From Bacteroidales bacterium (GTDB lineage: Bacteria > Bacteroidota > Bacteroidia > Bacteroidales > TTA-H9), in assembly GCA_030656615.1 (NCBI GenBank), contig JAUSOY010000034.1:1-41221 (forward strand): a stretch of 41,221 nt of DNA, in the 5' to 3' direction. Shown one piece after another: positions 1 to 41,221 of the stretch (positions are counted from its first letter, which is position 1; every line of letters begins with the position of its first letter). Under the pieces are notes generated by a model, which searched no databases, was not told where the DNA came from, and saw nothing but the letters and a program-made list of their open reading frames with translations. The position numbers and the translations under genes were made by a program.

Positions 1-142
1 CATACTTACCAGTATTCATAGCTTCACAATTAAGCTTGCAAAGCTACTTTTCAAATCAAATCAAAAAATCAAAGAACGCTTGTAAACTATTGATATAAAA
101 TTAATTATACTTAATTTTTAAAAGTTAACGCATCACTAGTAA

Positions 143-1024
143 TTACAGTATGTAAAACCTTACAGCGATTGGCTGGTAAGTTTCAATAAAGCATGGGGTT
201 TGTATCTTGACACACCCAATTCATGGAAAGAAGAGTACTATCAATTAGCTCTGACAGATAATCGTTTTGGTTTATCCAACGATTGGTATGAAGATCCTTC
301 CAACTGGAAAACCTTCAATCAGTTTTTCTCCAGATATCTTAAATCGCCCGATAAACGTCCGATTGATTCTCCTGACGACAATACCATTGTTGTTTCTCCG
401 GCAGATGCCGTTCCTCAGGGTATTTGGGAGATAGATGCCAATTCAGGCATTAGTCTGCAAGGCGGCGTATCCATTAAATCAGGGACATTAACCTCCATTG
501 TAAAACTAATTGGAGAAGACAGCCAATATAAAAATGAATTTGCCAACGGAATCATGACACATACCTTTCTAGATGTTCAGGATTACCACCGTTTCCATTT
601 TCCGGTAGGCGGAACCATCAAGGAAGTCAGAAACATTGATGAACAGGATGCGGTAGGTGGAATAATCACCTGGGATGCTAGCATACAACGATATATGCTT
701 GACCCGACCGTTCCCGGATGGCAATCGATTGAAACAAGAGGATGTGTAATTGTTGATACAGAAGATTTCGGCTTGGTAGCCATATTGCCCATTGGCATGT
801 CGCAGATATGTTCGATAAAATTTGAAGATAATGTCCAGGTCGGTACCATGGTAAAAAAGGGCGATATGCTGGGATGTTTCTTATTTGGTGGTTCCGATAT
901 TGTAATGCTGTTTCAACAGAAAGCAGGTTTTACATTAGACCCGGCAAGAGGGTTAATTAATGGACAAACGTATCAACACATCCTTATGGGTGAAAGGTAT
1001 GGTGTGATGACAACAAATCAATAG
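143..1024 (+). pseudogene. Phosphatidylserine decarboxylase-like protein, 5'-truncated
   Basis: The product resembles pyruvoyl-dependent decarboxylases of the phosphatidylserine decarboxylase family, in the subgroup that carries an extra N-terminal domain. Visible family features are FNQFFSRYLK early in the protein, the substrate-pocket segment DVQDYHRFHFPVGG in the middle, and FLFGGSDIVMLF near the C terminus. In that last motif the Gly-Ser pair is where self-cleavage makes the pyruvoyl group; the residue after Ser is Asp rather than the more usual Thr or Ser. No in-frame ATG lies near the 5' end. A TTG at 200 could serve as start, but family-like sequence (YSDWLVSFNKAWG) continues upstream to a stop at 140-142, and the first 140 bases are AT-rich with no coding signal. 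The usual N-terminal extension is therefore missing, and I read this as a truncated remnant. If translated from TTG it gives 274 residues. The family call is firm; loss of function is inferred. Confidence 0.65.
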
Positions 1025-1552
1025 CATCAATTTTTCCATACGAAACTATTGAAAACACTTATCTCTGCTTTAATCTTGATTTAAGATATTTAGGGTCTGC
1101 TGAAAAACTCAGAGAAGATAAAAACGACTCAAATAATACTACACCCGCGATGATCTCAAATACGACCCGGCATGTGGGTTTGTTTTTGTGACACTGTCTG
1201 TTGAATTTCATTTAAACCCATTTCCGGCTCATTACATTCATTTAAAAAAACTAGTGGGATTATTTGGATATCTATAAAACCCGGATAACTTTGTATAAAA
1301 AAATCAGCAAAAACCAAAAGCGATGGTGGAGTACGTAAACAGCGTAATTTACTGCAAAGCAATTTGTTCTTACGGTTTTAGTGACTTTAGGATAAGGCAG
1401 AAATATGTGCTATTGTGTATATTCAGTCGATGTGCTTCATGCAATAAAAGATGCTGCCAACTATAAACTAATATTTTATTTTCAGAATCAAAGGAGTATA
1501 TTTGAGTGAATTAGAAAGTTAATGTAGTGGGATTTGACCACTTTGGATAATT
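1025..1552. other. Intergenic stretch with no recognisable gene
   Basis: I see no convincing gene on either strand. Short open frames exist, for example 1156-1362 on the minus strand, but they lack recognisable motifs and a plausible ribosome site. A segment near 1095-1110 reads GGGTCTGCTGAAAAAC, which resembles an insertion-sequence end, but no matching inverted copy was found. Most likely this is degraded accessory DNA. Confidence 0.5.
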
Positions 1553-1558
1553 TTGATT

Positions 1559-2023
1559 ATGAGTAAGATAAGCACGATTGACATAAATAATGCTATTCTT
1601 TCAATAACAAAAATTAAGGATGAAGATTACATCTGCCTGACTGATATGGCAAAATCCAAAGGAGGAGATAGTAGAGCTGCGGATGTAATAAAAAATTGGA
1701 TTAGAACTCGAACAACGATAGAATTTCTGGGTACCTGGGAGACAATGTATAATCCGAATTTTAAAGTTGTCGAATCTGACCACTTTAAAATGGAGGCTGG
1801 ATTACCAACGAACGAAAAAGGGTTTGTAGTAGGGGAATTTCGATGGCAAGAAGGCTTTGGAGCATTTTCTTATGCCAAGTCTCAACTGGATACTGTTATT
1901 AAATACATAAACAACCAGGAGCAGCATCATCAAAAGATAACATTTAGAGATGAGTATATAGAATTGTTGCAAAAATTTAATGTTGACTATGATGAAAAAT
2001 ATTTGTTTGAATGGATTGAATAA
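1559..2023 (+). CDS. Chimeric protein: KilA-N N-terminal part fused to REP-associated (IS200-like) transposase tail
   Basis: The 154-residue product is built of two unrelated parts in one frame. Residues 1 to about 84 match the start of a KilA-N DNA-binding domain, with YICLTDMAKSK, ADVIKNWIRTR and the segment NPNFKVVESDHFKMEAG; the rest of a normal KilA-N domain (roughly another 25-30 residues) is missing. From about residue 86 (GFVVGEFRWQEGFGAFSY) to the end the sequence is the C-terminal half of a Y1 transposase of the REP-associated type, including the tyrosine motif KYINNQ (Y116, Q120) and the usual tail DEKYLFEWIE. The HUH metal-binding motif of the transposase N-terminal half is absent, so strand cleavage is not expected. 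The ATG at 1559 is preferred over a TTG at 1553. Two REP-like palindromes follow the stop. The join, near base 1810, suggests transposase insertion into a KilA-N gene followed by deletion. Expression is unknown. Confidence 0.7.
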   Translation: MSKISTIDINNAILSITKIKDEDYICLTDMAKSKGGDSRAADVIKNWIRTRTTIEFLGTWETMYNPNFKVVESDHFKMEAGLPTNEKGFVVGEFRWQEGFGAFSYAKSQLDTVIKYINNQEQHHQKITFRDEYIELLQKFNVDYDEKYLFEWIE

Positions 2024-2027
2024 TGTC

Positions 2028-2091
2028 GCTCCACTGGAGCTTAATAAATCACGCATTCAAACATTCTATTATGATTTTGCTCCTCCGGAGC
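2028..2091. repeat. Pair of REP-like palindromes next to the transposase tail
   Basis: Two short hairpins share the same arms: GCTCC-ACT-GGAGC at 2028-2040 and GCTCC-TCC-GGAGC at 2079-2091, 38 bases apart. The first lies five bases after the chimeric gene's stop. REP-associated tyrosine transposases are typically flanked by such palindromes, which are their recognition sites, so this supports the identification of the transposase fragment just upstream. Confidence 0.65.
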
Positions 2092-2186
2092 TGATTTTTT
2101 TGTTTAGAAAACCAAATAGCCCCATCAGTTTACTAACTTTACGATTTGACAGAAGAAGAAATTAAAATTGTGGAGGGAAAAGAATA

Positions 2187-2441
2187 ATGTCAAATTCGGA
2201 AATCATATTATACAGCACGTCACAGGGAAAAATCAAAATCGAAGTTTTTCTGCAAGATGAAACAGTTTGGCTAAGTCAGCGGGCAATGGGCGAATTGTTC
2301 AGAATTGCAAAGAAAACCATTAGTGAGCACTTGGGCAACATATACAAATCGAATGAGTTGTAACCTGAAGTAACTGTCCGAAAAATCAGGACAGTTCAAA
2401 ATGAAGGTGAAAGATTGCTTGCCCATCACAGAAATATTTAA
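2187..2441 (+). pseudogene. RhuM family protein remnant, internal stop and missing C terminus
   Basis: Translation from the ATG at 2187 gives the characteristic start of RhuM (virulence-associated, accessory-island) proteins: EIILYSTSQGKIKIEVF, then DETVWLSQRAMGELF, KKTISEHLGNIYKSNEL. A purine-rich ribosome site (GGAGGG) lies ten bases upstream. The frame is broken by TAA at 2361-2363, exactly where the family reads EL-(D/N)-P, and then continues in the same frame with PEVTVRKIRTVQNEGE before losing similarity and ending at 2439-2441. RhuM proteins are normally about 300 residues or more, so the C-terminal three quarters are gone. The biochemical role of the family is unsettled; it is often found on genomic islands. 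I infer a nonsense mutation plus a 3' deletion. Confidence 0.7.
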
Positions 2442-2446
2442 GAATC

Positions 2447-3271
2447 ATGAAAAAGAAAAACTATCAAAACAATAAACCCATGAGAATGAAAATGAGACTT
2501 GTCGTTTTGAATATACTTTCTATCGTAATTTTTGTGTTTTTAACAATACCGAAATTAGTCGGGCAAAATAACGACTCTCTGAGTTTAGCAAAAGAGAGTC
2601 AGCATTTCGATTTTTATTCAAGCAATGGTGATATTAAAATTTTAGATTCTCTTGCAATAATTTTAGAGAATAATTACTCAAGAATTACGAATCATTTAGG
2701 AATACAAATCGGCAAAAAAATAAATGTGAAAGTCTATCCAAACATTAAGACCTTTCATGTCGCAATAAATTATCCTGAGGCACCAGACTGGGTTGTTGGG
2801 TCATGTAATGGAGATGAATTAATGATGGTATCACCCATGAATCCGGGGAGTATTCATACTTATAAATCCCTTATGCAAGTGATTGTCCATGAATTTGTAC
2901 ATGTGGCGGTTTCTTATGCACGTGGAGATAAAGGATGGACCGCATTTCCAAGATGGCTTAGCGAAGGATATGCTCAGTATGAAGCAGGTCAGGTAAATGA
3001 CTATATTCGGAAATCTGTAAAATCAAGTTTGATAGAAAAAGCACCACCAACATGGGCACAACTCGATTCTGCATCGATTGTGGAATTTGGCCACATGAAT
3101 GGTTATGGCCTTTCTGTTACGATTGTTGAATTCCTGGTTGTTACGTATGGTATCGACAAATTGGTGTTACTGATAAAAGAAACTGAAAATATTGAAATTA
3201 TTTATGGTTTGACGAAACATGCCTTGGAAAATCAATGGATACAGTACTTAAAGCAAGAGCAGATCGAATAA
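2447..3271 (+). CDS. Exported zinc metallopeptidase of the peptidase MA (gluzincin) type
   Basis: The 274-residue protein has a basic N terminus and a hydrophobic segment (about residues 18-38) followed by VGQ, consistent with a Sec signal peptide or membrane anchor, so it should act outside the cytoplasm. The catalytic signature is HEFVH (H148, E149, H152), with a downstream glutamate E173 in WLSEGYAQYEA as third zinc ligand, the spacing typical of gluzincins such as the peptidase MA superfamily. Substrate is unknown; proteolysis of peptides or envelope proteins is a family-level guess. ATG at 2447 gives the longest frame; ATGs at 2480, 2486 and 2492 would also keep the signal sequence. It begins six bases after the RhuM remnant. 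Directly after its stop lies a fragment resembling mobile-cassette palindromes (3275-3320), so it may have been carried in as a cassette. No full domain beyond the protease core is visible. Confidence 0.7.
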   Translation: MKKKNYQNNKPMRMKMRLVVLNILSIVIFVFLTIPKLVGQNNDSLSLAKESQHFDFYSSNGDIKILDSLAIILENNYSRITNHLGIQIGKKINVKVYPNIKTFHVAINYPEAPDWVVGSCNGDELMMVSPMNPGSIHTYKSLMQVIVHEFVHVAVSYARGDKGWTAFPRWLSEGYAQYEAGQVNDYIRKSVKSSLIEKAPPTWAQLDSASIVEFGHMNGYGLSVTIVEFLVVTYGIDKLVLLIKETENIEIIYGLTKHALENQWIQYLKQEQIE

Positions 3272-3274
3272 CAC

Positions 3275-3320
3275 CAGCTAACAGTGTGCCGCCTCGATTG
3301 GTGGTGACTTGTAAAACACC
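3275..3320 (+). repeat. Cassette-type palindromic element, truncated at its 3' side
   Basis: The sequence starting CAGCTAACAGTGTGCCGCC, four bases after the metallopeptidase stop, has the look of the 5' half of imperfect palindromes that sit behind mobile gene cassettes (attC-like sites). It contains a small inverted repeat (CACCA at 3272-3276 and TGGTG at 3300-3304). The expected 3' half ending in a GTTAG-like box is not found before the tRNA terminator at 3395. A related start, CAGGTAACA, opens the longer element at 40731-40858 (minus strand). Identification rests on pattern only. Confidence 0.35.
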
Positions 3321-3394
3321 GGAATTGAATACGTTCAGAATCTGAACAAACGGTAATAAATCTACTTTCGTCCCCAATGCGTATCCTAAAAATG

Positions 3395-3429
3395 AAAAAA
3401 GCCCTGTAAATTCATCATTTACAAGGCTT
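3395..3429 (-). terminator. Rho-independent terminator of the tRNA-Leu pair
   Basis: On the minus strand this reads AGCCTTGTAAAT, a short GATG loop, then ATTTACAGGGCT followed by six T residues. The hairpin starts about a dozen bases after the CCA of tRNA-Leu(CAG), so it should end the tRNA transcript. Confidence 0.75.
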
Positions 3430-3440
3430 AAAAGTGTTTT

Positions 3441-3527
3441 TGGTACCCGAGACAAGACTCGAACTTGCACACCCTTACGAGCACTAGTCCCTGAAACTAG
3501 CGTGTCTACCAATTTCACCACTCGGGC
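3441..3527 (-). tRNA. tRNA-Leu, anticodon CAG
   Basis: An 87-base class II tRNA with long variable arm and encoded CCA. The acceptor stem is GCCCGAG paired with CTCGGGT (one G-T pair), the discriminator is A, and the anticodon arm is CTAGT-TTCAGGG-ACTAG, giving anticodon CAG (reads CUG). The T arm contains GTTCGAGTC. It is the second of two tRNA-Leu genes on this strand, 29 bases behind the GAG copy, and differs from it at only about nine positions, all in the acceptor stem and anticodon arm. Confidence 0.95.
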
Positions 3528-3556
3528 AAAAAATCTTTATAAAAGAACACCTTTTA

Positions 3557-3643
3557 TGGTGCCCAGGACAAGACTCGAACTTGCACACCCTTACGAGCAC
3601 TACCCCCTCAAAGTAGCGTGTCTACCAATTTCACCACCTGGGC
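3557..3643 (-). tRNA. tRNA-Leu, anticodon GAG
   Basis: An 87-base class II tRNA with encoded CCA. The acceptor stem is GCCCAGG paired with CCTGGGC, the anticodon arm is CTACT-TTGAGGG-GGTAG, giving anticodon GAG (reads CUC and CUU). D arm, variable arm and T arm are identical to those of the CAG gene beside it. It is the promoter-proximal gene of the pair; a consensus promoter lies about 50 bases upstream. Confidence 0.95.
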
Positions 3644-3696
3644 ATTATATAAAGAACTTTCCGCTTTCCACAAGACCCTACGGCCTTACGGGGCTG

Positions 3697-3725
3697 CAAA
3701 TATACAAAGTTTTCTTTCCTCACAA
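3697..3725 (-). promoter_or_regulatory. Promoter of the tRNA-Leu pair, Bacteroidota type
   Basis: On the minus strand TTG (3725-3723, within TTTTG), 18 bases, then TATATTTG (3704-3697) matches the TTG / TAnnTTTG consensus. Transcription would start about 50 bases before tRNA-Leu(GAG). Confidence 0.6.
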
Positions 3726-3762
3726 AACATCTGAACGAATTTTGAAGAAAATATTAGAGCAT

Positions 3763-4374
3763 TTACCAACTGGCAAAAACAGCCGTCCATAAGAGAAGCG
3801 GAATCACTGTTCCCCAAATAACTGCTTCCCGTTCGCGGCTACGATAATATCGTTCTTCTTCTGCCTGCCGGGCCCATTCATTAGCTTCATGTGAGCTATT
3901 TCCGAAAGTCTCCGTCAACGTCTCTTTACAGGTATTCATATAATCAAAAGCCTGTGGGTGTTGTGGATTTTCTTCCGTAACTCTGATAAAATCGTCATAA
4001 GCTTGCTGTGTTTTCCCAAGGTTGAAGTATGAAACTCCTCTCAAAAACCGTAATTCGGTCAGCCAGGGTTTCTTATCCAGCGCTTTTGAAAAATCGCTGG
4101 CTGCTTCGCCATACTGCTTCATCTGAAGATGGGCATATCCCCTATCCTGATACAAAACCGGATAATAGGGCATGATGCGTATGGCTGTATCAAAATAAAC
4201 AATACCTGTTGTGTAATTTCCTTTGAGAACCTCTTCACGGCCCGTATTCATATAGAACTGATAATCTTCGGCACGCTGAGAAAATGCCATCGGTATCATC
4301 AGAAAGGCAAACAAAACAAAAAAGCCCGATTTGCTCAGACTTTTACGATAAAAATCCCATTTGCTGTGTTTCAT
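3763..4374 (-). CDS. TPR-repeat membrane protein
   Basis: The 203-residue protein has a basic N terminus and a hydrophobic stretch (about residues 16-32, ending AFS-Q), which looks like a signal peptide. Then come three to four tetratricopeptide-like helical pairs (for example GNYTTGIVYFDTAIRIMP, YGEAASDFSKALDKKP, KTQQAYDDFIRVTEENP). A charged stretch rich in Glu and Arg precedes a C-terminal hydrophobic helix (VIWGTVIPLLLWTAVF) that can anchor it in a membrane. TPR domains bind protein partners; no partner can be named. It stands alone between the tRNA-Leu promoter and the dipeptidase cluster, with about 140 bases of upstream DNA. Start is the first ATG of the frame. Confidence 0.75.
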   Translation of the reverse strand: MKHSKWDFYRKSLSKSGFFVLFAFLMIPMAFSQRAEDYQFYMNTGREEVLKGNYTTGIVYFDTAIRIMPYYPVLYQDRGYAHLQMKQYGEAASDFSKALDKKPWLTELRFLRGVSYFNLGKTQQAYDDFIRVTEENPQHPQAFDYMNTCKETLTETFGNSSHEANEWARQAEEERYYRSREREAVIWGTVIPLLLWTAVFASW

Positions 4375-4510
4375 GTGTTATTAATTCGATTTTTAAAGGT
4401 CACATGGAATACGCCATAATATGATCTTCGGATGGTGCGAATATTTTCTCATGGCTATTTCATGATTTCATACAAATTTGATTCAAAAAAGACACAATAT
4501 TCAGGCCATA

Positions 4511-4540
4511 AAAAGCAAAACCCGACAAAATTTGCCGGGT
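4511..4540 (-). terminator. Rho-independent terminator after the dipeptidase gene
   Basis: The minus strand reads ACCCGGCAAATTTTGTCGGGT followed by TTTTGCTTTT: a GC-rich stem with a short T run, about 20 bases after the stop of the dipeptidase E gene. Confidence 0.7.
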
Positions 4541-4561
4541 CATTTTAGCTTTTTTGATAAT

Positions 4562-5299
4562 CTATTTCATGAGGAACGAAATATCATCTCCGGCCTGGTA
4601 TTCCTGAGGCTCCTGCCCGGCCCTGAAAACACGCAGGGGTCTTTTACCCAACAATTGAATATCCTGACCCGAAACTCTGAAAAGCGTTGCCTCACGCAGA
4701 CCTGCAACGATTATTTCAGGGTTAATAACCAAAAATTCGTTGATACGGTCTTCACGGGTTTCTCCCCCATGGCCTTCCGGATTTTTATCGAGATAATGCG
4801 GGTTAATCTGAAAAGGAATCAGATTCATCACATTGAAACTGATCGGCTCAATAATTGGCATATCGTTGGTGGTTTTCAGCGTTGGACATGCCACATTACT
4901 GCCTGCTGACCAACCCAAATAAGGAACCCCTGCCAGCACTCTTTCGCGTATAGCCTGAATGAGTCCCATCTCCTGCATTACTTTTACAAGATGCCAGGTA
5001 TTACCACCACCTACGGCAATGGATGGAGCATTCATAATGGCTTTCAATGGATCGGACTCACGATGTACCGAGCGAAGCCTGAATCCCATGGATTCAAACA
5101 CTCCCGCTACACGGGCTTCATAAACATCGTATGATTTCTCCAAACTTTCTTTCGAGAGTGAAACACCGGCATAAGGGATAAACAATACTTCTTTAATCTC
5201 AAGTTCGTTTAAAAATGATGAAATATACGGACGCGGCCATCCAAGGTAATCTTCTCCCGGATTGGTAGAATTACTGATTAATAATAGCTCTTGTTTCAT
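4562..5299 (-). CDS. pepE: Dipeptidase E (peptidase S51)
   Basis: A cytoplasmic serine peptidase that removes Asp-Xaa dipeptides; the family is aspartyl-specific. At 245 residues it is close to the 229 of the E. coli enzyme. The nucleophile is S131 in GWSAGSN, preceded by the VGGGNT loop at 96-101; D146 (TTNDMPI) and H168 (INPHYL) are placed like the other conserved catalytic-region residues. There is no signal peptide. It follows the outer-membrane protein gene by 20 bases and is probably co-transcribed with it, then terminates at the hairpin near 4520. A related S51 activity is cyanophycinase, but the length and GWSAGSN motif favour PepE. Confidence 0.9.
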   Translation of the reverse strand: MKQELLLISNSTNPGEDYLGWPRPYISSFLNELEIKEVLFIPYAGVSLSKESLEKSYDVYEARVAGVFESMGFRLRSVHRESDPLKAIMNAPSIAVGGGNTWHLVKVMQEMGLIQAIRERVLAGVPYLGWSAGSNVACPTLKTTNDMPIIEPISFNVMNLIPFQINPHYLDKNPEGHGGETREDRINEFLVINPEIIVAGLREATLFRVSGQDIQLLGKRPLRVFRAGQEPQEYQAGDDISFLMK

Positions 5300-5319
5300 A
5301 TGTGATTTTTTATTTGATT

Positions 5320-6312
5320 TCAGAAATTAAATCCAAATACAAACATAATCATATTTTCACGAAAAGCGGTGTAGCCATCCACAGGAATCCTACCATATAG
5401 ACCAAAATGAAGTTTCTGAAAATCGCGCGTGAGGCCAACATTCACGCTATGAACAAGCGCATCATGTTCGAGTTCATGCTGAACAAAAGCCTCCATCTGC
5501 GTTAATCCAGCCGGAGAATACCCATACGCATTATCGGCTGTTTCATAATATGATTCCCAGGCAAGCGTATACGTCCAGGGTTGTTGCAGGTATACAATAC
5601 CAGCACAAGCAGTTACATAATCCCGCAAATTAATCGTTGCTTGTATAGCATTCACCTGATTACCTGTCCAAATCAATGCAGGTTCTCCGGATATAATCAT
5701 ACCTGATTTAGGAATACGCATCATCGCCTCGCTGGAAAGTTGAAACCGGAACTTATTTGATAAAAACCAGGTGAGTGAATAATCGAGTCCAATGTTCCAT
5801 GTTCCATCATGACCGATGTACACTTCGGGCCGGAAAAATCCTTCACGGCCTTTATCAACCGGGATTCCGGAATGCAATAATATGGTCCATAGCTTACTTT
5901 TAGACTTATATTCAAAACCCAGACGCAGCCTTACTTCTGATACGCCCTGCCAGGTATAATTCCCTCCAGGATACAGCCCTGGTAAACGTTCAATATTGGA
6001 TTGAAGGTAAGGAATTGTAAATCCGACAAATATATTTTTAATCAGTTGTCTATCGATGGTAAACGAAAAACCCAATCGGTTGTAATTGGTGAATTTCTGT
6101 GAAGTTTCAGGTTTCTCAACATCACCCATGGTTCCGGCCGCAAAACCATAGAAAGTATTCATACGGATCCTTGCCGACCCGCCATGAACCGTTGAGGTAT
6201 CCGATGCAAAAAAAAGATAAGTAAATGATAATGGAATACCATGGCCCTGAGCGTGCATCAGGGCAGGTAATAGAAAAACCAAAGCAAATAGTATATTCCG
6301 GGCTTTTTTCAT
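5320..6312 (-). CDS. Predicted outer-membrane beta-barrel protein
   Basis: The 330-residue protein begins with a clear signal peptide (MKKARNILFALVFLLPALMHA, cleavage after HAQ or HA). The rest is rich in alternating hydrophobic and polar residues with many aromatic residues, and ends in phenylalanine (FVFGFNF), typical of outer-membrane barrels. Periplasmic turns and glycine-rich loops such as PGLYPGGNYTW are visible. It loosely resembles transporter-like barrels annotated as phenol-degradation MetA or FadL-like proteins, but I cannot assign a substrate. It is the first gene of a two-gene unit with the dipeptidase. The start is the first ATG. Confidence 0.6.
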   Translation of the reverse strand: MKKARNILFALVFLLPALMHAQGHGIPLSFTYLFFASDTSTVHGGSARIRMNTFYGFAAGTMGDVEKPETSQKFTNYNRLGFSFTIDRQLIKNIFVGFTIPYLQSNIERLPGLYPGGNYTWQGVSEVRLRLGFEYKSKSKLWTILLHSGIPVDKGREGFFRPEVYIGHDGTWNIGLDYSLTWFLSNKFRFQLSSEAMMRIPKSGMIISGEPALIWTGNQVNAIQATINLRDYVTACAGIVYLQQPWTYTLAWESYYETADNAYGYSPAGLTQMEAFVQHELEHDALVHSVNVGLTRDFQKLHFGLYGRIPVDGYTAFRENMIMFVFGFNF

Positions 6313-6643
6313 GCACTCATCTTCAATCAGCTAAGATAAATGGATTTACGATGAAAGTAAAGAATCCAACTGAATGCCTAGACTATGCTTTAGAGAATTG
6401 CTGATAAGTCCCTCATGATGAGCTATTTCCTGATTTCCGTATTGCATCACCCTAAAATATTTATAGCTTAAGTTCAGAATGATTTTCTTAACGCATTTTT
6501 CTGAAGGCGGTCCAAGAAAAGAGCTTTCCCGGTGTGTGTTACAATAGGCCATTTCTTCAGTACTTTCTTTTTGCCCGCAGGGAAAAGAAAGTATTGTAAT
6601 GCGAAAGAAAATGAATCATAAGACTATCCCAAAAAACCGCTTA
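6313..6643. other. Intergenic stretch between the large exported protein and the barrel protein
   Basis: No gene is recognised. A minus-strand open frame (6346-6552, 68 codons) has no motif or ribosome site and is probably chance, though a small protein cannot be excluded. The only structured element is the inverted repeat at 6561-6593. Confidence 0.5.
6561..6593 (-). terminator. Inverted repeat, probable transcription terminator
   Basis: TACTTTCTTTT-TGCCC and GGG-AAAAGAAAGTA form an 11 to 14 bp stem about 50 bases after the stop of the 866-residue gene. The stem is A/T-rich and lacks a long T run, so termination is plausible rather than certain. Confidence 0.4.
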
Positions 6644-9244
6644 TTAATGCCTCAGTGGAATCAAATTTAAAAGAGCCCGACCCTTTCGCTTCCAATTTTC
6701 TTTCTCAAACGACTTTCTAAAAAAAGCATACCAATCGTAAGCAGGCAAATTTTCGGCATACCATGCATCTCTGTTTTCGGGGGAATAAGCAGCTCCCCAG
6801 GCACTTCCAAGCTTTGAAATGAGTGCTCGTGCGGCATCCTCTCTTACACCCCTTACCCGAAGTGTATCCAGATATCGTAAAGCCATTCTCCATTCAGACG
6901 AATCAATAAATCTGTCGATCATCCTTTCTGCAATATTCAAATCAGGATAACGATACAATAAGGCGATGTCATCCGGAAAATCTTCTCCTGCCAAATCCTC
7001 CCGATGAAGCTGATGATATGCTTTGATGGTTTTCATCGAAAGCCACAGCGAATCAGTGAGATGCTTAATATGTAAAAGATCAGCCGAAGATAATAATTCA
7101 TTATAAGCAATTTCATGATGGTGAAGAAGAAGTCTGTCATGAATTTCGAAGGTATCAGGCTGGCAATTATCATGCTCCTTGGATATCAGGATGGCTTCCC
7201 GGGCTATTTCAGCTCCTTTCTTCCACAGACGCTGATCGAATGCTTCCCGCGCCCTGATACTCATCACAAACACATCTTGTCGTAACATCCGGCATTGCAA
7301 CTCAGGAATTTTCTCCAGTAAAACATTATATTGAAATCTAACAGTAGAATCTCCTGATAGTGCGGTTTTTTCTGCAAGGGCATTTCCATATTCAAGCCAT
7401 TTCTTCATCATCTCAGGTTTATCGTCCCAAAACATCGAAGATGCATTGGCAAAACAATTATCAATCAGGCGTCTGGAATGCAATACGATTTTTTGATTCA
7501 CTAAGGAATCCTCCTGAAGTCTGGCAAACTGAATGCTATCGATGGTCTGTAAAAGCACAATTTTGCTTTGCAGGAACACCGAATCGGAAATAAAACCGGG
7601 GATATTCTCCAGGCGATCGAGCAGACGTGCTTTAAAAATACGTGCCATAGCCTCATCTTCCTCATTTCTTCTTTGCAATTTATATTGCTGACGATACGAT
7701 AATATCGTTTCGAAAATACGTTGACCTTTCCCGGTATTTTCGGCACGCAGATATGTAACTGATTCCATGAGCAAAAACTCATAATGCCTTTGCCGGGCCG
7801 CCCTTAGATTCATTTCAAGCCTGTCTTTCTGCGACCATTCACCAATAATTTCAAGGTACTGCGAAGCATTTTCAAAATAATAGATAGCCCGCACCCAGTC
7901 TGAAGTTCCAAGAAAAACCAATCCTTGTTCCAAACAGGCTCCGGCATAAACTTCCGCGGAAGATTTTAATAAAACATCCGAGATTAATAAATCGGAATGA
8001 GCATGGCGAAAATCCAGGGCACGCTGTAAATACATTCCTGACATCCTGAGATTACCAATGCTTGCAGCCTTTTGAGAAACACTGAGGAATGATTCGAGTA
8101 TACCATGGGTATAGTTAGACAGATCGCGTTGACAGGATGCGTACAATTCGGGCTGGTTTAACTGAGAAACCAAAAGTAAAGCATTGGCCGAATGAATCCG
8201 TGCTTCTGCCATGCGGCCCGAATTGGCATAAGCATCGGCCTGTTTAGTAAAAGAAGCTGCGGCTTCTTTTACTAAAACGGTATCGGCGATTGAATCGGAT
8301 GAAAAAATATCCCTTGCAAAAAACCACAAATTCGAATTTTCCAGACTTGCCAATGCCGAAAATAATCCATTGTTTGAAGGTTTGGCAAATGATGAATGCC
8401 TAATCCATCCATCGGTAAGCCTTGTCAGAATCTGTGATGATGGCGTATGAATATATTCGGTGAGCGATACAGACCATCGGGTGGCACCCAAGGTGTAACG
8501 GTATAAATCGATTCCCAGCTTCTGAAACTGCTGTTTAAAATTCATCGGATCCTGTGGCATTCCAATGTGTTCAAGTATTTCACGCTGCTGTAAAAATGTA
8601 AATACGCGCCGCGCCTCGGCGTAGTAATACTGAGCACGGGCTTTGGGTATAAGGCTAATCGCAGAATCAGCCAAAAGCATGGCTGATTTAACAGCTTCAA
8701 CAGCGGCATGATACTCTTTTACAGCCATCTGTGTGGCCTTAAAAACATCAAAGACGGCCTGCGAATATCCTCCGTTCAAAATTTTAATACTGGCAACATC
8801 ATACGCCTCAGGCATACGAAATTGTCCACGTAGTACATTTACTCCATCACCATTCAGCTTTACCTGATACTCGATTTCATCGCCTGTATAACTATTTTTC
8901 AAAACGATCAGTGCCTTAAGCATGGATGGAATCATCAGATTACCAACATTAAAGGAACGGTAGGTTGTAAGTCCACTCACATTATCTACCGTACAACTCA
9001 TTATACCTTCTTCCGTTTCAAACTCCAGGGAATAATGCAACACCACTGAACATTTTCTTACCGGCATGCCTATTTCCTGAGCCAAATCAGCAATCATACG
9101 CGAGCCATATCCCAAGCCACCGCTGGTATCGGCCTGATAACGAATAATTAAGGTATCTGAATAGCGAAAAATATTAGCAAAAGTGGCCGGGGAACAACCA
9201 ACATAAATGAATAGTAATAAAAATGACTTCAGAATATTTCCCAT
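6644..9244 (-). CDS. Large exported protein of unknown family, helical-repeat body
   Basis: I do not recognise this 866-residue protein. The N terminus is a hydrophobic signal sequence; VGC at residues 15-17 could be a lipobox, or cleavage could follow TFA, so it is either a lipoprotein or a periplasmic protein. Residues of about 25-170 look beta-rich (for example SVVLHYSLEFETEEG and VKLNGDGVNVLRGQFRMP). The remainder is a long series of amphipathic helices with repeated Ala-rich pairs (SLENSNLWFFARDIF, YANSGRMAEARIHSANALL, GTSDWVRAIYYFENASQYL), resembling TPR or related solenoids. Its ATG lies two bases after the stop of the M23 peptidase gene (TAAGCATG), so translation is probably coupled and the two products may work together at the envelope. 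Function is unknown. Confidence 0.65.
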   Translation of the reverse strand: MGNILKSFLLLFIYVGCSPATFANIFRYSDTLIIRYQADTSGGLGYGSRMIADLAQEIGMPVRKCSVVLHYSLEFETEEGIMSCTVDNVSGLTTYRSFNVGNLMIPSMLKALIVLKNSYTGDEIEYQVKLNGDGVNVLRGQFRMPEAYDVASIKILNGGYSQAVFDVFKATQMAVKEYHAAVEAVKSAMLLADSAISLIPKARAQYYYAEARRVFTFLQQREILEHIGMPQDPMNFKQQFQKLGIDLYRYTLGATRWSVSLTEYIHTPSSQILTRLTDGWIRHSSFAKPSNNGLFSALASLENSNLWFFARDIFSSDSIADTVLVKEAAASFTKQADAYANSGRMAEARIHSANALLLVSQLNQPELYASCQRDLSNYTHGILESFLSVSQKAASIGNLRMSGMYLQRALDFRHAHSDLLISDVLLKSSAEVYAGACLEQGLVFLGTSDWVRAIYYFENASQYLEIIGEWSQKDRLEMNLRAARQRHYEFLLMESVTYLRAENTGKGQRIFETILSYRQQYKLQRRNEEDEAMARIFKARLLDRLENIPGFISDSVFLQSKIVLLQTIDSIQFARLQEDSLVNQKIVLHSRRLIDNCFANASSMFWDDKPEMMKKWLEYGNALAEKTALSGDSTVRFQYNVLLEKIPELQCRMLRQDVFVMSIRAREAFDQRLWKKGAEIAREAILISKEHDNCQPDTFEIHDRLLLHHHEIAYNELLSSADLLHIKHLTDSLWLSMKTIKAYHQLHREDLAGEDFPDDIALLYRYPDLNIAERMIDRFIDSSEWRMALRYLDTLRVRGVREDAARALISKLGSAWGAAYSPENRDAWYAENLPAYDWYAFFRKSFEKENWKRKGRALLNLIPLRH

Positions 9245-9246
9245 GC

Positions 9247-10959
9247 TTAATTGGTAATATTCAATTTTATACTCCGTGAATTCCCTTTGAAATCCGTAAC
9301 TTCCAATGCAAATGTATTGCTTCCTGATTTCAACTTATCATCAAAATAATACGTCAATAAGCTATTTTTTGGATCATATTCCATCAAAATCCACTGACTA
9401 TTCAGGCTGGCTCGGTATTTAGCAACACCGCTCAAATTATCACTTATTTTGATACGGATATCGGATTGCTGGCGAACACTTTTTCCCTGACTAATATTTA
9501 TCGGCCTAATGACAGGCGCTGTAGTATCGAGCATTATGCTATACGTTCCGAAGCCTCGCAACTTCGCATGAACCCAGGCATTTTCATATTTACTGTCTAC
9601 GGCTGACGGACGTCCTTTTTCATCAATCTTAACCATTATCATTTTATTTTCAAAACCCACCGGGATGGTATCTGCTTTCAATCGCAGTGAAAATGAAGAA
9701 TGAAATGCTACCAAATCTTCATTAATCAAATGAAAGGCTGTAAGATAGGATGGAGATGAATCCTTTCTTGTATAGTTGAAATACATGCTATCATACAGGC
9801 TGTTAGCCGGAATATTGAGAATTATCCCATTATTTTTATACTCAAAATCCTTGTTCCAACTAACTAATTCACCAACAGTTGGTGCACAAACCAGTGAATC
9901 CTTCGATTCTGTGCCCTTAACAACAAATCGAAGAACAGAAACATTATCATAAAAATCGATGACGACGTATTTCATAAAATACGTACAGCCTGCCTCAAAG
10001 AAATAAACTCCTTTTTTTTCACGGGCTGTATATAAACTCAGTCGGTTACCGGGCTCAATATATGTTCTAACTATGCGCCGCTTATTAACTTTATAATCTT
10101 CAAAATCACACAAACTATTAATATATCTCCCTTCGTCGAAAGGAATTCGAAGCATTTGAACTCCCGAAACAAGAACGCTGTCGATATAAAAGGCTATGGA
10201 TTTCACACCATTTTTGTTGGATTCATCATTCAGTAAATCATAGGTCGTTATTCCAAAAGAGGCCAAACCGGCTATTTGTATGGTATCGTAGTCCCGTAAT
10301 CGGTAATTGGGACCCCAGCCACTCAGATTAAAAACCGAAGCATTAAAAGATTTATTGACCTGAGATTGTTTACCATGCGGATAAACTTTTATTAATGAAA
10401 TGGTGGGGCGAATAAAATCCTTTACATAAAATCCATAATCCAAAGGATTTAATGGAACCTGCATGGCTGTTTCGCGTATCTCGAAATGAAGATGTGGCCC
10501 TTCCGAACTTCCCGAATTTCCGCCATAAGAGATGAGATCTCCCTGAGTAACCTTCAATTCATTTCTCTTGGGATATAATTCCACTGCATACGATTCACGG
10601 GAATATTGTTCCTTTTGAGTATAAGACTTGATAATGGGATTAAAATCCTTCAAATGAGCGTATACACTTGTTCTGCCATCGGTATGCTCAATATACAACG
10701 TCTTACCATAGCCGATAGGTGAAATGCTGATGCGTGACACAAACCCATCAGCAATTACATTAATAGGTTTGCCTTCCACTTGTTGTGTCTTGATATCGAT
10801 GCCGCCGTGAAAATGATTTGCACGCAACTCACCGAAAGTACCGGCCAACCTGACAGGAATATTCACAGGGTTAATGTAGAGAGGCTTTACACCGTTTGTC
10901 TGGGCAGTGGAAAGCATCCCTACAAAAACCACAAGAAAAAGTGTCTGAAAAAATCGCAT
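9247..10959 (-). CDS. M23 family metallopeptidase (peptidoglycan endopeptidase type)
   Basis: A 570-residue exported protein with signal peptide (MRFFQTLFLVVFVGMLSTAQ) and a LytM/M23 domain near the N terminus. Zinc ligands are visible: H51 and D55 in HGGIDI, H102 in YAHL, and H156/H158 in HLHFE, so the domain should be catalytically competent. A roughly 30-residue insertion (about 110-140) separates the last two motifs. The C-terminal 400 residues are beta-rich and likely form Ig-like or carbohydrate-binding domains, ending with DNLSGVAKYRASL and NTFALEVTDFKGN. M23 enzymes cut peptide crosslinks in peptidoglycan; the M23-plus-long-beta-tail arrangement is common in Bacteroidota. It lies 11 bases after the M49 gene and runs into the 866-residue gene with only two bases between them, forming a three-gene unit. 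Confidence 0.85.
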   Translation of the reverse strand: MRFFQTLFLVVFVGMLSTAQTNGVKPLYINPVNIPVRLAGTFGELRANHFHGGIDIKTQQVEGKPINVIADGFVSRISISPIGYGKTLYIEHTDGRTSVYAHLKDFNPIIKSYTQKEQYSRESYAVELYPKRNELKVTQGDLISYGGNSGSSEGPHLHFEIRETAMQVPLNPLDYGFYVKDFIRPTISLIKVYPHGKQSQVNKSFNASVFNLSGWGPNYRLRDYDTIQIAGLASFGITTYDLLNDESNKNGVKSIAFYIDSVLVSGVQMLRIPFDEGRYINSLCDFEDYKVNKRRIVRTYIEPGNRLSLYTAREKKGVYFFEAGCTYFMKYVVIDFYDNVSVLRFVVKGTESKDSLVCAPTVGELVSWNKDFEYKNNGIILNIPANSLYDSMYFNYTRKDSSPSYLTAFHLINEDLVAFHSSFSLRLKADTIPVGFENKMIMVKIDEKGRPSAVDSKYENAWVHAKLRGFGTYSIMLDTTAPVIRPINISQGKSVRQQSDIRIKISDNLSGVAKYRASLNSQWILMEYDPKNSLLTYYFDDKLKSGSNTFALEVTDFKGNSRSIKLNITN

Positions 10960-10970
10960 GAAAAATCAGA

Positions 10971-13013
10971 TTAGTTCAGGTTGGGAAGGAAAGAGAATTT
11001 TTTTGAATAATTCATCATCTGTTCAGTGTAATTATCAGGATAAATCACTTTAACATCTGTGATTTTTCCATCCACAATCACAGGTTCCAGAACAGGATTA
11101 ATAAAACCGCTGTACGGAGCCAGATTAAGTTTATTATATCGTTCCAAAACTTCGGTATGCAAGGCTGGGTCAACTTTTACAGCGTAGGTTTCGACCAGTA
11201 GTTTACCAGCCGTGTAATCGCCTTCCGATTTTATGCGTTGCATTTCGAAAAGTAATTTTCCGAACAACGTACGAAGTTTATTATAATCGTTAATAACGAA
11301 ATAGGTTTTACCGTCACGAACCATCTTTTCGATAACATTTTCAGCACGTCCGTTTTCATAACACCATCCGGCGATAAGGGCACGAGAGCGCATATGAGCT
11401 TGTTCAATGGTTTTTCCAGGAACAATACGTACTAATTGGGTCATAAGCCCATTACGGATGTATGAGGAGTATTCTGATTTGGCCACATCAAGCGTAGTAA
11501 AAAGACCCAGTTCGATCATTTTCTGATCCATCATATAATAAAGCGCAAAAAGGTCGGCACGGGCTTCTTCGAGAGGTGATGAATAATTTTTTAAAGCCTC
11601 GGAACTGGTTCCCGGAAGCAACTGACCTGAACCATGGCCCAGGCATTCGTGAAGGTCGGTATGTAGATTTCCGGCCAAAGCACCATGTTCTTTAATGATA
11701 GCCACTTCTTCGGGTGAATAACAAAACTCTTCCAAAGCTCCATTTCCCAAGGATGCCTGATCGTATGCATAGGTGATGTTTTCCATGGTTACTGATTTGG
11801 AGCCATGGTCGCGGCGAATCCAATCGGCATTCGGAAGGTTGATACCAATGGGAGTGGTCGGGTAACAATCGCCACCCAGTTGTGCTACGGTAATTACTTT
11901 CGCTGAAACACCTTTAACCTGAGGTTTCCTGAATCGGGGATCGATGGGCGAATGATCTTCGAACCACTGAGCGTTTTCACTAATGGTGATGGCACGGCGG
12001 GTAGCAATAACATCCTTAAAGTTTACAACCGATTCCCAGGATGCTTTCATTCCCAATGGATCGCCATAAACTTCAATAAAACCATTAACAAAATCGACCA
12101 GTGAATTGTCACCAACCCAAAGAACGTTATAATCGTCCCATGTTTTTAAGTCGCCGGTTTTGTAATACTCGATGAGTTTATCAATCCCTTGCTTCTGATA
12201 ATCATTTTCAGCGACGGTAGAAGCTTTTTCGAGCCAATACACGATTTGAGCGATGGCAGGTCCGTACATTCCATCCAGAACATATTTCTTCTCCAATACC
12301 TTACCATTTTCTTTAATCAGTTTTGAATTCAGACCATAAGAAATGGGCGTATTATCCTCTTTTTTGCGAATGGCATTGTAAAAATCGTCGACTTCTTTTT
12401 CGGTAACTCCTTCATAATAATTACATGCCGAGGCCGCTACGATATCCGAGCCTTCATCCTGCATAACCCGTTTAGGTGCAATTTCAGGATTGAATATCAG
12501 ATCAGTAACCCATTCCATAAAAGTATTATAATCCTGACCTTCGACCATGGGCCATTCTGCACCTGCACTTTTTTGCATCATCCCGACAAATACATCACGC
12601 GATACTTCCGGAAAAAATTTATCAGTACTGTAATGATGATGAATGCCATTTGAAAACCACACCCGTTTGAGATAAATCATAAAATTTTCCCAGTCAGCCG
12701 TGTTGCGGTCACCGCTATATTTTTCGTAAACCGCTTCAAGAGTCCTGCGGATTACCAGATTGTGCTTATAATTTTGATCGAACGTGATATCGCGCCCGCA
12801 AAGTGCCGCCTGACTCAGATAATACACCAGCTCCTTCTGTTGAAGGTTGAGCGAATCCCATGCAGGGATTTGATAGCGAAGAATTTTGGCATCGCCGAAA
12901 CGGTCGATTTGCCACTGAAAATCGGAGGAAGATTTCTCTTCTTTATTGCCTGTATTACAGGACAGAAGCAAAATGCTCATAATAAGAATTAATAGATTGT
13001 TACGGTGAACCAT
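10971..13013 (-). CDS. Dipeptidyl peptidase III-like lipoprotein (peptidase M49)
   Basis: A 680-residue zinc exopeptidase that releases dipeptides from the N terminus of short peptides. The zinc motif is HECLGH (H455, E456, H460), the six-residue form unique to M49, and the downstream glutamate is in EEARAD (E482-D487). The N terminus is a lipoprotein signal: hydrophobic core, then LLSC with Cys19, so the enzyme is probably anchored in the envelope, unlike the cytosolic eukaryotic enzyme. Length fits the Bacteroidota members. It is the first gene of an operon with the M23 peptidase and the 866-residue protein. A -7 box lies 27 bases upstream of the start. ATG at 13013 is chosen because it gives the full lipoprotein signal. 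Confidence 0.9.
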   Translation of the reverse strand: MVHRNNLLILIMSILLLSCNTGNKEEKSSSDFQWQIDRFGDAKILRYQIPAWDSLNLQQKELVYYLSQAALCGRDITFDQNYKHNLVIRRTLEAVYEKYSGDRNTADWENFMIYLKRVWFSNGIHHHYSTDKFFPEVSRDVFVGMMQKSAGAEWPMVEGQDYNTFMEWVTDLIFNPEIAPKRVMQDEGSDIVAASACNYYEGVTEKEVDDFYNAIRKKEDNTPISYGLNSKLIKENGKVLEKKYVLDGMYGPAIAQIVYWLEKASTVAENDYQKQGIDKLIEYYKTGDLKTWDDYNVLWVGDNSLVDFVNGFIEVYGDPLGMKASWESVVNFKDVIATRRAITISENAQWFEDHSPIDPRFRKPQVKGVSAKVITVAQLGGDCYPTTPIGINLPNADWIRRDHGSKSVTMENITYAYDQASLGNGALEEFCYSPEEVAIIKEHGALAGNLHTDLHECLGHGSGQLLPGTSSEALKNYSSPLEEARADLFALYYMMDQKMIELGLFTTLDVAKSEYSSYIRNGLMTQLVRIVPGKTIEQAHMRSRALIAGWCYENGRAENVIEKMVRDGKTYFVINDYNKLRTLFGKLLFEMQRIKSEGDYTAGKLLVETYAVKVDPALHTEVLERYNKLNLAPYSGFINPVLEPVIVDGKITDVKVIYPDNYTEQMMNYSKKFSFLPNLN

Positions 13014-13039
13014 AGCATAAGAGTTTTAGTATTCCGGAA

Positions 13040-13047
13040 CAAAGATA
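13040..13047 (-). promoter_or_regulatory. -7 box of the M49-M23 operon
   Basis: The minus strand reads TATCTTTG, an exact TAnnTTTG match, about 27 bases before the M49 start. No good TTG element is seen at the usual distance, so the promoter may be weak or activator-dependent. Confidence 0.4.
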
Positions 13048-13120
13048 AGAAATGACCACCGATTGGAGGAAATTGTTCCGGGATTCGTTGCCCGAATAAA
13101 AAAGAAAACTCTCTGACAGG

Positions 13121-13160
13121 ATTTTAGTGGCTATGGTTTCCAGAACCAAAGCCACCAAAA
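13121..13160 (-). terminator. Hairpin after the nuo operon
   Basis: An imperfect but long stem (TTTTGGTGGCT-TTGGTT and the matching AACCATAGCCACTAAAA on the minus strand) lies about 35 bases after the last gene of the nuo unit. No T run follows directly, so it may serve as a 3'-end or RNA-stabilising hairpin. Confidence 0.4.
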
Positions 13161-13193
13161 TATCAATCTAAAAATCCAAAAAAAAGAAATAAA

Positions 13194-13514
13194 CTATTTT
13201 ATCCAATAATACGGATCGATGTCTTCCGTTTTCTGGTTCCAATAATCGGCTGAAACCTTAATTCGTTCTTTGGTTTTTAAACTTTTTTCGTAAACCGCGA
13301 TAACCGGATTGAACAATAAATCGGTAACCCCGACTTTATACGTAACCTCGCCTCCCTCTTCTTTAGGAGGAATGGCAAGGCTTATAACCTTAAACCCGTT
13401 ATAAGTCAGTAAATCGCTTAAAAACTGCATTCGTGAGGAAGAAACACCTGTTTCGACCAGGCTACATCGTGTACCTTCTATTTCCTCGACTATATGTTTT
13501 CCTGAAAATGCCAT
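13194..13514 (-). CDS. Small conserved-looking protein at the end of the nuo operon
   Basis: I do not recognise a family. Starting at the ATG at 13514 the product has 106 residues; this start is preferred because AGGAGA lies seven bases upstream and because the longer frame from 13565 would overlap nuoN. The protein is soluble, without membrane segments. It begins MAFSGKHIVEEIEGTRCSLV and ends with DPYYWIK. The segment SSSRMQFLSDLLTYNGFKV followed by KEEGGEVTYKVGVTDLLFNP suggests an alpha/beta fold. It starts 14 bases after the nuoN stop and is followed by the hairpin near 13140, so it is the last gene of the nuo transcript. A role linked to complex I assembly or regulation is only a guess from position. 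Confidence 0.7.
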   Translation of the reverse strand: MAFSGKHIVEEIEGTRCSLVETGVSSSRMQFLSDLLTYNGFKVISLAIPPKEEGGEVTYKVGVTDLLFNPVIAVYEKSLKTKERIKVSADYWNQKTEDIDPYYWIK

Positions 13515-13528
13515 ATTAATTTCTCCTG

Positions 13529-14956
13529 TTAAATTCCAAACTGTAAAACCAACTGGTATATCCATTCATAAACAGGACTGTAAAATCCTACTCCAAAAAT
13601 ACCAACAGCACAAAGAATAAGAGCTATACGAGTATAAACATCGCTTTTAATCACGGGTAATGGTGTTTCTGATTTATTGATAAACATCGCCTTAACAGGC
13701 AAAAGGTAATAATACAACGAGATGGTTGCATTTAACACCGCGATAAAAACGAGCCAATAGTATCCTTGTGAGGCTGCTGACATAAACAGAAAGAATTTTC
13801 CGAAAAATCCGGCAAATGGCGGAATGCCTGCCAGTGAAAATAAAGAAATGGTCAGTAACAGACTTAGTTTTGGATTATTCTTATAAAGCGAATCGTAATC
13901 GTCCATGTTTTCTTTACCGGTGAAGTATGAAATAGCCGAAACCACTCCAAAAGCTCCGAGATTGGAGAAAATATACACCAGTACAAAATACATTATGGTC
14001 GTCATTCCAAATTCAGAAGCATTCAGAATACCCAATAAGATAAAACCAGCCTGGGCAATGGATGAAAAAGCCAGGAAGCGTTTCATATTCTTCTGCCGAA
14101 TGGCGAACAAATTACCAACAGTCATGGTCAGTATGGCTAATGCGTACACCATATTTATCCAGTAACCGGAAAGTTTATCAAAAACAGTAAACAAAATAAT
14201 GCTGAAAATGAATACAGCGGCACCTTTCGACACAACACTCAAATACGAGGTTACACTTACAGGAGCTCCTTCATATACATCTGCTGTCCATAAATGGAAG
14301 GGGACCAATGAAATTTTGAAACCCATACCGGCAAAGAAAAAGATAAGCGACAGAGCCATCAGCGGGCTTTGGTTGATATTGGCATTAATTGCATCAAAAT
14401 ATATTGAACCGGTCATTCCGTAAAGCATTGATAATCCGAATAACAAAATACCCGATGATAATGCAGAGGAAAGGATTAGCTTAATACCAGCTTCTGCCGA
14501 GTTATTACGATAACGGTCGAAAGCAGCAAGAACAGCCATTGGTATGGTAGCCAGTTCCAGTCCGAGGTAAAACATCAGAAAATCGCCGGATGATATCATA
14601 AAATTCATTCCAATAAGTGTGGAAAGAAGTAAAATATAATACTCGGATATCTTACCGGAATTTTCGGGTTTCTTAAGCCATACGGCCGATTGAAGAAGTA
14701 TGATGGCAACACCAACATTCAGAATGTTTTTCATCATAATCTGCATACCGGTAATGCGGAACATTCCTCCGAATAAAACTCCCTCGGTTTGTGGTAGAAA
14801 ACCAGCGAAGGTTACTAAAACAAACAATCCGGTAATCCAGGGTATTATTTTGTGAATTTTTCCGTCATCCGTAAAAATTTCGAATACCAGAACCAGTAGT
14901 GCTAATAAAAGCAGTAGTAGTTCATGACGCATCAACAAAAAGTTTTCGAGTTGCAT
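13529..14956 (-). CDS. nuoN: NADH-quinone oxidoreductase subunit N
   Basis: An antiporter-like membrane subunit of complex I that forms one of the proton channels. At 475 residues with about 14 hydrophobic helices it has the normal size. The family segment FHLWTADVYEGAPVSVTSY, with the conserved His and channel-lining polar residues, and KRFLAFSSIAQAGFILLG are present. It lies 28 bases downstream of nuoM. In E. coli the subunit has 485 residues. The first ATG (MQLENFLLMRHE) is used; a second ATG at residue 9 is possible. Confidence 0.95.
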   Translation of the reverse strand: MQLENFLLMRHELLLLLLALLVLVFEIFTDDGKIHKIIPWITGLFVLVTFAGFLPQTEGVLFGGMFRITGMQIMMKNILNVGVAIILLQSAVWLKKPENSGKISEYYILLLSTLIGMNFMISSGDFLMFYLGLELATIPMAVLAAFDRYRNNSAEAGIKLILSSALSSGILLFGLSMLYGMTGSIYFDAINANINQSPLMALSLIFFFAGMGFKISLVPFHLWTADVYEGAPVSVTSYLSVVSKGAAVFIFSIILFTVFDKLSGYWINMVYALAILTMTVGNLFAIRQKNMKRFLAFSSIAQAGFILLGILNASEFGMTTIMYFVLVYIFSNLGAFGVVSAISYFTGKENMDDYDSLYKNNPKLSLLLTISLFSLAGIPPFAGFFGKFFLFMSAASQGYYWLVFIAVLNATISLYYYLLPVKAMFINKSETPLPVIKSDVYTRIALILCAVGIFGVGFYSPVYEWIYQLVLQFGI

Positions 14957-14984
14957 AATTCTAATTTTCTTCTGTGATAATATC

Positions 14985-16484
14985 TTATAAAGCAGCTAAA
15001 AGTCGACTAACAATAGGATCAAGGCTGAAACCAATCATTTCAGACAGCCAGAATGGAGCAATACCAATGGCGGCAATGGCCAGTATGAGAGCACTTACCG
15101 ACAAACGTTCAAACCATTTGGCATCCTTCATCCCTTCAAAATCCTTATTTTTTATTGGGCCAAGCAGTAAAATACCCACGACCCTGAGAATATATACCGC
15201 CGTTATAACAATGGCCGATACAGCGATGATGGTGGCAACGCGGTGAAACATATCGGGATGCTCAAAAGCTCCTACAAAAATGGTCATTTCGGCAACGAAT
15301 CCTGAGAGACCAGGAAGGCCGAGCGAAGCGAGGCCGCCAATAACGTATGCCACCGATAAGAAAGGAATCACTTTCATTAATCCACCCATTTCATTTATCA
15401 TACGGGTATGTGTACGACCGTAAATCATGCCTATTAAGGCGAAGAAGAGAGCCGTCATAATACCGTGTGAAATCATCTGTAGAATGGCGCCATTCATGGC
15501 TGTTTTATTCATCATCAGCAGTCCGAACAATACAAGTCCGCAATGGCTAACCGACGAATAAGCATTAATATATTTAAGATCTTTCTGAACAATGGCACCA
15601 AATGCCCCATATACCACGCTAATAGCGGTAAGAACAATGAATATTCCCCCAAGCGATTGTGCGGCATCAGGAAGAAGAAAAAGAGCGATGCGGAAAACAC
15701 CATAACCGCCGAGTTTCATCAAAACCCCGGCATGAAGCATGGATACAGCCGTAGGTGCAGAAGCATGACCATCGGGCGACCATGTATGAAATGGGAAAAG
15801 TGCACCAAGGACTCCAAAACCAATGAAAGTAAAGGGGAATAAGAATAATTGCACATTTACTGGAATGTGAATCTTAGAAATTTCCATAATATTCATTGTC
15901 AGCGGTCCGCCATCGGGTGCAGAATTATAATAAATTCCCAGTAACCCAACCATCAGCAAGGCCGATCCACCCATCAACATCAGGGTAAGCTTCATGGCTG
16001 AGTATTCCTTGCGTCCGCTACCCCAGATACCAATTAAAAGATACATTGGTATAACGGCCACTTCATAAAACAGGAACATGGTGAAAATATCAAGAGATAT
16101 AAAAAATCCATAGACCCCCGTTGATAAAATAATCAGGGAAATGAAAAATTCGCGTGATAAATACTCCACCTCCCATGAAGTAAAAATTCCGGTTATGATG
16201 ATGATGGAAGTGAGGGCTATCATAGCAACCGCGATTCCGTCAACACCAACCGTATACCTTATATTAAGACTTTCGTACCAAACGATGTCTTTAACGAGAA
16301 CCATTTCAGCCAAATTACCAGCGGCCCGTTCGCCGAAATACAGATACATCAGTATGCCGGTAAGCAATACCTGTATACCCATTCCTGCGGCAGCAACCAC
16401 CCGTGTTTGTTTCATATTCCGGGTAAACATTATACCAATAACGGTAAGGACCGGAACGATAACAAAGAGCGAAAGTATATTCAT
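14985..16484 (-). CDS. nuoM: NADH-quinone oxidoreductase subunit M
   Basis: The second antiporter-like channel subunit, 499 residues with about 14 membrane helices. Diagnostic segments are LFYEVAVIPMYLLIGIWG, with the channel glutamate, FHTWSPDGHASAPTAVSM, and KDLKYINAYSSVSHCG. It sits between nuoL and nuoN in the usual order, 40 bases after nuoL. The protein is integral to the cytoplasmic membrane. Nothing unusual is seen in length or key residues. Confidence 0.95.
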   Translation of the reverse strand: MNILSLFVIVPVLTVIGIMFTRNMKQTRVVAAAGMGIQVLLTGILMYLYFGERAAGNLAEMVLVKDIVWYESLNIRYTVGVDGIAVAMIALTSIIIITGIFTSWEVEYLSREFFISLIILSTGVYGFFISLDIFTMFLFYEVAVIPMYLLIGIWGSGRKEYSAMKLTLMLMGGSALLMVGLLGIYYNSAPDGGPLTMNIMEISKIHIPVNVQLFLFPFTFIGFGVLGALFPFHTWSPDGHASAPTAVSMLHAGVLMKLGGYGVFRIALFLLPDAAQSLGGIFIVLTAISVVYGAFGAIVQKDLKYINAYSSVSHCGLVLFGLLMMNKTAMNGAILQMISHGIMTALFFALIGMIYGRTHTRMINEMGGLMKVIPFLSVAYVIGGLASLGLPGLSGFVAEMTIFVGAFEHPDMFHRVATIIAVSAIVITAVYILRVVGILLLGPIKNKDFEGMKDAKWFERLSVSALILAIAAIGIAPFWLSEMIGFSLDPIVSRLLAAL

Positions 16485-16524
16485 TTTTTAATGCTTTATA
16501 ATTTCATAATTAATTTAGCTTTTA

Positions 16525-18444
16525 CTAGGCTGCAAATGCAGCATATAAAAGCACCAATGCCATGATAATAACTCCAGAAAGAAAGACAAAACCGTACTTC
16601 TGCAACTGTCCTGATTGTAATGGCTTAATAAGTCGGGAAGTGCTTACAGTTATCCAACCAATACCATCCATCGTAGCATCAATTACATGGCGGTCGAACC
16701 AGGCTATTGGTGTCGAAATCCGATTAAAAACAAACTTATGGGTGATGAAGAGATATACTTCATCAATGTAAAACTTATTAAATGCCCATCGGTGGAAGAA
16801 ACGGAAACCATGACTAACGCGGTCAGGAAGGTCAGAGTCTTTTTTGTACATTACCCATGCGATAGCAATACCTATTAATCCGACGAGGACAGAAGGAATG
16901 GCTATGATGCCTTCAATATGCGTTTCGAAAGGCTTGAAATCGGAAGAAATATAATCGGAAAAAGGAATATAACCGATAAAGATTGAAGCAAAAGCCAGCA
17001 TCATCAGTGGAATTGTCATCGTTAAAGGCGATTCGTGCGGGGTATGATGATAATGGGGTTCTTTATTCCAGAATACCCGGAAGTACAAACGGAACATGTA
17101 AAAAGCAGTCAGACCGGCAACAAACATTTGGATGAAGAATATCGCCTTATTATGGTGGTAGGCTGCTGCCAGAATTTCATCTTTACTAAAAAATCCAGAG
17201 AGTCCCGGAATACCAGCAATGGTAAGACAAGCGATTAAAAATGTAATATGCGTAATTGGCATATATTTACGAAGTCCTCCCATTTCATTCATAACATTAC
17301 TGTGTACTGCATGAATAATGGAACCTGCACCAAGAAAAAGTAATGCTTTAAACATGGCGTGGGTTGTAAGATGGAACATCGATGCCATATAACCCAGTCC
17401 ATCATGTCCTCCGTAACCCGAAACACCCAAGCCTACCATCATATATCCGATTTGCGACATGGTAGAATAAGCCAGTACCCGTTTAATATCAAACTGAGTA
17501 GTGGCAATAATTGCTGCAAACAAGGATGATGTGGCGCCAACCCATGCCACAATTTCGAGACCAACGGGAGCTGAAAGCGCATATACAGGAAAAAGTCGTG
17601 CAACCAGATATACGCCAGCCACAACCATCGTAGCAGCATGAATCAATGCAGAAACCGGCGTTGGGCCTTCCATGGCATCGGGTAACCAGATATGAAGCGG
17701 AAACATAGCCGATTTTCCGGCACCGCCCATAAACACAAATATCAATGACCAGGTCATCGTAGAAAGACCGAGTAACCAGGCTCCGCTTCCGGTTTGCATT
17801 GCTGCTCCCTGCGGATTGGTGAGTTCCAGAAAATCAAAGGTACCCGTATTAAACGAAAGCAATAATATACCGATCAAAAAACCTAAATCAGCAAAACGTG
17901 TAACGATAAAGGCCTTTTTTGAGGCCGCTACCGCCGAAGGTTTCTGATAATAAAATCCGATTAAAAGAAAAGAAGATACACCAACCAATTCCCAGAACAT
18001 ATACATCTGGAAAATATTGGTAGCAAGCACCAGACCCAGCATCGAAAAACTAAACAGCGAAAGGAAAGAGTAAAAACGAACGAATCCCGTTTCGCCTTTC
18101 ATATAACCCAGGCTATACACATGCACCAGAAAAGACACCGTGGTTACAACAAAAAGCATCATCACAGAAATGGGATCAATAAAAACACCCATATCGATGT
18201 GCAATTTATCCGAAAAATTCAGCCACACCATATTATAGCCGATGATTTGCTGATAAGCACCATCCACTTTTTCGAGGCTGAAATATTTAAAAACCGTCAT
18301 CAGACTAAGTATCCATGATATAAAAAGACCTGTCGTACCGATGAGTCCGCCCAGCTGTGGCTTAATTCTTCCCGACGCCAATCCTAAAAACAGGAAAGTA
18401 AACAGAGGGATTAAAGGAATAAGTACTGTATACGTAAAATTCAT
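16525..18444 (-). CDS. nuoL: NADH-quinone oxidoreductase subunit L
   Basis: The distal antiporter-like subunit, 639 residues. The core has the family motifs WELVGVSSFLLIGFYY, HIWLPDAMEGPTPVSAL and KRVLAYSTMSQIGYMMVG. The C-terminal part carries the long lateral helix and final membrane helix (QSGQLQKYGFVFLSGVIIM) that brace subunits M and N. The segment WNKEPHYHHTPHESPLTM between membrane helices is histidine-rich but within normal variation. It follows nuoK by 19 bases and is read in the same operon. Confidence 0.95.
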   Translation of the reverse strand: MNFTYTVLIPLIPLFTFLFLGLASGRIKPQLGGLIGTTGLFISWILSLMTVFKYFSLEKVDGAYQQIIGYNMVWLNFSDKLHIDMGVFIDPISVMMLFVVTTVSFLVHVYSLGYMKGETGFVRFYSFLSLFSFSMLGLVLATNIFQMYMFWELVGVSSFLLIGFYYQKPSAVAASKKAFIVTRFADLGFLIGILLLSFNTGTFDFLELTNPQGAAMQTGSGAWLLGLSTMTWSLIFVFMGGAGKSAMFPLHIWLPDAMEGPTPVSALIHAATMVVAGVYLVARLFPVYALSAPVGLEIVAWVGATSSLFAAIIATTQFDIKRVLAYSTMSQIGYMMVGLGVSGYGGHDGLGYMASMFHLTTHAMFKALLFLGAGSIIHAVHSNVMNEMGGLRKYMPITHITFLIACLTIAGIPGLSGFFSKDEILAAAYHHNKAIFFIQMFVAGLTAFYMFRLYFRVFWNKEPHYHHTPHESPLTMTIPLMMLAFASIFIGYIPFSDYISSDFKPFETHIEGIIAIPSVLVGLIGIAIAWVMYKKDSDLPDRVSHGFRFFHRWAFNKFYIDEVYLFITHKFVFNRISTPIAWFDRHVIDATMDGIGWITVSTSRLIKPLQSGQLQKYGFVFLSGVIIMALVLLYAAFAA

Positions 18445-18463
18445 TTTTCCTGATTTTTAATGA

Positions 18464-18781
18464 CTAATATTTCATTTCGGAAACGTCTTCCACATTGATG
18501 GTGGTGAATCGACGATAAATATTGATGATGATGGCAATAGCAACGGCTGCTTCACAGGCTGCAATAGCAATAATAAAGATGCTAAAAAACTGACCCTGAA
18601 GATGCTGAGGATACAAATAACGGTTGAATGCCACAAAATTGATATTTACAGAGTTTAAGATAAGCTCTATCGACATCAGAATCGTGATGAGGTTCCGGCG
18701 GGTTAAAAAGCCATATATTCCAGTGAAAAACATCACCGTGGCTACGACCAGAATCAGATGCAGGGGAATACCTTCAATCAT
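18464..18781 (-). CDS. nuoK: NADH-quinone oxidoreductase subunit K
   Basis: A 105-residue membrane subunit with three helices; it belongs to the E-channel region linking quinone chemistry to pumping. The conserved segment TILMSIELILNSVNINFV contains the essential glutamate in helix 2, and a second acidic residue is in ACEAAVAIAIIINIYR. Size matches the usual 100-105. It starts 14 bases after nuoJ. Confidence 0.95.
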   Translation of the reverse strand: MIEGIPLHLILVVATVMFFTGIYGFLTRRNLITILMSIELILNSVNINFVAFNRYLYPQHLQGQFFSIFIIAIAACEAAVAIAIIINIYRRFTTINVEDVSEMKY

Positions 18782-18795
18782 GATTTCTAAAATTA

Positions 18796-19326
18796 TTAAT
18801 TGTTAGATTCGTTTTTTTCTTCCTTGCGGGCAATGATGATGGCTCCAATCATTGAAGCCAGCAACAAAATTGAAATTACTTCAAAGGGCAGTACAAAACC
18901 TTCCTTTTCGTAACTCAGCAAACTAAGCCCAATCCATCGCATCTCAACAGCACGGGCTGCTTCGGTACTGGCTTCAAACTGGTACTGTAAAATGGTGGTA
19001 ATAACAAGAATAGCCCCTATTGCCACGGCAATACCGGTTGCTAATCGCTTCTTCCATCCTACCATATCAAATTTGACGCCAACATGACTCGTAAGTAATA
19101 TGGAGAAAATGATGAGGACAACGATACCTCCTGCATACAACGTTATTTGTACGGCTGCCAGAAATTGATAATTCAGAAGAAAATAAATTCCGGCGGTGGA
19201 TATTAATACAAATAAGAGATACGTGGCTGCCCTAAGTATACGCTGGCTGGTAACTGTCAATATTGAAAATATGACAATGGCCAGGGCAAAAAAGTAAAAC
19301 ATAAACTGGCTGGCTGTGAGCATCAT
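18796..19326 (-). CDS. nuoJ: NADH-quinone oxidoreductase subunit J
   Basis: A 176-residue membrane subunit with about five hydrophobic helices. The helix ending QITLYAGGIVVLIIFSILL matches the pi-bulge helix of the family. Its first ATG shares one base with the stop of nuoI (TAATG type overlap), indicating translational coupling. The C terminus is charged (RKEEKNESNN) and cytoplasmic. Confidence 0.93.
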   Translation of the reverse strand: MMLTASQFMFYFFALAIVIFSILTVTSQRILRAATYLLFVLISTAGIYFLLNYQFLAAVQITLYAGGIVVLIIFSILLTSHVGVKFDMVGWKKRLATGIAVAIGAILVITTILQYQFEASTEAARAVEMRWIGLSLLSYEKEGFVLPFEVISILLLASMIGAIIIARKEEKNESNN

Positions 19327-19802
19327 TATTCAACTCCTTTCTTAAGGCTGGAACCTTCTTTATTTAATACCTTATTGAGTTTGGTGCGATCAAAAACGGC
19401 ATGTTCGAATTCCTGTCCCCATGCCAAAGCGTTAGAGGGGCAGGTTTTAATACAAAGACCACAGAAAGTACACATTCCCAGACGGTAAATGTGCTTATCG
19501 ATGGCTCTTTTCTTCTTGCCTTCTTCGGTCACATTCATCACACTGATTATTTCGATACTGCCATTGGGGCAATTTATTTCGCAAATACCACAACCGGTGC
19601 ATGTATGTTGGTTATTCTCATCATGAGGCATTATCACCTCGCCTTTAAATCGATCGAACATCACCAAAGTATCTCTGTTTTCGGGATACTTCTGGGTAAT
19701 GATGGTGGAAGGCCGGACGAAGTACGATAAAGTAACCTTCATGCCTCTCATCAGACTGATAATGGCATTAAATATATCGCTGAAATATTCTTTTATCATC
19801 AT
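19326..19802 (-). CDS. nuoI: NADH-quinone oxidoreductase subunit I (two 4Fe-4S clusters)
   Basis: The ferredoxin-like subunit that passes electrons to the final cluster next to quinone. Two CxxCxxCxxxC motifs are present: C68, C71, C74, C78 in CTGCGICEINCP and C111, C114, C117, C121 in CTFCGLCIKTCP. At 158 residues it is near the usual 160-180. The N-terminal amphipathic helix (FNAIISLMRGMKVTLSYF) fits membrane-surface attachment. It lies 12 bases after nuoH and overlaps nuoJ by one base. Confidence 0.95.
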   Translation of the reverse strand: MMIKEYFSDIFNAIISLMRGMKVTLSYFVRPSTIITQKYPENRDTLVMFDRFKGEVIMPHDENNQHTCTGCGICEINCPNGSIEIISVMNVTEEGKKKRAIDKHIYRLGMCTFCGLCIKTCPSNALAWGQEFEHAVFDRTKLNKVLNKEGSSLKKGVE

Positions 19803-19814
19803 AGAGCCAATGAA

Positions 19815-20903
19815 TTAAAAATGTAAACCCAAAAGAACCAGGGTTGCCATCAGAACAACATTAAACAAGTTAATCGGCAACAGGTATTTCCATTCCAGGG
19901 TGAGTAACTGGTCGATTCGTAAACGGGGGAAAGTCCACTTAAACCACATTATAATAAAGATAATGAAGGCCGTTTTACCGATATACCAGAAAAAAGGAGG
20001 CAGAAAGTCCATAATGGCATTAAAACCATCCCAACCGTAAACATGGAACGGCATCCAGCCTCCCAAAAATACTGTTGCTCCCAGTGAGGCAACAATGAAC
20101 ATATTCATGTATTCGGCCAGAAAAAAGAAGGCGAATTTAATACCCGAATATTCGGTATGAAAACCAGCCGTAAGTTCCGATTCAGCTTCTGCCAAATCAA
20201 AAGGCCCACGATTGATTTCTGCTGTACTTGCAATAAGAAATATTATAAAAGCAATGATGGCCGATATATGTCCTGTGAAAATAAACCATCCATCGCGCTG
20301 CAATTCTACTATCTCAGAAATCTGCATGGTTCCTGCCAAAACTATAATCGTAATCAGTGAAAGTCCGACGGACAGTTCATAACTGACTATCTGTGCTCCG
20401 GAACGCATGGCACCAATGAGTGAATATTTACTGTTACTCGACCACCCAGCCAGAAGGATTCCAATAACACCCAAAGATGATACCGCTACAATATAGAATA
20501 TACCAATGTTCAAATCCACGGCATGAAGTCCTAAAGCAAAAGGAATGGCAGCCAATGCAAGAAAAGAGGCAATGATTACAATAAACGGAGCGATGTTAAA
20601 CAGTAGTTTATCGGCTTTCTTTATGTATATCAACTCTTTAAATAGAAGTTTGATAAGGTCGGCGATGGTTTGGAAAAAGCCCCAGGGCCCTACCCTGTTT
20701 GGACCCAGCCGGCATTGCATAAAGGCACAGATACGACGTTCGGCCAAAACCAGCATCAGTCCAACAATAGCGTAAAAGGTCAGAAACGCCAATCCCACCA
20801 GCACCATTTCTGTGGTGATAACCCAGAAAGGACTCATAACCGCATCGAGCGACTGATGTACCCATTGGGTGAAGGATGAAAAATCGTAAATATCTAGAGG
20901 CAT
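19815..20903 (-). CDS. nuoH: NADH-quinone oxidoreductase subunit H
   Basis: The membrane subunit that, with B and D, forms the quinone-binding chamber. It has 362 residues and eight or nine helices. Signature segments are [15 protein letters not shown] and [18 protein letters not shown], the second carrying the acidic residues that start the charge relay. The C-terminal [19 protein letters not shown] is also typical. It is 21 bases after nuoD. Confidence 0.96.
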
Positions 20904-20924
20904 ATTAAAGCGTTTAAAATATTC

Positions 20925-22055
20925 TTAACGGTCCATATCGGGAATTACAAGATCAAGAGAACCACTGATGGCCACCAGGTCGGCAATTTTCTGCCCGCGG
21001 GCCATTTCTTCAATGGCTGAAAGATTAATAAAGTTTGGTGAACGGAATTTCACACGATACGGATACTTGTTTCCGTCGCTGATAACGTGTACGCCAAACT
21101 CACCGCGGCAGGCTTCAACTCTTTGATAATATTCGCCTTCGGGCAACTTGATGATGGGTTTCATTTTTACTGCAAAATCGCCTTCCGGTATATTGTCGAT
21201 AAGCTGTTCGATGATGTTCATCGATTCCCACATTTCGGCAATACGGACTTTATATCGTGCAAAGGTATCGCCCGCCTGTTCAAGACTTTCGTTGAATACA
21301 ACCTTGTCGTATGCACTGTATGGCGCATGTTTACGAACATCGCAAGAAAAACCACTACCGCGTCCGGAAGGCCCGGTAACGCCCCAATTAATGATATCCT
21401 CACGCGACATGTATCCAATTCCTTTGGACCTGTTATGGAAAATAACATTTCCGGTCAGGAGCTGATCGTATTCGGGTAATATTTTACGGAAATACTTGAT
21501 AAATTCCTTCACATTTTTCTGAAAATCAGGATGAATATCGTTCATCAGACCGCCCGGAACATTATAACTTTGGATAAGCCTTCCACCAGTGGTTTGTTCG
21601 AAAATATCCAGGATTTTTTCACGGTCGCGTAAACCATAGAAGAAGGTCGTGAGAGCACCCAAATCCATTCCGAAAGCACACCACCATAACTGATGCGATG
21701 CCAAACGGGAGAGTTCATCGATGATGGTCCGAATGTATTTCACACGTTCCGGCACTTCTACGCCCAAAGCATCCTCTACGAGAAGACAAACTGCTTCATT
21801 ATTGATGTGAGCAGACAAATAATCCAAACGGTCCGTCAAATGAATAATTTGGGGATAGGTAAGTTTTTCGCACATCTTTTCGATGCCACGATGTATGTAT
21901 CCACAATGAGGCTGTATCTGGGTAACTGTTTCGCCCTTCAGCTTTAGCAAAAACCTCAAAACACCGTGTGTTGACGGATGCTGAGGACCCATATTGATAA
22001 TGAATTCCTGAGAATCAGGACTTACATTGTGATCGGTATCAACTTTTATAGCCAT
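20925..22055 (-). CDS. nuoD: NADH-quinone oxidoreductase subunit D (49-kDa type)
   Basis: The hydrogenase-like peripheral subunit that lines the quinone site. It has 376 residues and is separate from NuoC, not fused as in some relatives. Motifs include QPHCGYIHRGIEK (quinone-site His), GPSGRGSGFSCDVRKHAPY and the C-terminal DLVIPDMDR. The sequence starts AIKVDTDHNVSPDSQEFIIN and then GPQHPSTHGV, normal for the family. It begins 17 bases after nuoC. Confidence 0.96.
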   Translation of the reverse strand: MAIKVDTDHNVSPDSQEFIINMGPQHPSTHGVLRFLLKLKGETVTQIQPHCGYIHRGIEKMCEKLTYPQIIHLTDRLDYLSAHINNEAVCLLVEDALGVEVPERVKYIRTIIDELSRLASHQLWWCAFGMDLGALTTFFYGLRDREKILDIFEQTTGGRLIQSYNVPGGLMNDIHPDFQKNVKEFIKYFRKILPEYDQLLTGNVIFHNRSKGIGYMSREDIINWGVTGPSGRGSGFSCDVRKHAPYSAYDKVVFNESLEQAGDTFARYKVRIAEMWESMNIIEQLIDNIPEGDFAVKMKPIIKLPEGEYYQRVEACRGEFGVHVISDGNKYPYRVKFRSPNFINLSAIEEMARGQKIADLVAISGSLDLVIPDMDR

Positions 22056-22072
22056 GTTGTAGGGTATCCTTT

Positions 22073-22528
22073 TTAACGTTCTACAATGTTTACTTCGTCG
22101 GTATAGTCCTTGCGCAGAGGGTGCCCTACCCAGTCATCGTCGAGAAAAATTCTTCGCAAATCAGGGTGATTACTAAATTTCACACCCAATAAATCAAAAA
22201 TCTCACGTTCATGAAAATTAGCAGATTTCCATATCTCAACAAGGCTGTCGATATTGGCATCATCATTACGATCCAAATCAGAATGCAACAACAGGCAATG
22301 CTGATAAACCGTTGAATTCAACAGATAAGCCATTCGATAGGAAGTGCCCATATCTGTACCAGTAATGTTGATAAGATAATCGAATTGCAGGTCAGGATCA
22401 GCGGCCAGAACACGGCACAATGCCAGTAAAGAAGAGGCGGGCACCCTAACAGTAAGGTTCTGTTTCTCTTCAATCACCAGCGAAGGATCCATCGCCTGAA
22501 GTTTCAGTATAAGTTCCTGATTATTCAT
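22073..22528 (-). CDS. nuoC: NADH-quinone oxidoreductase subunit C (30-kDa type)
   Basis: A 151-residue peripheral-arm subunit. The signature [19 protein letters not shown], followed by a conserved [12 protein letters not shown], is complete. The first eight bases overlap the end of nuoB. It has no membrane segment and carries no cofactor; it supports NuoB and NuoD. Confidence 0.95.
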
Positions 22529-23111
22529 TTTCGGGAAATTTTAAATCGTTGGTATAGCCGGCATCGTCATCCCTTTTGTATTTATTGCTGATTGTTTCCG
22601 TCTCAATTTTACGCTGCAACTGCATGATACCATACAGCAAAGCTTCTGGACGCGGAGGACAACCGGGTATATATACATCCACAGGAATAACATGTTCTAC
22701 GCCTTTTATCACATGATAAGAGTTATAATAAAATGGCCCGCCAGAAATAGCGCAGGCTCCCATGGCAATTACATACTTTGGATCGGCCATCTGATCATAA
22801 AGGCGTTTAAGAACCGGCGCCATCTTATTGGTGATGGTTCCGGCCACCACAATAACATCGGCCTGACGGGGCGAAGCTCTATAAACTTCAACACCGAAGC
22901 GTGCAAAATCGTGACGCGAGGCACCAGCCGCCATCATTTCTATACCACAACAACTGGTGGCAAATGTGAGTGGCCAAATGGAATTAGAACGGCCCCAGTT
23001 GATGAGTCCGTCGAGTGTGGTCATAAAAAAACTTCCTTTGTTTTTTTCGGCCATTTCTTCCAGGGTTTCATTGTCCCTGAAATCTTCATACTTCATTGAT
23101 TTTATGCCCAT
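22521..23111 (-). CDS. nuoB: NADH-quinone oxidoreductase subunit B (cluster N2)
   Basis: The subunit that holds the terminal 4Fe-4S cluster N2 and donates to quinone. The ligand cysteines are in [17 protein letters not shown] and CPPRPEAL. The open frame extends upstream to 23222, but that extension would overlap most of the end of nuoA and is not family-like. I choose the ATG at 23111 ([11 protein letters not shown]), overlapping nuoA by ten bases and giving 196 residues; a second ATG at 23096 is a possible alternative. Downstream it overlaps nuoC by eight bases. Confidence 0.93.
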
Positions 23112-23452
23112 GTCAGTGCTTTCTTTTTCCAGGCGTATAAAAGGCCTAATACCAGAATCACAAAAAATATCAGAATTTCGATATATCCTACCAGGCCAAC
23201 TTCTTTCATAACCACGGCCCACGGATAAATGAATACCGTTTCCACATCAAATACCAGAAAAAGTATCGCGAAAAGGTAATAACCCACGTTAAACTGCAGC
23301 CAACTGACGCCCTTTGTGGGAATACCACATTCGTATGGCTCAAATTTTTGGTAATTAACGGATTTAGGGGCTATGAAATGGGAAAAAACGAGGGCTCCTC
23401 CCACCAAGACAAAGGCCACCAAAAACATCGTAACAAGCATATTGCCGTCCAT
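23102..23452 (-). CDS. nuoA: NADH-quinone oxidoreductase subunit A
   Basis: A 116-residue membrane subunit with three helices and the first gene of the operon. The loop YECGIPTKG contains the conserved cysteine, and [14 protein letters not shown] has the conserved acidic residues of helix 2. The start gives [11 protein letters not shown]; an internal ATG at residue 5 is possible. A candidate promoter lies 66-95 bases upstream. Confidence 0.95.
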
Positions 23453-23517
23453 AGTATATCCAATTTATTATTATCTAATTATTTAATAATCAGTATATAT
23501 AAAAAACATCAAGTAGT

Positions 23518-23547
23518 CAAAAATAGTCGATATAAGAAAACAGCCAA
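23518..23547 (-). promoter_or_regulatory. Promoter of the nuo operon
   Basis: On the minus strand TTG (23547-23545), 19 bases, then TATTTTTG (23525-23518) matches the Bacteroidota consensus. The transcript would have a leader of about 60 bases before nuoA. Confidence 0.55.
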
Positions 23548-23614
23548 CATGAAATAAGGCCGTAAAAGTATTAATTAATCCAAATATCTATGAATGTACA
23601 TAAGTATTTTCTAT

Positions 23615-23630
23615 TGTGAATTAATTCACA
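23615..23630. promoter_or_regulatory. CRP/FNR-type palindrome upstream of nuo
   Basis: TGTGAATTAATTCACA is a perfect 16-bp palindrome with the half-site spacing TGTGA-N6-TCACA used by CRP-family regulators. It lies about 70 bases upstream of the nuo promoter's TTG element. The regulator is unknown; the site is a pattern match. Confidence 0.45.
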
Positions 23631-23943
23631 GACAAATTTAAATATCTGTATATTACTGATGTTCTATAATTTACAGTGTAATTTAGATAAAATACAAATT
23701 ATAATCGCAATTAGTGTTTCTGGTGTCCGGTTTAAGATCGTATTTTTAGCTTTTGCAATAATATATAACAAAATGGAACTGAATTAAACTCGGATTCGGA
23801 CAAAAGTAATTGGTTCTAAAGTATAATTAATTGATTATCATTTATTAATAAAAATATTTCGATTTTTACATAAGCATGTCCACAGAATCATTTAATTCAG
23901 CAGGATTCACAAGTACAATTAATACTATCGAAATAGAAATCTC

Positions 23944-23951
23944 TAATTTTG
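23944..23951 (+). promoter_or_regulatory. -7 box of the NTF2-like lipoprotein gene
   Basis: TAATTTTG matches TAnnTTTG and ends 21 bases before the ATG at 23973. No clear TTG element is found at 18-19 bases upstream. Confidence 0.35.
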
Positions 23952-23972
23952 AAAACCAAAAAAATCCCCCCT

Positions 23973-24530
23973 ATGCATACATTAATAAAAATACTGACTG
24001 GTTTTCTCCTTGTTTTTATACTTTTCTCCTGTACTTATAACAGCCAGGAAAAAACCGAAAATAGCCAATACGCAATTCAGGATTCTGCAACGGTTGCAAT
24101 GGCAAAAACCCAAATCATTCATCTCCTGGATTCGTTCAATATTGCTGCCGCCAATGCCGATTTTAACAGCTACTTTAATTACTTCGCCGAAGACGCCGTA
24201 TTCATTGGAACCGACGCCGCAGAATACTGGACAAAGCCTGACTTTATGTTATGGGCAAAACCCCATTTTGATTGTGGTAAAACCTGGGATTTTAAAGCTA
24301 TTGAAAGACATATTTATTTCAGTCCCGACGGAAATATAGCCTGGTTTGATGAGTTACTGAATACACAAATGAAAATCTGCAGGGGGTCGGGAGTTTTGAT
24401 AAAACACAAAAAAAACTGGAAAATAAAACAATATGTTCTGTCGATGACCATTCCCAATAGCCAAACAAGCACCATCGTAAAATTAAAAGCACCCATTGAA
24501 GACGAAATTATCAAGAATTTGACTCAATAG
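23973..24530 (+). CDS. NTF2/SnoaL-like domain lipoprotein
   Basis: Starting at the ATG at 23973 the product has 185 residues. The start is chosen because it gives a compact lipoprotein signal (MHTLIKILTGFLLVFILFSC, Cys20 as the lipidated residue); a TTG at 23949 only adds eight residues. After a short linker the body has the shape of a nuclear transport factor 2-like fold: a long helix (AMAKTQIIHLLDSFNIAAAN), then NYFAEDAVFIGTDAAEYWT, NIAWFDELLN and KNWKIKQYVLSMTIPN. Many such domains act as small ketosteroid-isomerase-like enzymes or ligand binders; no activity can be assigned. It stands alone on the plus strand, divergent from nuo and convergent with the ComB-like gene. Confidence 0.75.
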   Translation: MHTLIKILTGFLLVFILFSCTYNSQEKTENSQYAIQDSATVAMAKTQIIHLLDSFNIAAANADFNSYFNYFAEDAVFIGTDAAEYWTKPDFMLWAKPHFDCGKTWDFKAIERHIYFSPDGNIAWFDELLNTQMKICRGSGVLIKHKKNWKIKQYVLSMTIPNSQTSTIVKLKAPIEDEIIKNLTQ

Positions 24531-24638
24531 AATTGCTAATAACCAATAACATCCTGATTATATTGCTACACTCTAATGAACAATAATCGAACGGCTCTGA
24601 TTAGTTATCCATCATAGGTATTAAAATAATAAATTCCC

Positions 24639-24659
24639 TTTTAACTTTTAACTTTTAAC
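24639..24659. repeat. Heptanucleotide microsatellite, 3 x TTTTAAC
   Basis: Three perfect tandem copies of TTTTAAC. They overlap the last codons and stop of the ComB-like gene (TAA at 24648-24650 on the minus strand), so slippage could alter the protein's C terminus. Confidence 0.85.
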
Positions 24660-25367
24660 AACCACCTCACCCCCAGCCATCACAGGCACAATGGGGCAGG
24701 TATCGGTTTGAAGGCAAAAACCCAAGTCATCGAGCATGTTTAAGGCTTCCAGCCTTTTGTAATGCGATGCCTGCCGCAAATACGCTGATAAATCATCTTT
24801 AGCAGAATCATAAAGTGCCATGGCTGCTACGCATGAGTCGTCCTGCGTTTGAAAATGACCGGCTCTGATTAATGACTGAGCCAGAGCACCAGCAAAAAGA
24901 CTATCCTCCATACTGAACGCATTTTTCCAGCCGGAACATAATAGACTCGTATTGCATTCTTGTTGCACCAGATACTTTGTAAGGGCTTGCAAATTGCAAA
25001 AACCACCCAGCACTACTTTTCCCGCAGTTTGAGCCTTCTCCATAGCTACAGTGCCGTTTGTAGTCGAATATATGAGGCTTTTACCCTTTAGATTCATCGA
25101 AAAAAATCCATGAGCGGAATTTCCATAGTCAGCAAACGGCAACTTCTTTCCTTCCCGTTCGGCAGCCAATAGCAATGAATCAGACCGCATCTTCTCAGCA
25201 ATCTTCAAATCAGAAACCGGAATTATACGCTCCGCACCAGCCATAAAAGCAGCACATATGGCCGTAGTTGCCCTGTATATATCGATCACAACAATATTGC
25301 GGTTCGGGTCAAATGTCGAATAAGGAAACAAAACGGGTGAAAAAAAAACTTCAAGACTTAAAGCCAT
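24648..25367 (-). CDS. comB: 2-phosphosulfolactate phosphatase family protein (ComB-like)
   Basis: A 239-residue cytoplasmic protein of the ComB family. The archaeal enzyme hydrolyses 2-phosphosulfolactate to sulfolactate in coenzyme M synthesis and needs magnesium. Conserved segments are visible: VVIDIYRATTAI (27-37), FADYGNSAHGFF (78-89), and YSTTNGTVAME (100-110), followed by the SGWKN loop and EDSLFAGA. Bacteria of this kind do not make methane, so the sulfolactate would feed something else; sulfonolipid or other sulfonate metabolism is a possibility from what is known of the phylum, not from this sequence. It stands about 135 bases from amrS on the same strand, separated by microsatellites. 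The start is the first ATG. Confidence 0.85.
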   Translation of the reverse strand: MALSLEVFFSPVLFPYSTFDPNRNIVVIDIYRATTAICAAFMAGAERIIPVSDLKIAEKMRSDSLLLAAEREGKKLPFADYGNSAHGFFSMNLKGKSLIYSTTNGTVAMEKAQTAGKVVLGGFCNLQALTKYLVQQECNTSLLCSGWKNAFSMEDSLFAGALAQSLIRAGHFQTQDDSCVAAMALYDSAKDDLSAYLRQASHYKRLEALNMLDDLGFCLQTDTCPIVPVMAGGEVVVKS

Positions 25368-25395
25368 AATCAGGATTATTGATAATTAGTTTGTG

Positions 25396-25451
25396 TTTAG
25401 AGTTTGGGGTTTGGGGTTTGGGGTTTGGGGTTTAGTGTTTAGTGTTTAGTG
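25396..25451. repeat. Heptad tandem repeat with four TTTGGGG units
   Basis: Eight head-to-tail heptamers: TTTAGAG, four TTTGGGG (25403-25430) and three TTTAGTG. The four G4 runs spaced by TTT can form a G-quadruplex on the plus strand. The repeat lies 29 bases upstream of the ComB-like start. Confidence 0.9.
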
Positions 25452-25463
25452 TTCATTATTCAC

Positions 25464-25513
25464 TTTTCACTCCCCGATAGCTATCGGGGCACTTTTCACT
25501 TTTCACTTTTCAT
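25464..25513. repeat. TTTTCAC tandem repeat interrupted by a palindrome
   Basis: Copies of the heptamer TTTTCAC occur at 25464-25470 and at 25493-25506, with a partial copy to 25512. The palindrome at 25472-25489 separates them. The right-hand copies encode the last residues and stop of the AmrS gene (TGA at 25503-25505 on the minus strand). Confidence 0.85.
25472..25489. repeat. Perfect 18-bp palindrome CCCCGATAGCTATCGGGG
   Basis: CCCCGATAGCTATCGGGG reads identically on both strands and sits inside the TTTTCAC repeat, as if inserted into it. It lies about 14 bases after the amrS stop on the minus strand, so it could also act as a 3' hairpin. I recall similar GATAGCTATC palindromes as frequent intergenic repeats in this phylum, but have not counted copies. 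Confidence 0.85.
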
Positions 25514-26504
25514 TTACAAAAGGAAGCACTTCGCCGCATTTCCTGCATACGGAATTTTCAAGATTTTCGATTTGTACTGTATATCCTTCTCTGAATATCA
25601 AGACACTACCACACTTCGGGCAAATCGAATCCTGAAAAGTCCGGTCTAAGGAATTACCCGTGTAAACCCATGAAAGATGCTCCCGGGCTATTTTTGCAAA
25701 ACGTAATAAAAGCCGCGTTGACGTTGCTTCAATTTCTGATTTATATGCAGGATAATAAGCCGAAATATGCAAAATGGTATTTTGACCCAATTCGGTCTTC
25801 AGCCATTTTAACATTTTAATAAAAAGCTGTTCGTCATCATTCAATCCAGGAATGAGGAGGAAAGTTACTTCGAGATGTTTGCCCGACTGACGTATGGTTT
25901 TCAGTGAATTTAAAACGGGTGCTAGGCTTCCTCCCGTGATTGGTTTATAGAAATCTTCGCTAAATGATTTTAAATCAATATTAAACGCATCGATGTACGG
26001 GAGAATGTTATCCAAGGGAAGCGGATTTATAAATCCATTACTGACCACAACATTCTTTAATCCTGCATTATGAGCCATGATGGCCGTTTCGAATACAAAT
26101 TCGAAATTCGTGAGTGGTTCGTTGTATGTATAGGCGATGCTTCTACTAGCGGATTTCAAAGCTGCCTGAACCACTCCTGATGAATCCAGTGATTTGGTAC
26201 CGGCAGGATGTCCATGCTGCGAAATATGCCAGTTCTGACAATACCGACAGTGCAGATTACATCCGGCAAATCCTATACTAAATATTTTACTTCCCGGATA
26301 AAAATGGTTTAAAGGTTTTTTTTCGATGGGGTCTATCTGAACAGCTGTTATTTGAGCAAATGCAGATGCAATAAGCAATCCATTTATATTTTTGCGAATC
26401 AAGCACTTACCTTCCTTTCCTTCGGCAAGTACACAGTTATGGGGACACAATAAACATTGCACCTTCTGATCTTGCAGACGATTGTAAAACAAAGCTTCTT
26501 TCAT
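25503..26504 (-). CDS. amrS: AmmeMemoRadiSam system radical SAM enzyme
   Basis: A 333-residue radical SAM protein of the AmrS family. The start at 26504 (MKEALFYNRL) is chosen over 26549 because family members begin this way. Four cysteines near the N terminus (C17, C20, C24 in CLLCPHNC, and C34 in GKC) precede the SAM cluster motif C82-x3-C86-x2-C89 in CNLHCRYCQNW. The barrel includes AYTYNEPL and VVVSNGFINPLPL. The C terminus has a zinc-ribbon pair, CPKCG and CRKCGE. The reaction is not settled; relatives are usually encoded with a MEMO1-like and an AMMECR1-like protein, neither of which is in this window. The gene is divergent from the EamA transporter, with 95 bases between starts. Its last codons lie in a TTTTCAC repeat. 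Confidence 0.9.
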   Translation of the reverse strand: MKEALFYNRLQDQKVQCLLCPHNCVLAEGKEGKCLIRKNINGLLIASAFAQITAVQIDPIEKKPLNHFYPGSKIFSIGFAGCNLHCRYCQNWHISQHGHPAGTKSLDSSGVVQAALKSASRSIAYTYNEPLTNFEFVFETAIMAHNAGLKNVVVSNGFINPLPLDNILPYIDAFNIDLKSFSEDFYKPITGGSLAPVLNSLKTIRQSGKHLEVTFLLIPGLNDDEQLFIKMLKWLKTELGQNTILHISAYYPAYKSEIEATSTRLLLRFAKIAREHLSWVYTGNSLDRTFQDSICPKCGSVLIFREGYTVQIENLENSVCRKCGEVLPFVNEK

Positions 26505-26599
26505 AGTAAGGCTTTTTTCAAAGGTAAGGATATGGATAATACGGTTCAAGCCTCAGAGGTAAGTTGCAAAAGCCTATTTTTGCAGAAAATATGTGATTT

Positions 26600-27529
26600 A
26601 TGCTGAACGATAAGCGGCTGGCCATTAAGGGCGCTTTTGCCATTAGTTTCGCGGCCATACTCTGGGGTCTCGACGGCGTGATACTTACTCCCCGACTCTA
26701 TAATCTGGATGTAGGATTTGTTGTGATGATGGTCCATATGATCCCCTTTTTATTAATGAATATTTTTTTACGCCACGAATATGCTAATCTTTTAAAGATA
26801 AGTCCGGCTGATTTTGGATGGTTGGCATTGGTTTCTCTTTTTGGAGGCACCATAGGTACCCTGGCGATAGTAAAAGCTCTTTTTCTGGTAGAATTCAAAC
26901 ATCTGACCATCGTTGTTTTATTACAAAAATTACAACCCATTTTCGCGATTGCTCTGGCAGCCATTATTCTAAAAGAACAGTTGACAAAACGTTTTGCCTT
27001 ATGGGCTGGTTTGGCAATAACTGCCGGATATTTTCTGACTTTTGGATTTCAATCACCAAGTATCGACGGTGGTTCGGTAATGCTGGCCGCTGCACTCTTT
27101 AGCCTACTCGCCGCATTTTCGTTTGGAAGTTCAACGGTTTTCAGTAAGCTGGCTCTGAAAAATGTCAGTTTTGGAACAGCCACTTTTTTCCGGTATGGAT
27201 TTACGGCAGCAATAATGCTGGCCTTTGTTCTAATAAGCGGTAAAATATCAGAAATTCAAAATATCACTTCTGAAAACTGGTTGGTTTTCATCATTATAGC
27301 ACTAACGACCGGCTCTGGTGCCATTTATATATTCTACTTTGGCCTGAGGCAAGTGAAAGCCATCGTTGCCACGGTTTGTGAGTTATTCTTCCCCATCTCC
27401 GCCATTATTTTTGATTACATATTTAATGGGACACGCTTATCTGTCGTACAATGGATAAGTGCCGTGATAATGATTTTCTCAATCATCATGCTTAATCTTG
27501 GAAAGAAAAAGCAGCAAAAGCTTGCATAG
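26600..27529 (+). CDS. EamA/DMT family transporter
   Basis: A 309-residue membrane protein with ten hydrophobic helices and two EamA repeats, one from about residue 8 to 145, the other from about 158 to 300. Typical features are ISFAAILWGLDGV at the start, the amphipathic loop LKEQLTKRFALWAGLAI between helices 4 and 5, and the same arrangement in the second half (FNGTRLSVVQWISAVIMI). Drug/metabolite transporters of this type export small metabolites or amino acids; the substrate is not predictable. It has a basic C-terminal tail (GKKKQQKLA). A TATTTTTG box (26575-26582) lies 17 bases before the ATG. The mosaic repeat array follows about 80 bases after the stop. Confidence 0.85.
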   Translation: MLNDKRLAIKGAFAISFAAILWGLDGVILTPRLYNLDVGFVVMMVHMIPFLLMNIFLRHEYANLLKISPADFGWLALVSLFGGTIGTLAIVKALFLVEFKHLTIVVLLQKLQPIFAIALAAIILKEQLTKRFALWAGLAITAGYFLTFGFQSPSIDGGSVMLAAALFSLLAAFSFGSSTVFSKLALKNVSFGTATFFRYGFTAAIMLAFVLISGKISEIQNITSENWLVFIIIALTTGSGAIYIFYFGLRQVKAIVATVCELFFPISAIIFDYIFNGTRLSVVQWISAVIMIFSIIMLNLGKKKQQKLA

Positions 27530-27608
27530 CAATCTCCACCACCTTCCTGTCAGGTCTATATAACAAACGGATAGCTTGCATTATTAGTAGATACGATAGC
27601 AAGCTATA

Positions 27609-28110
27609 TGCGACGCACGCCTAGTAGGTTTTATAAGATGCGCAGATAGATAATAACACGAGACGCACACCCTGCGTCTTTTGACTTTTGCATTATTACC
27701 GGAACTGATGAGAACCGATAAAATGCAGGCATAACAGCATATACGAGACGCACGCCCTGCGTCTTTTGACTTTTGCATTATTACCGGAATTGAGGAGATT
27801 CGATAAAATGCAGGGATAACAGGCAATACAAGACACACGTTTGGTAGGTCCAATAAGATGAAAAGATAGCAGGTAATGCGAGACGCAGGCCTAGTAAGTC
27901 CTATAAGATGCGTAGATAGATAATAATGTGAGATGCAGGTCGTACGTCTTTTGACTTTTACATTATTACCGGTATTGAGGAGATCCGATAAAATGCAGGG
28001 AGAACAGCATATACGAGACGCACGCATGATTGGTGCAGGGATAGCAGCATATACGAGACGCACGCCGTGCGTCTTCTGACTTTTGCGGTATAATCGGTAT
28101 TGGGGAAACG
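27609..28110. repeat. Mosaic tandem array of 50-bp and 85-bp units
   Basis: Eight units, each starting with a form of CGAGACGCACGCC: 27609 (50 bp), 27659 (85), 27744 (85), 27829 (50), 27879 (50), 27929 (85), 28014 (40) and 28054 (57, cut by the terminator). Both unit types share the head and a tail of about 25 bases (ATAAAATGCAGGGATAACAGC or ATAAGATGCGTAGATAGATAA). The 85-bp type has an extra block, TCTTTTGACTTTTGCATTAT-TACCGG. Heads of the long units form hairpins, for example GACGCAC-GCC-GTGCGTC. The spacing follows the sequence exactly; no gene explains it. Long open frames here on the minus strand are by-products. Confidence 0.85.
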
Positions 28111-28139
28111 AAAAAGCCCCGGCAGAGCCAGGGCTTTTT
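28111..28139 (-). terminator. Rho-independent terminator of the TPR gene
   Basis: The minus strand reads AAAAAGCCCTGGC-TCT-GCCGGGGCTTTTT, a strong hairpin 18 bases after the TPR gene stop. Because A and T runs flank the stem it could work in both directions. Confidence 0.85.
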
Positions 28140-28156
28140 GATATATCAATGGAAAA

Positions 28157-29296
28157 CTATGGATTGAGTTTTGCATCCATCTCTTTCACCTTATCGAGTT
28201 TGCCTTTGCGGGCATAAATCTCTTTCAGTGAAATAATTGTATTTTTATCGGTAGCCTCAATCGCGTGTGCTTGTTCGAGATAGGGTAAAGCGTTGTCGAG
28301 TGCTAAATCAGCTTTTGCTTTTAAAGCATCATATTCTTTTACCTTATCCAAAGGAAGTTTATTGGCTTCTTCCATAATTGTGGCAGCCTCATTTACATAA
28401 ATGGCGCCCAGATTATAAATTGCATCAAAATAATCGGGTTTTAATTCGATGGCTTTTTTATAAGCACTAATTGCTTCAGTAACATTATTTACCTTGTCAT
28501 AGTTTACACCAATAGCATAAAAAATGGTAGGATTTGTTGGATCATTCAACTTCGCTTCCTGCAGGTTAGCTAATGCTTTTTCGGTCTGATCCGTTTTTAG
28601 ATAGAAGTTCGTTTCCGTGATGAGAACACTAAAATCGGTAGGATACTTTTCGCGACCAATAATAATTGTTTTAAACGCCTCGTCAGTCTTACCCTCTTCC
28701 ATCAGAATATTAGCAAGGCTAACATATACCAAAGGTTTATCATAATTCATTTCTGCAAGCTTCACATAGGCAGCTTTGGCAGCCTGAACATTTCCACCCT
28801 CCTGTGCACTCAATGCGGCATTAAAAAATGAAGTCGTATCAATTACACCAATTTCTTCTTTAACGGCAGCTGTTCTGAAAAACATTTCCGACGCTTTATT
28901 AAAATTATCAGTGGTATAAGCCTCAACACCTTTACGGAAAAATCCATCCGCAATTACATTAATGTTGGTGTAAATTTCAACTTTGTAATCGTTGGCATCT
29001 TCCATTAATAGAGCCTTTTTGAAGGATTCAAAAGAGATAGCCAGTGGATTTTCGACCAAATTCTGAAACTCGGGCTTATCGGAAAGAGCAATCTGTAAAT
29101 AGATGGTTCCGCGATAATACCATGTTTTAGCATCATTCATGGTCTTTTCATGAGTGATGGTTGGTTCGATATATTCCAGTGCCTTATCTAGCTTGTTATT
29201 CCGTAAATAATTATAAGCGCTGGTTCTTTTGTTGGTTTGTCCTTGGGCTGCTACAAAAGCGAGAAGAATCAGCACAAGGAATGTTAACTTCTTCAT
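28157..29296 (-). CDS. Exported tetratricopeptide-repeat protein
   Basis: A 379-residue protein with a signal peptide (MKKLTFLVLILLAFVAAQGQ, cleavage near AQG-Q). Most of it is TPR units; the clearest are DKALEYIEPTITHE, TEKALANLQEAKLNDPTNP and NVTEAISAYKKAIELKPDYF, the last two being near-ideal. It should act in the periplasm as a protein-binding scaffold; no partner is known. It follows gyrA on the same strand by 115 bases but has its own consensus promoter (29334-29363), so it can be expressed separately. A strong terminator ends it. Confidence 0.85.
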   Translation of the reverse strand: MKKLTFLVLILLAFVAAQGQTNKRTSAYNYLRNNKLDKALEYIEPTITHEKTMNDAKTWYYRGTIYLQIALSDKPEFQNLVENPLAISFESFKKALLMEDANDYKVEIYTNINVIADGFFRKGVEAYTTDNFNKASEMFFRTAAVKEEIGVIDTTSFFNAALSAQEGGNVQAAKAAYVKLAEMNYDKPLVYVSLANILMEEGKTDEAFKTIIIGREKYPTDFSVLITETNFYLKTDQTEKALANLQEAKLNDPTNPTIFYAIGVNYDKVNNVTEAISAYKKAIELKPDYFDAIYNLGAIYVNEAATIMEEANKLPLDKVKEYDALKAKADLALDNALPYLEQAHAIEATDKNTIISLKEIYARKGKLDKVKEMDAKLNP

Positions 29297-29333
29297 TTTA
29301 TGGTATTTTTTGAATTATGGGTTTACTGAATCA

Positions 29334-29363
29334 CAAAATTATAAATTCAAATCTATTCTACAA
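29334..29363 (-). promoter_or_regulatory. Promoter of the TPR gene
   Basis: On the minus strand TTG (29363-29361), 19 bases, TAATTTTG (29341-29334) is a full consensus match. The leader to the TPR ATG is about 35 bases. Confidence 0.6.
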
Positions 29364-29411
29364 GTAATGTGCAAGAAATATGCCAATACGTTAAAGTGTT
29401 GATAATAAGTA

Positions 29412-32021
29412 TTATTCTATTTCTGATGTCGTGTCTTCTTCCTTTGCAGGCGGATTTTCATCCGATATTTCCTCCACCGGTCCTGTTTCAAACTCGGGTT
29501 GAGGTAAAGGTCCTTCATGAGTGCTCATATGAACCCTTGAACCTTCTTCGATTTCGATGCCTTCCAATTCTTCATCATTTTCGCGCTCAACATGAGTCAC
29601 CGCAGCTATCTCATCCGTACTACGGATATTGATAACCTTAACACCCTGAGTAGCTCGTCCCTGAGTACGTAAATCAGACATTGCCATGCGAATAAGAATT
29701 CCTGATTTGGTAATAATCATCAGATCATCCTGATCGGTAACATTTTTGATAGCGACCAACGATCCCGTTTTATCGGTAATATTCATGGTTTTAACACCCT
29801 TACCGCCACGGTTAGTCTCACGATAATCATCAACCAGTGAGCGTTTTCCGAAACCTTTTTCTGAAACGACGAGAATATCGGATCCGGTATCTTCAATACA
29901 TACCATTCCTACTACTTCATCTTCTGCTCCATTAAGGGTAATGCCTCTGACACCGGTTGCTGTACGTCCCATGGGGCGCACTCTTTGTTCATTAAAACGG
30001 ATAGCCCGTCCGGACCGTAACGCCATAACTACAATAGAGTTTCCTGAAGTAAGGCGTGCTTCCAGCAAATTATCGTCATCCTTAATACCCAAAGCTATAA
30101 TACCATTCTGACGGGGTCTGGAATACGCTTCCAGAGAAGTCTTTTTAATAGTTCCTTTTTTGGTGCAAAGAATGATGAAATTATTCTGTATATATTCGGT
30201 ATCCGTCAAATCTTTAACATTAATAAAGGCTCTGACTTTATCTTCCGGATCAATATTAAGCAGATTCTGAATTGCTCTTCCTTTACTGGTTTTAGCACCT
30301 TCGGGTAACTCGAATACACGTATCCAGTAACATTTGCCCATCTCTGTAAACAATAACAGATAATTATGCATGGTTGCCACGAAGATGTATTCTACAAAAT
30401 CTTCATCCCTGATTACGCTGCCTTTTGCACCAAAACCTCCCCTTTTCTGAACACGGTATTCGCGCAATAAGGTTCGTTTGATATAACCCAAATGCGATAT
30501 CGTAATAACCACGCTATCATCCGAAATGGTATCTTCTATTCTGAAATCCTGTGCGATATATTCAATTTCAGTTTTGGCTTCATCACCAAATTTTTCTTTA
30601 ACCTCAAGCAACTCTTTTTTGATGATTTCCATCCGAAGAACTATGTCAGCGAGTACACTCTTAAGATATTCGATGAGTTTGCAAAGTTCGTCATATTCGG
30701 CCTGCAACTTTTCGCGTTCGAGACCGGTAAGAGCCTGAAGACGCATGGCAAGAATCGCTTTGGCCTGTAATTCAGAAAGTTCAAAACGCTCCATAAGGCC
30801 CTGACGTGCATCATCCGGAGTTTTGGATGCCCGTATCAGAGCAATAACTTCGTCGATATGGTCAAGAGCAATAAGTAATCCTAGCAGAATATGTGCACGT
30901 TTTTCGGCTTGGTCGAGTTCAAATTGAGTACGTCTTACAATAACCTCATGGCGATGAGCCACAAAATGAACCAGCATATCCTTCAGATTCAGCATCATCG
31001 GACGTCCTTTAACCAGAGCTATATTATTAACACTGAAAGAAGTCTGTAAAGGAGTATGCTGATATAATAAGTTAAGAACGACGCTTGTATTGGCATCACG
31101 TTTCAGTTCATAAACGATACGCATACCATTACGGTCAGATTCGTCACGGATATCGCTGATACCATCAATCTTTTTATCATTAACGAGATCGGCCGTTTTT
31201 TTAATCATCTCGGCTTTATTCACCTGATAGGGAATCGACGAAACAATTATTCTTTCGCGGCCATTATCTTCCGTTTCAATTTTTGTAACACCACGAATTA
31301 CGATTCTACCTCTTCCAGTTTCAGCGGCTTCGCGCACGCCATCATATCCGTATATAATTCCCCCGGTTGGGAAATCGGGGCCTTTAATAAATTTCATCAA
31401 CTCAGGAATCGTAATATCGTTATTATCGATATATGCGATACATCCGTCGATTACTTCCGAAAGATTATGAGGAGCCATATTAGTAGCCATACCAACGGCA
31501 ATACCAGAGGATCCATTTACCAAAAGATTGGGAATTTTAGCAGGTAAAACCGTAGGTTCTTCAAGACTATCGTCGAAGTTTAACTTGAAATCAACCGTAT
31601 TTTTATCAATATCGGCCAGCATTTCCTCAGCAATCTTTTTGAGTCTTGCTTCTGTATAACGCATTGCTGCCGGGGGATCCTGGTCAATAGAACCAAAGTT
31701 ACCTTGTCCGTCAACGAGGGGATATCTCAACGACCAATCCTGCGCCATACGAACCATAGCATCATAAACCGATGAATCACCATGCGGATGGTATTTACCA
31801 AGAACTTCCCCAACAATACGAGCCGATTTCTTAAAAGGCCTGTTGGAGAGCATGCCAAGATCATACATTCCAAAAAGTATACGGCGGTGCACTGGTTTGA
31901 GACCATCTCTGATATCGGGCAATGCACGTGAGACGATAACCGACATCGCATAATCGATGTAGGCTGTTTTCATCTGGTTCTCTATATTAACCTGAACAAT
32001 TTTTTCTTCGGATAATTCCAT
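29412..32021 (-). CDS. gyrA: DNA gyrase subunit A
   Basis: The cleavage and rejoining subunit of gyrase, which introduces negative supercoils with GyrB. At 869 residues it has normal length. The active-site tyrosine is Y122 in MRYTEARL. The quinolone-contact region [15 protein letters not shown] keeps Ser83 and Asp87 (same numbers as in E. coli), the sensitive form. The C-terminal half has the beta-pinwheel repeats; the first contains a GyrA-box-like [13 protein letters not shown], a variant of QRRGGKG, and a later blade reads [12 protein letters not shown]. An acidic tail (about the last 40 residues, rich in E and P) ends the protein. It could be confused with ParC, but the box favours GyrA. 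Divergent from clpC. Confidence 0.95.
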
Positions 32022-32322
32022 TATCTTTTTCTAAACGTTTCTTTTTAAACTATTTACATTTTCACAAATGAATTGACGAAGATACGAATAATCCCTGAAT
32101 AATAAAGACAAAAATCGGCTCAATACTAACAATGGAGTGTTGAAAAAAAAGACTGACATTGTGTCGGATGTGAGGCCGCTAAAATTACCTTTGATTTCTT
32201 AAACTGAAGCAATACTGATTTGGCCGGATTTTTGATCATTGGGCATACGTTATACATGCCAAATGCCGTTTCAAACAAAGCTGGATTACAATTGTTGATA
32301 ATTTATAGGATATACACATCAT
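32022..32322. other. Divergent gyrA-clpC promoter region
   Basis: These 301 bases hold no gene. A plus-strand TACCTTTG at 32186-32193 is a candidate -7 box for clpC, leaving a leader of about 125 bases, but no TTG lies at the right distance. No confident gyrA promoter is visible. Nothing suggests a known heat-shock operator. Confidence 0.45.
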
Positions 32323-34902
32323 ATGGAAGCAAAATTTTCGCAAAGGGTTAAAGATGTACTGACCTACAGTCGTGAAGAAGCTGTTCGCTTAGGCAACGAC
32401 TATATCGGGGTAGAACACCTTTTTCTGGGCATTATTCGCGAAGGCGAAGGACTGGCCGTCCTCATTCTCAAAGAAATGGGTGCTAATATTACGGCCATTC
32501 GTCATCGCATCGAATCTGCCATTGAGAACCCCCAGTCGACCGTTAAAAATACGGATAATATCCCTCTGGTGAAGCAAGCTGAGCGGGCTCTTAAAATCAC
32601 GTATCTCGAAGCCAAAGTTTTTAAAAGTGAACTTATCGGAACCGAACACCTCTTATTAGCTATTTTAAAAGATACTGAAAACTTAGTATCGAAATCATTA
32701 TATACATACGGGGTGGATTATAACTCCATCCGTAGCGACCTGAAAGATAAACTGAGGGCCGACGATTATATTCCGGACGAAAATGCTCCACGTTCAGAAA
32801 TCCCTCCCCGACGGGGCGATGAACCATCAGACGAGGAAAATGAAGAGGATCGCGAATTAACGAATATCCGTAAAACGGGAGACTCCAAAAGTAAAACACC
32901 TGTTTTAGACAACTTCGGACGCGATCTCACCAGAGCCGCCGAAGAAAACCGCCTCGACCCTATTGTGGGCCGACAAAAAGAAATGGAACGCATTGCGCAG
33001 ATTCTCAGCCGACGCAAGAAAAACAACCCCATTCTCATTGGAGAACCGGGTGTAGGTAAATCTGCTATTGCCGAAGGTCTGGCACTTCGGATTATAAACC
33101 GTCAGGTACCCAGATCCTTATTCAACAAACGCATCGTTACCCTCGATTTGGGATCACTGGTAGCTGGTACAAAATACCGCGGTCAGTTTGAAGAAAGAAT
33201 GAAAGCCGTTCTTAATGAACTGGAAAAGAATCCGGATGTCATTCTGTTTATGGATGAAATTCATACATTGGTCGGTGCGGGAAATGCTTCCGGCTCCCTC
33301 GATGCCAGTAATATGTTCAAACCTGCTCTTGCCAGAGGAGAAATACAGGTTATCGGGGCCACCACCCTGAACGAATACCGACAACATATCGAAAAAGACG
33401 GTGCTCTCGAACGCCGCTTCCAAAAAGTAATGGTTGATGCTACCAGTCCGGAAGAAACCATAGAAATTCTCAATAATATCAAAGAAAAGTATGAAGACCA
33501 TCATCTGGTAACCTATTCAGAGGAAGCCATTAATGCCTGCGTACAACTTACTTTGCGATATATTACAGACCGATATTTACCCGATAAAGCGATTGACGCG
33601 CTTGATGAGTCCGGAGCCAGGGTTCATATGAAAAACATTAAAGTACCACAGGCCATCATCGATATCGAAGCCTCTGTGGAAGAGGTTAAAACAAAGAAAA
33701 CACGGGCCATAAGCAGTCAGAAATTCGAAGAAGCTGCAGAATTCCGCGATAAAGAAAGGCATTTACTTTCAGATCTTGAAAAAGCAAAAAAAGCATGGGA
33801 CGACGATGCCCGTATTAACCGTGAAACGGTTAGCGAAGACAATGTATCAGAAGTAGTTTCGATGATGACCGGTATTCCTGTTCAGCGTGTTGCTCAAAAT
33901 GAAGGCGATCGATTACTTCGTATGGAAGAAGAATTGGCTGGAAATGTTATTGGGCAGGATGAAGCTATCAAAAAAGTTACCCGGGCTATCAGGCGTAATC
34001 GTGCCGGACTGAAAGACCCGAACAAACCCATTGGAACTTTCATCTTTCTGGGACCCACCGGTGTTGGAAAAACACATATGGCTAAAGTTTTGGCCCGCTA
34101 TCTCTTCGATACGGAAGATGCCCTGGTTCGTATCGATATGAGCGAATATATGGAAAAATTTGCAGTATCACGTCTTGTTGGTGCTCCTCCGGGATATGTT
34201 GGTTATGAGGAAGGCGGACAGCTTACCGAAAAAGTCAGACGTAAACCATACAGCATCATTCTTCTTGATGAAATAGAAAAAGCCCATCCCGATGTTTTCC
34301 ATCTTCTGCTTCAGGTATTGGATGATGGTGTTTTAACCGATAGTCTCGGAAGAAGGGTTGATTTTAAAAATACCATTGTTATTATGACTTCCAACATTGG
34401 TTCGCGCCAATTAAAAGACTTCGGACAAGGCGTTGGATTCAGTACTGCATCCAAACAATCGAATGCCTCGGAACATGTTCGCAGCGTTATCGAAAATGCC
34501 TTAAAGAAATCTTTTGCACCTGAATTTATAAACCGCATCGACGATATAATCATTTTCGATAATCTAGAACGCGAAGACATTCATAAAATCATCGAAATTG
34601 AATTGCGGCATTTATATGGACGTGTAAAAATGCTAAATTATTCGATTGAAGTTACTGAGAAAGCAAAAGACTTCATTCTTGAAAAAGGATGGGATCCTCA
34701 GTTTGGTGCACGCCCGCTTAAACGTGCCATTCAGAAATACATCGAAGATTCACTGGCCGAAGAAATTATCCGTTCAGGCATGAAAGCAGGTGATAATATT
34801 ATCGTGGATTTAAACGATGAAAAACAGGAAATTCAAATCATAATACAGCCCGCCATACCTCAGCTTCCGCCACCAGACGCAACGGCTATTGCTGAGTCCT
34901 GA
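32323..34902 (+). CDS. clpC: ATP-dependent Clp protease ATP-binding subunit ClpC
   Basis: An AAA+ unfoldase that feeds proteins to ClpP. Domains in order: Clp N-terminal repeat pair (about 1-145), acidic linker rich in E, D and R (about 150-195), AAA-1 with Walker A GEPGVGKS (240-247) and Walker B VILFMDE (306-312), a UVR-type coiled segment (about 452-495, [19 protein letters not shown]) that separates ClpC from ClpB and ClpA, and AAA-2 with Walker A GPTGVGKT (577-584). The C-terminal tail (about 840-859) is rich in Pro and Ala. I did not find a clear ClpP-binding LGF-type loop by eye. It is monocistronic, ending at a very strong terminator. Confidence 0.95.
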
Positions 34903-34921
34903 GGAAATTCAATTTTCTATT

Positions 34922-34965
34922 AAAAGAGTGAGGGCGGCCAATGGCCGCCCTCACTCTTTTTTTTT
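34922..34965 (+). terminator. Strong rho-independent terminator of clpC
   Basis: An 18-bp perfect stem (AAAAGAGTGAGGGCGGCC and its complement) with the three-base loop AAT and a run of nine T residues. It lies about 20 bases after the clpC stop. The A run on the left may also end transcription from the minus strand. Confidence 0.95.
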
Positions 34966-34972
34966 GAATCTT

Positions 34973-35641
34973 TTACAAATCAACTCTAGACTTTGATTTT
35001 GCTTTTAACTCCTCCGACGTTTTAAAAGATGGTTCAAACCATTTTTCAATGCGATTATATAAATCGGAATTATCCTGATTAAAATATCGGATATATAAGG
35101 AGAAACCAGTGTTCACGAAGTAAATAAGTGATCCTTGAGGATCTTCGATGTAAAAATTATCGACGAGGCTCCTGTCCTCAATTCCATATTTTTCAAAAAG
35201 ATCTTTTAAAACAACTTGAATATCACGATGCTGAACGTCCGGAAAACCAAACTCCCCCATCGTAAACAAATCATTAACAAAATAATAGTTCTCGCGCAAT
35301 TTACCGTCGTGGCTTTCTTTCTGATAACCAATAACTTTTAAAACATCCTCCCCGATACGATAACAGCTAAAGCATTGAGGTTCATGATTTAAAATACCCG
35401 AAGCCCGTAGATTCTTTAAAAAAGAAATATCCTTAAAGATGATTTCTTCAGAACTTCTGACCAATTTAGAATCCTTAGGCTTCATAAAAAAAGGTGCAAA
35501 GCGCGGAAAATAATGATCCTTCAGGCAAGGGGTGATATCGGGGCGCGCATTACGGCGACGATGGAATTCGATGTACTGAATGCTGTACTTTCCGAATAGA
35601 GCCCTGATAATCAAACGATGAATATCAAATATAAACTTCAT
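34973..35641 (-). CDS. Protein of unknown function at the end of the etf operon
   Basis: I do not recognise this 222-residue protein. It has no signal peptide or membrane helix, although the N terminus (FIFDIHRLIIRALFGKY) is amphipathic. Notable segments are HEPQCFSCYRIGEDVLKVIGYQ with two Cys, LRENYYFVNDLFTMGEFGF, and a basic C terminus (KTSEELKAKSKSR). Aromatic and charged residues alternate, giving a mixed alpha/beta appearance. It lies 34 bases downstream of the acyl-CoA dehydrogenase and is probably read with it; the clpC terminator closes the other side. Whether it belongs to lipid or electron-transfer metabolism is unknown. Confidence 0.65.
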   Translation of the reverse strand: MKFIFDIHRLIIRALFGKYSIQYIEFHRRRNARPDITPCLKDHYFPRFAPFFMKPKDSKLVRSSEEIIFKDISFLKNLRASGILNHEPQCFSCYRIGEDVLKVIGYQKESHDGKLRENYYFVNDLFTMGEFGFPDVQHRDIQVVLKDLFEKYGIEDRSLVDNFYIEDPQGSLIYFVNTGFSLYIRYFNQDNSDLYNRIEKWFEPSFKTSEELKAKSKSRVDL

Positions 35642-35675
35642 ATGGCCAGTAATTATTTTAGAGCCAAATATACAT

Positions 35676-37379
35676 CTAAACTTTAAATGTCACAAGATCA
35701 TGAAGTTCAAATTTATTAATATAAGCCGCTTTATGTAAATTATCTGCTGCTCCTCTTGAAATAAAGATCACCGCCGAATCGGTATACACTTCGTCGCGTT
35801 CGGCATCGAGCAGGAGCAAAAAGCCGATAATGATGTTTCCTGCCATTTCTACCAGTCGACGAGCATGGAAATCGAGCAGTTCCGTATCATTGAAATCAAC
35901 CACTTTTTTCACCGTAGCTTCATATTCTGACATCATGCCCAGAAGTAATCGACGGTGGAGGTCTAAATCAGCTCTCAAGGGCTTCTGACTATAATCCTGC
36001 ATCACCTTGAGATACGCTCCACTGGTAACGCCGCGGATTGCAGCAACTACCTGTAACTGAGATGTCCCTTCATAAATGGTTGTTATACGGGCATCGCGAT
36101 AAATGCGTTCGATGGGAAAATCTTTCATGAAACCAGTACCACCATGAATCTGAAGCGAATCGTAGGCAATCTGATTACTATATTCGCTGGATATCAATTT
36201 CAATAATGGGGTGAAAATATCCGATAGTTTCTGGTAATGCTTTAACTCCTGACGCTCTTCTGCCTCCAGTTTTCTTTCCTCGGCAATAAATCCATACGCC
36301 TTGTACATATCAACATAACGCGATGTTTCATAAAGCAGGGTACGAATTCCGTCGATGCGGACTTTCATCCAGGTGAGCATTTCATAAACTGCAGGGTATT
36401 TGATGATGGGTTTACCGAACTGTTCACGTTCCTGGGCATATTTAAGTCCTTCACGATAAGCCGCTTCCGAAAGACCCACACTCTGGGCACCCACACCCAG
36501 GCGGGCTGAGTTCATTAAAGCCATCACGTATTTAATAAGTCCCATTTTTCGATCGCCAACCAATTGAGCCGGAGCATTATGAAAAACAAGTTCACAGGTT
36601 GGTGAACCTTTGATACCCAGCTTATTTTCAATCCGTCGAATGGTCATTGCGTTGGAAGTACGATCATACACAAATAGTGACAATCCACGGGCATCACTGG
36701 TACCCTCTTCCGAACGTGCCAGAACCAGTGAAACATCCGCATCACCGTTGGTGATGAAACGCTTTACACCATTAAGTATCCATGTGTTTTTTTTCTCGTC
36801 CCAGCTCGCTTTAAGCTGTACAGCCTGAAGGTCGGAACCGGCATCCGGTTCGGTAAGATCCATCGCGGCAGTAGCACCTTTATTAAAACGGGGTAAGAAA
36901 TCGTTTTTAATTTCTTCGGAAGCGAATTCATGCAGTGTTTCGGCACAATCCTGAAGTCCCCAAATATTGGCAAAGCCAGCATCCGCTCTGGATACCAATT
37001 CAGCAGCCAATACATAAGGCACCATAGCAAAGTTCAATCCGCCGTATTGCCTCGGTAGTGACATTCCAATAAGGCCGGCATTGGATAATGCATCCTGATT
37101 TTCTTTTGTTCCCTTAGCATAAACAACTTCATTATTAACAAGTGTAGGACCATCATGATCCACCGACTCAGCATTCGGGCCAATTATTTCGCCACAAATT
37201 TCTCCAACAATTTCGAGGGTTTTATCATAAGAATCTATAGCATCCTCAAAATCAACCGGTGCATAATCATATTTATCCTTATCGATATAATTATTCTCCT
37301 TTAAACGAACAATTTTTTCCATTAAAGGATGCGACAACTGAAATTTGAGATTGGGATTATCGGTATAAAAGTTAGCCAT
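35676..37379 (-). CDS. Acyl-CoA dehydrogenase family protein
   Basis: A FAD enzyme that oxidises acyl-CoA to enoyl-CoA and passes electrons to ETF. At 567 residues it is longer than the 380-residue classic enzymes because of an extra C-terminal helical domain of about 140 residues (from near SGAYLKVMQDY). Motifs include MSLPRQYGGLNFAMVP, MDLTEPDAGSDLQAVQL (substrate and flavin contact), EQFGKPIIKYPAVYEML, and IYEGTSQLQVVAA, whose Glu is in the position of the catalytic base of medium-chain enzymes. The chain length is unknown. It is placed 11 bases after etfA, so its electron acceptor is encoded beside it. Start at the first ATG (MANFYTDNPNLKF). Confidence 0.93.
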   Translation of the reverse strand: MANFYTDNPNLKFQLSHPLMEKIVRLKENNYIDKDKYDYAPVDFEDAIDSYDKTLEIVGEICGEIIGPNAESVDHDGPTLVNNEVVYAKGTKENQDALSNAGLIGMSLPRQYGGLNFAMVPYVLAAELVSRADAGFANIWGLQDCAETLHEFASEEIKNDFLPRFNKGATAAMDLTEPDAGSDLQAVQLKASWDEKKNTWILNGVKRFITNGDADVSLVLARSEEGTSDARGLSLFVYDRTSNAMTIRRIENKLGIKGSPTCELVFHNAPAQLVGDRKMGLIKYVMALMNSARLGVGAQSVGLSEAAYREGLKYAQEREQFGKPIIKYPAVYEMLTWMKVRIDGIRTLLYETSRYVDMYKAYGFIAEERKLEAEERQELKHYQKLSDIFTPLLKLISSEYSNQIAYDSLQIHGGTGFMKDFPIERIYRDARITTIYEGTSQLQVVAAIRGVTSGAYLKVMQDYSQKPLRADLDLHRRLLLGMMSEYEATVKKVVDFNDTELLDFHARRLVEMAGNIIIGFLLLLDAERDEVYTDSAVIFISRGAADNLHKAAYINKFELHDLVTFKV

Positions 37380-37390
37380 GTTCAGAAGTT

Positions 37391-38413
37391 TTATTTGGAG
37401 TTAAGCTTGTAGTATTTGATCATTTTAGGAATTACCTCACTCACGTCGCCAATAACGGTATAATCAGCGATCTGATTTATCGGTGCCGCAGGATCGTTAT
37501 TGATGGAAATAATCTGAGAACTTTGATCCATTCCGGCGCGGTGCTGAACAGCACCGGAAATTCCGCAGGCGATGTATAATTTAGGTCTCACGGTAATTCC
37601 TGTCTGACCAATCTGACGTTCATGAACGGTGTACCCGGCATCTACAGCAGCGCGTGAGGCCCCAACCTCACCACCTAAAACATCTGCCAGTTCGTGCAGC
37701 AGTGCAAAGTTTTCTTTGGAACCAACACCATATCCCCCGGCAACAATAATGGGCGCTCCTTTGATATTGATTTTTTGAGCCTCAATATGGCGCTCAATAA
37801 TTTTAACAATAAAATGGATTTCATCAACATAACTATCCACTTCAAGGTTATTCACGATTCCTTTATACGCGTCAGAAACAATTTCCTTTTTCATCACGCC
37901 TTCCCGAACCGTTGCCATTTGAGGGCGGGTATCCGGATTAATAATGGTAGCGATGATATTGCCACCAAAAGCGGGTCTGATTTGGTATAATAAGTTTTTA
38001 TATTCTTGTTTGGTTTTGGGCTCGGTATGATCGCCAATCTCGAGGCTGGTACAATCTGCCGTAAGTCCACAACGCAATGCAGAAGCAACACGGGGCGCTA
38101 AATCACGGCCGATGCTTGAAGCTCCAACGATGGCAATTTCCGGCTTTTTCTCTTCAAAAAGTTTGATGAGTATGGCCGCATGAGGCAGTGTAGCATATGG
38201 AAACAATCGTTCATCGTCCGCTATATGAAGAAAATCGACACCATAAGGGATAATTTGCTGAGCAATTTCGCTGAGTTTTGAACCAATAGCAACCGCTTCG
38301 AGTTGAACACCAAGATCGTTAGCCAGTTTACGTCCTTTCGAAAGCAACTCCTGACTTACTTCAGCCACGTTGCCCTCTTCTGTAATCTCACAGTATACAA
38401 ATACGTTATTCAC
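37391..38413 (-). CDS. etfA: Electron transfer flavoprotein subunit alpha
   Basis: The FAD-binding subunit of ETF, 340 residues. The C-terminal domain has the diagnostic run: GGYGVGSKENF, EVGASRAAVDAGY, QIGQTGITVRPKLYIACGIS, then GAVQHRAGM and IISINNDPAAPINQIADY. The N-terminal domain begins with VFVYCEITEEGNVAEVSQEL. It follows etfB by 19 bases and precedes the acyl-CoA dehydrogenase. Whether the complex is a simple carrier or bifurcating cannot be told from these segments alone. Confidence 0.95.
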   Translation of the reverse strand: MNNVFVYCEITEEGNVAEVSQELLSKGRKLANDLGVQLEAVAIGSKLSEIAQQIIPYGVDFLHIADDERLFPYATLPHAAILIKLFEEKKPEIAIVGASSIGRDLAPRVASALRCGLTADCTSLEIGDHTEPKTKQEYKNLLYQIRPAFGGNIIATIINPDTRPQMATVREGVMKKEIVSDAYKGIVNNLEVDSYVDEIHFIVKIIERHIEAQKINIKGAPIIVAGGYGVGSKENFALLHELADVLGGEVGASRAAVDAGYTVHERQIGQTGITVRPKLYIACGISGAVQHRAGMDQSSQIISINNDPAAPINQIADYTVIGDVSEVIPKMIKYYKLNSK

Positions 38414-38432
38414 TTTTTTTCTGATTTAATGA

Positions 38433-39305
38433 TTAACCAATAACATGGCTCGAAATCAAAGCCTTCATCATCATTTCTATTTCATGATCGGAAGCAGACA
38501 GCACAGTAGAATCTTTATGCTGCAATACTACATTTTCGATCTTTTTAACCTTTGTAGGTGAACCGGACAACCCAAGAAGTTCTGTATTGGCTTGCAAATC
38601 ATCTACAGACCATTCTGCTATTTTCAGATATATACGCTCGTTATGAAGACTGGTATAATCTCTTGTTTCTTCCTGAAGCTCGGTAATGGTTCGTGCATGC
38701 TTGAATTTCATCAGTAATTTGGCATGACGTGGTCTACAAACGGGTGCTGAACTATGAACAGTTACACAAACGGGGAAAGGCGATTTTACGATTTCAATAC
38801 CTCTCTCCAGACGACGTTTTATCGTTACTGAATCATGATCAACGGCCAGAACTTCCTCAGCATAAGTAATTTGAGGAATATTCAACTTTTCTGCGGTTTG
38901 CGGACCAACCTGTGCAGTATCGCCATCGATGGCCTGTCGGCCAGCAAAAAGCATATGAAAAGGAGCCATTTTAGTAACGGCCAGAGAAATTGCATACGAT
39001 GTTGCCAGGGTATCGGAACCAGCAAATTTCCTATCGGTAATCAGATAACCTTTATCGGCGCCACGATACATTGCTTCGCGAATAATCTCAGCAGCACGAG
39101 AGGGACCCATACTAAGTACGATCACCTCAGCATCCTGAATACGATCCTTCACCTCTAAAGCCATTTCGAGGGCGTGTAAATCTTCGGGATTGAAGATAGC
39201 AGGCAGAGCTGCCCTGTTAACCGTTCCATCGGCTTTCATGGCATCCTTGCCAACATTACGGGTGTCAGGGACTTGCTTGGCAAGAACTACAATTCTGAAA
39301 CTCAT
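38433..39305 (-). CDS. etfB: Electron transfer flavoprotein subunit beta
   Basis: The second ETF subunit, 290 residues, first gene of the etf operon. The N terminus reads FRIVVLAKQVPDTRNVG, followed by NPEDLHALEMALEVKD, VLSMGPSRAAEIIREAMYRG and the signature FAGRQAIDGDTAQVGPQ. The last part (after about 210) is more variable. A TATTTTTG -7 box lies about 53 bases upstream. It should form a heterodimer with EtfA in the cytoplasm. Confidence 0.95.
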   Translation of the reverse strand: MSFRIVVLAKQVPDTRNVGKDAMKADGTVNRAALPAIFNPEDLHALEMALEVKDRIQDAEVIVLSMGPSRAAEIIREAMYRGADKGYLITDRKFAGSDTLATSYAISLAVTKMAPFHMLFAGRQAIDGDTAQVGPQTAEKLNIPQITYAEEVLAVDHDSVTIKRRLERGIEIVKSPFPVCVTVHSSAPVCRPRHAKLLMKFKHARTITELQEETRDYTSLHNERIYLKIAEWSVDDLQANTELLGLSGSPTKVKKIENVVLQHKDSTVLSASDHEIEMMMKALISSHVIG

Positions 39306-39357
39306 AAATCAGTAATTATTAAGTAAAATTTCGAAAATGCATAATTTTCCAGGTTGG

Positions 39358-39365
39358 CAAAAATA
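39358..39365 (-). promoter_or_regulatory. -7 box of the etf operon
   Basis: TATTTTTG on the minus strand matches TAnnTTTG and lies about 53 bases before the etfB ATG. A TTG element is not seen at 18-19 bases. Confidence 0.4.
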
Positions 39366-39510
39366 AGAAAAAATCCAAAGGCTCACACTTTCAGGACTAA
39401 GCGGCTGGTTAACAACCCATGTTAAAAACTGATTTTGTTACATTTAAGTGAATATTATTATAGTTTTTTAACATTCAGGCACTGAAAATTATCATTTTTT
39501 TTGGCTTTCG

Positions 39511-39541
39511 TTTGGATGATAATGAATCTTATCTATCTTTG
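39511..39541 (+). promoter_or_regulatory. Promoter of tRNA-Thr
   Basis: TTTG (39511-39514), 19 bases, TATCTTTG (39534-39541) is a complete consensus match. Transcription should start near 39545, about 18 bases before the tRNA. Confidence 0.75.
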
Positions 39542-39562
39542 CACCCGCAAAACCCTTTGCAG

Positions 39563-39635
39563 GCCGGTGTAGCTCAGTTGGTAGAGCAGCTGATTTGTAA
39601 TCAGCTGGTCGGCGGTTCGACTCCGTTCACCGGCT
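39563..39635 (+). tRNA. tRNA-Thr, anticodon TGT
   Basis: A 73-base tRNA without encoded CCA. The acceptor stem is GCCGGTG with CACCGGC, the D arm TAGCTCAGTTGGTAGAGCA, the anticodon arm GCTGA-TTTGTAA-TCAGC with anticodon TGT (reads ACA), and the T loop GGTTCGACT. Unlike the two tRNA-Leu genes of this window, CCA must be added after transcription. It is followed by a terminator and then by AT-rich accessory DNA. Confidence 0.95.
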
Positions 39636-39645
39636 CTTCAAAATC

Positions 39646-39681
39646 AATCCCTTACAATTTTATTTGTGAGGGATTTTTTTT
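39646..39681 (+). terminator. Rho-independent terminator after tRNA-Thr
   Basis: AATCCCTTACAA pairs with TTGTGAGGGATT (one T-G pair), followed by a run of T. It starts 11 bases after the tRNA end. Confidence 0.75.
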
Positions 39682-39686
39682 ACATC

Positions 39687-39706
39687 ACCTACAATATTAC
39701 CTACAA
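39687..39706. repeat. Two direct copies of ACCTACAA
   Basis: ACCTACAA occurs at 39687-39694 and again at 39699-39706, directly behind the tRNA-Thr terminator. Short direct repeats beside a tRNA can be arm-type sites of a tyrosine integrase, but no integrase gene is in the window. Confidence 0.3.
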
Positions 39707-39863
39707 ATTGTACGAAACTTTTTGAATACCCCTCATGATTTTGGGAATTTGTTGGTTGGAAAATGAGATACCGAATATCTGCAAAAGTGTTTTAATATTT
39801 AGCAAGATTTCTGCCTTGCTTGGACAGAGTACTCCAAATCCTATTTATTGTGTGTTCGTACTA

Positions 39864-40614
39864 TTATTTTATTTTCTTCCATAAAGTTTTTGCCGTAACA
39901 CAAACTTTATTGTTCTTTTGACTCTTAATGGTATGGATAAATGTATTATCTACTATATCCCTTCCGGTATAAGACAAAATTGTATCACCATATTGAGCTT
40001 CTGCAATAAACCGACCATCAATAGAATGTAAATAGTAATTATCAATAATATGATCTGGAATTGACTCTACTAACCATTTCAAATATCTAATATTGTTTAC
40101 ATGCTGGTTTGTGTCAACATCAAACCAATTGACCTGAAACTCCTTAATATGTATTTCAGAGTCTATTGGTTTAATCTGTTTAGTAATGTCATGATTTATA
40201 CTTTCATCAATACAGTACGACCATCTTTCTTTAATAGAATCAAAAAATTTAAATAGTCCTTCTCCTCATAATATCAAAGAAAACCCAAAGACCTTTAGCT
40301 CTTCCTATAATATTTCGTTTTTCATCATAAATAATGTTTTCCCTAATTCCTTTAATCATCGAATTACTAGACAGCCATGTCTTAATGATGATTTTCTCTT
40401 TATAAGCAGGATAGCGATCCATTGTCATAATTCCTGAAAGTAATACCCATCCTATATTTTGCTTTTCGAGGTTATACAGACTATGATCGATAGAAAAGCA
40501 ATGATCTGCAGCCGTTTCTTAAAGCAAAGTTAAAATAGTAGTCGACGTAGCCTCTCCGAAATTATTCATTTCGAAATATCTTAGCTCAAATTGTTTTTCA
40601 AAAGAATCTTCCAA
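39864..40614 (-). pseudogene. Acyl-ACP thioesterase, broken by a stop and a frameshift
   Basis: The minus strand carries a nearly whole acyl-[acyl carrier protein] thioesterase in pieces. From the TTG at 40614 the first frame reads EKQFELRYFEMNNFGEATST then TTILTLL, stops at TAA (40519-40521, where Gln or Glu is expected), and continues in the same frame with ETAADHCFSIDHSLYNLEKQ, then NIGWVLLSGIMTMDRYPAY and GRAKGLWVFFDIMRRR. Between about 40249 and 40268 the frame shifts, after which the second hotdog domain follows: FFDSIKERWSY, then NWFDVDTNQHVNNIRYLKWL, FIAEAQYGDTILSYTG and KVCVTAKTLWKK. VDTNQHVNN is the catalytic-site region (normally D-x-N-x-H-V-N-N). The gene would release fatty acids from ACP. 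Two independent lesions make it a pseudogene unless they are sequencing errors. Confidence 0.8.
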
Positions 40615-40730
40615 AAGCTATCTTTTTTAATAATCGTTTAAATGTTCAATTTACCTCTTTGAATCTGTTGTTCTTTGAATAAGTTTTTCCATAACTGATA
40701 TAGTCTTTCTGATATTTATACGATTCTTAC

Positions 40731-40858
40731 TAACGTTAAGTATGAGAATAATAGCCGATTGTGGGCTTCATTCCTGTCAAGTCACAAAAAAGTTGATACG
40801 AGCTACAACTACTGAATTTACTACTGAACCGGCTATTATTTTTATATATTGTTACCTG
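40731..40858 (-). repeat. Cassette-type imperfect palindromic element (attC-like)
   Basis: On the minus strand the element opens with CAGGTAACA and closes with CTTAACGTTA. Inverted arms AATAATAGCCG (40830-40840, minus) and CGGCTATTATT (40747-40757, minus) pair perfectly, and A/T-rich outer parts pair imperfectly, giving a cruciform of about 125 bases. It begins eight bases after the stop of the 73-residue ORF, the order ORF-then-site expected of a gene cassette. It is not an exact fit to the RYYYAAC/GTTRRRY boxes of class 1 attC sites. Confidence 0.4.
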
Positions 40859-40865
40859 CTGCCAT

Positions 40866-41087
40866 TTATTGGTCAAGTTTATTATTAATTATCTTCTTTT
40901 CTCTTGAATAGTTAATAAAACTACAATGAAATTCAAAGTCAAATCGGTCGAAAGAGAATTCCTTTAATTTTTCTTTCCGATATGTCATCAAACATTCTTT
41001 TCCACTCTCTCCATTTTTATTGCAATCTATACAAATCGGAAAATTTTCATCGCGGGATAAACTTGTAGATTTAATTATTGAACCCAA
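40866..41087 (-). CDS. Small hypothetical protein, Cys-containing
   Basis: I do not recognise it. The 73-residue frame starts with TTG at 41087; no ATG is available near the start, the only internal Met being about residue 34. The N-terminal part contains CIDCNKNGESGKECL, three cysteines that could bind a metal, and the C-terminal half is rich in charged and aromatic residues (FSFDRFDFEFHCSFINYS). The palindromic element follows directly, so it may be the passenger of a cassette or a fragment of a longer gene. Low coding confidence because of A/T bias. Confidence 0.35.
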   Translation of the reverse strand: MGSIIKSTSLSRDENFPICIDCNKNGESGKECLMTYRKEKLKEFSFDRFDFEFHCSFINYSREKKIINNKLDQ

Positions 41088-41168
41088 TTAATTCATTAAG
41101 CTAAGTAAGAAAATTCGAAACCATTGCTATATTTACAATAGTGTAAAAATATTGATTTCACCCATAGG

Positions 41169-41221
41169 ATGAAAGGATTACCATACAATTATACAGACAA
41201 AGCAGTCTCGCCATGGGGCGG
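41169..41221 (+). CDS. Probable transposase, N-terminal end only (runs off the window)
   Basis: From the ATG at 41169 the frame is open to the edge: MKGLPYNYTDKAVSPWG. The pattern of a short leader then K-x-(I/V)-(T/S)-P-W-G-G resembles the start of IS1380-like and related DDE transposases of Bacteroidota. Only 17 codons are visible, so the assignment is tentative. It would mark an insertion sequence entering the accessory region. Confidence 0.4.
   Translation, partial: MKGLPYNYTDKAVSPWG

Follow-up and report, generated by a model that had tools for sequence, protein, structure and literature searches.

A KilA-N–transposase ORF in a Bacteroidales genome

A genome assigned to a Bacteroidales bacterium (GCA_030656615.1) contains an open reading frame (ORF) that begins as a KilA-N regulator and ends as a transposase without a break in the frame. 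We asked whether this ORF, which lies in a stretch of 41,221 nucleotides (contig JAUSOY010000034.1, hereafter the window), is a DNA-binding protein or the debris of two genes, the two readings offered in a preliminary description of the sequence, and what its KilA-N half reveals about the genes from which it came. According to a 2016 article (PMC4862756), little was known at that time about the sequences that KilA-N domains recognize outside fungi. We consider it quite likely that the whole explanation has two parts: the ORF is a chimera left by deletion, and its KilA-N half stems from a class of genes that carry their own operator within the coding sequence, where it would be read by a helix of the encoded protein.

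Two truncated genes meet in one frame

The division of the ORF into 84 residues of KilA-N and 70 residues of a Y1 transposase, proposed in the preliminary description, was borne out by Pfam and by the relatives of each half. Residues 14–85 matched KilA-N (PF04383, profile positions 8–71 of 107) with 36.4 bits, above the cut-off of 23.8, while residues 82–120 matched Y1_Tnp (PF01797, positions 84–121 of 121) with 22.2 bits, just under the cut-off of 23. There was no NCBIfam match to the chimera. Besides the chimera, the four intact relatives scanned all matched PF04383 above its cut-off. As had been remarked earlier, the KilA-N part lacks its own end: the profile match stops at position 71 and the domain is cut before the wing, since strands 101–114 of an intact relative, which we take to be the wing, lie beyond the cut. 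An in-frame TTG is also present two codons 5' of the ATG that we used as the start.

The join, previously placed near base 1810, could be set to the base by comparison with relatives (Table 1). Where KilA-N relatives read GLPT/FVLSP and transposase relatives read SSKWI/NEKG, the window reads GLPT/NEKG. The best match to the KilA-N half (L007) was 78% identical over a BLAST match that extends beyond the join, and 88% identical across the first 80 residues; the best match to the transposase half (L018) was 86% identical. The flanks agree with the halves, the upstream flank being as in KilA-N genes and the downstream flank as in the transposase. Homologues spanning the join were searched for and not found: there was none among the 80 loci kept of 127 confirmed loci, and no real one among the matches listed from 395 genomes, 190 of which gave matches. 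The single collinear candidate (G015, query positions 24–153, two stops) was rejected as a decayed transposase gene with a chance extension. The missing halves were not found elsewhere in the window, where tblastn with three intact KilA-N and three intact transposase proteins returned nothing at meaningful E-values beyond the two stretches already described.

An error of metagenome assembly could also produce such a join, and the genome is in 90 contigs, the window starts at a contig end and the join is blunt. We regard this explanation as quite unlikely, because each flank matches its half and the next-best copies of the halves in the same genome are distant, at 32% identity for KilA-N and 33% for the transposase tail. 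As assembled, the chimera is real; it is probably ordinary debris.

Table 1. Positions of the chimera, its parts and the neighbouring elements in the window
Feature	Position	Strand	Description
Decayed upstream palindrome copy	1521..1544	+	AATGTAGTGGGATTTGACCACTTT, 7/12 pairs; right half-site GACCAC intact
Chimeric ORF	1559-2023	+	ATG start, 154 aa, no internal stops
KilA-N regulator front, 84 codons	1559..1810	+	Ends before wing and C-terminal domain; from Pfam, relatives and the predicted structure of L013
Predicted recognition helix	1667..1702	+	Codons 37-48; helix from the L013 model, same numbering
Coded 24-bp palindrome	1763..1786	+	Codons 69-76, KVVESDHF, AAAGTTGTCGAATCTGACCACTTT, 9/12 pairs
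KilA-N/transposase join	1810..1811	+	AACG flanks both sides; relatives show no evident overlap
IS200-type Y1 transposase tail, C-terminal 70 codons and stop	1811..2023	+	From Pfam and relatives
Tyr116 codon of YINNQ	1904-1906	+	YxxxQ motif, residues 116-120
First REP-like palindrome	2028..2040	+	Transposase 3' flank, by relatives
Second REP-like palindrome	2079..2091	+	Transposase 3' flank, by relatives
Eco57I-type restriction-modification gene, last codons	2107..2187	+	One stop inside; by eye

The tail and its palindromes derive from an IS200/IS605 transposase

YxxxQ and HUH are motifs with established roles in Y1 transposases. The earlier observation that the chimera keeps the first and has lost the second held: Y116 and Q120 are in place, and the HUH motif, which relatives carry as DHIHIL or DHLHIL, falls in the missing stretch. 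The transposase had also been called REP-associated, a name that found no support. The sole intact relative of the tail that was scanned (L019) scored 78.5 bits as an IS200/IS605 transposase (cut-off 55) but 29 bits against the REP-associated tyrosine transposase model (NF047646, cut-off 80). The palindromes behind the ORF are of the GCTCC..GGAGC type and sit in the 3' flank of related transposases too; they are not dispersed in this genome, where forward and reverse counts at one mismatch were 6/8 against 5/9 for the control. REP-associated transposases thus share with the chimera the Y1 chemistry family and the nearby palindromes, and differ in the score of the intact relative and in this lack of excess. 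The source of residues 85–154 and of both 3' palindromes is an IS200/IS605 Y1 transposase, TnpA (PF01797, NF033573), from which the chimera differs in lacking the HUH half and the part upstream of it.

These results bear on the suggestion that the chimera still recognizes the REP palindromes that follow it. The palindromes are indeed present and YINNQ is kept in the tail, but the HUH half is gone, the palindromes belong to the flank of a transposase that was lost and show no excess in the genome, and the remaining helix is of the GTGGTC type and not of the GCTCC..GGAGC type (see below). We consider such binding extremely improbable.

Further downstream, the ending at 2107–2187 has counterparts behind the related transposases of L018 and L029, and less complete ones behind those of L026 and L058. 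This Eco57I-type ending reads ..IDQLVYxLYxLTEEEIxIVE, and in L029 it closes the gene before the transposase too. Positions 2187–2363 hold the start of a further broken gene of 58 amino acids, which may be RhuM-like and which had no match in Pfam, NCBIfam or PHROGs. Elsewhere in the window, a phosphatidylserine decarboxylase gene (Pfam) occupies positions 140–1024; a stop near 140, seen by eye, closes its frame upstream, and the gene may be without its front. Two adjacent tRNA-Leu genes, with anticodons CAG and GAG, lie at 3441–3643.

KilA-N genes encode a variable palindrome at a fixed site

What stands out most in the KilA-N half, and is absent from the preliminary description, is a palindrome in its coding sequence. 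In this family of KilA-N genes, the eight codons xxxEFxxx that come directly after WE..NP[ND]F make up an in-frame palindrome of 24 bp centred on GAATTC. Its consensus, at codons 69–76, is AA[A/T] followed by five variable bases, cGAATTCg and the complement.

In a set of 77 loci, some of which were fetched twice, the DNA of these eight codons was identical in 73; of the remaining four, three had a substituted peptide and one was not KilA-N. The conserved stretch over these codons, AAAGTGGTCGAATTYGACCACTTT, is the palindrome. It is constant despite a protein identity to the window of 50–78%. The four palindrome codons GAA, GAC, CAC and TTT were used in 73/73 loci, while elsewhere in the same genes GAC was used in 262 of 808 cases and CAC in 89 of 240. 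Pairing at the internal site reached 9–10 of 12 in close relatives and up to 12 in other genes of this KVV type; the window copy (9/12) is at the lower end of the class. Other subfamilies have other peptides and other palindromes: KPLEFEGF is encoded by AAACCCCTCGAATTCGAGGGGTTT and NCTEFGTI by AATTGTACCGAATTCGGTACAATT, and a paralogue in the window's own genome encodes NYPEFGVI by AATTACCCCGAATTCGGGGTAATT.

To quantify self-complementarity, we aligned 254 KilA-N hits and used 250, dropping four that had no ungapped stretch of eight residues. Since the 250 rows fall in 243 locus identifiers, several of which denote the same place, counts were made by distinct 24-mer. The hits yielded 90 distinct 24-mers encoding 73 peptides. 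All 90 came from loci fetched by protein and not by palindrome; the 16 rows from loci fetched by palindrome contributed no distinct 24-mer. The first model alignment (A1) drew 4 of its 12 members (L122, L124, L134, L149) from palindrome scans, and later fetches used protein patterns or whole proteins.

At least 9 of 12 pairs were formed by 85 of the 90 distinct 24-mers, compared with 29 of 60,453 other 24-mers from the same genes. The mean number of pairs was 10.39 of 12 for the coded 24-mers, 6.57 for random synonymous coding of the same peptides and 3.10 for the other 24-mers. Compared individually with random synonymous coding, 81 of the 90 were significant at P ≤ 0.05 and 70 at P ≤ 0.01. 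Twenty-five distinct 24-mers were perfect palindromes (12/12), with 24 different half-sites between them, and the whole set contained 48 natural left half-sites. Pairing was weaker in 35 of the 90, which keep only 8–10 pairs. The centre and the outer A/T bases are near-fixed, while the five inner bases of the arms vary, with double changes that preserve pairing. The comparison shows a palindrome whose bases and peptide vary while its self-complementarity is preserved.

By record title, the genes that bear the palindrome belong to Bacteroidota, Chlorobi, Verrucomicrobia, Bacillota and others, although bins from metagenomes may be misassigned. They also occur on viral contigs and, within Pseudomonadota and Bacillota, on named plasmids or phages.

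Residues of the predicted recognition helix change together with the half-site

Across 147 representatives, with relatedness not modelled, the highest mutual information between protein residues and half-site bases was that of residue 46 and base 8, residue 45 and base 6, residue 41 and bases 5 and 6, and residue 42 and bases 7 and 6, with residue 48 and base 5 ranking close after them. On the second helix of the predicted helix-turn-helix, residues 41, 42, 45 and 46 follow the spacing i, i+1, i+4 and i+5, and so would lie on one face of it. These tests considered sites with at least 8 pairs, and the tree test described below additionally required ORFs of at least 180 amino acids; both the mutual-information and the tree tests ignore branch lengths.

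The four residues (alignment positions -28, -27, -24 and -23, the alignment being gapped at -28 in 30 of the 147 representatives) differed in 2, 3, 6 and 0%, respectively, of 1656 pairs of genes with the same half-site. In 1767 pairs with different half-sites and matched background identity (median background shift -0.001), they differed in 61, 66, 66 and 36%. Positions -29, -26, -21 and -10 also shifted with the half-site, less cleanly. On a tree from which the helix and the palindrome were left out, 8 branches had a change in both residue 46 and base 8 where 0.7 were expected (P = 7e-9), and 15 had a change in both residue 41 and base 5 where 3.3 were expected (P = 8e-9). Among 42 control columns, the lowest P values were 4.5e-3 for base 8 and 1e-4 for base 5.

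Among the pairings at residue 46, N was found with T in 142 cases, D with G in 19, and K or R with C in 19. They would be chemically sensible for a helix that reads the major groove. The relation between the four-residue key and the half-site is not one to one: the key NDRN occurs with GGTGTC (L337, L357) as well as with CCCGTC, and CCCCTC is common to several keys. The window's own key is A41 D42 K45 N46 (ADKN), which is found mostly with GTGGTC half-sites and agrees with the window's right half-site, GACCAC (the complement of GTGGTC). Comparative sequence evidence of this kind strongly supports sequence-specific recognition of the palindrome by the KilA-N protein.

Named plasmids and phages, and the exceptional genes

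Once the rule drawn from these comparisons was fixed, we turned to 18 named plasmid and phage records, picked by us out of 37. The palindrome was kept in 18 of their 19 KilA-N hits, 12 of which had 24-mers already seen; phage EW (L468) is the phage of L297. All seven hits with new 24-mers (six distinct) paired at 10–12 of 12. The residue 46 rule was correct in 15 of 16 applicable cases, a weak test given that 14 of them are the commonest pair, N with T.

Four distinct 24-mers, in 6 of the 250 rows (L332, L334, L335, L362, L364, L366), were not palindromic, and one of these 24-mers recurred in Latilactobacillus (L465) among the named records. Five of these seven rows have, just 5' of the start codon, a palindrome of a type that matches the key. 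The genes with key NDRN (L332, L334, L335, L465) have AAACCCGTCGAAATCGACGGGTTT, with half-site CCCGTC, just before the start codon, and L303 combines the same key with a CCCGTC half-site inside the gene. L362, with key ADKN, has two copies of AAACTGGTCGAATTCGACCAGTTT, with half-site CTGGTC, just before its start codon. The upstream sites of L364 and L366 pair at 9/12 and 8/12, which does not exceed the chance maximum for the 24-mers of a gene. Two of the four exceptional types thus lack the internal palindrome and carry upstream copies.

Palindromes upstream of KilA-N genes

Upstream copies are not confined to the exceptions. A 24-mer with at least 10 pairs was found within approximately 170 bp 5' of the start in 31 of 178 genes, where 2.7 were expected from shuffles and 1 was found in the coding control stretch. 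Inspected by eye, 23 of these 31 were of KilA-N type (6 matching the gene's own subfamily and 17 a different one) and 8 were not; a script's tally of own and other types, under a stricter match than the eye count, was 2/29. At least 4 of the 17 other-type palindromes sit within an adjacent stub ORF. In the window and in 8/8 close relatives with upstream sequence (L007–L014), a copy of the gene's own type lies exactly 242 bp before the internal copy, which itself drifts in this clade (9–10 of 12 pairs). An intact paralogue in the window's genome, L002 (G000 C27), has a perfect palindrome of NSIEFDGI type, AATTCCATCGAATTCGATGGAATT, 272 bp before its internal palindrome; searches of the window's genome revealed no KilA-N gene of NSIEFDGI type.

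In L063 (635–2080) and L402, tandem N-terminal KilA-N stubs with differing palindromes, spaced approximately 270–315 bp apart, precede a full-length gene of another type. These stubs are possible donor cassettes. In L074 and L401, an internal deletion shortly after the palindrome has fused the front of the gene with the C-terminal end of its own family, a cut that resembles that of the window; in L401, part of the palindrome's right arm is also lost.

We also scanned 295 genomes for the KVV-type palindrome itself and found 15 sites in 14 genomes, against 0 for a reversed control pattern. Eight of the sites were inside KilA-N genes, two just upstream, one in a remnant, and four away from any KilA-N gene or remnant. 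In viral sequences, the KVV palindrome was exact in 61 stretches. Its stem with any 6-base loop occurred in at least 120 viral stretches, compared with 3, 9 and 0 when the stem was altered (the loop being narrower in the third case), and the loops at 112 sites included AAATTT (23), AAAATT (11), AAATTC/GAATTT (10) and GAATTC (2). We did not take these copies as proof of function, as many are intergenic, their loops vary and phages of one family repeat. A 'KilA' label given automatically to 41 of 81 sites was likewise dropped for being too lax, since the site itself encodes the peptide. The viral stems (contigs L130–L290) could be terminators or operators.

A probable operator within the regulator's own gene

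Based on the comparisons above, the KilA-N protein very probably binds the coded palindrome, which we interpret as its operator, placed within its own gene. We propose the following mechanism. A gene of this class would carry its operator as a 24-bp palindrome in its coding sequence, and the protein, probably as a dimer, would use the second helix of the helix-turn-helix at its N-terminus to read each of the half-sites, chiefly through residues 41, 42, 45 and 46. Binding would most simply repress the gene itself, either where a site lies over the start region or by a block inside the gene. We infer that the proteins bind DNA as dimers and repress, that the C-terminal domain has a role, and that the chimera is inert.

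Instead of being a DNA site, the palindrome could work as a hairpin in the mRNA that controls translation or attenuation. All palindromes of this kind are able to fold as RNA, the upstream copies adjoin the start codon, and centre pair 10 shows 17 G.T and 0 A.C mismatches. An RNA stem would be expected to tolerate G.U, but across arm pairs 3–9 of 86 distinct 24-mers there were 24 A.C, 12 G.T(U) and 36 other mismatches, with no excess of G.U (coding constraint may bias these counts). The sequence of the half-site, beyond its pairing, tracks the residues of the predicted recognition helix, and Rfam gave no match in the four loci scanned. We consider the hairpin unlikely.

Another explanation is that the palindrome is a site of recombination or integration that makes KilA-N modules exchangeable, with the operator role secondary or absent. 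Some genes have mixed half-sites (e.g., AATTCCCCCGAATTCGGGGTAATT), breaks recur shortly after the palindrome (L074 and the stubs), and tandem stubs of other types stand before full-length genes in L063 and L402. This explanation leaves both the co-change with the helix and the matching upstream copies unexplained, and we judge it very unlikely.

The chimera as probable deletion debris

For the chimera, we propose that a KilA-N regulator gene would have lost everything beyond codon 84 by deletion, that the downstream IS200-type transposase gene would have lost approximately its first 83 codons, and that the remaining ends came together in frame. In our view the product is likely to be non-functional debris, one of the two readings first offered for it, and this is backed by the lost domains and by the lack of a spanning homologue in the searches above. 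Both palindromes in the window are decayed (7/12 and 9/12), which fits a dying gene.

The pN/pS values for pairs with the window were 0.115 for the KilA-N half and 0.139 for the transposase half, and among relatives 0.087 and 0.135. Purifying selection on both halves thus resembles that in relatives, and the fusion is either recent or still constrained. Replacements at sites invariant among relatives numbered 4 of 60 in the KilA-N half (0–6 in relatives) and 3 of 47 in the transposase half (0–4 in relatives).

A working protein, in which the stub of the KilA-N helix-turn-helix has gained a new tail and competes at KilA-N operators, is the alternative to debris. The frame is open across 154 codons with the key residues intact, and N-terminal stubs that end shortly after the palindrome recur, with ORFs of at most 130 amino acids in 36 of 250 rows, at least 7 of which duplicate one place. 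By the structural model of the intact relative L013, the chimera is predicted to keep the helix-turn-helix (helices 27–35 and 37–48) but to lose the C-terminal domain and strands 101–114, the presumed wing. Its predicted fold was poor (pLDDT 42, from a shallow, two-part alignment) compared with 87 for L013. With the wing and C-terminal domain missing, both adjoining palindromes decayed and no spanning relatives found, a working protein appears improbable.

Discussion

Our analysis explains the ORF as probable debris of a KilA-N gene and a transposase gene, and the palindrome in its KilA-N half as the putative operator of the regulator that was lost. Operators within autoregulated genes are known, examples of intragenic sites being gal OI and lac O2, and the KilA-N site would share with these a palindrome in a coding region that is used for control. 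Unlike them, the KilA-N site is fixed in the regulator's own gene across several phyla, lies in frame, and varies in sequence with the helix. Autoregulation through an intragenic operator is thus a known kind, and the new part would be a variable coded operator, matched to the helix, in the regulator's gene. In our searches of open-access articles, preprints excluded, we found neither a description of the coded palindrome in KilA-N genes nor a variable in-frame operator at a fixed site of a regulator's own gene that is matched to its helix.

The chimera and its four intact relatives belong by family match to the KilA-N/APSES-Mbp1 domain (PF04383; PDB 1bm8 for Mbp1, 4ux5 for PCG2 with DNA). No solved structure matched the KilA-N family profile by sequence. 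In a fold search with the intact KilA-N model, Mbp1 and PCG2 were non-significant (E = 0.24 and 0.68). The best Foldseek match to the intact L013 model was the DNA-damage protein DdrC of Deinococcus radiodurans (PDB 7udi, 8u0g; E = 4e-4), with a TM-score of approximately 0.3 by query length. It counts against our reading that the fungal homologue PCG2 is reported to read DNA with its wing and not with the helix (PMC4862756). For the KilA-N domain, neither an operator coded in the gene nor a recognition code of the helix was described in the literature that we searched.

The chimera itself is of little weight, except as a clue to the KilA-N palindrome. A wider interpretation, which we put forward tentatively and hold to be somewhat less than even in its chances, is that bacterial KilA-N regulators, whether from plasmids, phages or chromosomes, are a set of diversified and mutually distinct repressor–operator types, in which each gene would have its own coded operator near the reading helix, promoters would have operators of other types, and tandem N-terminal stubs of other types would serve as donor cassettes through which helix and operator change as a pair. 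If so, incoming elements may be silenced or sensed by type, as in phage immunity groups, and the type would be readable, and partly predictable, from sequence. If the operator reading is true, each KilA-N gene would display its own binding site, and the 48 left half-sites together with the helix residues would form a testable recognition code. Such a code would give a handle on a regulatory network that extends across plasmids, phages and chromosomes of several phyla.
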